A stretch of DNA of 64,000 bases from Thysanoteuthis rhombus (lineage: Eukaryota; Mollusca; Cephalopoda; Oegopsida; Thysanoteuthidae), in contig OY735215.1 of assembly GCA_963457665.1 (NCBI GenBank), positions 26,020,097-26,084,096 of the forward strand, read 5' to 3'. This document shows positions 1 to 64,000 of this stretch, in pieces. Made by a program: the position numbers and the translations under genes. Each line of letters opens with the position of its first letter. The stretch's first letter is position 1. A model generated the notes under the pieces. That model was not told the DNA's origin and searched no databases. It was given only the letters and a program-made list of their open reading frames with translations.

Positions 1-549
1 TCTCTCTAAATCCAAGGCCATATTTTGACGCAAGCCTACAGCATTTTTCCTCATTAATTCATTTATCATTTGACCCATTTTTAATGGCAGCTAGAGAAAA
101 AAAAACTGAAACACAAATGAACTTGGTACCTAGTGTTTGATTAAAATAGGTGATTTTTTTTCAATTTTTAAACTTACCACATGAATAAACGTTTCTAGGG
201 AATAGAAAGCAATGAATCCGTGTTTTGGTAAAATACAGGAAGTAGTAAGAAGCAAAGAAACAATACTATTTATTTCCTGTAAAAATTGATGTAATGAATG
301 AATAGCCCTACCCTAACCTTGAATTATTTAATCACCACTAACCACTGTATAGGAGCTTTCAATTGCATTCCCCTCCTTCTTGGTAATGAGAAGTAAGGGA
401 AGCAACTTGGCGTGAAACAATGATATTTACTATCGGTAACAATTGCTCTAATCGATGAATAAACTTGCACCTCACCCCAAATTCCTCAATTAATCATCAC
501 AGGCCTCTGCATGAAAGCTTTTTAGACTACATTCCCTTAGCTTTTTGTA

Positions 550-1000
550 TTTTACAAGGATTTGGGATCTATAAGCAGATGGTTACCAGAATTAAAAAGT
601 TTGAGTTATGAGGATAGGTCAAAAAATAGAGTTGTCATCATTAGAGAATAGGGATTGGGGTGACTCAATAGAAATGTTTAAGATTATGCATGGTTTACAA
701 TTAGTTAACCCTGATATATTTTCATCAAGAGGGACTGCAAGGAAATGAGAGGCCACACATATTGCGATGATTAAATATCAGAAAATTCTTTTTTAGCAAT
801 AGAGTGGTGAGATTGGATTTGATTACCGAAATACATAGTGTTATCAACAGATAGAAATAAGTTTCAAAAGAATTACGATGTTTATTACACCAACACAAAT
901 GTTTAAGGCCATAAATATTGTGTCAATCTGATCATTATACTTGTATGTACAATTTGTTTGTTTTTTGGGGAGGGGGGTTACATCAAAATAAATCTTTGGG
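550..1000 (+). mobile_element. CR1/L2-like LINE 3' end, decayed
   Basis: Conceptual translation across frames gives the usual end of a CR1/L2-like non-LTR reverse transcriptase. A stretch near 650-720 resembles the family's 'GDMIEVFKMLHGL' region, and 'FFSNRVVRLD' near 790-820 resembles the conserved 'KNFFSNRVVDLWNSLP' block. Many stops and frameshifts interrupt it, so it is a dead fragment without 5' part or endonuclease. A related fragment lies on the - strand at 59690-60140. Assignment rests on remembered motif patterns, not a search. Confidence 0.55.
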
Positions 1001-1351
1001 TTAAGAATTAGAACAAGGATCAAAAATGCAAGTTTCTACTCTTGAATTTCAAACGAGGGCATTCGTTCTGAACAATTAGCCGCCACTCTTTCAGCCTGGT
1101 ATCATTTTCCCCCACTTACTTCACAAAAGATTTAAACAAAAATGTTTGTTTTTGTTTGTTTTTTTTTTTGTTTTTGTTTTTCCTTTCAATATGATCTTGT
1201 TGATTTGCAAGCTGATTTTTAGGAAATACTCAAGATGACCCTGGTATTTCCAGTTATTGATTTTAATTAAACGTATTATAAATAACTACGGAAAAATAGT
1301 AGATTCACAGAACCGACGCGTAAAATAGAGATAACCTTACTTGATTTTTAA
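1001..1351. other. Unassigned AT-rich spacer
   Basis: Poly-T and poly-G runs (for example around 961-977 and 1145-1175) but no reading frame, RNA or repeat that I can assign. Confidence 0.4.
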
Positions 1352-1543
1352 GAAACAAAGCCGAATTTGGCTTTACAAAAAGGGGGGGGAAACAACAACA
1401 AAAAACGAACTTAGCGGACAAAAGTCTAGCAACAATTCTAATGGAATCTCCGCAAAGTTTGTTTTTTGTTATTGTTGTTTTGTTGGGGGTCTTTTGTTGT
1501 TGTCCCCCCCCCCTTTTTAAAGCCAAATTCGGCTTTGTTTCCT
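1352..1543. repeat. Long imperfect inverted repeat (hairpin)
   Basis: The left arm at about 1352-1420 begins GAAACAAAGCCGAATTTGGC. It is mirrored by the right arm at about 1449-1543, which ends GCCAAATTCGGCTTTGTTTC. Between these ends the arms carry complementary G-run/C-run and CAACAA/TTGTTG tracts. The loop is about 30 bases. The two short open frames overlapping it on opposite strands are shadows of this symmetry. It is probably a foldback or MITE remnant. Confidence 0.75.
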
Positions 1544-2284
1544 TCGTTAGTCTCTTTTGGCCAATGGTCGAATATTTTTTTTTTTTTAAATCGTATTGCT
1601 TTAATTTTATACTTCAATGGCTGTTTTATTCTTTAAAAAAATCCAAGGAGACACCACGAAAATTAATTTCAAATAGCAATTATCAATTTAGCTTTAAACA
1701 ATTGAAGGAGTTACAATAAAAATGAATTCCCAGCAGCGATCAATTTATTTTACCAATTACAAAAGTTGAAGGTTTGTAATAGAATAAAATTTATGTATCT
1801 TCATAGAAACGCAATGACTGAAATTGCAGTCATTTGCGATCAATGGGTTAAGGGTTTCATTTTGAAGATTTTTGACCAATTCTATTTATTTATTCATTTA
1901 TGTTAATTCAAAAAAAAAATGAAAAACATTGGCCCTCCCAAAAAAGCCAACTTTGCAATTCTTAGTTGTTTTTAAGGCTAACAGGAATTATCTCCATTTC
2001 ACACACTCATACAAGTCAAAATTTGTTAAAATATTAATTTAAGACAACTCTAGATACCCGCCTAGGCTTGCCCAAGATTTCATAAAATTGATTATTGCCT
2101 CATCCCACCCCCAGCCCCCAATTGGGCCTGCACACCCACAAAAAAGACTTCAAGGTGTGTTATTTTGATATAAACTAGTTTCTTTTAACTTTTTTTTTTT
2201 TTTTTTGAGGGGTTCTTTTTCATATAAACAAACCATCATTTATATAAAAATTATTTCTCATAAGTGAGAACCTCTAGAACCTCT
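1544..2284. other. Gene-free AT-rich spacer
   Basis: Homopolymer T tracts, a C/A-rich stretch near 2100-2145 and no supported gene, RNA or transposon. Confidence 0.4.
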
Positions 2285-2975
2285 AATTAATGCTAGACAA
2301 GCAGAAAGCAAGAAAGTTGGCCCTCATATGAACTTCAGCGAAACAAAGGTCATGTACAACAAACATGTCGGAAAAAGACACACAATGATCAAAATTGAAA
2401 ACGCAAAGCTGGAGAAAGTAGACGACTACATTTACCTAGGACTACAAACCTTGATGGAATCCTCAAAAGAGGAAGAAATCAAGCATAGAATCACTTTCGG
2501 ATGGCAAATCTCCGGTAGATCAAGCTCAACCTTCAAGAACAAGAAAATCCCATTAGTCCTTAAAAAAGAGTATGCAACCAATACATCCTCCCGATAGTCA
2601 CCTATGGAGCTAATCAAGAGACTGACCCGCAAACTAAGAACCATGAAACGTGCACATGAGAGAATCAATCCCAACATCACATGGAGAGACCACAAGACAG
2701 CACAGTATACTAGGGGAAAAAACAGGAGTCTGAAACATGATAGAAACCATCAGGAAACTCAAATGGCAATGGGCTGGTCATGTTGCAAGAATGGCAAACG
2801 ATTGATGGACATCACGACTCACAACATGGATCCCCAGAGATCAAATGTGGAACCAAGGCCAGCAGAATATGAGATGGCGAGACAAACGGGTCAGGTTCAG
2901 AAAATATTGACTCCACAACGTCCATGATAGAGAGGTCTGGGGGAGGTCCAACGATGGACAATATAAGACTGATTA
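2285..2975 (+). mobile_element. RTE-like LINE, C-terminal ORF2 fragment
   Basis: The 2328-2597 frame reads like the segment after the reverse transcriptase palm (a 'LEKVDDYIYLG' motif followed by an 'EEEIKHRI' stretch). From 2604 to 2927 it continues in shifted frames with 'RTMKRAHERI', 'ITWRDHKTAQYTRG' and 'WIPRD'-type remnants. The end (GACTGATTATGATAATGA near 2965) matches the GACTGATGATGATG end of the copy at 25600-26045. A third copy lies inverted at 7770-7985. Frameshifts and stops make it inactive. Confidence 0.75.
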
Positions 2976-3760
2976 TGATAATGATTTGAAGCTATACAAA
3001 TAGTTTTAAGAAGTTTCTGTCATGTTCATTGGTGAAATTAATTATTATTATCTCATATTTCTAAAACTAATAGATTTCAAAATTGTTTGAAGGTTTAACG
3101 AATTGAAAACACCAAAAAATTGACAGAAAAATAAACTTTTACAAGGACTATTTTACGAACACAAACTAGGGAATCGTCAATAATAAAATTTTTAGTGAAT
3201 ATTTTTAGATCAATTCAATTTTATATAATCACAGTAATATAAGGTTTTCATTTTGGCTATCTTATGACCAAATTCGATAAATGTGGCCTTTTAAAAAAGA
3301 CTTCTCTAGATACTTGCCCAGCAAGTAGCCATGGATATTTTGGTTTGGTCATATTAAGATTTTTAGCCATTTTAGGGGGTCGGAAAAAGTTAATTTTCAA
3401 GGTTTCGCAGGTAGTTTTATTAACAATGTAACTGTAATGCTTAACTGAACCCCTACTTAAAAATCAAGAGCTGACGATTAAAGTTAGATTTTATTCACAT
3501 CAAATTTCCTATATTTCAGATATATAGAAGATTTAGATGTTTCTAGACTGAATTTTAGACGTAAACGGGAAAAATTTGCATTTGGCCATTTTTGGACAGA
3601 AACATCTCCAACTTCCTTGCAACTTTATATCATTTGACTCATGCACTTGTTTCGGATGTGACGGGATTGTTTAAAAGTGAAAGTAGTATTTCTCAGTATC
3701 GGCAATTCAAACTTAAGCAAACCCAAAGTGTTCAAAATCGAGAGAAAACATTTAGAAAAG
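2976..3760. other. Spacer upstream of the unknown gene
   Basis: No recognised element. An in-frame TGA at 3659-3661 bounds the downstream open frame. A possible splice acceptor (pyrimidine tract ending TTTCTCAG near 3693) means an upstream non-coding or short coding exon cannot be excluded. Confidence 0.35.
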
Positions 3761-4123
3761 ATGGAGGCATCTAAGTTTGAAGCTGGCCATATTGAAGAAG
3801 TTGAAGAAAGGAATTTAACTGAAGAAGAAGAACCTGTTCATAAAAACGACATTGATGCTGGAGAAGGAAAATGTGTCCAACGTTTTCTCAAAATGGAAGA
3901 AACCCTGAATAGCTTGTTTAATGACATATATAAAGGAAAATCCCAATATATTGAAAATTTTCTCAAAGTGGAAAAAGTGTCCCTGAATGATATGTTTTGT
4001 GGCATATTAAGAAGAAAATCACAACTTCACTCTGACATGGATGAACTCAAGTCGGCTCTTCTCGAATTATTCGAGACAGTAGACAAAATTGCTGGAGATG
4101 ACAGAACTACGGTCGGAAACGAG
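3761..4123 (+). CDS. Unknown acidic protein, coding exon 1
   Basis: I do not recognise this protein. The exon codes for residues 1-121. I chose the ATG at 3761 (MEASKF) because it has A at -3 and G at +4; the frame is open upstream to a TGA at 3659 but holds no earlier ATG. The exon ends GAG followed by the donor GTAAGT at 4124, phase 0. Residues 10-35 are Glu-rich. Residues about 41-63 and 66-89 form an imperfect internal repeat (RFLKMEE...KGKSQY versus NFLKVEK...RRKSQL), and residues 92-112 look helical. No signal peptide or membrane segment is visible. The next exons fit at 8849 and 13773. It may be a genuine lineage-specific gene; expression is not shown. Confidence 0.55.
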
Positions 4124-4459
4124 GTAAGTTGTAAACAAAAATTAACTCCTTAAGTCCGTTTTTTTTAAATTAGTTTATTATTCGTTTTTTAGTGTCACGA
4201 AGTCCTCCTTGATGATTTTTTTAATTTTATTTCAGGTGCTTTAAATTCATTTCGACTATATAATCATCCGGAATTTAGTTTGATAGTTTTTAGAAAAAAA
4301 ATGAAAAATGAAAGAAGATTGGACGTACGTCTACTTCAATGAACTGGGCACACCTTTCCGACATTATAACAAGTTATCTCAATCGAAATTATTTTGAATT
4401 TGAATTCTTTTAATAATCTTCAATTTTTTATCGTTAGGATTGGAGTTGGGTTTAGGACA

Positions 4460-4710
4460 CTAAGGTGAAAGAAGGTGGTCCCGATTGTAAAGTTTCACGC
4501 CCTCGCTCACTCGATGTTAAGAACGGCCCCCAAATAAATTGAAACAAGAGAATTTCTGACAGAACATAGCAATAAATCAAATGTACAAATTATATTGTTA
4601 TTGCCTTTAATAAATCAAGTTGGGTTAAATTGTTTCTATTTGTGCATCGTTTTAATATTGTGGGCGAGGGTGTGAAACTTGAAGAATCAGGACCACTTTC
4701 CCTACTGTAC
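4460..4710. mobile_element. MITE-like element with terminal inverted repeats
   Basis: The left arm at 4460-4509 contains AAAGTTTCACGCCCTCGCTC. It is matched in inverse by the right arm at 4663-4710, which contains GAGGGTGTGAAACTT. Both arms carry GGTGGTCC/GGACCACT blocks nearer the ends, and the inner spacer is about 150 bp. There is no coding capacity. It lies in intron 1 of the unknown gene. Confidence 0.65.
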
Positions 4711-4779
4711 CTCGATTTTTGTCTGAATTTTTGAGACGTGGAATAATCATTAAACAGATTTTTTCAGACTATTTTCCTC

Positions 4780-6109
4780 ATCTATGTTGTGTAGCCCCGA
4801 CCCCCGGAAAAACAAAAACAAAAAAAACAAGATAATGAAAATAGTCCGAAAAAAAATGTATGTATATGTAAATACTTTGACAGAGAAGTCCTCACTGACA
4901 GAATGTGACACAATCGCCCCCGCTCTAAAGCTTTATGAGTTAGTTCACCCACTACATTTCTACTAATATTATATAACAAATCACACTAAATATTGGAGAG
5001 GGGCCCTCCAGGAACCAAGTCACCCGGGACCCCACATTCCCCAGCTCAGCTGCGTCCCTGCAATAAGATGGAGTTTAATTTGGGAACTCTTACGTGCACC
5101 TGTGAGTGGGGACAAATTTTGAGTTCCCTTGACTCTTCACCTTGGGACGCTTCAGGCATCAGGGCAGTGAGGAGTTCCAGCTTAGAACTGAATTGTTATA
5201 TGTTTTTTTTTTGTTGGGGCTCTAAAGACACAAGAACAGCCAGGTAAGAGCCAAGGGTATGAATCACTAGAAGCAGTGTTGCAACTTCATATTCAAATGT
5301 TTATGTCCAGAATTGATTCTGAGAATACCAAATCTTTCTGAAAAAATGTTTTTAAAAACAGAATGAGTTCCTAAGTGTATAAGACAATTGAAGTCCCTTA
5401 TCAAATCTGTCCTCTTAGAAACGAGGGTAATTCTAGGCCTACTATTTGGCTCGTAATTTCATAAAGTCTGTATTTTCATTGTTTGGATGCAAGCCATTTG
5501 TTGGTGCCTACTCTCTTCAATTCTTTATCGACACAACAAATTTGATCATCCTGGATAGAAATCCATCACGCTATCAGAAGAGCTCTTTTCTCATTGTTTC
5601 TCCAGAATTCATAAAATTTTTGTGAAGGACTTCTCAAGCATATCTTAACTTATCTTCATGAGCCAGAGAAATATATTCTCTATATGTGAACTTCGTAGCT
5701 CATTTTTTCAGGAATTCGCGGACATTCATCTTTTTACCACCTGTCATTGCAAACTTATATCAGGGAAAACATATTTTACTTGTTATTTTCACCATATCCT
5801 GAGATATTCATCTTTCACTTTTTGTCTTGAAGAACATGATATTTCACATCTTATCCTTACAAAATCATCTGAGAAACTAACAGATCTCACCAAAGCAAAT
5901 ACAAATACTCTGTTATCAACCTCTGAATGGTGGATTCAAAACTATTAGTCTTTTCATTCACGGATACCATTAAATGTGCAGTCCTGATCCATAAGTAAAT
6001 AATCCTATAAGTGTTGATGGGTGTTATGCTATACTAGTAAATATATGAAAACTAAAAAAAAGAACAATACAATAATAGCGATATGTACTAGTAAAGATAT
6101 TGTCATTAA
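4780..6109. other. Intron 1 sequence, no assigned element
   Basis: A locally GC-richer island at about 4995-5250 stands out from the surroundings but carries no recognisable motif. The rest is AT-rich. No gene supported. Confidence 0.35.
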
Positions 6110-7260
6110 AAGTGAAGGGAGAATTTTAATGGTCAAAATAGGGTGTTCTTTTCCCTGCTTTAAGGGGTCAAAATGGAGAGGAAATTGTTTTTCTCACTTC
6201 TCGGGGTCAAAGTGGGGGTTCATTTTTAATGGTCAAAATCGCTGTGGAATTCCTTTTTTTCTTTATGGATCAAAATGTTGGTGAATTCTTTTCTCATTTT
6301 CAGAGGTCAAAATGGAAGAATGATTTTTTTTTTTTTCAAATTGACAGTGAATCATTAGGGGTCCGAATAGAGTGGGAATTTTTTCCCTTCTTTTAGGAGT
6401 CAGAGTATCCGGGTGGGGGTCTTTTCCCTACTTTAATGGGTCAAAATGGAGGCTAAATTCTTTTCCTTACCATTAGGGGTCAAAATTGTAAGGATTATTT
6501 TTTGCTACACTTTCAGTGGTCTAAATCAAGGGTGACCATTTTTTTTTTTACTTTCAGTGGACAAAATAAGGCAATTTTTTTTCAGTTTTAGGGTGGGATG
6601 AAAATAGAGAGGGATTTCTTTGTTTCAATTTTAGGGATCTAACTGGAGGGGGGGATTTTTTTTTCCTTCCCATCTTAAGGGTCAAAATCAACGTTGAATT
6701 TTTTCCCCCACTTTTAGGGGTCAAAATGGAAGTTGATTAAACCTCTCCATCTCCTTTAGGGGTCAACATAAAGAGGGCATTTTTTTCTCTCTTTCAGGGG
6801 TCAAAATGCACAAGGTATTTTTTTCTCCACTTTCAGGGTTCAAAAAAGGTGTGAGATTTTCTTTTCCACTTTCGGGGGTAAAAATGGAGCAGGAAATTTT
6901 TTTCTACGAAGTTGAGCGTTTTTTTTTTCCTTTTTTAGGGGTCAAGATGTCGAAGAAGTTTTCCTCGCCAATCTCGGGTTAAAATTGAGTGGGAAATGTT
7001 TTTTTCGCTATTGGGTGTCAAAATGGGGAGAAGGGATTCCTCCACTGTTAGAGGTCAAAATCAGAGAGGATTTTTTTCCATTTTCACTTCCAGGGGTGAG
7101 ATGAGGGGGGGGGGTTCTTTTTTCTTTTAGGGATCAAAATGCTAGGAGAATTCTGTTTTTGCTTTTTAAAGGGTCAAAATGTAGGGGAAATTCTTTTTCA
7201 TACCTTAGAGGTCAAAATGGAGGGAGAATTTTTTTCCCACTTCTAAGGGTCAAAATGAAT
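6110..7260 (+). repeat. Diverged minisatellite, GGGGTCAAAATGGAG-type unit
   Basis: More than twenty degenerate units of roughly 40-60 bp, each pairing AGGGGTCAAAATGGAG with a T/C-rich half such as TTTTTTCCCACTTTT. The units vary in length and sequence, so it is an old array. Related units reappear at 51120-51540 (same orientation) and 51870-52010 (opposite orientation). Short open frames here are by-products. Confidence 0.85.
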
Positions 7261-7769
7261 TTCAGTGAAACTATGTGGAAGGGTTGGTAATGGGCTAAGA
7301 AAGAAATGTTTACATTTTAGGACAGATCAAGGATTTTTCCTCAGTTATCTCCCTTACATCGTAGCTATATACGCTCAGTGCAATATCTCCAAAGGTCCTA
7401 AATTAATCTCCCCCAAAAAATTTGTGAAAGAATGAGTAATGGTCTTAGGAAGTGGTGTTCCCATTTCGGGGCTGATCCAAGAATTTTTCCCTCAAATAAA
7501 TTCTAGAATTATCTTGATTTTGATGCCATTTTGTTTGAAAAATATCTAGATAGTATTTCACTAAGTTCCATTCCATGGCCATATTTAATGATCTTTTTAT
7601 TGTTGAAGGAAAACTGTTTTCACAAATGTTGAAATATTTTCTGATCTTAACAGCCAAGTCATTTAGGCTTCAGTCAGAGTGGAGTTTGACCCTGAAATAG
7701 TCAGTTTTGTTCTTATTACAGTGGGGAGTTAAAAGTCAACCCAAACTTTGACTGGAGTTTGAAAAAATT
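7261..7769. other. Intron 1 spacer
   Basis: No assigned element. Two weakly similar stretches (GATCAAGGATTTTT near 7325, GATCCAAGAATTTTT near 7471) hint at a local duplication. Confidence 0.3.
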
Positions 7770-7985
7770 GCTTTAATATCCGTTGTTGGACATGAACCTT
7801 CCCCAGGATTCACCACAATTCTCTATCATAGGCGTCGTGGAACCAGTATTTTCTAAATTTGTCCAGTTCATCTCTCCATCTTATACTCTGTCGGCCTCGA
7901 TTTTGCCTGTGGTCTCTGGGGATCCATATTGTGAGTCATGATGTCCATTGGTTGTATGTCATCCTTGCAATATGACCTGCCCATG
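7770..7985 (-). mobile_element. RTE-like LINE 3' fragment
   Basis: On the - strand this reads as the tail of the RTE-like ORF seen at 2604-2927 and 25670-26023 (the VARM-type, TTNGHHDS-like and 'WIPRDHRQN' regions), interrupted by stops. It lies in intron 1 of the unknown gene, antisense to it. Confidence 0.65.
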
Positions 7986-8299
7986 TTCCATAAGTAACAT
8001 TGGGAAAATGACTCTAATGATTGAAAAAAGTAGCCAACACCTTCTTAAAGTCACCCAATCTGCTATTATTGCTTAAACAATGAATGTAGTGAAAACATGT
8101 TCAGAAATTTTCATACTTTCCTGAGTTACTCTAAAATTTGATAATACTTGCTTACATGAGTGTAAAATAACTTTCTCTGTCTGGATTATTAAGCTTCAGA
8201 TAGTGTTATCTACATGCTGGGTTGTGTTGTTTTTCAACATAAAAACTGAATCTTCCTGTCTTTGATAGTTTCCAAGAAGTGGGGCAGTTCTGTGATCAA

Positions 8300-8845
8300 T
8301 ACATTTGATAAGAGTAATGTAGCTTCCTGACCAGTCGCAATTACATGAGAAATTTGGAATATCTGGATATCAAAACTGAATTAGAAACTATCAACCGAAA
8401 CTGTCAACATAGGTTTCTTCAGTTTTTAAGTTGGTCTGACTGCCTGTCTGGCTGGCTGGCCGGCTGGCTAGCCAGCTGGCTGGCCACTTTTATATGTATC
8501 ACAGGTACAGGCCATATCGGTAGAGCTGGAGGGCTGAAATTCAAATATTCATTCCTTATCATGTCTGGGAAAATGTTTGGGTTTTTTTCAAAATTCTATA
8601 CTCTGAATTAGTTTTTAGTGGGGGAGGGGTGTCAAAAAGTTTCTGCTTTAGTTTCAGTCAGCTTTTTTTTTGTTGAAAATTCAGACTTTTTTAAGGATCA
8701 CTGTCTAACAAAAGACCAGAGAAGTTAGCTATTGATCATGTCTTTTTCCAATGTTTCAATTGATCATCACCAGCTACCCAAAGTCATTGGTTACATGCTG
8801 GTTTCTATTGAGTGACTAATCAGACCTGTCTTTCTATTATCTTTT
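8300..8845. repeat. Duplicated sequence block, copy 1
   Basis: Short landmarks are shared in the same order with 15200-15660: CATAGGTTTCTTCAG/CATAGGTTCCTTTAG, a CTGACTGnCT stretch, a poly-T block, TTGATCATC, and TTTCTATTGAGTGAC/TTTCTATTAAGTGAC. This copy sits immediately upstream of coding exon 2. A CTGG-type tetranucleotide run occupies about 8443-8487. Confidence 0.55.
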
Positions 8846-8848
8846 CAG

Positions 8849-8932
8849 GAAGGCAACACAAAGTCCATGCAAGTACAGAAATCTGCAATGGATTCCGATT
8901 TCCTTTTCTCATCAGAGTCTAAAGAGCATATT
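8849..8932 (+). CDS. Unknown acidic protein, coding exon 2
   Basis: An 84-bp exon coding for residues 122-149. It follows the acceptor CTTTTCAG at 8841-8848 and is followed by the donor GTACGT at 8933. Phase 0 at both ends matches exons 1 and 3, so skipping would preserve the frame. The peptide is polar (E-G-N-T-K-S-M-Q) and has no recognised motif. It is supported by frame continuity and splice sites only. Confidence 0.5.
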
Positions 8933-9170
8933 GTACGTAAATTATATTTCTATGAATAATCATAATTATAATTCATACATACACGTTCACACACACGCAC
9001 ACGTATACTGAGAAATCTGTTTGTTCACAAATGATGTTATCGATTGGCTACTGATATCATTACCAGTTGGTCCTTAACATTTTTCTTTCCACAATAAACA
9101 GCTATGTTTATATTTCCTTTGCTTGATGTTATCAGCTGGCTATTATTATCTAAAAAAAAACCCTGTCATC

Positions 9171-9173
<3 letters not shown>

Positions 9174-9242
<69 letters not shown>

Positions 9243-9244
9243 AT
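9174..9244. repeat. (TA)n microsatellite
   Basis: An uninterrupted TA/AT tract of about 70 bp immediately before the Penelope-like element. The open frame across it is an artefact. Confidence 0.95.
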
Positions 9245-11540
9245 GAACTAAGCATTTGCTACACAAACATAATTATGTTTCTGCCCAGTTCAACCTGAAG
9301 AAGCCAAAACATAGCAGAAACATAAACAACAGATATTGTATTATATCATATCATATTGCATTCTTGATTTGCATTGTGTATGTATGTATATATATACACA
9401 TATATGACAGGTGTATTGATGTGGATTATGATTTATCCTACAATATTAGAAGGGAATGAAAATTCAGAAGACCATGTTGAGTACAAATGAGATTTCACAA
9501 GTTTTTTTAGATGCTTCACCGGTTAATCCTTGCCTTTTCAAGAAGTTTAATTAAGGTACAAGAAATATTATTTGTGTTACATTCAGTCCATTACTTGTAG
9601 TGTGTGGTTTAAGTTATTGATAATTAAACTAAGTGAATTTTAGATGTTCAAAGAATTCAGGGTTGAGCTGGGCATTTATACTCAACATGGCCTTCTGAAT
9701 TGTCATTTCACTATATATGACTGAAATGACAGGAGAGCTTAAACAGCTGCTACATCATTACAGTCGAAGATAGTGAAGCAATCAACCTCAGTAAAATTAG
9801 ATTCACTAGAGATGCCTTTATACTCCTGAATAAAGACTTAAAATTCTGCCCCCCCCCTCTTCAACAAAACTATCTTAAATAAAGGTCTTAATGACTTTTT
9901 TAGGAGAATTAAGCTGAGAGCACGCACCGGCAAATCGAACCACAATAGCAACATTTTAGACCAACTTGAAGATCAAAAAAAAATCTTTCTCCCCTAAGAA
10001 CATAGACATCACTATAAGGGTGGAGCTATAACTATTTGAGGTGTGGATGAATACCTATCAGAAGCTAACACTCAACTAAACAACAGAATTCTACAAAGAT
10101 TTCCCTAATGATCCCTCCTCCGAATACCAAAACATAATAACTCACTCCCAAACAGAGATGCATAACAATATCATGATAGATAAAAGAACACTAAATATAC
10201 TTATACCCACTCCCACGAAACCTGCTACGTTCTACTTACTTCCCAAAATTCACAAATTGAATTACCCAGGTAGACCAGTCATTTCCTCCACTTACTGCCA
10301 AACTACCGAAATATGTAGACCACCATAACCAACCCCAAGCTATGCAAGTGAAATCCTACTTAGGTGACACTACTAACCTCTTGAATAAAGTCAAACACAT
10401 CAAAACAATTCCAGAATAAGCATTTCTAGTCACTATGGACGTCAAATCTCTTTATTCTCTTAAACATGAAGAAGGCATTCTAGCCCTCAAAGAAGCTCTC
10501 AACAATAGAACCACTAAAGAACCAAAAACAGAATCATTGCACCCTTATGCAACTCATTCTCACACACAATAGTTTCAATTTTAATGATAGATACTTCCTC
10601 AAAATGAAAGGCTGTGCCATGGGCCCCCTCCTATATCAATATCTTCATGGGCAAATTCGATTAGACCAACATCTACCCAGAGATAGACAAAGACTGCATC
10701 TTCTACGTCAGATTCATTGATAATATTCTTTTCATATATACCAGAGTTGATGTCAAACTAGATAAATTCTTCTCACACATAAACTGTACATATGACTATT
10801 AGATTTGACTATGAAAAATCCACTGACTCCATTGCTTTCCTAGACACATGTACATACATATATAACACTAGTAACTTCAAGACCACTCTCTATACTGAGC
10901 CTACACACACTCACAACTACCTTCACTTTGAATCAGCCTATCTCAAACAACTGAAAAAAAACACCATTTTCACAAACACTTAGCATTATGAGAATTAGGT
11001 CTACAAGTAGTGAACTTAACAAACTCAACTATAACTTATTACAACATTTCACTAAACAAGGATATTCACTAGAAGATACAAATAACTACAAAAGAAGACT
11101 CACTACAATAGCCAGAGATAAAACTCTCACACTCTCTAACAAAATTAAACCTGATCACTCACCATTTATAACCACCTTCTACTACAGACTCCCACCTGTC
11201 ATACATAATTGATAAGAGATTGGAATATGCTTACACTCAAAACAGAGCTCAAAGAAATATTCCAAGAACCATGTGTTATTGCACATCGAAGACATTAGCA
11301 GTAATACTATAATTGATAACCAAGTCTCCCATAACACCATCCCCAAAACTGTCAAAATCAAGTCTGAGTGGCAATTCAACATCAGACGTATTAAGTATAG
11401 ACAGAGAATCAAATCACCCAATCAGCTCAACCTACTCCCCGTAGAACTACTCATAATCCTTTCACTCCTAGTCTCTCTATACTTATCAACTCGATATTTT
11501 CATACCTGCATCTTAGACTACACTTCTACCTAGGCCCAAA
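9245..11540 (+). mobile_element. Penelope-like retroelement, decayed
   Basis: Conceptual translation in mixed frames gives the ordered motifs of a Penelope-like reverse transcriptase: FYLLPKIHKLNYPGRPVISS near 10222-10285, VTMDVKSLYS near 10430-10460, YFLKMKGCAMG near 10590-10622, a YVRFIDNILFIYT palm stretch near 10700-10740 (family YIDD-type), FLDT...TTLYTEPTHTHNYLHFES at 10830-10935, and a following LRIR-type block near 10988. Numerous stops break it. A hairpin-bearing segment at 9250-9330 recurs inverted at about 16640-16690. No GIY-YIG endonuclease was found downstream. It lies in intron 2 of the unknown gene, sense orientation. Confidence 0.75.
9701..9731. repeat. Small palindrome
   Basis: TGTCATTTCA at 9701-9710 pairs with TGAAATGACA at 9722-9731 around an 11-base spacer. 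Function unknown. Confidence 0.7.
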
Positions 11541-12032
11541 CACCCCTTAATATGCATATACTCTTATTCCCCACAACAACCACGCCTATACAATTTAGAC
11601 TCCCACCCACATATGATTAATGTTATAAACTTACCTCATCCACACAGACCCCTACCTATAGACACCTCTGTATGGTTCATTTTACTTATACAATTCAATG
11701 CCATGTGACTCATCAGAACATCTACCATAGCCATTAAGGATACAGGACGTATGTTTCCCAACTGATACTTGATTATGCGTAACAAAGAACCTCCGTAACC
11801 TTGCCTCACTACCTTGATTGATACTAGAGATAGCCTCAACCCCAACTTACTAAGTACCCAAATAGTCTAACACTAAACCATTACCCAGCTCCCCAATATC
11901 CATGACAACTAATTCTTAAGAATGCCCACCTCCTCTGACCAGCATAACCAATAAAATACCCATAACTCATTCTCTATTGTTCACTTTTATAAATATATAT
12001 ATATGCTTATGTTTATTGCGCGGATGTGAGGT

Positions 12033-12162
12033 AAATTGACAATCGGATGGTGAAAGAATTTAAGAGAAAATAAAACAATCGTTACTTCCCAATATCTCAT
12101 GAAAATGAATTTATGATATGCAACACTTTTCTTTTAAATTCTTTCACTTTCCAATTGTCGAA
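12033..12162. repeat. Inverted repeat, MITE-like
   Basis: Arms of about 35 bp (12033-12068 and 12127-12162) share GTGAAAGAATTTAA and GACAATYGG in inverse orientation around a roughly 60-bp loop. No coding capacity. Confidence 0.7.
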
Positions 12163-12169
12163 TCGCCAC

Positions 12170-13772
12170 TACCATTTGTATACAATAGATTCAAGTTAAT
12201 TGAAATACAATGGGAATAAAGAAGTTTGCCCTGGTTGGACAAATGACTAAAGAGGAAAAAATTTACTGACATCCAGTGTTGTTTGAATCGTGCAGATAAC
12301 ATCATAATCTATTTTGTTTAATTGTCCTGGCATATAGTTGTGAGACATATAGTTGTAATGTGGGCAAATATGTTCTTATTAAAGTGGATCCGACATTCTG
12401 GCCTGCAGGTGAGGTGGTTTAGAAAAGCCGCCAATGGCTGAAAGAAAATATTCTCTGAGAAGGTTTGGTTAACATTGTTTTAATTTGGGGGGGATGGTAT
12501 AGGAGCAGTGTGTGTGGTCTTTTTTTATATATCATTGGCTAAGACCTTTTGTTAACATTTAATGACACCCAACATTTGATATGACTCACCTATCTGCACA
12601 TGTGTATTTGAAGTTGTAAGAGTTTGAAAAGCACCATAATCAGTTTTAAGTATTTCGAATTACATTCTATTTCATTGTGTCAGAAAATGCGGGTGCGCAT
12701 TGCATGGATTCGGGATGGTCAATGATGACAGGTCATTATAGAATGATGAACATTTTTTCGGGAACTGCAGAAGTCAAGTTGTGTGTCACCAGAGAACAAT
12801 CTGCCTTATTTCTAACATATATCTATGAAGACAGGTACGTCAAATAATGATAAACGTCTTTGAGACCTGCAAATCCTTTCTGCTGAAACAATCGTCTTCA
12901 GATGATGTTAGTCACTAGAAACAACATTTGTTTGTTTTCATGGCTTAATTAACTTAGACACGCAATTTACATTATCTAAATCTTAATCAAGAGGCCTTTC
13001 CCATAAAATACCGTTCAGAGCCGTAGTCAAAGAGAGAACACTGCAGTCGGGGCAGCAGTCATTACTTTGAGAGGAGAAGGGTCGTCCACCTTTCTCTTGT
13101 ACCCAAGCCGACTTTCCCCGTCATACATCAGTTTTCCTCACATTGTGCCTTGAGAAATAGACAAGACACTAAATTGTTACCATGGCATTTTCTTCTTTTT
13201 TTTGTCTCTGCTGCTTTTTGCCTTTACTGCGGACATGCAATTCACGGGTCCTGGGGGGCGGGGGGGGCTACTGCATTATTTACCCCGGTAGCTCATTACG
13301 CAACAATTAGAAAAAAATGGAAAAAGATGAATTTGGTTTGATTAAGCAACTACCTCGTTTATGTGTGTAGCAGTGGGATGTATATGTCGGTAAATCTGTA
13401 AGTCTGAGACTCAATGAGGAAAACAGGAGTCATTTTACACAACAAATATTCATTTTTAGCATAAGCCCCTTACTTGTCAAGGTACTTAATCCATTGGTCA
13501 ATATTGATTAAATGGCGTAATACTGTGAAAACTGCAGATGAATCAATGGTTGGGGTGGGGCAATAGAAGAACTTAGATATAAGTGTAAGATCCATGTCTA
13601 GTCTTGAAAATGGAACTCTGCTTTTCCAATGAATTCACAAATTAATACATAAATGCATCTAGATCTCCACTTAGTTAAATCATATAAAACCTTTTTCTTT
13701 TGTAAAAAAAAATTCTGAACAAAGAAATCACTTTTAATGTCATTATTTGTATATTTTATAATATTATTTCAG
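12170..13772. other. Rest of intron 2
   Basis: No supported gene. The stretch 12780-12930 contains a CATCTGAAGACGATTGTTTC-like sequence on the - strand, reminiscent of retroelement tails. G-rich and poly-T patches occur near 13255 and 13190. Confidence 0.3.
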
Positions 13773-13901
13773 GTTGCTGAACTTGAGTTACCCGAAGACA
13801 TTGTCTACAATCTAGAAGAATATATATATATGTATGTATATGTATCTGTATATATATATACATACATTGGATCGATGATACAATTTGGAAAACCGAAGTA
13901 G
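13773..13901 (+). CDS. Unknown acidic protein, coding exon 3 with TA-repeat codons
   Basis: The exon follows the acceptor TTATTTCAG ending at 13772 and opens in phase 0, giving VAELELPEDIVYNLEEY. It then runs through a degenerate TA/TG tract (13821-13866) translated as alternating Tyr, Ile and Val, and ends at TAG 13899-13901, making the protein 191 residues. Either the microsatellite expanded inside the last exon, or the true exon ends earlier, for instance at a GTATGT donor within the tract, or at GTAGGT at 13898. The boundary is therefore uncertain. Confidence 0.4.
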   Translation, partial: VAELELPEDIVYNLEEYIYMYVYVSVYIYTYIGSMIQFGKPK

Positions 13902-14332
13902 GTATTGCGAATGTGATCCCTCTGTTTAATTTGACATGTTTTATTAGTGAAAGCTAACATCTTCAGAAGTGTGTGAGAATACAAAATGGTGTCTTTTTTC
14001 AGACCTCATAACCAGTCGTAGGTCTGATGTCCTAGTTGTGGGAGGGAATTGGTGATTTTTTAATCAAACTTAATTGTTTATAAGTGTCCCCAAATAAGCT
14101 GTGTGATGATTCTTCTAATCTCAGCTGAGTCCTGGGGTAGTATGTATGTTTGTCAAGAGTGCGTCTCTAATCATCTATTGTTGAAGAGATTTTATCTGAA
14201 TCGGTATCAAATTTCATGAGTGTGTAAGGGTCAATTATGTTGTGTATGTGAATTAGTTAAAAGGGGTTTGATGTAGAGACTTTCTTCTCAACAAACCCTG
14301 TGGTGGACAACCCTCCAAAAATCTTCATTTAA

Positions 14333-14417
<85 letters not shown>
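14333..14417. repeat. (GT)n(TA)n microsatellite
   Basis: A GT run of about 20 bp grades into about 65 bp of TA. It truncates the 5' side of the following Tc1-like element. Confidence 0.95.
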
Positions 14418-14420
<3 letters not shown>

Positions 14421-14439
14421 TGTATATACATATATATGT

Positions 14440-15168
14440 ATTAAAAAGATGGATGCACCTCTGATCCAAAGAATATCATCCCCATAGTAAAGCATGGAGG
14501 TGGGAGTATCATGGTTTTAGGGGGTTTCTCTTCCAATGGTACAGGGGCCCTGCACATGAGTTAAGGAACCATGAATGGAATGACGTATTTTGGAAGCTTA
14601 CGTTTTCTCTTTGGTGCAACAGCTGGAGCTAGAAGAAGGTTTGTTCCTTCAACAAGAGAATGACCCGAAGCATGCAGGTAAAGTGATTCACAAATGTTGT
14701 GCTCACAAAAATGTCCGGGTGCTTCAGTGGCCAAGTCAATCTCCTGACTTGAATCCGATCAAAAATTTATGATGATGCTTGAAAAAACCAAGTCATCAGA
14801 GGGACCCCCAGAAACATTGATGATTTGAAGGTCTTTTGCAAGAAAGAGTTGGCCAAGATTTCAACAGAATGTTGCAGAGTGCTTGTGAAGGGTTATAAAA
14901 AACATTTATAAGTAATTTGCAAACCAGGGCTATGCTACTAAATATATGAAATCAATGTGTCTAAATACATTTTTCCACTGTTACTTTTGTTTATATCTAA
15001 TTTTGCATTGTACATTTGGTAATGAGTATTTTTTTCATTGTAATTGTTAATTTCATATCAAAATGCAATACCTGTATAAATACATATTGAATATAAGCAT
15101 CGGAGGTATATAAAATGAATATTTAGTAAGTGTCTAAATACTTCTTTCCCTTCACTGTAAGCTTGACT
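14440..15168 (+). pseudogene. Tc1-like transposase remnant with 3' terminal repeat
   Basis: Frames read [13 protein letters not shown] near 14490-14525, QQENDPKHAGKV near 14655-14690 and LQWPSQSPDLNPIKNL at 14725-14770. This is the second-Asp to third-acidic core of Tc1 DDE transposases; the usual IENLW is IKNL followed by stop. Later the C-terminal 'CRVLVKGYKKHL' region is visible. AGTGTCTAAATACTTCTTTC...CACTGTAA at about 15130-15165 has the form of a Tc1 terminal inverted repeat. The N-terminal DNA-binding half is missing, replaced by the TA tract. Dead copy. Confidence 0.85.
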
Positions 15169-15199
15169 AATAGACAATTGGTTTACAAAGGTATTTCAA

Positions 15200-15660
15200 G
15201 AACTACAGTTAAATCATCTAAAGCTCCCGAACTGTCCATATCTATCTTCTATAAACAGTCCCCTTATCATAATACCAGCATATTGTAATATCAGAAACCC
15301 CCAAAATATCAGCATAGGTTCCTTTAGTTTCTAAGTGGGTGTAGCTGACTGGCTATGTATATGACGCTTATACGAGCTGCACGAATGAAGCTACAGAGTT
15401 GTTCCCCCTCCAATATTTTTTTTTTGTGGGGTTCAATTTACAATCTAAACTCATACTAAACTGGTCAATTAGTTTGTCTTTTGTTGCATTCATGCATGTT
15501 TTTATTTAGTGATCACCACCCAGGAAAAGGCAAAAGAAGTAACTGATTCATCGATCACCCCTTTTTACAATCTTTAATTGATCATCCCCAACATAGCATG
15601 TTGATTGCAGGGCAGTTTCTATTAAGTGACCTACCTGATTTGTTTGCATCATATTTTTTT
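15200..15660. repeat. Duplicated sequence block, copy 2
   Basis: Partner of 8300-8845. It shares CATAGGTTCCTTTAG, TTGATCATC and TTTCTATTAAGTGAC landmarks in the same order and orientation. Here no exon like 8849-8932 follows that I can recognise. Confidence 0.5.
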
Positions 15661-16474
15661 TATTTTCAATTAATTGCCTGCCTTATTTACTGGCATATAC
15701 TGTATTTTTAAATTTTATTCTTTTTATTTATTCCCTGGATATTTAAAGAAAGACTCATGAAGATGCTGAGTGCATAGGATACCTGAATGAACACCAGAAT
15801 TGATTTCATACACCTGACTGTCTTCACACGTGCTGTCAGCTGAATTTCTACACAAAATATTTGCTCTTGATGAAGAATCTTTCAATTTATACTTAGTTAG
15901 TGACTTTGTTTTGTTTTTTTTTCATTTCAACGTCGGCTGGAGCCATTTTTGGAAGGGTATCTCCTATTTTCCCCATGTTAAGCCCGACCTTGTGTCAAAT
16001 TTCACTGTGGTGGGACAGTAGATAAATAGTACTTTCAGAAAAGGTGCCATGGTATTGAGTTATTTAGGAAATGTTAAGGGTTACACAAGGGTAATCGACT
16101 TCTCATTTTCGAGGTGTTTTGTACGTTCATATCCAAGAATGTAGATATGGTACACTTTTCATATTTCAAATGGCATGAAAAGGACAGATTACTTTAAAGC
16201 AGGTAATCTTTATGCGATCCCTCAAGAGATTTCTTTTTTCAATAAAAGTTTGTTTCCTGGGCTTCCAAAATTCTTATGAATAATTATTCATCTATGGCAT
16301 TTCTACCAATATTTTGAAATAATGAATCTCACTAAATGTTAGAAACTTTGAAAACTGTAAACTTCAAATAAAATCAATGAGAAAATCATTTTATCTGACT
16401 TTCTGCTTTTTAATTTCATACTTTTGTTTTGCATATGATTCTGTAAATCTTTTCTTACCATATCTCTCTCTCAC
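15661..16474. other. Gene-free spacer
   Basis: AT-rich with AATAAA motifs near 16240 and 16367 that could serve as polyadenylation signals, but no linked coding exon is convincing. Confidence 0.3.
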
Positions 16475-16497
16475 TATATATATATATATATATATAC
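16475..16497. repeat. Short (TA)n tract
   Basis: About 23 bp of TA next to a Penelope-associated repeat segment. Confidence 0.85.
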
Positions 16498-17520
16498 ACA
16501 ATACAAATCTGGAATACAATATGATATGATATATTACAACACATTATCCAGTGTGTAATGGGTTTAATTCATAAAGTGCTCGATACATTAAATATTCAAC
16601 ATTAAGTTGATTTAGAGTAGAGCTTAAAATATGATGATGTAAGGATTTGCTACTCAAACACATTAATGTTTCTGCCCTGTTTGAGCTTTTAGATTCCTAC
16701 TTAGGACATTTGGGGTGGGAGTCTGTTTTTCTAGGTTGTAGGATCTTTTCTCTATTCTATTTATGTATCTTTTTTTTTTCTATTGGGTTATCATTGCTTG
16801 TTATGTTTTTCTGTTTTATTTAGTGGGGATGCTCTACTTATTGGTAGTTATGAATTATAAATTAGGAGGATGTGGTGTAGGCATTTCCATTATCAGTATT
16901 TAGACAAACCATCAGTTTTTTATGGTATATTTCCTCTCTATGGGTATTTTATTCTCATTTGAATCTTTTTCCCAAAGTTAGGGTTCTCTTTAATACAGCT
17001 TTAGTTGTAAATTTGATCTGTTTCTATAAATGTAAGATAAATATGGTGATAGGGTTGTTCTTTGAAGTGGCCTGAGGTATAAAAAATAATGATGATGTTC
17101 ATGGTGATAATGAGGGGAATAACATATCTGTGGTGGTTATTTTCTTGTATATTCATGTGTGGGTTATCGAGTTATGTTTGATAACATGAATTTAGAGCGA
17201 TGTTGACGGTTTAACGCTACTTCATTTTTTCTGTTTAATCATTTTCTTTTTTGTTTTTTTGTTCTATTGACAAAAGTGAGGATTTCTAATTTCTCATTTA
17301 GGCATAAGTAACATGGGTTTTCAATATTCTGGCATATGTATGTTTGTTTCAATATTTTCCATTTTACGATTGGTTTGATTTTGGTATCAGTTAGTCTCCA
17401 ATTATATGTTGACTGTGATGTACTATTTTTATATTTTCTGTTTGTAAATGATGATATATGGTTTGCTAATCTTAGTTTAAAGGATGTTTTCTATGTTCCT
17501 ATATAATATTTTACTTCTAA
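16498..17520 (-). mobile_element. Reverse-transcriptase element C-terminal end, probably Penelope-like
   Basis: On the - strand near 17210-17400 the translation gives IKPIVKWKIL, CYLCLNEKLEILTFVN, a LNRKNEVA stretch and FMLSN. This is the zinc-knuckle-like C-terminal pattern common in invertebrate Penelope-type RT proteins. Further downstream on the - strand are the hairpin segment (16640-16690) and a TATCATATCATATTG segment (16517-16545), both also present in + orientation at 9250-9385. Stops interrupt it. Confidence 0.55.
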
Positions 17521-17559
17521 TGCCCCACATATATCCATTTCTTGAATCGTAAGAATCGC

Positions 17560-17835
17560 ATTGAAAGAAGGAAATAGACTGAGATTAAAGAAAATGGGAT
17601 TTCATGTGAAAACAGATATTTTGGTCTTTGCATCACCCGCAGCTGTTTAGTTCAATGCTTAGAACATCAATAAGTTGAATAGGCTACCCTATTGGTGCAA
17701 GTTCGATTCCTGCAGCAGCCCCATTTCGTTTATTTGTTTATTCTATTTACGTTGTCAAGGATGAGTGATACATTTACAATGTAATGACAGGAGATCATTT
17801 CAAATGAGTTTCTATATAATATAATGCAATTCATA
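17560..17835 (+). mobile_element. tRNA-derived SINE, unit 1
   Basis: The tRNA-like head at about 17633-17722 has an A-box-like TTTAGTTCAATGCTTAGAAC and a B-box-like CAAGTTCGATTCCTGCAG. A body follows with a CAGGAGATCATTTCAAAT landmark. It is repeated in tandem from about 17845. Confidence 0.7.
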
Positions 17836-17844
17836 ATCATTCGG

Positions 17845-18145
17845 TCGGATCACATATATCTATTTCTTAATACAGCAGTGTCGCATTGAAAGAAGTAAAT
17901 AGACTGAGAATTTCGTATGAAAAAAGGTATGATAGCCTTTACATTACCGGCAACTGTTTAACTCAATGGTAAGAGCATCGCTATGTTGAAGCAGCTACCC
18001 TATCAGTGACAGGTTTGATTCCTGCTGCGGACTCATTTTCTCTAATAGTTAAATCTATGTTGTCTTGGGTGAGCGATATATTAATTGTTCATGACGAGAG
18101 ATCATTTCAAATAATTTCTATACAATATGATGCAATTTATAATTA
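17845..18145 (+). mobile_element. tRNA-derived SINE, unit 2
   Basis: Same family as unit 1. The A-box TTAACTCAATGGTAAGAGC is at 17958-17976 and the B-box CAGGTTTGATTCCTGC at 18009-18024, followed by GAGAGATCATTTCAAAT. The tRNA heads of units 1 and 2 are about 311 bp apart, so they form a head-to-tail tandem. Confidence 0.75.
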
Positions 18146-18360
18146 TATATATATGTGTGTATGTCTGAGTGTGTGTACATGTATATATATATTTATTGAT
18201 ATATGTATATATAGATTGATATTTCAAGAAAAGTGTAAGAAAGGGAGGCCTAACTTTTCAGCTGTGGTTTTGAGGTATAATAGTTTTTAATAAGCCTTAA
18301 CCAGTTCTGTGCTTGTCTTTAGATGGCTGATGTAATTCTGTTTCAGATATATATATCTAT

Positions 18361-18437
18361 ATCTATCTATATATATATATATATATAATATAGTAATAAT
18401 TGAATAAATGTATATATAAATACATATTCATACATAG

Positions 18438-18521
<84 letters not shown>

Positions 18522-18563
18522 ATTTATATGTATGTATTGATATATATATATATGTATGTATTG

Positions 18564-18608
<45 letters not shown>
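18361..18608. repeat. Complex (TA)n/(TG)n block
   Basis: Several TA tracts, the longest at about 18438-18516, with TATG/TATC interruptions and a terminal GT run at about 18582-18608. Open frames across it are artefacts. Confidence 0.95.
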
Positions 18609-18719
18609 AACAATAGGAATGAGAAGGAAATGATACGGACACCAGAGTAAAAGTATATGGTGACTTTATTTGCTAATTGATTAAATTATAAATGAATTAA
18701 TTGATATGTTATACCTGTA

Positions 18720-19015
18720 CGTATTTTTTGATACATAACTGTTGCGTTGAAAGAGGTGAATAGACCAAGAATAAACAAGAAACTTTTGGTTGAAAGCAGT
18801 TAAATGGACCTTTCCATTACCAGTAGCTACCCTTTCGGTAACAGGTTCAATTCCTGCTGCAGCCCCATTTCCTTTAACTGTTTATTCTATTTGCATTGTC
18901 TAAATTGAATGATATATCAACTGTGTGGTGACAGGAGATCATTTCAAATAAGTTTCTATGTAAGATAACGCAATTTATAAATTGTTCTGTCAGGTCACAT
19001 ATATCCATTTCTTAA
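18720..19015 (+). mobile_element. tRNA-derived SINE, unit 3 (tRNA head deleted)
   Basis: Carries the B-box-like AACAGGTTCAATTCCTGC at 18840-18857 and the CAGGAGATCATTTCAAAT body landmark near 18932-18950. The A-box part is shortened relative to units 1 and 2. Confidence 0.65.
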
Positions 19016-19719
19016 TACATATTATAATATATTTATAAAACCTGATGAAACACGACCCAACCCAACCTGACTACGATCTTGTTGTCTGAGAGATATATTG
19101 ACTTCACAAGGTATAACGATATATTTTCAAACATGGTACAGAATTTCACAATACTGTTTACAAATACTGTGGTTCTCAAAGAATAATGTTTAGCAGCTGT
19201 TAACAAAACGTGGAAATAAGAACAGACAAAGAGGTTAACGACAGTGCCAGGTTTAATTCATGAGTAAATTAAAATAAATGAGGACTGGAGTTTCTGCTGA
19301 CATGGATACGTGGAGCGATCTACCAGGATAAAAGATGTAGAGATAGGAAGGATGAAAGGAAAGAGATGTCACTAAGTAAATGTGAGATAGTCTAAAGAAT
19401 GTCTGTCAGTATGGTCATCCTAGTTGTAGCCACTATGAAGTTATCTTAAGAAGTCCGACCTAACTACAATGAGAGTACATAACTTAGATAGGATGTGTTC
19501 TTGAGATGGATATGTCATGAGGTGTGTGTGTAAGAAGAAAGTGTGCATAAAAACTATACTAACTATCCTAACTAAAGAGAGAGAGAAGAGACGAGCTTAC
19601 TTCAAGGTCATCGGAACAGAGAGAGATTAACCGCCACAGTTTAAATATCGTAAAGATAACAATCAGCTATCTTATTGGGTGGCTCTGTGTTACGTCAAAG
19701 AGGAAGCGACAAGGAATTT
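19016..19719. other. Spacer before hAT remnant
   Basis: No supported gene. GA-rich stretches near 19570-19625. It may include non-coding flank of the hAT element. Confidence 0.3.
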
Positions 19720-20960
19720 ACCATTTCTACTGAGATGTAGGGGCTAGAAGTAGATCCTTTCCAAAGGGTAGATAACTCCATATATGTTTGATTATCTTTA
19801 GCTGGAAAAGGTGGGCACTACAAATGCAACAACTTGGGGATCCACTCATATGAAGTGTTTTCCAAATATGGATCGGTTTCACACTGTCATCATTTTGCTT
19901 GTCCATTTGCCCATTGATATGATCAAACTCCATTTTATCAAGGCAGTCATTCTTTTCCCAGAATTTCCGAGAATTGACTGGGCAATCTAAGAAGAGAAGT
20001 TAATCTTCTTCAGGTCAATGGATGTGTTGCTCAGGTCATTATAGAGGTTGGAGAGGTTTTATTTTGACCTCATTCGTAAGGCATTTGTCATGAATCACAT
20101 TTACTGAGATGTTTAAAGTGAGAGGGGTTATTTCTTAAGACCTGGACTTTCAAAGAATCCAGCTTGCTAAGAAAGCCAAAGATTTTGGTTTCATTGTCCA
20201 TGAGAGTCTTCTGTTCACTTTGTAGTTCGTTATCTAATGCATCTAATTTTCCAAAGATAGCAAGATACAAAATCAAGGCCTTGGTTTCACTGGATTTCAT
20301 GAATTGGAAGTCCTCACGACCTCTACCAAAGTCCAAGAGAGTATCATATGTATCATAAAATACCTTTCAAGACTGCTGCCTTTTGGTAGCCATTATACAT
20401 GGATATGGTGGAACAGTCTCACCTAGTCTTCATTCATGTCCTTACAGAACTCTTTGAACAGACTTCCAGTTTTTGTACCACATTTTCTACCTTCTTGATT
20501 CATCCAACATAGGACCAACCCTAGCAGCTGCTGAACTCTCCCTCTCTTTCTTTCTTTCTCTCTCTGAATAATACATTGAACAGATATTATACCAAGATTA
20601 TCATTTTCAGATCTTTCAGTACTCCCTTATGTTACCCCATCATTGTTGAGACCCCATCCACGCAGTAGAAACAGTGTTTGAGTATCATTATCAGGTACTT
20701 CCTTACCGTGTTATAGGTATCTCACACAGTGCTGGTGGTTGGTTTCAAAAACTCGCAAAATAACATTTCTTCCATGGATTTTGAGTTGTGCTAGAACCTT
20801 GCATAGGCAAGAAGGAAGGCTTCACTGTCACAAACCGTTGTTTCATCGAGGACTACAGAAAATTTTGTATTCTCGAAAATCTCGATCAATTGTGTCTGAT
20901 TCGTTTTTCAGCTAGGTGGAATCTCAAATCGGCTCACCAGAGCCCAATCTTTTCTTCTTG
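19720..20960 (-). pseudogene. hAT transposase remnant (ZBED5/FAM200/GTF2IRD2-type)
   Basis: Read from high to low coordinates in mixed frames. FSVVLDETT at about 20850-20880 matches the first catalytic-Asp region. EEMLFCEFLKPT at about 20740-20775, CVDGVSTMMGGYKGVLKDL at about 20605-20665 (family CTDGAAAMTG), a KEFCKDMNED-type stretch near 20430, and the open frame 20336-20088 with LDALDNELQSEQKTLMDNETK (family LNxxLQGxxxxIxxMxDK) follow in family order. Stops and frameshifts throughout; the C-terminal dimerisation motif is not clear. Domesticated relatives exist in vertebrates, but this copy is broken. Confidence 0.8.
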
Positions 20961-22242
20961 TTTAATCACTTGTTATTGATTTCAAAATAACTTTCATTCA
21001 ATTATGATTGGTTGAATAATGTATTTAGATGTTAGGGTTATGATTTTGTGTTGTGACTTGGCTCTAATTTTCTTCTTGTCCAAAGCTGATTTTTATTCCA
21101 AATTTTTTTCAGAGTTAGAGTTTGTGGAAAAATTATTTTAAGTAAAGAAAATAAACAAATTAAAACTAAACATAACCTAAATAATGTAAGACATTATTAG
21201 CATTAAATTTCAAGAGTAATTGAAATTAAAATTAATTAAATAAAATCTGTTAAAATTCAGGCAAGAAAATTCATTTTGAAGTAATATGAAAATGATATGA
21301 AAGAAAATTGTATTAAAAAATGGATTCATAACATTCTATTTAAAGAAATGGAGAAGTTGTTTTTGAATCAATGATAAACTTCAGGTTTATAGCACTATGA
21401 AAAAAAATTGTTTGAAAATTCAGTCACATAAGATTAGAAATAAAGAAATGTAAAATTTTAGGATTTCAAATACTAATTCTTACGGTATGCCAGGCCCTTT
21501 TTACACGGAAGTTTGGCGCAATACACTCTTCTTAATTCTGTTTCCCTTCCAATTTTGACTTTGTACCAGACTAAGCTAATGATCGAAAATATCAAATGAG
21601 TACTTCAAGTCTTGATTCTTGCAACGTGACAAGGGAAGCAACTCAGGATTGTAAAAAATGGGATTACAAATTAAAAAAAAACTTTATTGAACGTTCAATG
21701 CTCGTACCTGCGTAGAAATTCTACTAATCCAATGATATTGAGAAGTAAAATGATATTGAAAAATAAGCTGAATCACATACTAAAATCGTAATGTAAACTA
21801 TGACTAAAACTCAAAAAAAAAAACATACTTAGAAGTTATCAATGCATGGATAAGGTGAGATTAATCATCCCTGTTTCTTCCTGGCCTTCAGACTGGGATC
21901 AAAGTATAGTATCTGATTCCCCATGGTCACCTTTAGCCAAAAGTCAGCAACAGATGCTGCACCCCCTCGTTGTACTTGTAGGAGTAGGGTCAATGTCTGA
22001 TGCCTGGGGCATGCCGAAAGGTAAGTGTCAAGGGGACTAGATAATTTGTTATTGCTACTCACATGTACACATGTAAGCACCCCACTTTAAACCTACCCTT
22101 GTGACAAATTTGCCCCCATTGGCGGCGGGGGCAAATAAAGATTATATAGATAGGAGATTAATGATGCTAATAGTTTAATGTTTATTTCCATCATCTTCAA
22201 AACACTGTAACTGAAAATGACTCCTGTTGCTTATTCACAAGA
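20961..22242. other. Gene-free AT-rich spacer
   Basis: Nothing assignable. A C-rich stretch near 22080-22130 and short open frames at 21846-22080 on both strands lack any recognised motif. Confidence 0.35.
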
Positions 22243-22299
<57 letters not shown>

Positions 22300-22326
22300 T
22301 GTGTGTGTATGTGTGTGTGTGTGTGT
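22243..22326. repeat. (TA)n(GT)n microsatellite
   Basis: About 54 bp of TA followed by about 30 bp of GT. The open frames over it on the - strand are artefacts. Confidence 0.95.
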
Positions 22327-23096
22327 AGGGGTATAGCTGAAGATTTGGGGACCTGGCCCCCAATATCTATTGCAGAGGTTCCCAACCTGGGAGCCACTGA
22401 AAGTCCACTTGGTGTCATAAGGCAGACCTTTCAGATACCTGGAGTCCATGAACTTGTTGAGTAGTTGGACCTTTTAATAAACTAGCCAGAGATTTGAAGG
22501 CTGTGCATAGGACTTAGGTTTCTGAAGGGGCCTCCACCAATATTTTGTGTGGTTTGTTATTGAATAATGTCAGTAGAAATGCAGTAGGTTAACTACTATT
22601 CGAAAAGCTTTTGGAGCCCCCACCCCCCTCACTTCCACTTGGGGCCTAGGAGGGAGGGCGATTCAAAATGGTTTGATTGCTTTACCCAGTATGAATCATG
22701 AGGCTCCATGTTGAAAATGGTGCAAGGTGCATGATGTTTAAAAAATAGGAAAGAATGAAGGAATTCATAAGAAATGGAATCAGACCAAATAGTAAATAAT
22801 TCATGTATGCCATACTTCTGTCCATACTTTCGTAAAAATGGTGGAAAGTAAGTCCCAGTTAGAAATTATGGTTACATTGTAAATAGAACCCCCTTCATAA
22901 AATCTTGAAAACACTTTTTAGGAAAAAGTTCTATTGATACAAAAAATTCATGAAAAATTTGTTTTCAACACAAAAATATGAATATAACATAAAATACTAT
23001 TTACAAGAATCCATTAAGATGGGTACTGCTTGTGATGCAATGAGCCTAATTTATATAGTCCTTGTCAAGGAAGTAGAAAAAAATGATGAAAAATTG

Positions 23097-23097
<1 letters not shown>
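22327..23097. other. Gene-free spacer
   Basis: No motif or element recognised. Confidence 0.3.

Positions 23098-23158
<61 letters not shown>
23098..23158. repeat. (TA)n microsatellite
   Basis: A TA tract directly abutting the 3' side of a degenerate hammerhead repeat on the - strand. Confidence 0.95.
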
Positions 23159-23163
<5 letters not shown>

Positions 23164-23170
23164 ATAGTGT

Positions 23171-23210
23171 CATCCACAGTCGGCTGTTTCGTCATATTAC
23201 GAGTCTTCAT
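23171..23210 (-). ncRNA. Degenerate hammerhead ribozyme copy
   Basis: The - strand reads ATGAAGA (family CTGAAGA), stem II CTCGTAATATGAC, GAAA, CAGCCGAC, TGTGG. Stem II differs from the SMUG1-intron copies at both sides of one pair (T-A to C-G), consistent with structural conservation. However, the 5' strand of stem I is replaced by TA repeat, the first core C is A, and the cleavage triplet is GAC instead of GTC. Probably inactive. Confidence 0.6.
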
Positions 23211-23227
23211 ATATATGTATATACAGA

Positions 23228-23229
<2 letters not shown>

Positions 23230-23309
<80 letters not shown>

Positions 23310-23330
23310 GTATATGTATATATATAGTTT
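23230..23330. repeat. (TA)n microsatellite with TG interruptions
   Basis: About 100 bp of TA with ACATA/TGTA interruptions, on the 5' side of the degenerate hammerhead copy. Confidence 0.95.
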
Positions 23331-24284
23331 AGAAAACTCTACAGCTTTAAACAGTAAACATTAAAAATTTTTCCAATTTTTTTTTTGCATCACTCCAGTC
23401 ACTTATTTCCAAATATCTGTCAATGCAATCAGTGTTTTTTCCCCTTATTTCATATATAATCTGTTATTATGATACAATGTATAAATTTTCTCTTGTTGGG
23501 ATCTTCAGTTGTTTACCATGTAACCGTTTCAGGGATTTTAAAAACAAAACAGTTATATTAACATGGCACACCAGCAGTGCTGATCAAGCATAACCTCCCT
23601 GTCTTACTATGTAGCTTATGTCATACATGTAGTTTGTCATTTTATACAGGGTATTATGTGTATTATATATTGATATTATTTCACACTACATATCATTTAT
23701 TTTTTGAAACAACTGAAGAATTTGACAATTTTTTCCGCAAACTTTAAAGTTAATTTTTCCACATTGCTCACCATCGAGTTTCCATCAAATACTTTTTTAA
23801 CACTCTGAATTATCAAATAAAGTATCCTTATATTCATGGTTGAGAAGAAACGACACGACTTTGTAGCAAGTAATAACGCCTCAAAAGGCAATTCCATTGA
23901 TACATTTGGAAAGTTTGTTACATTGCATTCCATCTTCAATTTCCCACCCTGCCGAACTACCTATCAGTCAGACAAATGAACCTGAGCCAAATGTTTTCCC
24001 CTTTCCTTGATTCCAGTCAATACAATGATTTTTCACACTGACAAAAACTGGATCCATCTCTTTTGGCTACCTAATTCCCCTAAAATCTATACAAATTTAT
24101 TTATCTTAATATACACTATTCATTTATTCTATTTTCATACTCTCATTAAGATATTCTTTAATTTTCGTTATTATTTCATTATGGTCAAGCTGATAAGTTC
24201 TAGAAGAATCATGATGTCTAATCATGGCTTTATTAAGTCACTACAGAGCCAATGCAAGAAGTAAATAGACACTCCCTTAATTTT
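23331..24284. other. Gene-free spacer
   Basis: The open frames at 23697-23939 (-) and 24007-24264 (+) lack recognisable motifs and codon support. No feature assigned. Confidence 0.3.
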
Positions 24285-25010
24285 ATGTTGAGAATAGTGC
24301 ATGTTTAAAAGCTACAGATGTGGCAGAAAATTTCAAACTCAGCCCAGAAACAGCAAAAAATTATCAACTTGGTTATTATAGATAAGCAGCTAGGAGGAAG
24401 CCCCTTCTAACTTTGACTTAAAGTAATAGAAGAAATAGTAGGAAATTGAGATGAGCAATTAGTTTTTTGGCTCAGCATAATTTTTTCTGATAAATCCAGA
24501 TTTTCAGATACTGCATCAAATGACTTCCTTGGCCAAGTCAGTCTCCTGAAATGAATCTCACTGAATGTTTCTGGGCAATACTAGATAAGAAATTGATTAT
24601 TAATGACATCCATATCAGCATGATAATAATATGAGTGTATATATTTGTTGTTTTTTTCTTTTTGGCAAAGGTACTCCTTCATTTAATTTTTTGAATTCGA
24701 AAATGGCATTGACCAGCAAGGCTGAAATATCACTTATGAAAATTTAAATAGTAGAATGTTGACCAAAAAGAAAAACAAAAATATATACAGCTAAGAATTT
24801 GCATAAGAAGTCCAAAAAGGTAACAACACATTCAATATTTGCTAATCTCTTTCACCAAGCATGGTCTGGAATACCTCAAACAGTAATTTCAGAACTTGAT
24901 ATTCCTATTCCAAGACAAATTGTTGCTCTAAAAATGACTAATGGTAAGTCAAAACTTCATTTGGTACTATAAATGCTCAAATAAAGGTAAAGAAAAACTG
25001 TTAGTGTTTA
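24285..25010 (+). pseudogene. Tc1-like transposase remnant, internally deleted
   Basis: DVAENFKLSPETAKNY near 24315-24360 resembles a Tc1 helix-turn-helix. LPWPSQSPEMNLTECFWAIL at 24525-24585 is the family WPSQSPDLNPIENLW motif, and AWSGIPQTVISEL...IPRQIVALKMTNG near 24862-24945 is the usual C-terminal end. The stretch between the DNA-binding and catalytic parts is much shorter than normal, and stops are frequent. Different subfamily from the copy at 14440. Confidence 0.75.
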
Positions 25011-25599
25011 TTTATTTCTTTCATGTCTCTGTAAATGTATTATTTACAAAATGGCTGTTTGAACTTGCCATAAGACGTTCGATTAATGCGATATGTTAAG
25101 TTGCTGATAATTCTCATAAATGGTCATGGAATGTTGGCATTCAAATATGTATCACAACAAAACATTGGCCTTTTATATTTCTATGTTTGATCATTCCCGT
25201 CGGTCATGCAAAATGACCAGATGGGCAAGACATTAGAAAGAAGGACCAACAAGATGCATTCCACATTCTGATCGCCAACTGTATCATTTTATACTGATAC
25301 CTTTAAAAAAACGGCATAAAACCAAACTTCCCTAGACCTTACATCACTCTCCCATCATGACCTTTCCTGTTCACTGGCATAGCAAACTCCAATGATAAGA
25401 TAGACACTATAAATCACTATGTGTTAATTCTCTTTTGTATGTCACTAAATGGTAAACATCAATCCCTACAGAGGATTAAGGTCTCACAGCTGTTTAATAC
25501 AGTAATCATTGCTTTGGTATTGTTGAGGTGGAAAAAATATTGAAAGTTATGTACAGATCATGTGATGTAGGTAACATAAATCCTAATGGTAGATGAATA
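25011..25599. other. Gene-free spacer
   Basis: No element recognised between the Tc1 remnant and the RTE fragment. Confidence 0.3.
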
Positions 25600-26045
25600 T
25601 GGAAGCAGTACAATTATAGTCACTTATGAAGCTAAAATATAGAACCCAACCAAGAGACAGATCCACAAATTGAGAACCATGCAACATGCACATGAGGGAA
25701 TTATGCTGGGCTTCACATGGAGAGACCGCAAGACAGCACAGTATATCTGGAAGAAGACAGGATTCAGGGACATCAAAGAATCCATTAGAAATCTCAAATG
25801 GCAGTGGGCTAGCCATGTTACAAGAATGGCTGACAACCGATGGACATTGCAACTCACGACATGGATCCCCAGAGATCACATGCACAACCAGGCCTGGCAG
25901 AGTATTAGATGGAGAGATGAGCTAAAAAAATTCAGAAAGTACTGGCACCACGATGTCCACGTTAGAGAAGTGTGGCAAATCCCGGGGAAGGTCTATGTCC
26001 AACGACGGACGTTAAAAGACTGATGATGATGATGATGATGAGTGT
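25600..26045 (+). mobile_element. RTE-like LINE 3' end, best preserved copy
   Basis: The frame 25670-26023 is open for 117 codons and reads RTMQHAHEGIMLGFTWRDRK, SIRNLKWQWASHVTRMADNR, TTWIPRD and RWRDELKKFRKYW, the conserved C-terminal tail of RTE-like endonuclease/reverse transcriptase ORFs. Upstream, VTYEAK (family VTYGAETW) is readable near 25618. The element ends in a short (GAT)n run at about 26021-26041, typical of RTE 3' ends. Only the 3' about 440 bp is present: 5'-truncated on insertion. Confidence 0.85.
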
Positions 26046-26685
26046 CGAAAAGGTAAATATAATAGGATATACATTTATACATACATGAATATACACGCAC
26101 ACTCATGGAGTGGGTACCACAGAGAAATGGTCAACAAGCAAGTTTCATAGACCATTAACTAGAATAATGAGTTTATTCCTTACTACTGTGGCTCTGTTTC
26201 AGACTAACCTAAACAAAGCAATAATAACATTCCTTCTAGGTTTGACAGGAGTTTCCTTTCCTTGACAGATACCCTTTATTCTGATAGTATAGTTGACCTG
26301 TGGTTAGTCTATGGGACATGTACATTTTATAGTTGGTAGATGCCTGAGCTGGCTATAGAGTTCTACCATCCCTCTGAAGGAGAATCAGATCCACAGTAAG
26401 GTACAATTATCTGCAACTTTAAGCACAGATCTTTGACATTCTGACAGAGGTAAATTGTAGAGGAGTAACATGACAGTATGGCAGCCTGTGTAGATTGGTG
26501 GCTAGATCAAAGTTGCACCCCTGGAAAAAAAATAGGGTTTTAACTTGGAATAAGTCTAGACTCCCTTTCTCTAACTGTCTGTTTAAAGTCAATGATAAAC
26601 TATCTTCCTTCAAGCCTACTCCTTTGATATTTGTTCATATTCCCCTTTTTTTCAGTTATCAAGTTTCAGCTAAGTTAGGGATAGT
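26046..26685. other. Gene-free spacer
   Basis: No assigned element. Confidence 0.3.

Positions 26686-26741
<56 letters not shown>
26686..26741. repeat. (TAA)n microsatellite
   Basis: About 18 TAA units, read as polyisoleucine in one artefactual frame. Confidence 0.95.
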
Positions 26742-26743
<2 letters not shown>

Positions 26744-26959
26744 GTCTGTTCCACTTGTTTTTCAAGTGATGCTGCTAACTGTAGTTAGCTTCAGTTGCAA
26801 TCTTTTTCTTCACATTTGTAACAGTTTCAAGGACTTATGCTTTAGACTATGCTCTCTATTTTTTATTGTCTTTCCTTGGTAAATCAAGTGGGTATTTGAA
26901 AACAGAATATGAGATTAGGCAGAATTGAGTGTGGAGAAAGAATTGAAAAGAATGTAGTG

Positions 26960-27013
<54 letters not shown>
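26960..27013. repeat. (TA)n microsatellite
   Basis: About 54 bp of TA. Confidence 0.95.
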
Positions 27014-27015
<2 letters not shown>

Positions 27016-28534
27016 TTCATGTGTCACTGCATTCATTACTAGACTGGCCACTAGAGGAAGGAACTGATTAGTCATGTCCTGAAATTAGTTATGCTTTCCA
27101 TAGCTGAATATATAGTTGGAAGTTAAACCAGCCTCACATATGGGATGGAACTTTTGGCTTACTTTCAACCACTTCAGTTAAAGCCACATTTTCAGGATGC
27201 AGGTGGTCTAGATGGACCAACGTTCCTGATTTCAACAAGAAGTATATTAAATTCTTTTAAAAACTGAGTAGTAAAAGTATTTTCCTAATTTTTAGTTGGA
27301 TTTTTATTTTTAGTTTGACTTTGTCAAACCTAATTTTTTGTTTGAATAGCTCATGAAATATTAGATTTAAGATCCTTGTGACGAGCCTTTTTCAAAGAAA
27401 ATTATGAAATCTACCGAGAAAGTTTAAATCAGTGGTTCCTTGAGTATTAGACTTTTTTTTCAGTTTTTTTTACCACAAATTTCTATGACCTGTGACCAAA
27501 TTTCCTTATTCATTGATAAGCATATGGAAAAATACAAATAAGTCAGTCATGCTAAACTGAGCCAATGATTTTCAGAGAAAGCAAGGAGAATATAAAGGGA
27601 GAAAAATTACAAGAAGACAACTCAAAATTGGAGAGGAATTTAGAAGGAGAAGAATGTGACCAGGGATTAATGTCCTCAGTCAGATTCTTCTCCTAGCGAT
27701 TTTATGAATCTAATGCTAGTGTTCAAATCTATAGACTTTCATATGCAGTAATAAAGAAAATTATTAAAACAACATCCTCTTTTTGATATATTTAATGAAA
27801 AATTGAGAAACAAGTTCTACTTATGAGGTCACTTTGTGAAATTAAACAGAATGATTTATTTTTATTTCAGAATAAGGAGATGAAAATTTGAATAATCCAC
27901 ACTGAATTTAATTCTATCAGATCTCATATGATAGTGTATTTTTAGATAGGTTATGATGGGTTAGAATGATATTTTCTAGACATCATGACCTCTGGCTAAG
28001 AATCTTCACTAAATTGTACTTACATTTAAGGGGTTTTCATTGAAATCTGCGTGTCCATCCCAGGAGTACCATGTTGATAAAAGCTTTTATGAAGTTTATT
28101 CGGAATAGAAACCAGGCGATCAAGAATGGTAGGGCACTTTACAATGGAAGAGTGTCTAACAAGTTATTCTTGAAGACCATTACTACTGAAGTGAGTTTTC
28201 TTAACTTGGTAACTCACACTTGTGACCTCATACCATAATAAGCTGATCTTAGTAGATGTCTATTGACCTACTTAGAGCCTAGATGAAAGCCTGGTTGAAT
28301 CGCTGCATCGGAAGGAAATTCCGTCCAAAACAATTTTAATATGAACTTGCCCGAATCAAAGGAGTAATCTCATTACTAGATAAGGAATGACACTCACCTG
28401 AAAAGAAGGAGAAGGGATAATTAGGTTATCAAAAAAAATAAGGTGATTGTCAGTGCTTTAATGCTAATGAAACAACGTGGGACCCACAAGAATGTCAGTC
28501 CTCCCATTCATCCTTTTGTACAGTCAAATATCAG
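27014..28534. other. Gene-free spacer
   Basis: AT-rich, no supported gene, RNA or transposon. Confidence 0.35.
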
Positions 28535-28890
28535 AACACTCCTAGCCTGTGGGTTTGGCTTAGTGGTCAAGCAACTGTACTGCTTACTGGAAACTCTAAG
28601 GTTTCATTCTAGATACTCAAGTGATAAGTTCAAATTTTATTGGATACACTGATTCTCATATGATCATCGAAGTTGAGCAATGCCAAGCCTGGTCAGTGCC
28701 TAGATAGGTGACCGTCTGTGAATACCAGGTGCCATAAGCAGCTGAGGATCATATAGATGATCTCCCATGGTGATTGTCTTGATCCTCCTAGGGGGGTTGG
28801 GGGGATCTCTACATTACGCCCAATAATACAAGCCAAATGCCCCCCCTCAACTCTGTGACTGGCCTGGCTATAAGCAACATGAAATGAATG
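28535..28890 (+). mobile_element. Composite SINE: tRNA-like head plus 5S rRNA-like segment
   Basis: The first part (28535-28650) has an A-box-like GGCTTAGTGGTCAAGCA and a B-box-like AAGGTTTCATTCTAG. It is followed at 28663-28742 by a segment matching the 3' two-thirds of eukaryotic 5S rRNA: GAAGTTGAGCAATGCC, AGCCTGGTCAGTGCCTAGAT and GAATACCAGGTGCC correspond to the A box, intermediate element and C box of the 5S internal promoter. The tail runs to AAATGAATGAAAAAAAC near 28880-28898. The order suggests a SINE with two pol III promoter types. Confidence 0.7.
28663..28742 (+). pseudogene. 5S rRNA-like segment
   Basis: Collinear with 5S rRNA from the box A region to the 3' strand, with substitutions such as CTAGATAGGTGACC for the usual TTGGATGGGAGACC. 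The first about 40 nt of 5S are absent. A 5S-derived SINE module or pseudogene, not a functional 5S gene. Confidence 0.75.
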
Positions 28891-28917
28891 AAAAAAACTG
28901 ACAAAGCTTATTCTATT

Positions 28918-29600
28918 GGGTAACTGGAAAAGTTTGCTCGGTTTATTAGGTAAAAATGAAAGACAATTCCATTATTTTCAATATTAACTTTATCGAATAA
29001 GATATTTACCACTTTGTTCTACTATCTTCTGCCATCTCCAGGCATCTTCATTCTCCCATCCTTCAAGACTCTTTATCTTTATCAGCAAAGAACTGCTTTA
29101 CAAGTCTTCCAGGGAATTGAATTAATTTTCTGTCAGTGATTTTCTAAAGATCGGACTTAATAGTAATCCAGAAGTGTAATATCTGGTGAATATTATTAGT
29201 TGATGAGTGAAAACCTTGCAGCCAACTTATGGTCATTAATCCCTTGTCACCAAAGGAACACGCAGTCAAGCATTATCAAATATTTGGTCTCTTTTCTTAA
29301 CTAATTACAGGAACTTTTCATTGATTGCTGCCTTCAATTGGTCTAATTGAGGGCAGTAATTGTTTGAATCAACTGTTTGTTTCTTGAGAAGGAGCTCGTA
29401 GTACAGAACTCCCTTCCAGTCCCGTCATATGCACAGCATCAACTTCTTCAGATGAAGATCAGCCTTTGGTACCATAAGTGGTGATTCATTTTGCCCGTCG
29501 CATGATCTTGTGTTCCATGTTATTGTATTTACTTTCCATCACCTGTCACAGTTTGTTTGAGAAATGTTCAAGTAGTGAATCACAAGTAGATACAGTCCAG
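28918..29600 (-). pseudogene. mariner transposase remnant, copy A (irritans/Hsmar1-like)
   Basis: The low-coordinate end has a terminal-repeat-like GGTAACTGGAAAAGTTTGCT. On the - strand near 29010-29070 the C-terminal WENEDAWRWQKIVEQSGKYL is readable, then a SPIFRKSLTEN...NSLEDL stretch upstream. A GLEGSSVLRAPSQETNS-like stretch (family GVLYYELLPENQT) lies near 29365-29410, and an HKIMRRAK stretch near 29490 marks the WxLYNN...KRSW region. Many frameshifts; the N-terminal half is missing. Confidence 0.75.
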
Positions 29601-29654
29601 TAAGTGTTTCTACTTGAATTATGCGGAAGGCCTATTTAAGCATGAAGATTTTCA

Positions 29655-29890
29655 CTCTTAAGCAAAGTTTTTTCTCCTAAAAATACATATCCCAACAGTT
29701 TTTTTACTCTTAAAATCAATTATGCCAAGTTTTTAGTCTCAAAATTACTCAATCTAACTTTTCTTTAATGCTTGAATTTACTTATCCCAACCGTGTATAT
29801 CTCTTGAAATTACTTGACTAATTTCCAGAGAAAGAGACTAATATTAACAATCTTTTCCTCTTGAAATGAATCATGACAGTCGCTTACTCT
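29655..29890 (+). repeat. Short minisatellite, about 35-40-bp unit
   Basis: Five or six degenerate units combining CTCTTAAAATTACT-like and ATCCCAACAGTTTTT-like halves, for example near 29655, 29705, 29740, 29785 and 29840. Confidence 0.6.
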
Positions 29891-30183
29891 TAATGACTGC
29901 AAGACTAAAATGCAAACCAGTACTCTACAGCAGGCACCCTATTTAAAATAGCAAATGCATATATATCAATAGCACAACTACAAACTGAATTCTAAAGTGG
30001 TCTATCTTTGAGGTTAAATTGATAATATATATTAAAACTCGGATTTAAAAACTCGATTTAAAGTCTGAGTAAGCCACTCCTTCTTTGTACTGATAAAATC
30101 AAAGATGCTTCATAGTTACGTATATGCAGTATTTTCATTGCTTTTTTCAGAGCTTTAGAATTATTTTGATAACTAAAATATAT
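29891..30183. other. Spacer between mariner copies
   Basis: No element recognised. Confidence 0.3.
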
Positions 30184-31080
30184 CGGGTAACCAAAAAGTG
30201 TTCGGTTTATAAAGTAAAAATTGGTTCATTGAGTAAAAATGAAAGACACAATTTTTTTGGACATTATCTTTATTATTATTTCTAGTATCTTCTATCATCT
30301 CTTTGGCAACTTCATAATTCCATCCTCGCAAAACTTTTCATCTTTCTCTGCAAGGAACTGGTTTATGTGTCTTTAGCAGCTTTCTACAGAAAAGACTGGA
30401 ATAAATGGTGATCCAAAGGAAAAATATCAGGTGAATATAGTGTATGAGTGAACACTTCCCAGCTAAGCAGTAGCAATTTTTGCTTAGTCACCTAAGATAC
30501 ATGTTATCTAGCATTATCCTTTTGTAATATTATGTCCTTTTCCTTGACTATTAGAGAGCTTCTTGTGAATTACTGGCTCCATTGGGTCTAATCGGGAACA
30601 GCACTTGTTCGAATCAATCGTTCAACTCTCTGGAAAGAGATCATAGTAGAGAATTCCCTTCCACACCCACCATATACGCAGTGTCACTTTTTGGGGTGAC
30701 CTTTGGTATGATTAGTGGTGATTCATTTTGCTTGCTCTACTATCTCTTATGTTCCAAATATCCTCTTATATCCACTTTTCATTGCCTGTCACCATTGGTT
30801 GCAGAAAGAGATCACTAAAAAATGTTCTTTTCACTTATGTTCAAGTCATGTGACTAATGAAACTGAACTGGTGCTAATGATTTTCAAGGCTTGACTTGGG
30901 ATATTTTGAGTATGTTGGCCATCCCCCATATCATATAATGTTTATTATTCTCAATTAATATCTTGATTTCATAATTAACAACTTCAATTGGTCGACCTGA
31001 CTGTGGAACATCGTTCAGAGAGAATTATCTGGCACAAAACTATGCAAACCACTTTGCATATGTTTGATTACTCATTTTTC
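30184..31080 (-). pseudogene. mariner transposase remnant, copy B
   Basis: Same family and orientation as copy A but longer. From high to low coordinates on the - strand: AKWFA.FCAR.FSLNDVPQSGRPIEVVNYEI near 30970-31060 (helix-turn-helix linker with the family SGRP motif), WGMANILKISQ near 30895-30930, a NGDRQ.KVDIRGYLEHK stretch (family TGDEKWILYNN) near 30750-30800, and GWNYEVAKEMIEDTRNN near 30278-30330. The low-coordinate end has GGTAACCAAAAAGTGTTCGG. Stops throughout. Confidence 0.8.
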
Positions 31081-33890
31081 TTCAATCTTTGAGTGTTAGA
31101 ATTAATAAAAAATGTGTCAATTTTCACAATTCAAAAGAGACGACGGGAGTAACGATACAATCAAAAGTAATCTTCATGAATGAGGTTTAGTTGAAACTAA
31201 ACATTCCTAAAGCTATCTGACGAGAAACACAGAACAATCTTTTTGACTACACATTTGGATTATATGTTTTAAAAAAAAAGGTTTTCAAAGGTTTAATTCA
31301 AACCATGTAAGTCTAGTTTTTTAAACAGATATTTCAAATATTCTAATTAGTTACAGTTTGTAATGTCACAGTGCTTCTGATATAAAATGACACAGTGAAA
31401 TAAAAACTGTACTGTTTTCCATATCAAGTCATTCATTATACTAATTGAAGCTGGCAGAATACGAACTATTTGTGTTTGCTCTGATACAGTATTTCTCAAC
31501 CTAATTGCTTATAAATGAATGAAAAAAAAATCTTAACTCAAATTTCAAGATCTTAGAGCATACAAATAAAAAATAAATAAAGTAAGAAGAAATCTTGATT
31601 CAATTAAAATATTTTCACAAATATACAAATAGATTTATTGAAAAATGTTGTGATTATAAAATGGATGATTTTCATTAGAATCTCAGAATTTTGTGGTTTT
31701 TGTCAAGTTAATGGTTTCATAAGTTTTTCTCATCAGAAAGACAGATTATCTGAATTAGAGTTCAAATTCTGGCTGAGGAAGTTTGCATTCAGTTTGCCCT
31801 TGGGAAAAACATGAATCCATATTCCTGTGTTCTGTTCCATCACCAGATACCTGGACAAAAAACAATTTTCATCATTAAGATGCCACAATGGTTGACAGAG
31901 AAGATAGTGGTGAGTGAGAACTTGGGTGAGCAACTTCACAGTAATGGCCTTAGGAAAGGTATGAATCCACCCCTCTCAAGAAGTCAGCTCAGGGATTACT
32001 GCCTACTACTGATATTATCTAACCCAGCACAACCTGTTGTATGTTATTTAGAGTTATTTAGAGGGATAAATTCATTAATTGGTTTTGTGGTAAATTTCTT
32101 TGATTCATTTTTCGAAATTTACTCTTTTTCGAGAATTCTAGTGCAAAGAAGTTACGATTCAAATGTTGGTGAAAAATGCAGGATCACATATTACTTCCTT
32201 GTTTTTGATGTTTGAAATTTGTTTCTCCTTCTCTATTCTTTTAGTTAGGAATTAAATACGAAACTCTTCTTTTAGCTAGATATCGAAAACGTTACTTCCT
32301 CCAATGACTCCACATGCTTTACACACCAAACCACGAGGAGACCAAAGTCCTCGTCTCTCAACCATCTATCGTACAATTCATTTCTCAACCGTAAGAGTTA
32401 CCGCCAAAACGTACTCATTACGGAAAAAATAATTTTTTCCATTAGGACCCCACACTGCTTTAAATCCTGGATCTGCTATTGTCTTTTTTTTTTTCTCTTT
32501 CTTCAAAAGAATATCCAATTTTTAAAAAGTGATATGCCAGCTTGTTGAGAATCTTACATTCTGGTTGGAATAAATCCAGAGAAACACACACAATTAAGTA
32601 TAAAAATATTGTTTCAACTGTTTGCTGTATAATTGGAAATATGTAATGATTATAATCATACTAATGCTAACAATAACAATGATAGTATAACAGCAGACAT
32701 GTGATTGATCAGAAACAGCTGTGAATATGATAAAGTACCTGACAGGACGATGTTGACTTTCAGGTATTCCCTTTAGCAGATATATAAGTTGAATGCAGTG
32801 AGTCCTTATGAAAAAGGTGGGTAAATATACAAATAAAGAATGATAAGATAAGAATTATGGTTAACATAGTTGTTTTGACTTCTCTGTTTTTACAGTTAAC
32901 CCCCAATTCCACCTAAAAAAAACAAAAACACAATCTATAAATATAAAAGTCAGTGTCCATTGCTCTGTAATGCACAAAAATGACCGGGTGAATTTGTATA
33001 TTTTTTATTTTCACATTTTTTTAAAAAATTGCATTTTTAAAAAAAAAATAGATCTTAATTAACATGGTTTTATACAAATGTTTCACAAAAGTGATCACAA
33101 AAGATTTCTAAGTGAGTATTTCTTCAAGATTCACAATTATAGTGTTATTCAATTTCATGAGCTAGACCCAAAAGTATAATCTCTTATTTTCATTTTATTT
33201 TCCTCGGTAGTGGTATTCAGAGTCCAGCATATCCTGATGTAAGTGCTTGCCTTGCTCTCCCGAATGGGTTCCCATGTTCTCTTCGAATTCATCAAGATGA
33301 GTCTCAAGGATGTAAACTTTGAAGGACAGCTTGCAACTGACTTTACCAATTTCAAGACAAATTCTGTGCAGTACATTTCACCTGCAATACGACAGTGTCA
33401 AGACCTTGCTAGAAACCTAGCTAGTATGATGAGTATGACTGGAAGATTACCAGGGATTTCAAAATGGTGGCATTCTCGATGGGTCTCAAAGGTGGTTTTA
33501 CCAAATTTCCTTGATATCTTTGCCCTTAGGACAGCAGGCAAAGGTGGGATTGGTCATACACATGGGAGTAACTGGTTGACCTGTGGGAGGAGTTGATGCC
33601 ACCACTGTACAGCTCTAGAGGAAGAGTATACAGTCTTCATGTACCTTCACTAATCTGTCTGAGGCAAAAGATGTAAATTATGAAATATCAATGTTTTGAT
33701 CATGAAGTTTGAAGGGAATCAGAGCCATTTTCTTCACTTTTGGACATCATCAGAAAATTCAGGAACAAAATCTTCTTTTTTTTTTTCAAAGTTGCATTGT
33801 GTTATATATTTCAATATTCTGCCTCACAGACATTGAAGGTTTACAAGCGAGAGAACTTTGTTGGTTATAAACCAACCACACAAAATACAT
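31081..33890. other. SMUG1 downstream region
   Basis: No recognised transposon or second gene. The SMUG1 3' UTR must begin at 33890 and run towards lower coordinates; a possible - strand AATAAA-type signal lies near 33192-33200 (plus-strand TTTTATTTTCC). The open frames at 31811-32215 and 33243-33596 have no family resemblance that I can name. Confidence 0.35.
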
Positions 33891-34331
33891 TTACACATCT
33901 TTCAACTCACTCCAGTCTGTGTAATCCACGATATTGAGATCTTTCAAAGATTTTTTCGCAATCGTATCCCAACCTTTATTTGCGGCTGGATTGATCGGAC
34001 TCGGATGCATAATGGATTCAATTTTCACCTCGGGGCATCCGAGGGATGGATCCACACTCTTCAGGGCATTGACAGCAGTATTTGCTGCAAACTTGCCAAT
34101 TCCAATGATCAGTTTCACATTGAGCAGTTTGATCGTCTCACAGAAGGCCTTGTTGCAAACTGCTGTCAACTGCTTGCGTTCATTGGCTTTGAGTTGAGGT
34201 GGAGTGACATTTTTCGAAGATGTCTTCATGAACATAATTGGACAAACATTGTGCACAAAACAATCCTTGAAGAAATTTTCAGGTGTCTTGCAGATGGACT
34301 TGAATAAAGCCCAGAATCTGCTCCCACTCAC
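33891..34331 (-). CDS. SMUG1: SMUG1 uracil-DNA glycosylase, coding exon 3
   Basis: Terminal exon, residues 162-307, stop TAA at 33891-33893. It follows the acceptor TTTTACACAG and starts in phase 0 with VSGSRFW. It holds HNVCPIMF (residues 188-195; the Asn corresponds to the conserved uracil-contacting Asn of SMUG1) and MHPSPINPAANKGW starting at residue 269, the HPSPxNPxANKGW motif whose His (residue 270 here, His239 in human SMUG1) is catalytic and whose following loop inserts into the DNA helix. No frame disruption, so the enzyme should be functional. It would excise uracil and 5-hydroxymethyluracil from single- and double-stranded DNA in nuclear base excision repair. Confidence 0.93.
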   Translation of the reverse strand: MSGSRFWALFKSICKTPENFFKDCFVHNVCPIMFMKTSSKNVTPPQLKANERKQLTAVCNKAFCETIKLLNVKLIIGIGKFAANTAVNALKSVDPSLGCPEVKIESIMHPSPINPAANKGWDTIAKKSLKDLNIVDYTDWSELKDV

Positions 34332-34495
34332 CTGTGTAAAATATAAAATGAGACATAAAATAAACTGATTTAGACATCACAATTTATTAAGAAGTTACAA
34401 AAAAAACTTGTTTTTGATTGTCATATGATGTGTACAATATGAGAATGACTGTGTGTGTTGGGGTATTTTACTGAGCTACCTAGACTGATCAAAAA

Positions 34496-34499
<4 letters not shown>

Positions 34500-34540
<41 letters not shown>
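34500..34540. repeat. (TA)n microsatellite
   Basis: About 40 bp of TA directly downstream (in - strand sense) of the hammerhead copy at 34549-34590. Confidence 0.95.
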
Positions 34541-34542
<2 letters not shown>

Positions 34543-34548
34543 CGTCAT

Positions 34549-34590
34549 CCACAGACAGCTGTTTCATTGTATTACAACTCTTCAGTGTGG
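34549..34590 (-). ncRNA. Type I hammerhead ribozyme, copy 1
   Basis: Read on the - strand: CCACA (stem I 5' strand, 34590-34586), CTGAAGA (core CUGANGA, 34585-34579), GTTGTAATACAAT (stem II with AAT loop, 34578-34566), GAAA (34565-34562), CAGCTGTC (minimal palindromic stem III plus cleavage triplet GTC, 34561-34554), TGTGG (stem I 3' strand, 34553-34549). Stem I is a perfect 5-bp helix and extends through a TATAG/AT internal loop to a GTC/GAC outer helix, the layout that allows the loop contacts of fast natural hammerheads. All invariant core bases are present. Cleavage is predicted after the C at 34554. Confidence 0.88.
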
Positions 34591-34835
34591 CTATAGACTA
34601 TCCATTTTCCCATCCAGTATCACGAGGCAGGATTGAAACCTTCACTTCAGACCTGGAAGCCGAAGTGGACGGTCAGTAAGGCTAAATTTAAGCAATATAT
34701 TTATTTAGCTTATATTCCCCATCCACCAGAGTGCTCTATTCCTATGGAAGAGCATTGCATAAGCTTACAATGAACAAGTTACCTCACTTAAAGAGTGCTC
34801 AACTCTGAATAGGGGAGCATTAATTATTGTGTCAT

Positions 34836-34877
34836 CCACAGACAGCTGTTTCGTTGTATTACAATTCTTCAGTGTGG
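34836..34877 (-). ncRNA. Type I hammerhead ribozyme, copy 2
   Basis: Same motif 287 bp upstream in transcript sense: CCACA (34877-34873), CTGAAGA (34872-34866), ATTGTAATACAAC stem II (34865-34853, one mismatched closing pair), GAAA (34852-34849), CAGCTGTC (34848-34841), TGTGG (34840-34836). The outer helix is weaker (ATC against GAC). The core is intact, so activity is plausible but perhaps lower than copy 1. Confidence 0.85.
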
Positions 34878-35426
34878 CTATAGATTATCCATTCTTTATA
34901 ATCATTTTTTTTAAAGATATTTTTTTAGATAATTAGTTTTGGTACAAGCGAGGTACGGATATTTATAGGTATTTCTATATATGATATTTAGTATTTTACT
35001 ATTCATAAATATTATTTTTCCTCATAATTCTTATTTTGTTTGTACCAAGATGAAATATCTAGTTGAACAAGTCTTTGCAAATTATAAAAAGTTGAGCAAT
35101 ATTAATCTGTTCACAATCATTTTGGTAATCATTTAAAAATCCTTGGTACTATGATGACCCAAGCAAAATGAAACCCAACATGAAACTGGTTTCCCCACAT
35201 GGCTATCTATTCCCTACCAAAAATACAATCCTGAGAGGATGTTACCATTATACTAACAAACAAATTTTATGGATGAAAATTTATCATAAAAATAAAAATT
35301 TGGGTAGGGGGAATGCTACAGATTACCATTATCCCCATGATACGAGCGATTAAAAACCAGATCTTATAGATGCCAGTATGTGTTCATCTTGCTTGTGTGT
35401 GCCTCAAAGATTAATCTGAAACTTAC

Positions 35427-35546
35427 CTCTGACCTTTTGCATTTCAGGCCATCTATTATACGCTTGGGGTGTTCTCTGCTGGGCCTGTAGACATTTCCTT
35501 TAATCTGCAACCAATCTCGTACAAAATTTCCCTCACCGAATGGAAC
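35427..35546 (-). CDS. SMUG1: SMUG1 uracil-DNA glycosylase, coding exon 2
   Basis: A 120-bp exon for residues 122-161, acceptor CTCTTCAG and donor GTAAGT, phase 0 at both ends. It begins VPFGE, continuing the exon 1 motif to the complete GMNPGPFGMAQnGVPFGE signature, and continues VRDWLQIKG and EHPKR, all conserved in SMUG1. The exon boundary within the signature is exact when joined to exon 1, which confirms the splice model. Confidence 0.92.
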
Positions 35547-37622
35547 CTGAAGAGATGAAATTATTCGGAACTAGTTAAAATTTTATTTAGTAAGTGAGTA
35601 TTAAAACGGAATTAAGAGTTGAACAAAACCTCTTTTCGTTCTGGTTTAATGTAATGAAAGAACTTCTCTCAAAATTGCACCAATAATAGCTCTATTCTAT
35701 CAGTGACCTGTGTCTTTATCTCAGATCACTGACAATCTTTCTTCCTGATTTTCAATATATTCCTATAATAAAATAATTTGCAATGCATATTTATGGTAGA
35801 GCTATTACCAATACGTGTACCGTATTTGATAGCATATACTCCTCTTCTCCCCCCAAAGATGGCTCAAAAAGGTAATGGAAGAAAAACATATTGGCTATAA
35901 CCTAAGAAAGAGTAAGAAAAACTGGGTGATATGTGAAAGGAATCCATGGAAATGCATTTATAAATATTCCCTGCAGAAATAAGAGGAATATCATACGCTA
36001 TCAAATATGGTACATTTTTAACTCTATTGTTTGTTCTACTGAAAATAGCTTTTGTCTCAATACATTTCTATGGTAAAATAATTTGCAACGCATTCCAAAA
36101 GCAAAAACATTTAGAATGCATTTCTATAGTAACACAAAATGATAATCATACATACATAAGCCCTATCCTGTCGGTAATATTTGCTTTATTTCTAGACTAA
36201 TGGATCCATTCCATCCTGATTTTCAATGCATAACAACACCCAGATTAAGTACCAAAATTTGCTGAAACAAATTTTAGGTGAAATATATGGTTAAGTTATC
36301 AAATTCAACTTTTAAGTGTTAATACTCTGATGATGATTCTTATTCATTCATAGCACTGTGAATAATCTTTACCTTCTTGCAACATAATCAACACTCATCG
36401 AAAGTGAACTTTCTCAGATTCTTCTGTAAAGAGGCTGAATGAGTACCATCTAGACTCACCAGCTAGCAGAACATAAATAGATGATTAACTTTTTTGAATT
36501 AATAATTTTTTATTCACATTTGTTCACATAGTAAATGTACTATCTGCTTACTTCTTACATATGCTCTCAGTATTTGCTGTATTACCAGATATGTAATTAT
36601 TGGAGTGAATGAAAGTTTTGATTTATTTGTTTGATAAATGTTAGCCACAATATTACAGGTTACATAACAACTACATTTCCCTAGCAATGAAGATGCTATT
36701 TCTTTCCCTCCCTCCACAAAGTCTCAAAAATTTACCCTACCTGAAGGTTACTTTTTTCATAGGGCTACCATAGCCCGAGAGGAATTTAATTTATGTTAAC
36801 AGTAATCTAAACTCCTATACATGGACTCTGAAATGTACAAATTATTCTGAGCATAAAATGAAAATATCAGAAATAATGAAAGAAATATGCATAGAGACAG
36901 TAGAATGTGTGTCAAGGCCATCAACTCATGGTCATGGTGTCACCAACACGAATGATCAACATAAATATTGTGCTTTTTATTCCAGACATGGATATTATCA
37001 TTATTGGTTGTGATATAGATATTCCAATGAAGCTAAAAATCACTGATTGGCTGAAGACTAAATAGTGGAACTGGAATATTGTAATGAAGGTACAGCTCTA
37101 CCATGGATACTTATCGGTAGTCTAGGAGTAAAATTTGTGTTTCTATGTATTGTAAGCAGAAACTAAAAGAAAACGCAGATTATAAGTAAAGAGTATCTAC
37201 ATGTTGCTAAGCCACCCACAAAACATCTTGGTAAGAGGTAGGTCAAAGTGCTAAAACCTTAATTTCATGTTAATACTCTTTATTCAAAATTTTGCAAGTT
37301 GAAATTGAGGCTAGAGAGTCCTTGACACTGATAACTATAGTAGTAAAATAAAATAAAATAGAATAGTATACTAATTTATTTTACCTATTCTGTATAAATT
37401 AATTAATCAACATAAAAAAATAACCTTGTTTATAAAAACAGTTAAAGTAAAATCAGAAGTTAAACAATTTCATTTCTTTTTCATGTAAAGCAGCAATCAA
37501 GTAAATTTCAGATTCTTTGGATATTATTTCTTATATTTTTTATAGTGCAAAATGCATAAAGATTTTGCAAGAAAGTTCATCAGAAAACTCAAGGATAAAT
37601 AAAAGAATGTTGCTGTACTCAC
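35547..37622 (-). other. SMUG1 intron 1
   Basis: A GT-AG intron of 2,076 bp with donor GTGAGT at 37622-37617. It contains the inverted repeat at 35814-36016; otherwise no element recognised. Confidence 0.85.
35814..36016. mobile_element. MITE-like inverted repeat
   Basis: The end GTGTACCGTATTTGATAGC at about 35814-35832 is mirrored by GCTATCAAATATGGTACA near 35998-36015. The symmetry extends inwards through TCCTCTT/AAGAGGA. About 200 bp, no coding capacity, in SMUG1 intron 1. Confidence 0.7.
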
Positions 37623-37985
37623 TCCATTTTGTGCCATGCCAAATGGACCAGGGTTCATTCCTAGAAAGAGAACTTTCTTTTCAGAGTTGCAGAATCGGTG
37701 AATGAAGTCTGCGTGTGTTTCAAATGCATATTCCAAAGGATTGTAGATATAATCCACAGGCTCTGTGAACTGAATCTTCTGCAGATTTCGGCATTGGTCC
37801 TGTTCTATCAAAAGGAAACGTTCAGGAATGGACAAAGGAAGTGAATCAGGCACAAAAGTGAAGATATTCTTTGAGAGGCAGATCTGCTTGTTGCTGTCAG
37901 TATCTTGATTTACATCCAGGTCATCTCCAAGAATTAAATTCCGTTTTCTGGGTAGGGATTTCATTTTATGATCCTCTTTTGACAT
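37623..37985 (-). CDS. SMUG1: SMUG1 uracil-DNA glycosylase, coding exon 1
   Basis: First coding exon, residues 1-121. The ATG at 37985-37983 is preceded two codons upstream by an in-frame TAA, so the start is fixed unless an unseen upstream exon joins close to it. A variable lysine-rich N-terminus (residues 1-20) is followed by the conserved FTEPVDYIYNPLEYA and HADFIHRF region. The active-site motif GMNPGPFGMAQNG fills residues 109-121; Asn111 corresponds to human Asn85, which positions the catalytic water. The total of 307 residues compares with 270 in human, the excess being N-terminal. Donor GTGAGT follows directly after GGA. Confidence 0.93.
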
Positions 37986-40900
37986 CTTTTACAACTGTTT
38001 AATAATGATGAAGAATTTTCAGTCAAATTATATAGATTACCAATTAAAATTAATGATAAAATGCACCTTGTCAATGCATTTGACAACCAAATTTTGCGAA
38101 CAAAATTCTGTGCTACAGTGAAATCCATGGTACTGAATTAAAAAGCTAGCTAATACACTAACAAGGAGGTGCAGGATGGTGTAAAGGATAGCACTAATAC
38201 TAAATATCCTTGGAAAAAGCATGAATCAGCTTCTCCTTGGTAAATAGCAGGGCAGTAAGAACCCTTTGGCTCTGTAAGGCAGTTCAACTAAAAGGTTACT
38301 CTGACAGAAAAATAAGTTATAATACATGCATTGGATGTAGTGTAATATTGGGATGATTCTTTAATAAAATTGAATGTCCCTCTTATATATATCAGCATGT
38401 AGGGTATATCAATAATAATATAAATCAATATAGTATATGTGAAGCATTTCCCATGGCTCTTTGCTGAAGCCCAAGTAAAATATTTTTTCTTTTTACTTCA
38501 ATAACGTTAAAGAAAAAATGTTCAATGATTTTATAAAGAGTACAGCATGAAATATTGGCCTTTTGCCAAACAAAGTAAAATTTTCAAACAAAATGAAGCA
38601 ACTTTTAAACTATTTTCAAAAATAAAGATATCTAGCTTAAAGAGAGAAAAGAAGTGAAAAGTTTATAAAAATGTTTTAGCGAATCTGCACGTAAAATTTA
38701 ACTAAAAATAATTTGGTCATAACTAAAGATTTCAGAAAATTATGTTAGATGAATGAAAAATGGAAAAAAATTGATGGACTTGGCAAAGAAACTAAATTTG
38801 AGATATCATATAACCACTTGATCGATTTCAATTCAGAGATTACCTTCTTTTTCTTCTTATCTGATAAAAATTAAGTCGTTCAAGTTTCTGAAGGTTAGTC
38901 ATTGTTTCCCAAGGTTTGTACTCACTTAAACCATATACAATCAGATAAAGACTTATGATGATAATAAGCCATTTTTTGAGTCCTAGGGCTGCATTTATTA
39001 AAGGAAATGATGACAAAGAGTTATATTAAGATCAACCTCATGATTCATGATGAAATAAAAATAGTTATAATAGTAGAATAATGGGGTAATAATAGCTTGT
39101 AGATTTCTAGCTAAAATGTGGTGATGATTTCACTGGCCATATTAGAGTTAGTCTATGATTATTATAATGCAAGTTTTAATACAACATCCTTTGTTATCAA
39201 ACCGTGTACGTATTCGTACAATTTTCAGAAACACTACCCTTAATGTAATGTCACTGCTACTGCATTGTATCACATGGTGTGAAAAAAATTCTATGATTTA
39301 TTTTTTGTGATCTTAAGAAGGTTTAAAAAACAACCGATAAAAACAGGTAAATTGACGGCTGGTATCTATAAAGAAGATTTAATGCAAAAAAATATTTAAA
39401 TATACCTCAGTCCCATAATAGTTGATAAATTTAGTATTGATTTTGTGTATGCAAATGTAACTATTATGGAACGGAGGGAGTAGTTTTTGGAATAGAAATA
39501 CTGATGACAAGAAAAGTAAATGTGAATTAATATTTTATGGGTTTCACATGTCATAGAAATAACTGTTAAAATTTTCATCACAATCTGAAAATTGACTATT
39601 CGTTTTAATCTTTGAAAATGTTATTCAAAATTCATCTTAATTTTTTTCACAAATTTGCTCATTAATTAGGTGAAAGAAAAGGAAAATATAATACATAAGT
39701 TTCATGCACGTAGTCATATATGGTACATATAGGGTTTTATGCATACAGTTAGATATCCAAAGAGTTTTTTGAACGATTGAAGTCCTTGTTATTAAAATCA
39801 AGTTTCAGTCTATTCATTCCAAGACCTTTTTCAGGTGTACTATCTGAATATGATTTAAACAGAATTTTCCAATCGTAACCATGCTACGACATAGGATTCA
39901 GGTAATGTTGCTTTCTTTTCCTTTTCTTGTCAGCACTGGGTTTCCATACCATGTCCCTTTTGAGTAGCAGATTTATTTGAGCGGAAAACATGTTTTTACT
40001 TCAATTTTCCAACTTAGAAAAATATGTCTCAATGAAGTGACTGAGCTAAGTATTGACTCCAAATGTATCATACTTTTGCATTGTGTACATTGATAAAATA
40101 TCATTTTTTCAAAAAATTTCTCTAATCAGTATTTGTAAGCCTCAGACAAAGAATTTAAGATGCAAACCCTTAATGGATTATAGTGATTATTATCATCAGA
40201 ATTTCCCTAGCGTTTGGGGATTATGCCAAAATTTCTCATCCGAAAACTCTTATCAGAGCAAAAATAAGATGCTGGCTGTAAGATCTTCATGACCCATTGT
40301 TTTGTGTAATAAATGAAAATATCAATCCATGTTATGCAATTAGCAAAGGTTTTTCATTTTTTGCTCTTGCAGAGTCGATAACTATATGGTAATTTACACA
40401 TGTGGGAACTTTTGTGGCATATTTTTGTTCATTGGAGTTTGTTACCAATGAAAGACTAATCTTTTGCTTGTTATTATTAGTGAAATACTGCTAATGCCAT
40501 TGAAAAACTAATTTTTTCACTATTTTATGTTGGTGAAATACCACTGATTTGTATTGGTCACACTGGAACCAGTGCGAGCACTGCCAAGACAGCATGTTAC
40601 AAGAAGTACCACACCCAGTGATAACACTTTCCTAATCAATTTACAATTTGATTACATTTTTTCGCTAGTCCTCTTATATTAACTCAGTATATTGAGGCTA
40701 TTTGCAAAAAGTGGTTTGTCAATTTTTTTTACCACAGACAAAATATCAGTGGATTTTCCCCACAATGTTATTTTTTGCATGATTTTTGATCATTAAATTC
40801 ACAAAGAGACAAAAAAATATATATTTCCTGCATGGGTGTATTGCATACTTGAAGTAAGAAAACTAGTTCCAAATTGGAACAATTTTGAAAAAAAAAAATT

Positions 40901-41116
40901 CATTAATGGGTTAAAAGTAAATATAGAGGGATATTAAGAATTCTATATGAATTGAAATTTAAGGGAAAAGATATTCAAGTTCTTTTTGATTGAAATCAAA
41001 ATTTTATTTCCCCCAAAATAGTCAATGGTAACAAGCATAGTCTGACATTTGAGTTCAAACCTCATGATTTTCATTCAGCCCTCGAACTTGGCCTAAATAC
41101 TATGGTGAACTACAAA
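37986..41116. other. Region upstream of SMUG1, gene-free
   Basis: Presumably contains the SMUG1 promoter and 5' UTR near 37986-38230. No CpG-rich block, transposon or RNA is recognisable, and the small open frames show no family resemblance. Confidence 0.3.
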
Positions 41117-42225
41117 AGTAATTCTAATAAGCTGATTTTTTCATTAATAACAGGTAAAGGTCTATAAAATAACAGACTAAAAATTCCCCTAACATCCCAG
41201 GAGGGCCTTCTGAATTATTTACAAAACACATTGAATTCTAATAACAGCAGTATGCGTGTGCCATAGATTTAGTCCAAGATCATTAGGTCCAAATATTAAA
41301 ATTAATTCCAATAAGCTGATTTTAGTTGCGATATGATGACAGGAACACCATACAAATGATTTCATGGAATTTCGAAGGAGCTTCCCACGAAATACAACAT
41401 GGCGTCAAAGATGGCAGCCATATTTAGACAAAACATTGAAACAAAAATTTATACAAATATGGTTCTGGAGGTTGGAAAATTGATAGAAAACCACTCTGAT
41501 GAGATATTTTTGCAGGATAGGGTCACAAATTCAACATGGCTCCCAAGATGGCTTCTAGTTATGAGCAAAATAGTGATGGAAGCCATAACTTGGTAATCAG
41601 AACAGTTGGAAAGTTAATTTTTGAGTAAATTCCTATTGTTTTATAGTTACGCAATCAATTTCAACCCATAATTTGGGGGCTATATTTGTGATTAGTCCCC
41701 AAAACTAAACACAACTTCCAAAATGGTTACCAGGAATAACCATATTTTAAAAAAAATTCATTCAGAAAAAAAAAGACATGATAATTTCAGTATACACATA
41801 GTTAGGAAAATAAGCAATTTGATTAAATGCATTAGGTTAGTTTGAGGAGCATTCCACAGTTGAAACTTGAGAAAAGCCATTAATTCTCACCATCTTTATC
41901 ACTAATAATTGTGTGAATAATCTGACATATCTGGCTGGCCATCTTGGACACCATGTTGTATTTCTTGGGAAGCTCAGTCATGATTCCAAAGAATTTTTTG
42001 TATAGTGTTCCTGTTGTCATATTGCGACTATCCTTCAAAAATCAGCTAGTTAGAAATAATTTTAATGCATTTAAATCCATAGCGCGCACTGCGGTTGCTA
42101 AATTTCAATTTGTTCCATAAATATCTCAGCAGGCTCCACTGGGATGTTAGGGGATTTTTAGTAGATTATTCTATATATATATATCAATGACAAAAAATCA
42201 ACTTGTTAGAATTAATCTTAATGCT
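41117..42225. mobile_element. Foldback element with about 300-bp inverted arms
   Basis: The left arm (41117-41425) and right arm (41925-42225) are inverted copies. Shared landmarks are CCCCTAACATCCCAG (41187-41201; complement near 42140-42156), AATTCTAAnAAGnTGATTTTTT at the outer ends, GGAACACnATACAAA, and GAAATACAACATGGnGTC near the inner ends. The roughly 500-bp centre carries further ATGGCnnCCAAGATGG-like motifs. No transposase frame. A large hairpin-forming MITE or foldback transposon. Confidence 0.75.
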
Positions 42226-42454
42226 TGGACTTGATTTTCCTTGACTAATACTCAAAAGTGCCAGATTAAAGTTGGAAACATTCTTCAGCGATGACAGAGA
42301 AAAACAGAATAATTACGAAAAAATTCAAGCTACAATAACAATATCAAACAAGCCTGGGCGCTGCAGGTTCAAACTCAATTCCTACTTCTATTCCAACTGA
42401 AGATGATTACTGCACTTTTTGCATTATATATATATAGATAAATTAGTAGGTATA

Positions 42455-42680
42455 TGAGACTTGTCAGTTCAGCTCAGTAAGTGAGACAGCCACCTACCAA
42501 TCACTTGGTCATGATTTCAGATCATGGTAGGGAAATGTTAATTTTATAGATAGGTTTGGTTCAATTTGACGTGATAGTCAAACAGTGAAGAGTTTACACC
42601 ACTGAATTTGATGAAGATTGTTCTTGTTTTTGTTCTTGTTACTATGGTAAAATAAAGTCAACTCCAACTTGAAATTGAGT
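42455..42680 (+). mobile_element. tRNA-derived SINE, family 2, copy 1
   Basis: GACTTGTCAGTTCAGCTCAG, an A-box-like AGCTCAGTAAGTGAGAC, a B-box-like GATTTCAGATCATGG and a TTGTTCTTGTTaC 3' end recur at 43495-43670. Confidence 0.6.
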
Positions 42681-43494
42681 TTGACATCACCTTCCCGGGT
42701 TTTATTCTTATTTAACTGGAGTATTTTTCAACTTGAGTTCACTTTACATTGTCAGACCCAGGGCCTCAGAGAGTAATTTTATCAGGGGATACAAAGTTAG
42801 TTCTGAGCAGCCATTCCTTCCCTATTACTATAAGTCATCCTGTTTTAATCCACTGCCAGGCCCTCTTTAGGGCGCCCTTCCTGGGTGTGATGTACCCCAC
42901 ACTAATCGGACCACGATTTAATATTTTTGCATTTTGTTTGTTTTCAGATTATATTTACAACTAACCCTGTACATGGAATGGAATTTCAAACCACTTGGCT
43001 TTCCAAATCTTTTCTCTACCACTTAAACCCAACCTAACTAACGCAAAGTATATAAGAGTAGGTCTCATGTCGCTGGCCAATCTTCCAGAACACTTTCAGG
43101 ATTTTCCGAAAATTTTTATTTATACCGTTTTTCTAAGCGTCATCCGGGTCTCATATCTTCTCGTCTCAACTCATGACAGAGGCCCATGTAAAAATTAATC
43201 CTCAACACATGACAGACTTCACTTTTCTTTAGGCAGTATGAGGTCCATAAGAAAATGAATCTTACTAATCGCTACTTGGGCAAATATTTTGTAGGGAGAC
43301 AAAAAAAGTTTAAAACTCTCTTATCCATTATCAGGTAACTTGACATCCTGATTGTGAGATGTCCTGCATCTATACAAAGGAGAAGAAGCCACTAATCTAG
43401 CCATTTATAGCCATTTGAAAGGTCGTAAAAAAGCCAACAGTGTTTTTAGTACATTTTGGTGTTTTTTAAAGCTTTTTGTAATGTACATATAAAT
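42681..43494. other. Spacer between SINE copies
   Basis: No gene assigned; a locally GC-richer patch near 42755-42920 has no recognised motif. Confidence 0.3.
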
Positions 43495-43675
43495 AAATTT
43501 GTAGATATATAAGACTTGTCAGTTTACCTCAGTTAATAAGAGACTTGGTTGTGATTTCAAATCATGGTTGGGAAATATTAATTTTATACATGATTTAACG
43601 TGATGAATTAGAAAAACAGAGAAAAGTTCACTCCCTGAATTTACTGAGGATTGTTCTAGTTCTTGTTATCAAAAC
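43495..43675 (+). mobile_element. tRNA-derived SINE, family 2, copy 2
   Basis: Diverged copy of 42455-42680: AAGACTTGTCAGTTTACCTC, CATGGTTGGGAAATATTAAT and TGTTCTAGTTCTTGTTA in the same order. An internal deletion of about 15 bp relative to copy 1 removes the variable arm region. Confidence 0.6.
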
Positions 43676-43729
43676 AAAAAAAATATTTGAGGAGTTCAAT
43701 CACATTTATTTCATTCACCGTGTTTTAGA

Positions 43730-43990
43730 TATGAGATTTTGTTTTTAAATATCGGACATCAGTCTAGATATTTTTTTTAATAAGGCTCAAATTTTTCTGA
43801 TGTTCTTGGTAAAATCTTGATATTTTTAGATATTTTATCCAAAATATCCAATTTGACAAACTTGCCTGTTTTTAGAAATTAGATATCAGCTTAAATATTT
43901 TTTTTCAATCAGGCTCACATTTTTTTGATATTTGGTAAAATTCGGACCCTTGATATCAAGATATTTCAGAAATGAATTTTTGTGAACAGT
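43730..43990 (+). repeat. Tandem duplication of about 130 bp
   Basis: Two imperfect copies (about 43735-43855 and 43865-43985) share TTAGATATnAGnTT, AnATATTTTTTTTnAAT.AGGCTCA and TTTTTnTGATnTTnGGTAAAAT blocks in the same order. Confidence 0.6.
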
Positions 43991-45984
43991 CAGCTCAACA
44001 GGCTGAATCTGCCCCTACATGTTCAGTCATGTTTTACAGATGGGAGGAGACTGAGTTGTAGAATGATGGAGAGGCACAAGCAGCAGCAGCCGAGGGCATT
44101 GGAGCATTGTGGGGGAGATCATGGCTGCTGCACCCTAGAAGTGGGTCATGTTTAGTTTCTTTGACTTGGGTTGAGCACTGGTATCAAGATTTGGGTCAGC
44201 TGTATGTTTGTATATAACTTTTTCCTAAGTAGTTCACTCCACAAAAGGCCCAGACATCTTTCATGTCAGTAAGTGTTTGTACCTTTACTTGGCATAATTA
44301 ACAGGAACATGACCAGACATAGATTAAAGGCCATAGCAGATTATAGGCTCCCCAACACCTCCAATATCCTTTCAGGGTCTCTTAAAATTAAATCATAATT
44401 ATTTTAAAAACTGGCACATTATATCTGGGTAGGTTGGGAGGGTTGATAATTGTAATTTCTAGACTCCTCTCCTGAGTCAGAATTTTTATTCCCCCCCCAA
44501 GTGTTTTATTTTTGGTATCCTTAGCAAAGATCATTTCTGGATCACTTCAATTCCCACATGCCCCTGGAGTGGTCATTTGAACATCCTCCCCACCACTAAG
44601 TTTCGTCAATTGTACATTCTCCCCCTCCTAAAGTAATCCATGGAGGAGGATGTTAAATTGTAAACCATCATAATTCAGGGAAAGTTGAGAAAATTAGGAA
44701 AGACATAGGAATTAATTTATTCTATTGACAAAGTCTTAAAAAATATCATTCATTTTTTAATGACACAGTAAAGATGATATCGTGCAATCATGAGTATACA
44801 TACATGTTTAAATGCATAATCCCCAATTCTTTTACATCACAGAAATTCTTAGGTATTCCTTTAAAAATCACACATACAACCTTTATCTCCATAATTCTGA
44901 ACTTGCTTGTTCCAACATAGTCTGTGTGTGCACTCCATCTAATGGATTAAGAGAATTCATCAAATGATTAATTGTTTTGAGTTGAAATCTGATGACTTGA
45001 ATATTTCCAGGGATCATTCTAATATCTTTCCCTCCAAAGTCAGTCAAGTGGGGAGAATGTTCAAGTGATCAAAAAATATCATATGTACAGCTAATGACAT
45101 ATCAATGTGTTGAAAAAAATGTATGTCTAATATATGATATTATAAACTACTGACAATATAAATAAACAAAAATCAGTGAATATCCCAAATCTGAAACCTT
45201 AGTTGTAAGTATTTTATTATATATTCTGAGACTGTAGCTTTTTAGAAATTATTCATTTGAAAAAACTGAAATTCATAAGGATTGTAAAAAAAATGACAGC
45301 TGCTGGTCACTTTTAGTTGGCAAATAATCTGGTGCTTCTAGTGTCAAATGTCTTCAAGGAATGGACAACTACTCTTTATGTAAATAAACCTCAAATGAAA
45401 CAATAGTCAGGTGTTTTTTCATACACGTTTCAAACTGTTATGGATTCCTTAGAAACCTCTTGCAAACCCCAGGGTTCCATTGAAACCTCAGTCGAGAAAG
45501 GCTGGTTTAGGCCAAAAACTGGCAGATATATATGTTGGTACATCGTAAATTTCACAAGTGTAGATGACTGACTGATGCCATACATACCAGGAATAAGAAA
45601 CAGCCCACATAGAAATCATCCATTCTAATCACAGCATTAAAATGTATTTATGGATTCATCATAAAGTTAAACAGAAAAGAAAAAATATTAATACTGAACA
45701 ATCTGAACATACTTCTCTCTCTCACTCTCTTTCTTCCTTCATCTTCGGTTAATTTATACTTTATATTTTGACCACCATTATCCACGCTGAGTACTTACCC
45801 TTCATGGCATTTCTTAGGACAATGGGAGTTACTTGGTAGAGCCCATCTCCTCTCCTAGGAACATGCCATAGGTGGTACTGAGCTACATGATACCAGCAAC
45901 AAGGAGTAATCTTTAACCTGCCCAAATGGAAGAAGTGGAACCAGTCTGCTTTAAGGGCTCCACTCCAGATTTGAAATCAGTGTT
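43991..45984. other. Gene-free spacer
   Basis: A short CAG run near 44079-44090 and a C-rich patch near 44491. No element assigned. Confidence 0.3.
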
Positions 45985-46090
45985 GTCAGTCTCTCAGAGT
46001 GTCCCATCCAGAATCTGAACTTGGTTCGCCAATTCCATCCTTCATGCTGTTAACTGTTAGGCTACTCGCACCTCCAACAAAGGATAAAAA
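45985..46090 (-). mobile_element. tRNA-derived SINE head, family 3
   Basis: On the - strand, GAGTAGCCTAACAGTTAACA resembles an A box and CCAAGTTCAGATTCTGGATG a B box, at a tRNA-like spacing. The body of the repeat may continue towards 45800. Confidence 0.5.
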
Positions 46091-48699
46091 ACGCCTTGTA
46101 AAGCATGCATCTTTAAATTCAGTATTTCATCATTTTTCTCTTTTTCAGAGAAAATTAAAGATTCCACATGCAACTTTTGTAAGGCAATATTGGTGTTTAA
46201 ATAAAGATTAAAACTACGTTTTCCATTTTCATAAAAATTAAATACAATCTGCAAGGTGGGGAATTATACTATCCAAACATGATTGATGTGATCTATTGTC
46301 ATGTACACATGTGACAGTCTCCATATTAATGATTAGTCTTTTTAAGACTAACCTATCGACGTGCCCAATTCTTTGTCTCAGTTGGCTTCTTTTAGAGATA
46401 TAGTCAAAAGTAATATCATGAATAGTTATGAGAAAAAAACAAGAATTTGAACTTGATATCTGCAAATAATCCAGCCATGACTATAGACATCTATTCATAA
46501 TGGATTTTGTTGGTTATTCACTTCAGGTTTACTGAAGCTCGAAAAGCTTGACCTACTCTTGTTTTGTGGTGAGCACAAACAGGCAATAAGAATTTCATCA
46601 AATGTTTCTCTATTAATCGGGCCTGAGAGCAACAATTTTTATTCAGAATTTGGAAAAGTTTCAACTTACCATAACGCTTAGTAGTCCCAAATAATGCCTT
46701 ATCTTGGTAATCAATTGTATGTACACATCAAAGAGATATGAACAAGATTTCAACTCAACCGAGTCTCCTAGAAAATATTCATTCAGGATATTCCCAAGAA
46801 ATTAACAAAAAAATCTCACCCAAAATGTACCCGTGATCGGGAAAAGATACGGAAAAGAACAGAAGAACTTATAGGTTTGAGTCATTGTCTGCAGCATTAA
46901 ATAATGTCTAGAAATAATGAATTATTAATAGCAGGGTGATCTGATACTGACTAGGATAATATAATCTCAAGCATAATAATCACAGCTAATTTCAGCAATT
47001 CTTTCCTCATTAAGTATTGGTATGTTGTTGAAATAATCCTATGTATATTGCTAATGTTCACAAGAGCATGCATTTACACATATCTTTAATGCACTGCTGA
47101 CAATCAAAATTTATAAGGATATCTGTTGGCACTTAAGCGATAGAAAAAAACATCATGTGAACATTGTCTTATGGCAACATGCTGTGTTGGCTGTTGACGT
47201 TCCGGACTGCCGGGCACAAAAAATAGAGACCGATCTAGCATCAAGTTTCATTGCAGGCCACCCCCCAAATAAAAACGGGGAGGGACTAAAAAGAGTTTTT
47301 CAGACGAGGTCTTGCAGAGTACGTCCTATGTAAATATTTGGCCTAAAAGGTTGATTGATGCCGCCAGTAAAGGTTCCAGACATACATAGGCAAGGCAGTA
47401 AAGAATGGAGTGAAAACCTTAACAAGCAACCTATTTCGAGTTTAGATGACAATTCTGTTAGACAGATTGTAATAACAGCATCTCTGTCAGCAAGAAAACA
47501 AATACTTGTAAGGGATAAATAAAAAAAACAGTGTAAAACTGCTTGGTATTGAGGTCCAAATAAACATTTTTGTTATCTTCTTAGCTCAACTTTTTATAAT
47601 TTCAATGTATAAAAACGACAGGTGAAGATTTTTAGATGACTATTTTTATTTTAAAATTCTAAGAAACAAAAGATTTGAATTCAAAATCATGCAAAAGTAT
47701 CTGAATTTAATAAAGATCCGAAAATACGAACTTGTGTAAGTCATTTTATCTGTCCATACAAAGAATGCAGAATCCTGATTTTGTGATTCGCTGCTTAAGA
47801 CATCAGCTTTTTCAACTTGAAAAAAAAAGACAAAAAAAAAATCACTGTAATTATAATTCCTTGGAATTTGAATTGATTATAGCCCGATTAAACTTTGCAT
47901 AGAAATTGTATTTCTGCCATTAACAGATCGAATTGTACTACAAAATTTATTTTGAACTTGAGATCGGAATCATTACTTCGAGAGTTCAAAAGTCATGTTT
48001 CAATTGAGGTTGTCTCCCTTGATCATTCATTGTAAACAATACTGACCAACAACCAACCTACACAAAAAGGTCGGAGAGGTTTACACGGGAAGGCGACAAA
48101 AATAATTTTAAAAAGCGATGCATTGTTATACAGATTAGTTTAATTCAATAATGAATGATATAAAATAGGAAAAAACTGCCTAGGTCTCTTTTTCTCGTTT
48201 GGTAAGATCTTAGTTAGGACACGCGCTGTGTAGGGTGAAGTTAGAAGTGATGACGAGCCTATCACACGCGTGTCAAGGATTTTAGATGACATGCGAGTCA
48301 AAATTTTTAAATGACATGTGATAGACTACGAGAACCCCCCCCCCCCAAAAAAAAACTAACTTTTCTGGTTTCATTTTATCATCATAGTTCAATGAGTATA
48401 TTCTGAAATTTCAATTTATATTTCATGAAACTCCGCTTTATAAATACACCAGAAAAATAGGCCCCGTATAAGTATTTACTTATCTATTTCCCTTAGATGA
48501 TTAGGCATTATCACAGAATTTTAATTTAAGACAAAAGAGTAATGAATTGAAGAATAAGAAGAAAATAAGATTAGTTTGATTTTAATTTATTCATTCAATT
48601 ACTTCATCTATTCTTATTTTCTTTATATACTATGACGATGACAGATGTTTCTTTGTTTTGAACTATGCTTTTATAGACTCCTAGGGGGTTGCACCCTAC
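46091..48699. other. Gene-free spacer
   Basis: No supported gene. The section 47160-47420 is less AT-rich than its surroundings, but I recognise nothing in it. A C-run/A-run junction lies at 48335-48355. Confidence 0.3.
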
Positions 48700-49380
48700 A
48701 AGCTGGGAATTCGCGTATAAGGGTAACTTGATCCAAGGATGAACATAGGATAGGTGGCGATGACCGCAAATGTTAAATTTTGGCATTTTCAAATTTAATG
48801 AAAACGGCTGCAAATCTATTTACAAGAGTGACTTGACCCCATGATGAACATAGAAGAGGCGGTGCTCACCAACTTGTGGTCAAGTCAATTATGGTAGGGG
48901 TCATGTTTTGGCACTTTCAAATCTAGCAGAGACAGCTGCCCCCGATGGACTCCAAATTTGTGTTCACATATGACTTCACCCAATGATGAGAATAGGATAG
49001 CTGGTCCTGGCCTCTAGTGACCTCAAGAGGTAAATTTTGGCAAGCTTTCATAACTAATGGAGATGGCTCCACCTGATGGGCTACTATCTGTGGTTAGGTT
49101 GTGCTGACCTCTAAAGGTCAATTTTGGCATTTCCAACACCAACGAAGATGGCTGCATTATATGGGCTAAAAATTTGTGTACTGGGGTTATTTGATTCCAG
49201 GATGAACATAGGATAGTTAGCAATAACCTCTGAAGTTAACTTTATGGTCAAGTCAATTTATGCAATTTCAAATCTAAGAGAGATAGCTGCTAATTTGAGA
49301 ACATAGGTAACTTGATCCTGTGATGAACACAGAATAGATGGGGGTGATATCATGTGACCTCTGAGTACTTTCAAAAAATA
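48700..49380 (+). repeat. Degenerate tandem repeat, about 100-150-bp unit
   Basis: GGATGAACATAGGATAG-like blocks at about 48737, 48843, 48983, 49199 and 49319 alternate with GGTnAATTTTGGCATTTnCAA and GAGATGGCTGCnCC blocks. At least five partial units, strongly diverged. Short - strand open frames here are by-products. Confidence 0.75.
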
Positions 49381-51119
49381 AGATGAAGTGGAAATTACCA
49401 CACAAGAGAAAGCCTCAAAATACTAAAAACTTAAGTACCTAAAAAAATTAAAATCATCAAATGTGGCAAAAAGATGTTAGTTGTCAGGTAAGGACCAGGG
49501 GGTACCTAAGCTGTAACTAGTCCTAAGTTATTACTGTACCTAACTCTTGAATCCCAGCTTCTATAAGGTTCCAATATATAAACTTCTTCGCCCTTACTGT
49601 GAAGGCCTGATAGAAGGGGGATGCATTGCAAACGCTGTTTGAACTTAGACAAAATCAGTTTACAATAGGAAAATGTTTTTTCACTTTTTTAAAATGAAAT
49701 TCCTAGTATTTTCATTCATTGGATATTTTAAAAAACACTGCAAAAGCCCTTATCCTTTTTACTAAAGAGCACAATGTAATGTTTGAATGTATCATTAATT
49801 ACTGGTTTTGTTTAGTATAAAAAAGTTCAAATTTGACGAATTCCCCTACTTGAAAAATTGTCATTACATTGATCTTTTAAGGAAGGAGAGAAAAAAAAAA
49901 AAAAAAAATTTTTTTCATGAAGCATTTAAACCTTGAAACTAACTTCTAGTAAAACTATTTTCTAACTCTCACTTGAACAGACCATGATCTAAGGGAGTTT
50001 GCCGTTAACGACCAATGGCTCCATTTGAACTGACATCGGATTAAGCTAACAAAATTCAATAAATACAGTGTTCACATGGACCGTAACAATCTTTCTTCTT
50101 ATTTACCAAACAAAGCTTGATAAATGCAAGAATCAATCACCAATCATACATGTGCCAAGACTGATGAGATTCATTGGCGTGAAAGAATTCTAACACACAT
50201 GAGCGTGGTCATGAAGTAGTGTCCTTGATTATTCATTGGCATCAATGTGCTTTTAGTTCTCTGCTTACCGCTATGTGTCTTTTGCGTGCATTTCTGACTT
50301 GGCTACTAAATATTGTATACCTATGTTTACTGATATGAATATAGTCAGTGGAGATTATGCTGGAAGTTATCAAGCAACATGAGCTGGGCTGGAAGAGTAC
50401 GGTCTCAGAAAGATGACGATCTGTAACATTCTAAATGCAAAGGACAAGATCAGGGAGAGTGTGAAGAAACTGGAGACCGGCCTTAGGGCACGGAAGCTTC
50501 TCTCAAAGGCCTGGGTCTTGCAGTTTTCAAGTCGAATAAGCAAGAACAAACTTTGAGAGTACCAACACGAGACTAGCTGCTCATTTAGGCCATCAAGTGC
50601 AGTGATGTCTGGATGAGACATTTCAGGAGGTGACGGCATGGTCAACAAAACCATAATAGGGGAGATGCTAAACAATATAAGGTAAAGTCGAAAACAGGAC
50701 AAAGGGCAAACAAACTGTCTTTGAATTTAGTGAATGATGTTCTCTAAATGCAGCAAACTTCCAAACTCACTTTTTATTTACAAAATGAGGTGCAACCATT
50801 GGGTATAATGTACCTTCGACTTCAACAACGATCTGCAGCCCCAATTAGTTTGTTATAGCAAGGTATTTACTGTATATCATTTTACAAATAGTCATTTTTC
50901 GCGGGAATCATATTTTCTGTTCAACAGGACCAAAAACCGTTCGAGTAGGCCTCAAAAACACTGTTTTTTTTTCTTTTTTTCTTTTAAAGGGGGTTTGATA
51001 AATGGCACATTCTGATATTTGATATTGTATATTTTTAGATTATATTTCCAATGATTTTCTGTCGAATTTAGATGTTAGATACCATTAGATTGTGTCATTG
51101 ACTAATCTTTCTTAAAGAT
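49381..51119. other. Gene-free spacer with a weak HTH-like stretch
   Basis: Between 50385 and 50560 the + strand reads LEEYGLRKMTICNILNAKDK followed by a basic stretch. This resembles the helix-turn-helix of jerky/Tigger transposases (family 'VGxxTIxxIkkxKdkI'), but it is too short for a firm call. The overlapping - strand open frame (50370-50702) has no family resemblance. The rest holds nothing assignable. Confidence 0.3.
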
Positions 51120-51540
51120 CAAGATTGAGGAGAAGCTGTTTCCCTTTTTGAGGTTCAAAAGTGGGGGAAATCTTTTTTCCAGTTTTATGAGTTTATGTAG
51201 ACTGTATACTTTTGCGAAATCCACTTCATTTTCTTTTAGTAGATCAATGAATTCAATTTTTTTTCAAAAACTACTCAAGGGGTCAAAAGTTAAGGGAGCT
51301 TTTGAAGGAAATGATTTTTTTTAGAGGTCTCAAAGTGGGGGTGGGGCTTTTCCTAGGAACCAAAGAGTGAGGGGAAACTTTTCCTCACTTGTCAGGGGGC
51401 AAAAATGGATTGAAACTTCTTTCTTTTATTAGGAGTCAAAATTGGTAGTATATTTGAGCAAAATACATTTAATTTTTAATGTTCAGCATATCTTGATTTT
51501 TATCTTTTTCTAAGGGTCAAAGTAGGTAGGCATCGTGAGA
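51120..51540 (+). repeat. Minisatellite remnant, GGGGTCAAAA-type unit
   Basis: Six or so units with GAGGTTCAAAAGTGGGGG, GGGGTCAAAAGTTAAGGG, GTCAAAATTGG and GGGTCAAAGTAGG alternating with T-rich halves. Same family and orientation as 6110-7260. Confidence 0.7.
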
Positions 51541-51869
51541 ATCTATGGCTCTGATGTATATCGGTTACTTTGCCTCTCTCTCTTTAGAAATTATCAGAAA
51601 CTAAATGCAAAAAAGTATGCATTACAATTAATTACAATTAGTGACCCCAAAGTGCCGCAGGACTACAAAGAAAAAGAAAGGAGCCAAAAATTCCAAAACC
51701 TTTTGCGAAAAAAATTGGATGAAAATCAAGTACGTAAGGAGGTAAATGAAATAACAAAATTGATTGGAATTTTTTCTCTCCTTCTGGAGAGGTCAACATG
51801 TTCAAATTTCGCAGATAAGAAGCCAAAACTTATTTTTTGAGGTAAAAAATTTGAGACAAATTTAAAGCT

Positions 51870-52010
51870 CACATCTGACACCCCCCCCCCCCCAAAGAAA
51901 AAAGTTCCTCCCTAATTTTGAACCCTAAAAAGAGAAAAAAGCCCCCTCCGGAAAAATATTCCCTTCAATTTTGATACCCCAAAAAGGAAAAATTCCCTAA
52001 ATTTTTTCAA
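51870..52010 (-). repeat. Minisatellite remnant, opposite orientation
   Basis: CCTCCCTAATTTTGAACCCT, TTCAATTTTGATACCCC and AAAAATTCCCT blocks are the reverse complement of the 51120-51540 unit, so the two arrays face each other across about 330 bp. Confidence 0.65.
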
Positions 52011-54809
52011 CATTAGAAGCTGTCACAGGCTACTTAGCCACTGGAAATACTTCATGCCACCATTTTGCACAGGCTTGACCGGGAATTATGCTGATCTGTC
52101 CGTGAATACCAAATCTGATAGAAAGACTATGATTTAAAACTCCAAAAAGATTTTGAAAGATCAATCTCTGGAGAAGATAATCAAATATCCCCTGAGATAT
52201 TAAGTTGAAAGAGATTTTGAAGCAGGTCTAGTCCTGATGTGCCAGGACTGATAGCAAGAAGATAATATTATCTGAAAATGATTTGAAGTTCTACAGAGAG
52301 GCAGCTAAAAAGGTTTTATTCAGCGATATCTCTTTTATTCGACCCCCCCCCATACATGCAAACTATGACAAATAAAAAAAATCAATAAATAATCTTTTTT
52401 CCTAATTTTAGGGGACATAAAAACATAAGATATCGATAGAATATGCCAAAATGATGAGGTAAGCCTCTTCGGTTCCAGTCCATTTGAATTCAGCATCTTC
52501 TAGTGTTTGGAAGTGAGAATTTAGCATTCATACAGCCTTTGAAAGCTTCAAATATTGAAATTAAAACCTGTTTTTATGGTCAGCTCTTGAAATGGGACAT
52601 GTTTCTCAGATTGAATGATAAAATTTGGTATATTTCAGTGCCTGGGCGCCGGAATTTAGCATCTTACAGCATTCGGGCGATTGAATTTTAAATATTTCAG
52701 GGTCCAGACAGTCCCGCGTAATACCCGGGCATACTGGCACGCACTCCTTACATGTATGGTTGAAATAGCTGATGGAATGTTGACTTCCATTATAATTTTT
52801 TTATTTTATTTTATAATCTTTACACGAATTGATATCTAGTTAATATTTTGTTTGTTGTAACTGAACTAGTGCCCTAAAAATGACTAATAATTATTTTCGT
52901 CAAACTACAAAAATGTCATTCATTGTACCATAGTGTCCCTTGTTTTGTTTAACAAATAATTGAAAAATCCTTTTTTTCTTATAGTAGGGTAAAAAAAAGA
53001 AAAGAAAAGAAAAGAAAATCAACAGAAGTATTTTCTTCTAAAAGACAATAAAAAATAAACTGCCATTTTAGTAATAGACACAAGATAGCCGTGTATTAAG
53101 GTTTCCAAAAGTTCAAAACCTACACTAACTTACAACAATTATTATCTTGCTCAGACAAAAGGTTTAGAACATTAAGGTCAAGATGTACAATTAATCAATT
53201 CATTAGTTTCAATAAAGTTGGATCTCGGTGCCGTGCGAGGAAACAAATTACCAGTTAGCTCGACATAAAGCAGAAAGCGTGAGAAGAATCTTCTTGGGCA
53301 TCACATCTCCACATTGTAAACATTAAACAGTTTGTTTTCAAGTGAATTTTAAAATCTTTTTTTTAACCATCAAATTTTTGCTTCGATTTCAGAAGTGATT
53401 TTTTAACAGTTCTGAACGAGACCTTAGGGAATTCATAGCATAAAACAGAAGCAACTTACAATGAATGTAGAAAATAAAATTGATACCTGGATAACGAATA
53501 ATAATAATAACCAAGGATTATACGGCGCCGAACATCCAGTAACTAACCGCCATTCGTCTTTCTGATGTGGAGTTCGAAACAATTGAAATTTGTCGATAAC
53601 TCTATCTCATTGGGAAAAAGTCTGATCACTCTAATCGGGTACAAAATGACTTTAAATATAGATAAATGAGTAAGTGATATTGATAAAACAACTAACTAGC
53701 AAGACAATCCTACATTTTGTGAACGCAAACATTCTAACCATTGACAAAATTGACTACGGATGCACGAGAGAACGGAGTTGATAGCAATTTAAAACTAAAG
53801 TTTTCATTTCATTCAAAAGTAGTTAATATTGTTCTTTAATTAATCTAAGTTATTTTTATATCAATCATTTTCCTTTATCATAGTTTTAGCAGTTACAAAT
53901 AGCATCTAATCCCAAACCTGTTTTTCTTTCATTTAATTAATCATCTCATCTTTTTTTTTTTTTAAGCACTTTAATTTTAGTCATTACAAAACAAGTCCCA
54001 CATTTACATCCTGACTTGAAAAAAAAAAGTCGTAAATAATTCATCGCACTACGTGTTCACTATTCATGTTGGTAACAATGTTGTTAGCATTACTAAAGAA
54101 TTTTTCAAATTGTACAAAATTTTGAAAATAGGCTCCAGTTGGTAAAGTTGAAATTTAATTTTACACATTTTCAAGAATTCAAATTTACAATTTATAAGAG
54201 TGTATTTAACAAATGATAGACACCACACCAAGGAGTCATGCAGTCAATAATTCAAATGAATTTTTACGTACGACGACTCTAAAAGCCAGTGTCCCCCTTC
54301 TTATTGAAGCCATATTATATAAAACAACAGTTGCTCAAGCTTTATAAGTGAGGAAGGCGGCTCTTTTATTCGTAGTCCAACTTTATTAAAACACTAATTT
54401 ACTCCATTTTCATAAAGGATTCAATCTTAAGAGTATTAATATTTTTTTTTATTACTTTCATCAATTACCCCGTAAAAAGGATAAACTTTTTCACAGGAGT
54501 TAATTGACTTACTTTTTTAACCGACTAAGTTGACTAAGTTTTAAATTCGTGAGGTCTTCATATCATTCATACCATTGCAATTGATAAGTTCCTAAATTGA
54601 ATACCAGTCGTACAATTACTATTTTATACACACGACGAATTCCAGTGATGTTATAAAGCCCGAATAAGAAGAGGCTGAAGAAAAAACAAACCGACTTCAA
54701 CAATTTTTGTGGCGTAATTTTAGAAAATACAAATAAACTTACTTTTGAGAGGATATGCACATGTTTTATTAATAAATTTCCACAGCTTTCTTCATTTGTT
54801 AAGTTCATG
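52011..54809. other. Gene-free spacer downstream of PGRMC
   Basis: No gene or transposon recognised. Homopolymer A/T tracts and a short AAAAG run near 52992-53020. Confidence 0.3.
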
Positions 54810-54915
54810 TTTTATTTATTTATTTACTTTTTTTTCAGTCAGTGGAGCCACCGTCCAAGAAATGAGTTTTTTTTTCTGTCAAAGAAAAAAATAAAAAATA
54901 AAGAAAGATTCAAGT
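54810..54915 (-). terminator. PGRMC 3' UTR with overlapping poly(A) signals
   Basis: On the - strand, AATAAATAAATAAAAC (complement of about 54808-54823) lies about 95 bases after the PGRMC stop codon and offers three overlapping AATAAA signals. Confidence 0.55.
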
Positions 54916-55737
54916 TCACAATTCGGTCTTTTCAGTGGACATTTTTTCTTCCAATTTTTCTTCTTGAGGTTTTTCTTCTTCTTGAGGTTTCTTTTCTTCT
55001 TCTTCTTGGGGTTTTTCTTCTTCTCGGGGTTTCTTTTCTTCCTCCACGTCGTCTACATTTTCCATCTTGTCGCTGGTCTTACTATCAGGTTGTTCTTTTT
55101 CTTCACTTGTTATCGGGGTTTCTTTCTTTTTCTCGTCACCCTCGTCGGTAGGATTCAGCTCCTCTTCGGAATCGGTATAGTCGACAGGTTCTACCCCAGG
55201 CTTCAGCAATCGACCCACAAAATCATACTTCTCTTCCAACTGAATCTGCCACTCTCTCATCCGATTCATTTCGGCCGATGTCAGGTCACTGAGGTCATCA
55301 TCCTCGGACTTGAGAGCCGATTCACTTACCGTGAAAAGGGCCAGAGCTCTAGAAGCATCGCGCCCAGCAAAAATCGAGTAAGGGCCTCCGGGTCCGTAGA
55401 ACTGCTTGCCTCGGGTCACATCGTATATTCGTCCGTTGACTGCGATGCAAATCCTTCCCTCCTCGTTTGTGCCATTGTATTGCTTTAGATCCTCTAGAGA
55501 CATGTCTTTCTTCTTCATTCGGGGCAGCTCGACCTCAGGCTCTGGTCGTGGTCGTGGGGCTTGTCGCCCGGCCACGATCTTGTACAAAAGAAAAGCACTG
55601 ATGCTTAAAAGCACAAGATTGAGAGGGTTAGTAAAAATCTCGTTGGACACCTGCATCAAAGTGTCATAAGAAGAAGAAGAATCGTCCGCGGCCGTTTCCG
55701 TCGTCGTCTCCGGAATAATCTCTTCGCTACTCGCCAT
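54916..55737 (-). CDS. Membrane-associated progesterone receptor component (PGRMC/MAPR family)
   Basis: Complete, uninterrupted 273-residue frame with an ATG at 55737-55735. A luminal acidic/Ser-Thr N-terminus (1-38) precedes one membrane segment (about 39-56, LNLVLLSISAFLLYKIVAG). A proline-rich linker leads to the cytochrome-b5-like domain (about 71-178) with KQFYGPGGPYSIFAGRDASR at 111-130; Tyr120 corresponds to the haem-ligating Tyr113 of human PGRMC1. DLSDLT and the KYDFVGRLLKPGEEP-like end follow. Family members bind haem at the ER and nuclear membranes, partner cytochromes P450 and affect sterol synthesis. Unusual are a long Lys/Glu/Pro tail (about 195-273; human PGRMC1 is 195 residues) with a repeated KPQEEE-type unit, and the absence of introns, where vertebrate orthologues have them. 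No poly(A) tract follows the gene, so a recent retrocopy is not evident. I cannot separate PGRMC1 from PGRMC2. Confidence 0.95.
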   Translation of the reverse strand: MASSEEIIPETTTETAADDSSSSYDTLMQVSNEIFTNPLNLVLLSISAFLLYKIVAGRQAPRPRPEPEVELPRMKKKDMSLEDLKQYNGTNEEGRICIAVNGRIYDVTRGKQFYGPGGPYSIFAGRDASRALALFTVSESALKSEDDDLSDLTSAEMNRMREWQIQLEEKYDFVGRLLKPGVEPVDYTDSEEELNPTDEGDEKKKETPITSEEKEQPDSKTSDKMENVDDVEEEKKPREEEKPQEEEEKKPQEEEKPQEEKLEEKMSTEKTEL

Positions 55738-57114
55738 TTAAATTCTGTTATGAAACTTTCTTAAATCTCCTGTTCTGTACTCCCTAATGGTCTTCAAACT
55801 TCGTTTTTTTTTCTAACGATTTCCTTCGTAATTTTAGGACCTCGTGTGCAGAAACTACGTAATCTCCAATATCGCTAGACGACTCAAGTGCTCTCTTGTA
55901 GGTAAATCCAAAGCTATATGAAACAAAAGGAGGCAAAAAAAAGAATCCAAATAGAGAACTTTAAAAAGTCACTTCCCCATCATTGTATCCTATCCAAAAC
56001 GATCTTTCAGTTGGTAAAACACACTTCCTTATTGTCGTGTTTCTTCTTTTCTCTCACTTACTCTTCTGTACTTTACTTCGGTGCGGGGGGTGAACTCTCA
56101 AAAACCGAACAAAACCTACACCCACAGTTCAATTTACAACTTAACGTCGTAGTAGCAAACAGTTGAATTCTACTGCTTATTTGGTAGAAACGGTGCCTTG
56201 GCTAAATTAAACTGTAGTTTCTTGGACTCGGTATCCAATGTAGGACACACTGTCCCAACTAGCAGCACGCAAAAAAAAACAAAGTTACTGTTTTTGTTGT
56301 TGTCTCGAACAGAACTCCTTATTGATGTCGTCATTTCCGGTCCGGTCTCATCTGAACGTCTCCGGATGCGACGTTATCAGAAACTGATCATGCTTTTTTT
56401 GTTTAGTTGAACATTGCTTTATTTAAATAGGATGTTTATCATGATATTTGATAAAAAAAAAATAAAAAAAGTAGTATTGGTAAAATGTGATTTCACTTCC
56501 CTGGTATCATTTTTTTCCTGTAATCCATGATAGTGACTGATCTAGTTCTCGGTTCAATTCAAGTTACCGGGATGTTTGAAAAGATATTATTTTAAAATTT
56601 TTTATGATCTGAAATTTAAACATTTACTTTATATTTAATCAATTCATGCTTCATTAATATTTTTAGATTTATATAAATTATAATTATGATATTTGTTAAA
56701 TCTTACTGATAAATATTTTGAATAAAACTTTATTTATTTGATATACTGTCAAATACATGGAATTTTTAAAATCATACAGAAATTTTAAAATAGTAAGTTG
56801 CCTTTTAGAAATTTTCTGGAGTTGGTTGGTAAAGTAGATGAGATAAATGATTTTTTGAAAAGCACTGTAAATATTCTATTTTTGACAAGGAATTTTCCTT
56901 TTTTTTTTCAAACTTTAGTATTTAAATTTTGTATAACTACTGCAAGTGACCAAGGTTAATTGCTATGCTCAAAAACAATTATTCATCCAAAATGGCCTTC
57001 TAGTTGATTCTATTTATTATATCTTTTCAAAATATCAGAAAATAGAAATTAATGTGTGAAGTCATGGTGATATTCACATACACATTTTATCTATCATGAT
57101 ATCTTTAAAACTGA

Positions 57115-57116
<2 letters not shown>
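55738..57116. other. PGRMC upstream region
   Basis: Presumed promoter and 5' UTR for the - strand PGRMC gene in the first few hundred bases. No TATA element at a defined distance can be asserted. The section 56300-56380 is locally CpG-richer than its surroundings. The rest is AT-rich spacer. Confidence 0.3.

Positions 57117-57174
<58 letters not shown>
57117..57174. repeat. (TA)n microsatellite
   Basis: About 58 bp of TA. Confidence 0.95.
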
Positions 57175-57181
<7 letters not shown>

Positions 57182-59050
57182 ATATGGGGTATCTGGCATT
57201 GCCTGGGAAAAAAAACTTCAAATATAACAATACATGAAAGCAAATGATATCCTGTAGAGATTTAATGAAATCAAAAAAGTAGGGGTGTTCTCACTACCCC
57301 CTCCCCAATCAGGCCACTAAAAACTTCAAATGCCACCGACCACTCTATGTCTTCCATCCCACAGTATCCTCCATAAACCTCCTCCCAACATCCTCACCCG
57401 GCAAGACTGCTTATGTATATATACACACACATACACATATACAAAAACACACTTATATTCACATACAGACAGCTGCACACATCTTATTTTTGCCTGCTGC
57501 TTGTTTTTGGCTCAAAACTACTAATTGTAGCAAGATACTTCTCAGACGTGGACACATTTTTATCAAAAAATGCAAAAAATTTTACAAAAATTGATTTTTT
57601 TGTGATAAATCTTTGTGCTATCCTATTGAATAACAAATGGGGAAAATTCTGATGTAAAAATTATTTGTTTCCAATGCTTATAATTGGAGATTTTGGCTAG
57701 AAATCATCTCAAATGACCTTTAGCGGTCAGCGGAGGTCAGTGCCACCTTTCCTCTGATAATCATTGTACACAAATTTGCAGCCCCTAGGGTGCACCTGTT
57801 TGCGAATCTATGAACATAAAGAAGAAAGCAAGAAAAGTAACAAACATTCATTGTCTCTGTAGTATTAGTAGTATTATATGTTATGCCAAATTGGCTAAAT
57901 TGCTTGATTGGTAGGGTTATAACTTTTTTTTACAGAAAATAAATAAATGTATTTATAATTAGTTCAAAGGTTTATTTGATTGAAACAAGGATGAAAAGAT
58001 AAAAACAACTATTTTCTACGATCAAAACTTCATGTAATCAAAGTAAAATCAAACTTTTTTTACAAAAAATTAGTAAATTTTGCCAATTAGACAATTTACG
58101 GCAATCACATTTTTTGTAGTGTTTCTTAGGTACTTCTAGTGTTGTCTTATCTCCTGATTTTTTTTTAACTATCTTTAAATACTATGATGCAACTCTACCC
58201 GCCCTTTCATCATTCTGTACTCCTCTGTTAAAAAAATAAAAACTGGAATGGGTACAGATAAGTCCAAGATAGTAAGATATTCAAGATCAACTTTGGCAGT
58301 CATGCAACCATTTTCCCTCTTTCTTTCTCACTCTCCCTTTTCTTTTTAAAATGAATTAGTCAATCTATAGAGAGCTCCGTCAATCAGAATGTTATGAATT
58401 TCAAGGATAAAAAAAATGATTTACCAAGCAAATATATTTAAATTGTGATATGACTTTTGATTGTTATTACTGTATAAAAAAGGGGAAAGGTTTTTCAGTG
58501 ATAGTCTCAACTTTCTTAATGCTGTAGTAGAGAAATCCCTCAATCTCCAATACACCGAACATGATTTCAGTGAGTGAATTTAACAAAATTATATTCTTTA
58601 TTTTGACGGCATTGTAAGTTTTGTGGGGGTATTTTTTATTTTTTTAAAATTTTGAATGTATTTTAGATACTGTATGTATGAATATAATGAATTAATATTA
58701 AAAGCATGCAGTGTCTGTCACACTTATAGTGTCCGTAGCAGCCATCAGCCCCTTACACTTCCTACACTAAAAATTAAACTACCTAACTATATTTCCTCCC
58801 CTCTCCCTTCCTACCATGTCTGTCACGTTGTAGCAGCTATCAGCTGAGAGTTTTTGTTAAAAACTTATGCTAAATAAAGTCAAGTAACAGGTCATGGTTC
58901 TTCATAATAAAAAGAAAATTTACCTAATGGTTTGTCATAAAAATTACCTATATTTCCTGTACTCATTGGTTTGAATGATTTAGATCACGTAGACTCTTTG
59001 ATTTAATTGTTTTGTCAAGAAGGCAAGTTATGATTGGACTGCCGTAGCCA
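57175..59050. other. Gene-free spacer
   Basis: Weak duplication of a TGTCTGTCAC...GTAGCAGCYATCAGC block at about 58700-58750 and 58815-58850. No gene or transposon assigned. Confidence 0.35.
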
Positions 59051-59056
59051 TCAAAG

Positions 59057-59350
59057 ATGACCAAGGGTTCTATCCTTTTTTTTATATGTGCGTGTGTTTA
59101 TGTGTTTGTTAGTTCCAGTCTTCCTGGATGTACTGTTCTGTCTGCAAACTTGAAATTGGCATCAGTACTTAACTACACACCCTTTCTGAAATGTTTTTTA
59201 TTTTTTTTTTTAGGAAAAAAAATTTGGGGATCTTATTTTATTTGTTTACTTGTTCAAGCACTCCTGGCCATACCGTTTCATCTGCAGACTTGATTGGCAT
59301 CAGTACTCCCCTAGTCCGTTTTTTTAAATCTTTTGAGGGCCTTATTCTGG
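59057..59350 (+). repeat. Tandem duplication of about 150 bp
   Basis: Copies at about 59095-59200 and 59245-59335 share TCCTGGnnnTACYGTTYYRTCTGCARACTTG and TTGGCATCAGTACT followed by a T-rich stretch. About two units. Confidence 0.65.
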
Positions 59351-59689
59351 TGGGTTTTTTTAATAACATTTGAATTTTTCAGAATCTTAATGTTTTTTTC
59401 ACTCTATTTTAAATGTTTTGCACTGGAAAATTCCAGTGATGTTATAAATTGAATTTACTCTGACGTTATTTATTTTTTGATGGGATTTTTTTTTTTACAT
59501 GACTCCAAATTTTGACACTTAGGTTGTTCAATTATTGACTGCATGACGATCCTCTTTAGTTTAGAAATGTTTTACTTATAGTAATAAGCAAAGTTCATCG
59601 AAGTGATGATGCTTAGCAATATTTTCTGGATCAGGTTCCATGGTAAAACCTCTCTACCAGACAATTATAAACATTTTAGATTTTCATGT
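59351..59689. other. Gene-free spacer
   Basis: T-rich, nothing assigned. Confidence 0.3.
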
Positions 59690-60140
59690 GACTTTCAAAT
59701 GTTTATTTTGGACTTATGATAGTATAGAATCTCCCGTTTATCCCCACACCTATTAAGTCTGTTTTTGAAAGAATTTACATTTTTGGAGCTCACTTTTCCA
59801 TCAGGTGGACTATTCCATATACGTACTATGCGGACATCGAAACTACATTTTTATATATCCAGTCTGGCTCTGTGTTGGTACATGTTCCATCAGTTTTCTG
59901 TTCTCTTCAGTTCTTGATGAAACTACCTAACCTCTTGACTTACTTTCCATTCATGATTTTATATACTTCCATCATGTCTCCTCTTACTCTCCTATAGCTG
60001 AGAGTTGGTAGCTTCACATTACAGAGACACTTTTCTTGTAAGATTTGCCATCCCAGGTAATCATCTCCTTGCTCTCCTTTCAATTCCTTGGATTAACTCA
60101 ATGCGTTTTATTTTGTATGGTGTGCAGACTGCATGCTCTT
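59690..60140 (-). mobile_element. CR1/L2-like LINE 3' end
   Basis: On the - strand, in mixed frames: GMANLTRKVSL (family LxxLxYEERL), a YRRVRGDMMEVYKIMNGK-like stretch near 59960-60010, NIRKNFFSYRV-like remnants (here IYKNVVSMSA) near 59840, VYGIVHLMEK (family WNSLPEEVV) near 59800-59820, and a SFKNRLN-type end near 59760. Same class as the + strand fragment at 550-1000. Several frameshifts. Confidence 0.7.
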
Positions 60141-60453
60141 GGTAGGTTCGAACTAAGGATTATTTATTTCCCACTTTGTCAAAAACATGAATCTTATTGT
60201 AAATTCAAATGTTCTTCGAAACTATCATTTAGAATTTACAAAAAAAAAATTTTTAAACATTAAAATATATTGTCAGCAAAAATGTATTCCAAGAATTGTA
60301 ATTTTTCTCAATATATTTTATATTGAAATCCCTGGAAGTCAAAAAAATAATGGCTTTATTTCATTTTGCAAATATACTTGAGTTGACCATTTCATCAGCA
60401 TTAATGATGCATATGTATTTGCATGCAAGCAGATATAAATGAGATATATCTTC
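60141..60453. other. Gene-free spacer
   Basis: AT-rich, nothing assigned. Confidence 0.3.
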
Positions 60454-60466
60454 ATATATATATATG

Positions 60467-60507
<41 letters not shown>

Positions 60508-60508
60508 T
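60454..60508. repeat. (TA)n(GA)n microsatellite
   Basis: TA tract followed by about 26 bp of GA. Confidence 0.95.
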
Positions 60509-60693
60509 GCACTACAAAACTTTGAACTCAAGCAAATGAATTTTAATGCTGTCCAATAGTTAGTTGAGCAGTGATCATGAGTTGAGAAATTTTTATGAAA
60601 TTGTAATTGTCAAACATTTTCATTACCACTAAACTTTAAACTTGTTGACATTTGATGTGATATAAAGCATTCAAAGTTCAATTTATAGGTTTC

Positions 60694-60700
<7 letters not shown>

Positions 60701-60747
<47 letters not shown>

Positions 60748-60750
60748 TAT
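60701..60750. repeat. (TA)n microsatellite
   Basis: About 50 bp of TA just upstream of the hammerhead-bearing repeat at 60780. Confidence 0.95.
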
Positions 60751-60779
60751 AAATATGTTTGTAGGTACAAATTTATGTA

Positions 60780-60962
60780 GAACTGCATGTAAGTAAATAT
60801 ATTGCTTAAATTCTACGTTGGGCAGGAGTAAAATGTCAGCCTCTGGGTGTGAAGTGAAGGTTTCAATCCTGCCTTGTGGTACTGGATGAGATATTGGATA
60901 GTCTATAGCCATACTGAACAGTTGTAATACAACGGAAAAGCTGTCTGTGGATGACACAATTA
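60780..60962 (+). mobile_element. Hammerhead-bearing repeat, degenerate copy
   Basis: Collinear with the complement of 34541-34710: ATATATTGCTTAAATT, the B-box-like AGGTTTCAATCCTGCC, GGTACTGGATG, TAGTCTATAGCC, then a ribozyme-like end at 60909-60950. Only one ribozyme is present here, so it is a monomeric or truncated copy. It is followed by TA-rich sequence, as for the other copies. Confidence 0.75.
60909..60950 (+). ncRNA. Hammerhead ribozyme copy with core mutations
   Basis: CCATA / CTGAACA / GTTGTAATACAAC (perfect stem II) / GGAAAAGCTGTC / TGTGG. Compared with the SMUG1-intron copies, the core has G to C in CUGANGA and A to G in the GAAA box, and stem III has lost its first pair. Predicted to be inactive. 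Confidence 0.7.
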
Positions 60963-60969
60963 TCAATTA

Positions 60970-61525
60970 TTATTATATATGAATGTATGTATATGTATGA
61001 GGTATTATATATATATGTATGTGTATATATATGATATCATTTATATGTATATATATATAAATATATGTATGTTATACATATATATGAATATATATGTGAT
61101 ATATATATATATATGTATGTAAATGTTTGTGATATCATATGTATATAAATATGTATAAGTATATCATATATGTATGGACGTATATGTATGTGATATTATA
61201 TGTATATACATATATATAAGTATATCATATATATGTATGTGATATTATATATATGTATATATGTATTTAGTATCACATACATATATACATACATACATAT
61301 GATATCACATACTATACATATATATCTCTTGAGTTTTTCTCTTCACCTTGCAATTGCCATTTTCATCAACATTCTGTTGGATCACTTCACATCCACAATG
61401 CAAACATATATGTATATGTATAAATATGTATGATATGTGATATCATACATATGTTTATATGTATAAATATGTACAGTATGTGATATTATATATATGTGTA
61501 TATATATATTTGTGATATTATATTC
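60970..61525. repeat. TA-rich complex repeat with GTATGTGATATCATATG-like units
   Basis: Interrupted TA block with recurrent TATATGTATGTGATAT motifs and self-complementary GATATCATATG-like segments. A unique 80-bp island sits at about 61326-61405. Confidence 0.85.
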
Positions 61526-61539
61526 ATGTTTATCTAACC

Positions 61540-61800
61540 TGCAACCAATCGGGTAGCTGCTTCAATGTAACGTTCTTCTTACCATTGAACTAAACAGCTG
61601 TCAGTAATGCAAAGTCTCAGATAATTGTTCCAGCTTGAACCCTATTGGCCGCAGGTTTAATTCCTGCATTAGCCCCATTTTCTTTGATTGTTTATTCTAT
61701 TTACATTGTGTAGGCCTAATGATACATTCATCATGTACTAACAGGAGATTATTTCAAATAATATAACATAACACGATTCATAATCATTCTGTTGGATCAT
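61540..61800. mobile_element. tRNA-derived SINE, family 1, head-to-head junction
   Basis: At 61540-61612 the tRNA-like head is in - orientation (TTACCATTGAACTAAACAGC is the A-box complement). From about 61630 the B-box CAGGTTTAATTCCTGC and body (ACAGGAGATTATTTCAAAT) are in + orientation, so two copies meet head to head or one copy is partly inverted. Confidence 0.65.
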
Positions 61801-61955
61801 ATATCCATATCTTTATAATATAATTGTTGTGTTGAAAGAAACAAGTTGAGCAGATATAGACTGTGAATAACCAAAATGAAAATTTGGAGTTAGAACAGTT
61901 ATTTGGGCCTTTGCATTACCGGCGACTGTTTAGCTCAATGGTAAGAGCAATGTAT
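61800..61955 (+). mobile_element. tRNA-derived SINE, family 1, truncated unit
   Basis: The spacer part is followed by the A-box TTTAGCTCAATGGTAAGAGC at 61930-61949, after which TA repeats replace the rest. Confidence 0.65.
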
Positions 61956-61982
61956 ATATGTATATAAGTGTGTGTATGTCAT

Positions 61983-61985
<3 letters not shown>

Positions 61986-62075
<90 letters not shown>
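61986..62075. repeat. (TA)n microsatellite
   Basis: About 90 bp of TA with one TG interruption. Confidence 0.95.
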
Positions 62076-62079
<4 letters not shown>

Positions 62080-62729
62080 TGTATCAAGTAATATCTCATG
62101 TATACAATGATATCTATATGTTCTTTATATGATATATTGAATCTATGAAATCACCGAAATGGCAAAATATACATGTTTTTTTAAAAAAAGAAGTTGATTC
62201 ACTCTTATTACATCAACTTTTGATCAAATCAAAACTTCATATTTACTTATTTGATTACAAAAAAATACTGTAATTCTCTATAACCTGCTATCATAGGCAG
62301 ACTGCACCCTATGATTAAGCATTGATTTTGAATAAACAATGCATTCTCCTATGTATTTTCTGTATCCACTTCTTTGATCTGATTAGCATCTTTGAAATGT
62401 TTGCAGCAAGTCAGGAAATGTGAATTTTAATTTAAGCCACGTTAGGTAGTAATATTTTTTGTCCTCAAATTAACACAAGTTCTGAATGTGTGAGTGTAGT
62501 ATTTCGATCGTAACTGTACAATAGTAATTGTCCGCAGTGTAGATGATTACGAGCAAATAGTTGGGAAGGGAGAAGTCGATGAGTTAGTTGAATGTATGAA
62601 CGGACATTTATTTGAACATTAAAAAAAATCATGTCCTTGCCTAGCTGCAAATTAGTATACTACATGTTTGTGTACAGTGATTGTATGTGTATACGGGTGT
62701 GTTTTGAAAATAAATTCATCATCCCTTGA
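62076..62729. other. Gene-free spacer
   Basis: AT-rich, may include the pogo/Tigger 5' flank. No feature assigned. Confidence 0.3.
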
Positions 62730-63875
62730 AGATCTTCTTGTAGTACGGTGTTTGAACTGCGAGTTGTTGAGTTGGCTGAGAAAAATGGCAATCGCATTGC
62801 GACTCATTGTTTTGGATTTGATAAAAGCAATGTGAGACTGGAAAAACTCCAAGCCGCAATTTGACACTATACTAAGGGCTTGGTTTTGAGTATTATCCAA
62901 ATTTGTCTGAAAGTCAAACTGTTGGTTAAAGATCTAAAGATACCTGGATTTAAAACCTCTGCCAACTGGTATTATCATTTCATGACCCATCAAAATCTGT
63001 GCATGAGATAGAAGGTCAACATTAGCCAAAAGTGTTCCTATGAGGATGAGCTAACTTCATTCCAGTAAGACATAATCAAGCATAGAAAAATCCTTAATCT
63101 ACAACTGGCGCTCGTTAAGAATGCTGATCAAACATCACTTATTTTTTAATCTCCAGTGGGCACCACAGTCGAAAGGAAGAACATCAATACAGTTTCTGTT
63201 CGTACAATTGGCAATAAAAAATAAACATTGTTTCACTCTCATGTTTTCCAGTATGGTATATGGAACAAAGTATCCTATTATGTCATCTTTAAGTGGAAAA
63301 CTTTGCCAAAAGGCATCAGTTTCCCCTTCAGTTTGCAAGTGCCTTTCTAGAAAAAAAAGTTGGATGGATGATAAATTGATGAAAGACTGGGTCGATTGTG
63401 TCTGGGGGAAATGTGCTGGAGGTTTGACCTATGAAAACAACAGTTTGTTTGGGTTGGATACCTTCCGCTGTCATCACAATCTAGAGATCATTAAGCATCT
63501 CAAGACAAACCACAAAACGGAGGTGACTATGATCCCTGGCAGAATGACCTCCTCGCTACAGCCACTTGACATCAGCATCAATTGACCCTTGAAAATTGTC
63601 CTCAGAGCCAACATGGTGCCAAAAGTTTCACAAAAGGCAGTTGAATGCTTACTCCTGACCTGCTAAACTATGGATAAAGGATGAACTTGACAAACAAATT
63701 ATTGTCAAGTCATTCAAAAAGTCATGCTTATCAAATTTACTTAATGGAACTGAAGATGACACATTGTGAATAAACAAAGAGAGCCAAAAGGAGGAAAAAG
63801 AAGCAGCAGCTGTAGAGGAGAATTTTGATGATTGTGATGGGGAAAACCTTCATTTTGCCGATGGAATACAATAAA
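62730..63875 (+). pseudogene. pogo/Tigger-type DDE transposase remnant
   Basis: The N-terminal part near 62760-62860 reads VELAEKNGNRIALR followed by a DWKNSKPQFDT stretch (HTH linker). The TCGRKE-type RTIGNKK core follows near 63170-63225, then YGTKYPI...SLSGKLCQKA near 63256-63315. The open frame 63355-63585 gives WMDDKLMKDWVD, a GLDTFRCHHN stretch (family LDSFRGH, second catalytic Asp) and MIPGRMTSSLQPLDISIN (family VIPGGMTSQLQPLDVSINKPFK). A terminal 'LNGTEDD' is visible near 63742-63762. Stops and frameshifts occur, but the catalytic half is comparatively well kept. Confidence 0.85.
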
Positions 63876-64000
63876 TATAATCTGGAGAAAATGACAAATT
63901 CTCTTCTTTTGATTCTCTTTCTTGTTCAAAAACCTAATTTTCCTCTAATTTTTCTCTTAGTTTGGTCACATGATCACTGCTACTCACGCAACAAATATTA

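Follow-up and report, generated by a model that had tools for sequence, protein, structure and literature searches.

Tandem type I hammerhead ribozymes in the last SMUG1 intron of the squid Thysanoteuthis rhombus belong to a high-copy repeat family

The hammerhead locus and its surroundings

We analysed 64,000 nt of Thysanoteuthis rhombus DNA (contig OY735215.1, positions 26,020,097 to 26,084,096 of the forward strand; assembly GCA_963457665.1, 2.73 Gb in 514 contigs), referred to throughout as the window. The features of interest are collected in Table 1. The central one is a repeat element with a hammerhead ribozyme (HHR) at each end, which lies in sense orientation in the last intron of SMUG1, approximately 200 nt upstream of the splice acceptor; upstream of the element is the preceding SMUG1 exon, within an open frame that runs down from ~35570 (limits set by eye). 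The window copy starts just upstream of an HHR and has its 3′ end where an (AT)n array begins.

Elsewhere in the window, a PGRMC1-like open frame has its best named matches in Octopus vulgaris (66% identical) and Argonauta hians (65%), with other matches at 77-82%. A tRNA-like stretch at 17641-17721 (+) scored 33.5 bits against Rfam, was not called by ARAGORN, and recurs as a similar sequence approximately 300 nt further on (~17950); it is probably a tRNA-derived SINE. Finally, a 5S-rRNA-like stretch at 28622-28740 (+; Rfam, 57.9 bits) is perhaps a 5S-derived SINE or a pseudogene.

Table 1. Features of the window, in window positions
Feature	Positions	Strand	Basis
Upstream HHR; predicted cut 34841/34840 (after 34841); A-C mismatch at stem II base	34834..34879	-	sequence, RF00163
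Downstream HHR; predicted cut 34554/34553 (after 34554); G-U at stem II base	34547..34592	-	sequence, RF00163
287-nt unit delimited by the predicted cuts; GC 0.404	34554..34840	-	sequence
Whole element copy, ~1.2 units, HHR at each end; 5′ end ~34893, 3′ end ~34538	34538..34893	-	nhmmer unit model, sequence
3′-terminal (AT)21 array of the element	34499..34540	-	sequence
B-box-like stretch GGTTTCAATCC	34630..34640	-	aligned units, sequence; motif consensus
Final SMUG1 coding exon, open frame	33891..34331	-	E 1e-40 to SMUG1 structures; limits by eye
Second family copy, 5′-truncated, one 3′ HHR with core changes CTGAACA and GGAAA	60784..60945	+	unit model
PGRMC1-like open frame, 273 aa	54916-55737	-	protein matches

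The preliminary description of this DNA had proposed two type I HHRs on the - strand, 287 nt apart and bounding a retrozyme-like unit, and this was borne out, with the addition that the unit is part of a high-copy family. Both HHRs contain the stem I CCACA/TGTGG, the CTGAAGA and GAAA strings and the GTC cleavage site that had been listed for them, together with a stem II hairpin closed by an AAT loop and a 2-bp stem III inside the palindromic ACAGCTGT. All positions of the conserved catalytic core and the cleavage triplet are present in both. The stem II string given earlier for the pair, GTTGTAATACAAT, is correct for the downstream HHR, but the upstream HHR reads ATTGTAATACAAC. The outer stem I triplet is GTC/GAC in the downstream HHR, while the upstream HHR has ATC against GAC, an A-C mismatch. 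Across the family the basal pair of stem II is most often G-C (86 of 117 aligned HHRs), which would be ancestral to both the G-U and the A-C states of the window. The window holds 11 CTGANGA..GAAA strings, and only these two, read by eye, show the whole architecture.

When short, hand-chosen stretches around the two HHRs were scored, the Rfam model RF00163 (Hammerhead_1) was the best match for each, at 20.8 bits (E 0.0034) for the upstream and 20.3 bits (E 0.0048) for the downstream HHR; a sister copy of the family scored 21.7 bits. These values lie below the RF00163 gathering score of 34, and a scan of the whole window at the gathering score returned no hammerhead, nor did one appear among the matches listed for a scan of 601 nt at E<=10. 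The preliminary description had held that sub-threshold scores for both copies speak against hammerheads, and by that rule taken literally the HHRs would be refuted. We do not accept this refutation, because the architecture and the GTC site align, the sister copy reaches its 21.7 bits and the family is abundant. Both window HHRs are confirmed as real type I hammerheads. Release of a 287-nt RNA from this locus by cleavage at the two predicted sites is no more than plausible, because the upstream HHR carries A-C mismatches both at the stem II base and in outer stem I.

A large dispersed family

A 32-nt core pattern allowing <=2 mismatches matched the genome 20,966 times, whilst the reversed control gave 0 matches. 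With the window element as DNA query, 45 matches were listed, 40 of 9,333 candidates having been scored. Full-length matches among those listed were 84-89% identical to the window element (the window itself excluded). Outside the HHR, the median difference of 80 copies from the profile consensus is 12.4%, a value too high for a very young family. The window locus is thus confirmed as one copy of a large, dispersed, high-copy family. The exact core had 0 matches in viral contigs.

Copies were sampled from the first listed exact-core matches (68 loci on two contigs), a choice that favours intact HHRs and tandem loci; these loci and the window contain 85 HHR cores, and HHR spacings in the other tandem loci are ~241-316. 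A unit profile of 312 positions, built from 21 copies, yielded 78 chains. Seventy-three of them extend to the HHR end, and 71 were measured for lengths and ends; the five dropped chains are either fragments or continue beyond an HHR. A further 20 of the 45 listed matches most like the window element were used for the two-HHR tests only and stand outside the 71 and 73.

Across 117 aligned HHRs (six of 123 HHR regions were left out for indels), all 12 catalytic positions are intact in 91, a sample biased towards intact cores. The second pair of stem II is changed on both sides, from T-A to A-T, in four of the 117, at three loci. These paired changes and the retained core speak for past selection on the HHR fold, a reading to be taken with the fact that sampling favoured intact cores. 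A stable rod fold of the window unit was rejected: as a circle it folds no more stably than 100 shuffled versions (z -0.70). The HHR of the second window copy, with its two core changes, is probably inactive; a TA array (60694-60756) lies close to this copy.

Ends and lengths of the copies

The 3′ ends of the copies are sharply placed. Sixty-two of 71 lie 16-21 nt past the cleavage site, nine fall earlier and 0/71 lie beyond 21, and (TA)n often follows directly; three of the five dropped chains (L015, L021 and L052) are exceptions in which the element runs past an HHR and stops elsewhere. The 5′ ends are variable. Measured to the cleavage site, 58/71 copies are <=313 nt, that is, one unit or less with a single HHR at the 3′ end; 11/71 are 314-450 nt, 2/71 are 451-545 nt and none is longer. 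In 13/71 the copy runs past a full unit and crosses the cleavage site. Two-HHR copies like that of the window are this class of more than one lap, a minority in the sample. The family therefore has the SINE-like combination of fixed 3′ end, simple-repeat tail and 5′ truncation.

TA-rich 30-mers flank 21/73 chains upstream and 39/73 downstream, against backgrounds of 3.8% (fetched loci) and 1.2% (window), and 14/71 copies have them on both sides. Target-site duplications of >=7 nt were not above shuffled pairs (6/93, null 3.6) under a harsh low-complexity filter. Inverted pieces of the element lie directly beside a copy in three loci (L045, around 1588 on the + strand; L016, near the HHR; L057), as twin priming would leave them.

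Despite the overall spread of the 5′ ends, 23 of 73 chains start at model positions 77-90, whereas no 14-nt cluster in 20,000 random sets held more than 17. A genome-wide pattern count for copies around this hotspot (one lap pattern) gave 1,260 matches and 0 in the control. A plain circular template does not predict such a hotspot, which could come either from transcripts that start there or from the enzyme stopping at a structure. The hotspot bears on a linear-template reading, in which the family is a SINE whose linear transcripts start at this fixed 5′ position, two-HHR copies derive from uncleaved transcripts of tandem loci, and no circle is involved. In keeping with it, 20 of 47 copies stop at the hotspot in the first lap and 3/3 do so in the second, with none beyond 540 nt, and positions 76, 79 and 91 are the starts of three further two-HHR copies from the biased set. 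Promoter-like boxes also occur: at <=1 mismatch, a B-box-like stretch is found in 66/98 copies against 218/1960 shuffles, and an A-box-like stretch in 13/98 against 16/1960, figures that come from related copies and single-letter shuffles. In the window copy, the stretch that we take to be B-box-like from the promoter-box consensus is present, and alignment of the units indicates that the A-box-like stretch of other copies is deleted.

Against this stand the position of the hotspot, ~100 nt upstream of the A-box-like site, the fact that most 5′ ends lie elsewhere, and the identical hotspot that a structural stop would yield. Moreover, no tRNA was found by ARAGORN in 60 loci, nor by cmscan in 18 loci (E<=0.1) or in a short stretch. 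We consider a linear template unlikely, yet keep it in play: of the sampled copies, three reach the hotspot in the second lap, and every one of them stops there. A separate tRNA-headed SINE upstream of a few copies was rejected, as the aligned units place the stretch in question inside the unit.

Comparison of laps in two-ribozyme copies

If two-HHR copies arise by continued copying, their two laps should be related to one another. At diagnostic column 8 the laps agree in 25/27 comparisons (permutation mean 14.3; 0/5000 reach 25). Agreement at column 3 was 20/27, reached by 29/5000 permutations, and at column 66 it was 21/27, reached by 710/5000. Divergence in 32 two-HHR copies averaged 0.108 between the laps of a copy and 0.129 between copies (Wilcoxon p 0.0026), with several copies going the opposite way; in one, L084, stem II pairs differ between the two laps. 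Column 8 places the laps of a two-HHR copy in a single lineage. Lap divergence was also tried as a test for copying of one and the same circle; this proved weak, since 0.108 is only slightly below 0.129, and its outcome is suggestive only.

These comparisons bear on a simpler origin for tandem HHRs, namely two one-HHR insertions lying side by side, or unequal crossing-over as in satellite DNA. Copies are attracted by TA arrays, and some fetched loci do contain several separate copies, which is what neighbouring insertions would require. The window HHRs, though, are joined by one continuous unit whose junction is the same as in other two-HHR copies, and the lap agreement at column 8 argues against adjacent independent insertions. 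As for satellite DNA, no chain of the 71 exceeds 540 nt, so long arrays are absent. We regard an origin of this kind as very improbable.

Discussion

The family is best filed with the metazoan non-LTR retrozymes, which the compared parts of PMC7229834 (Cervera and de la Pena 2020) define as tandem HHR repeats, from dimers to large multimers. As there, type I HHRs bound the unit (287 nt here, 150-450 nt there), GC is low, copy number is very high, there is no evident coding frame, and stem III is weak with a palindromic tetraloop. A highly self-paired unit RNA appears in those parts of PMC7229834 as a prediction, not as a criterion. The retrozymes of PMC7229834 differ in forming multimers, whereas here 58/71 copies are no longer than one unit, the HHR and (TA)n mark a sharp 3′ end, and no copy is longer than 540 nt. 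RNA of such elements, and its circles, have been demonstrated in coral, mussel and axolotl (PMC7229834), while the present family is described from its DNA copies. The sections compared of PMC7761336 note that metazoan retrozymes could be seen as SINEs, and that they seem to have neither a promoter nor a motif betraying their helper. The schistosome SM-alpha element, as portrayed in part of PMC8490949, is likewise SINE-like, of similar size (335 bp) and equipped with a type I HHR with a short stem III. In those portions of the retrozyme literature that we compared, we found no description of a family in which one-HHR copies ending sharply at the ribozyme are the majority, and none of the papers retrieved for hammerhead ribozymes in octopus, cephalopods and squid was about such elements, judged from listings or passages.

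Type I HHRs are also carried, in tandem, by Penelope-like retroelements, according to the compared passages of PMC7229834 and PMC7761336, and in that light the HHRs could be relics of the terminal repeats of such elements or of the 3′ tail of a LINE. The genome does encode GIY-YIG domains, at least one of them, judged by eye, in an ordinary gene. A search for a Penelope-like partner found no link: four of the seven listed GIY-YIG loci lacked a unit match and showed no convincing HHR by eye, and no evident partner coding frame was seen by eye upstream of the 5′-truncated copies inspected. The HHRs described here have a 2-bp stem III, whereas Penelope HHRs have no nucleotides in stem III and are found in the pseudo-LTRs of coding elements (PMC7761336, in the part compared); in this family, a limited and partly by-eye look found no coding element joined to the copies. 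Such an origin seems to us far-fetched.

We think it probable that the window locus is a copy of slightly more than one unit from a high-copy, non-autonomous, SINE-like retrozyme family that is copied in laps after TA priming. The fixed 3′ ends past the cut, the 5′ ends that cross it and the single lineage of the laps suggest that the template was longer than the linear monomer left by cleavage, being either a circle or an uncut multimer, and the circle is favoured over the multimer because circles of such elements are reported in the compared parts of PMC7229834. On the same analysis a circular template is favoured over a linear one, and the pattern of ends fits target-primed reverse transcription at TA-rich sites from circular or multimeric RNA.

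According to the mechanism that we propose, the RNA of a two-HHR copy would cleave itself at both HHRs and the unit RNA would be circularized, probably by an RNA ligase, as the parts compared of PMC7229834 lead us to suppose. A TA-rich chromosomal end would prime a helper reverse transcriptase on the AU-rich stretch just 3′ of the HHR, a placement suggested by the fixed 3′ ends, and the enzyme would run upstream around the RNA template. Most cDNAs would end before completing a lap, giving a one-HHR copy unable to make a unit circle; those passing the HHR a second time would give a two-HHR copy like that of the window, in principle capable of forming circles.

The family adds a cephalopod host to those of HHR retrozymes. 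At the window locus, if both predicted cuts happen, the SMUG1 intron would be severed approximately 200 nt before its splice acceptor. The sharp 3′ end, the TA-rich targets and the 5′ hotspot make the priming site, the helper and the form of the template testable by counting ends. We offer only tentatively the fuller proposition that a retrozyme here inserts as a SINE, with a circular RNA, one fixed priming site beside the HHR, and a second passage of the HHR that decides between a dead one-HHR and a live two-HHR copy. If this is true, the genome of T. rhombus would preserve a record of thousands of rolling reverse-transcription events.
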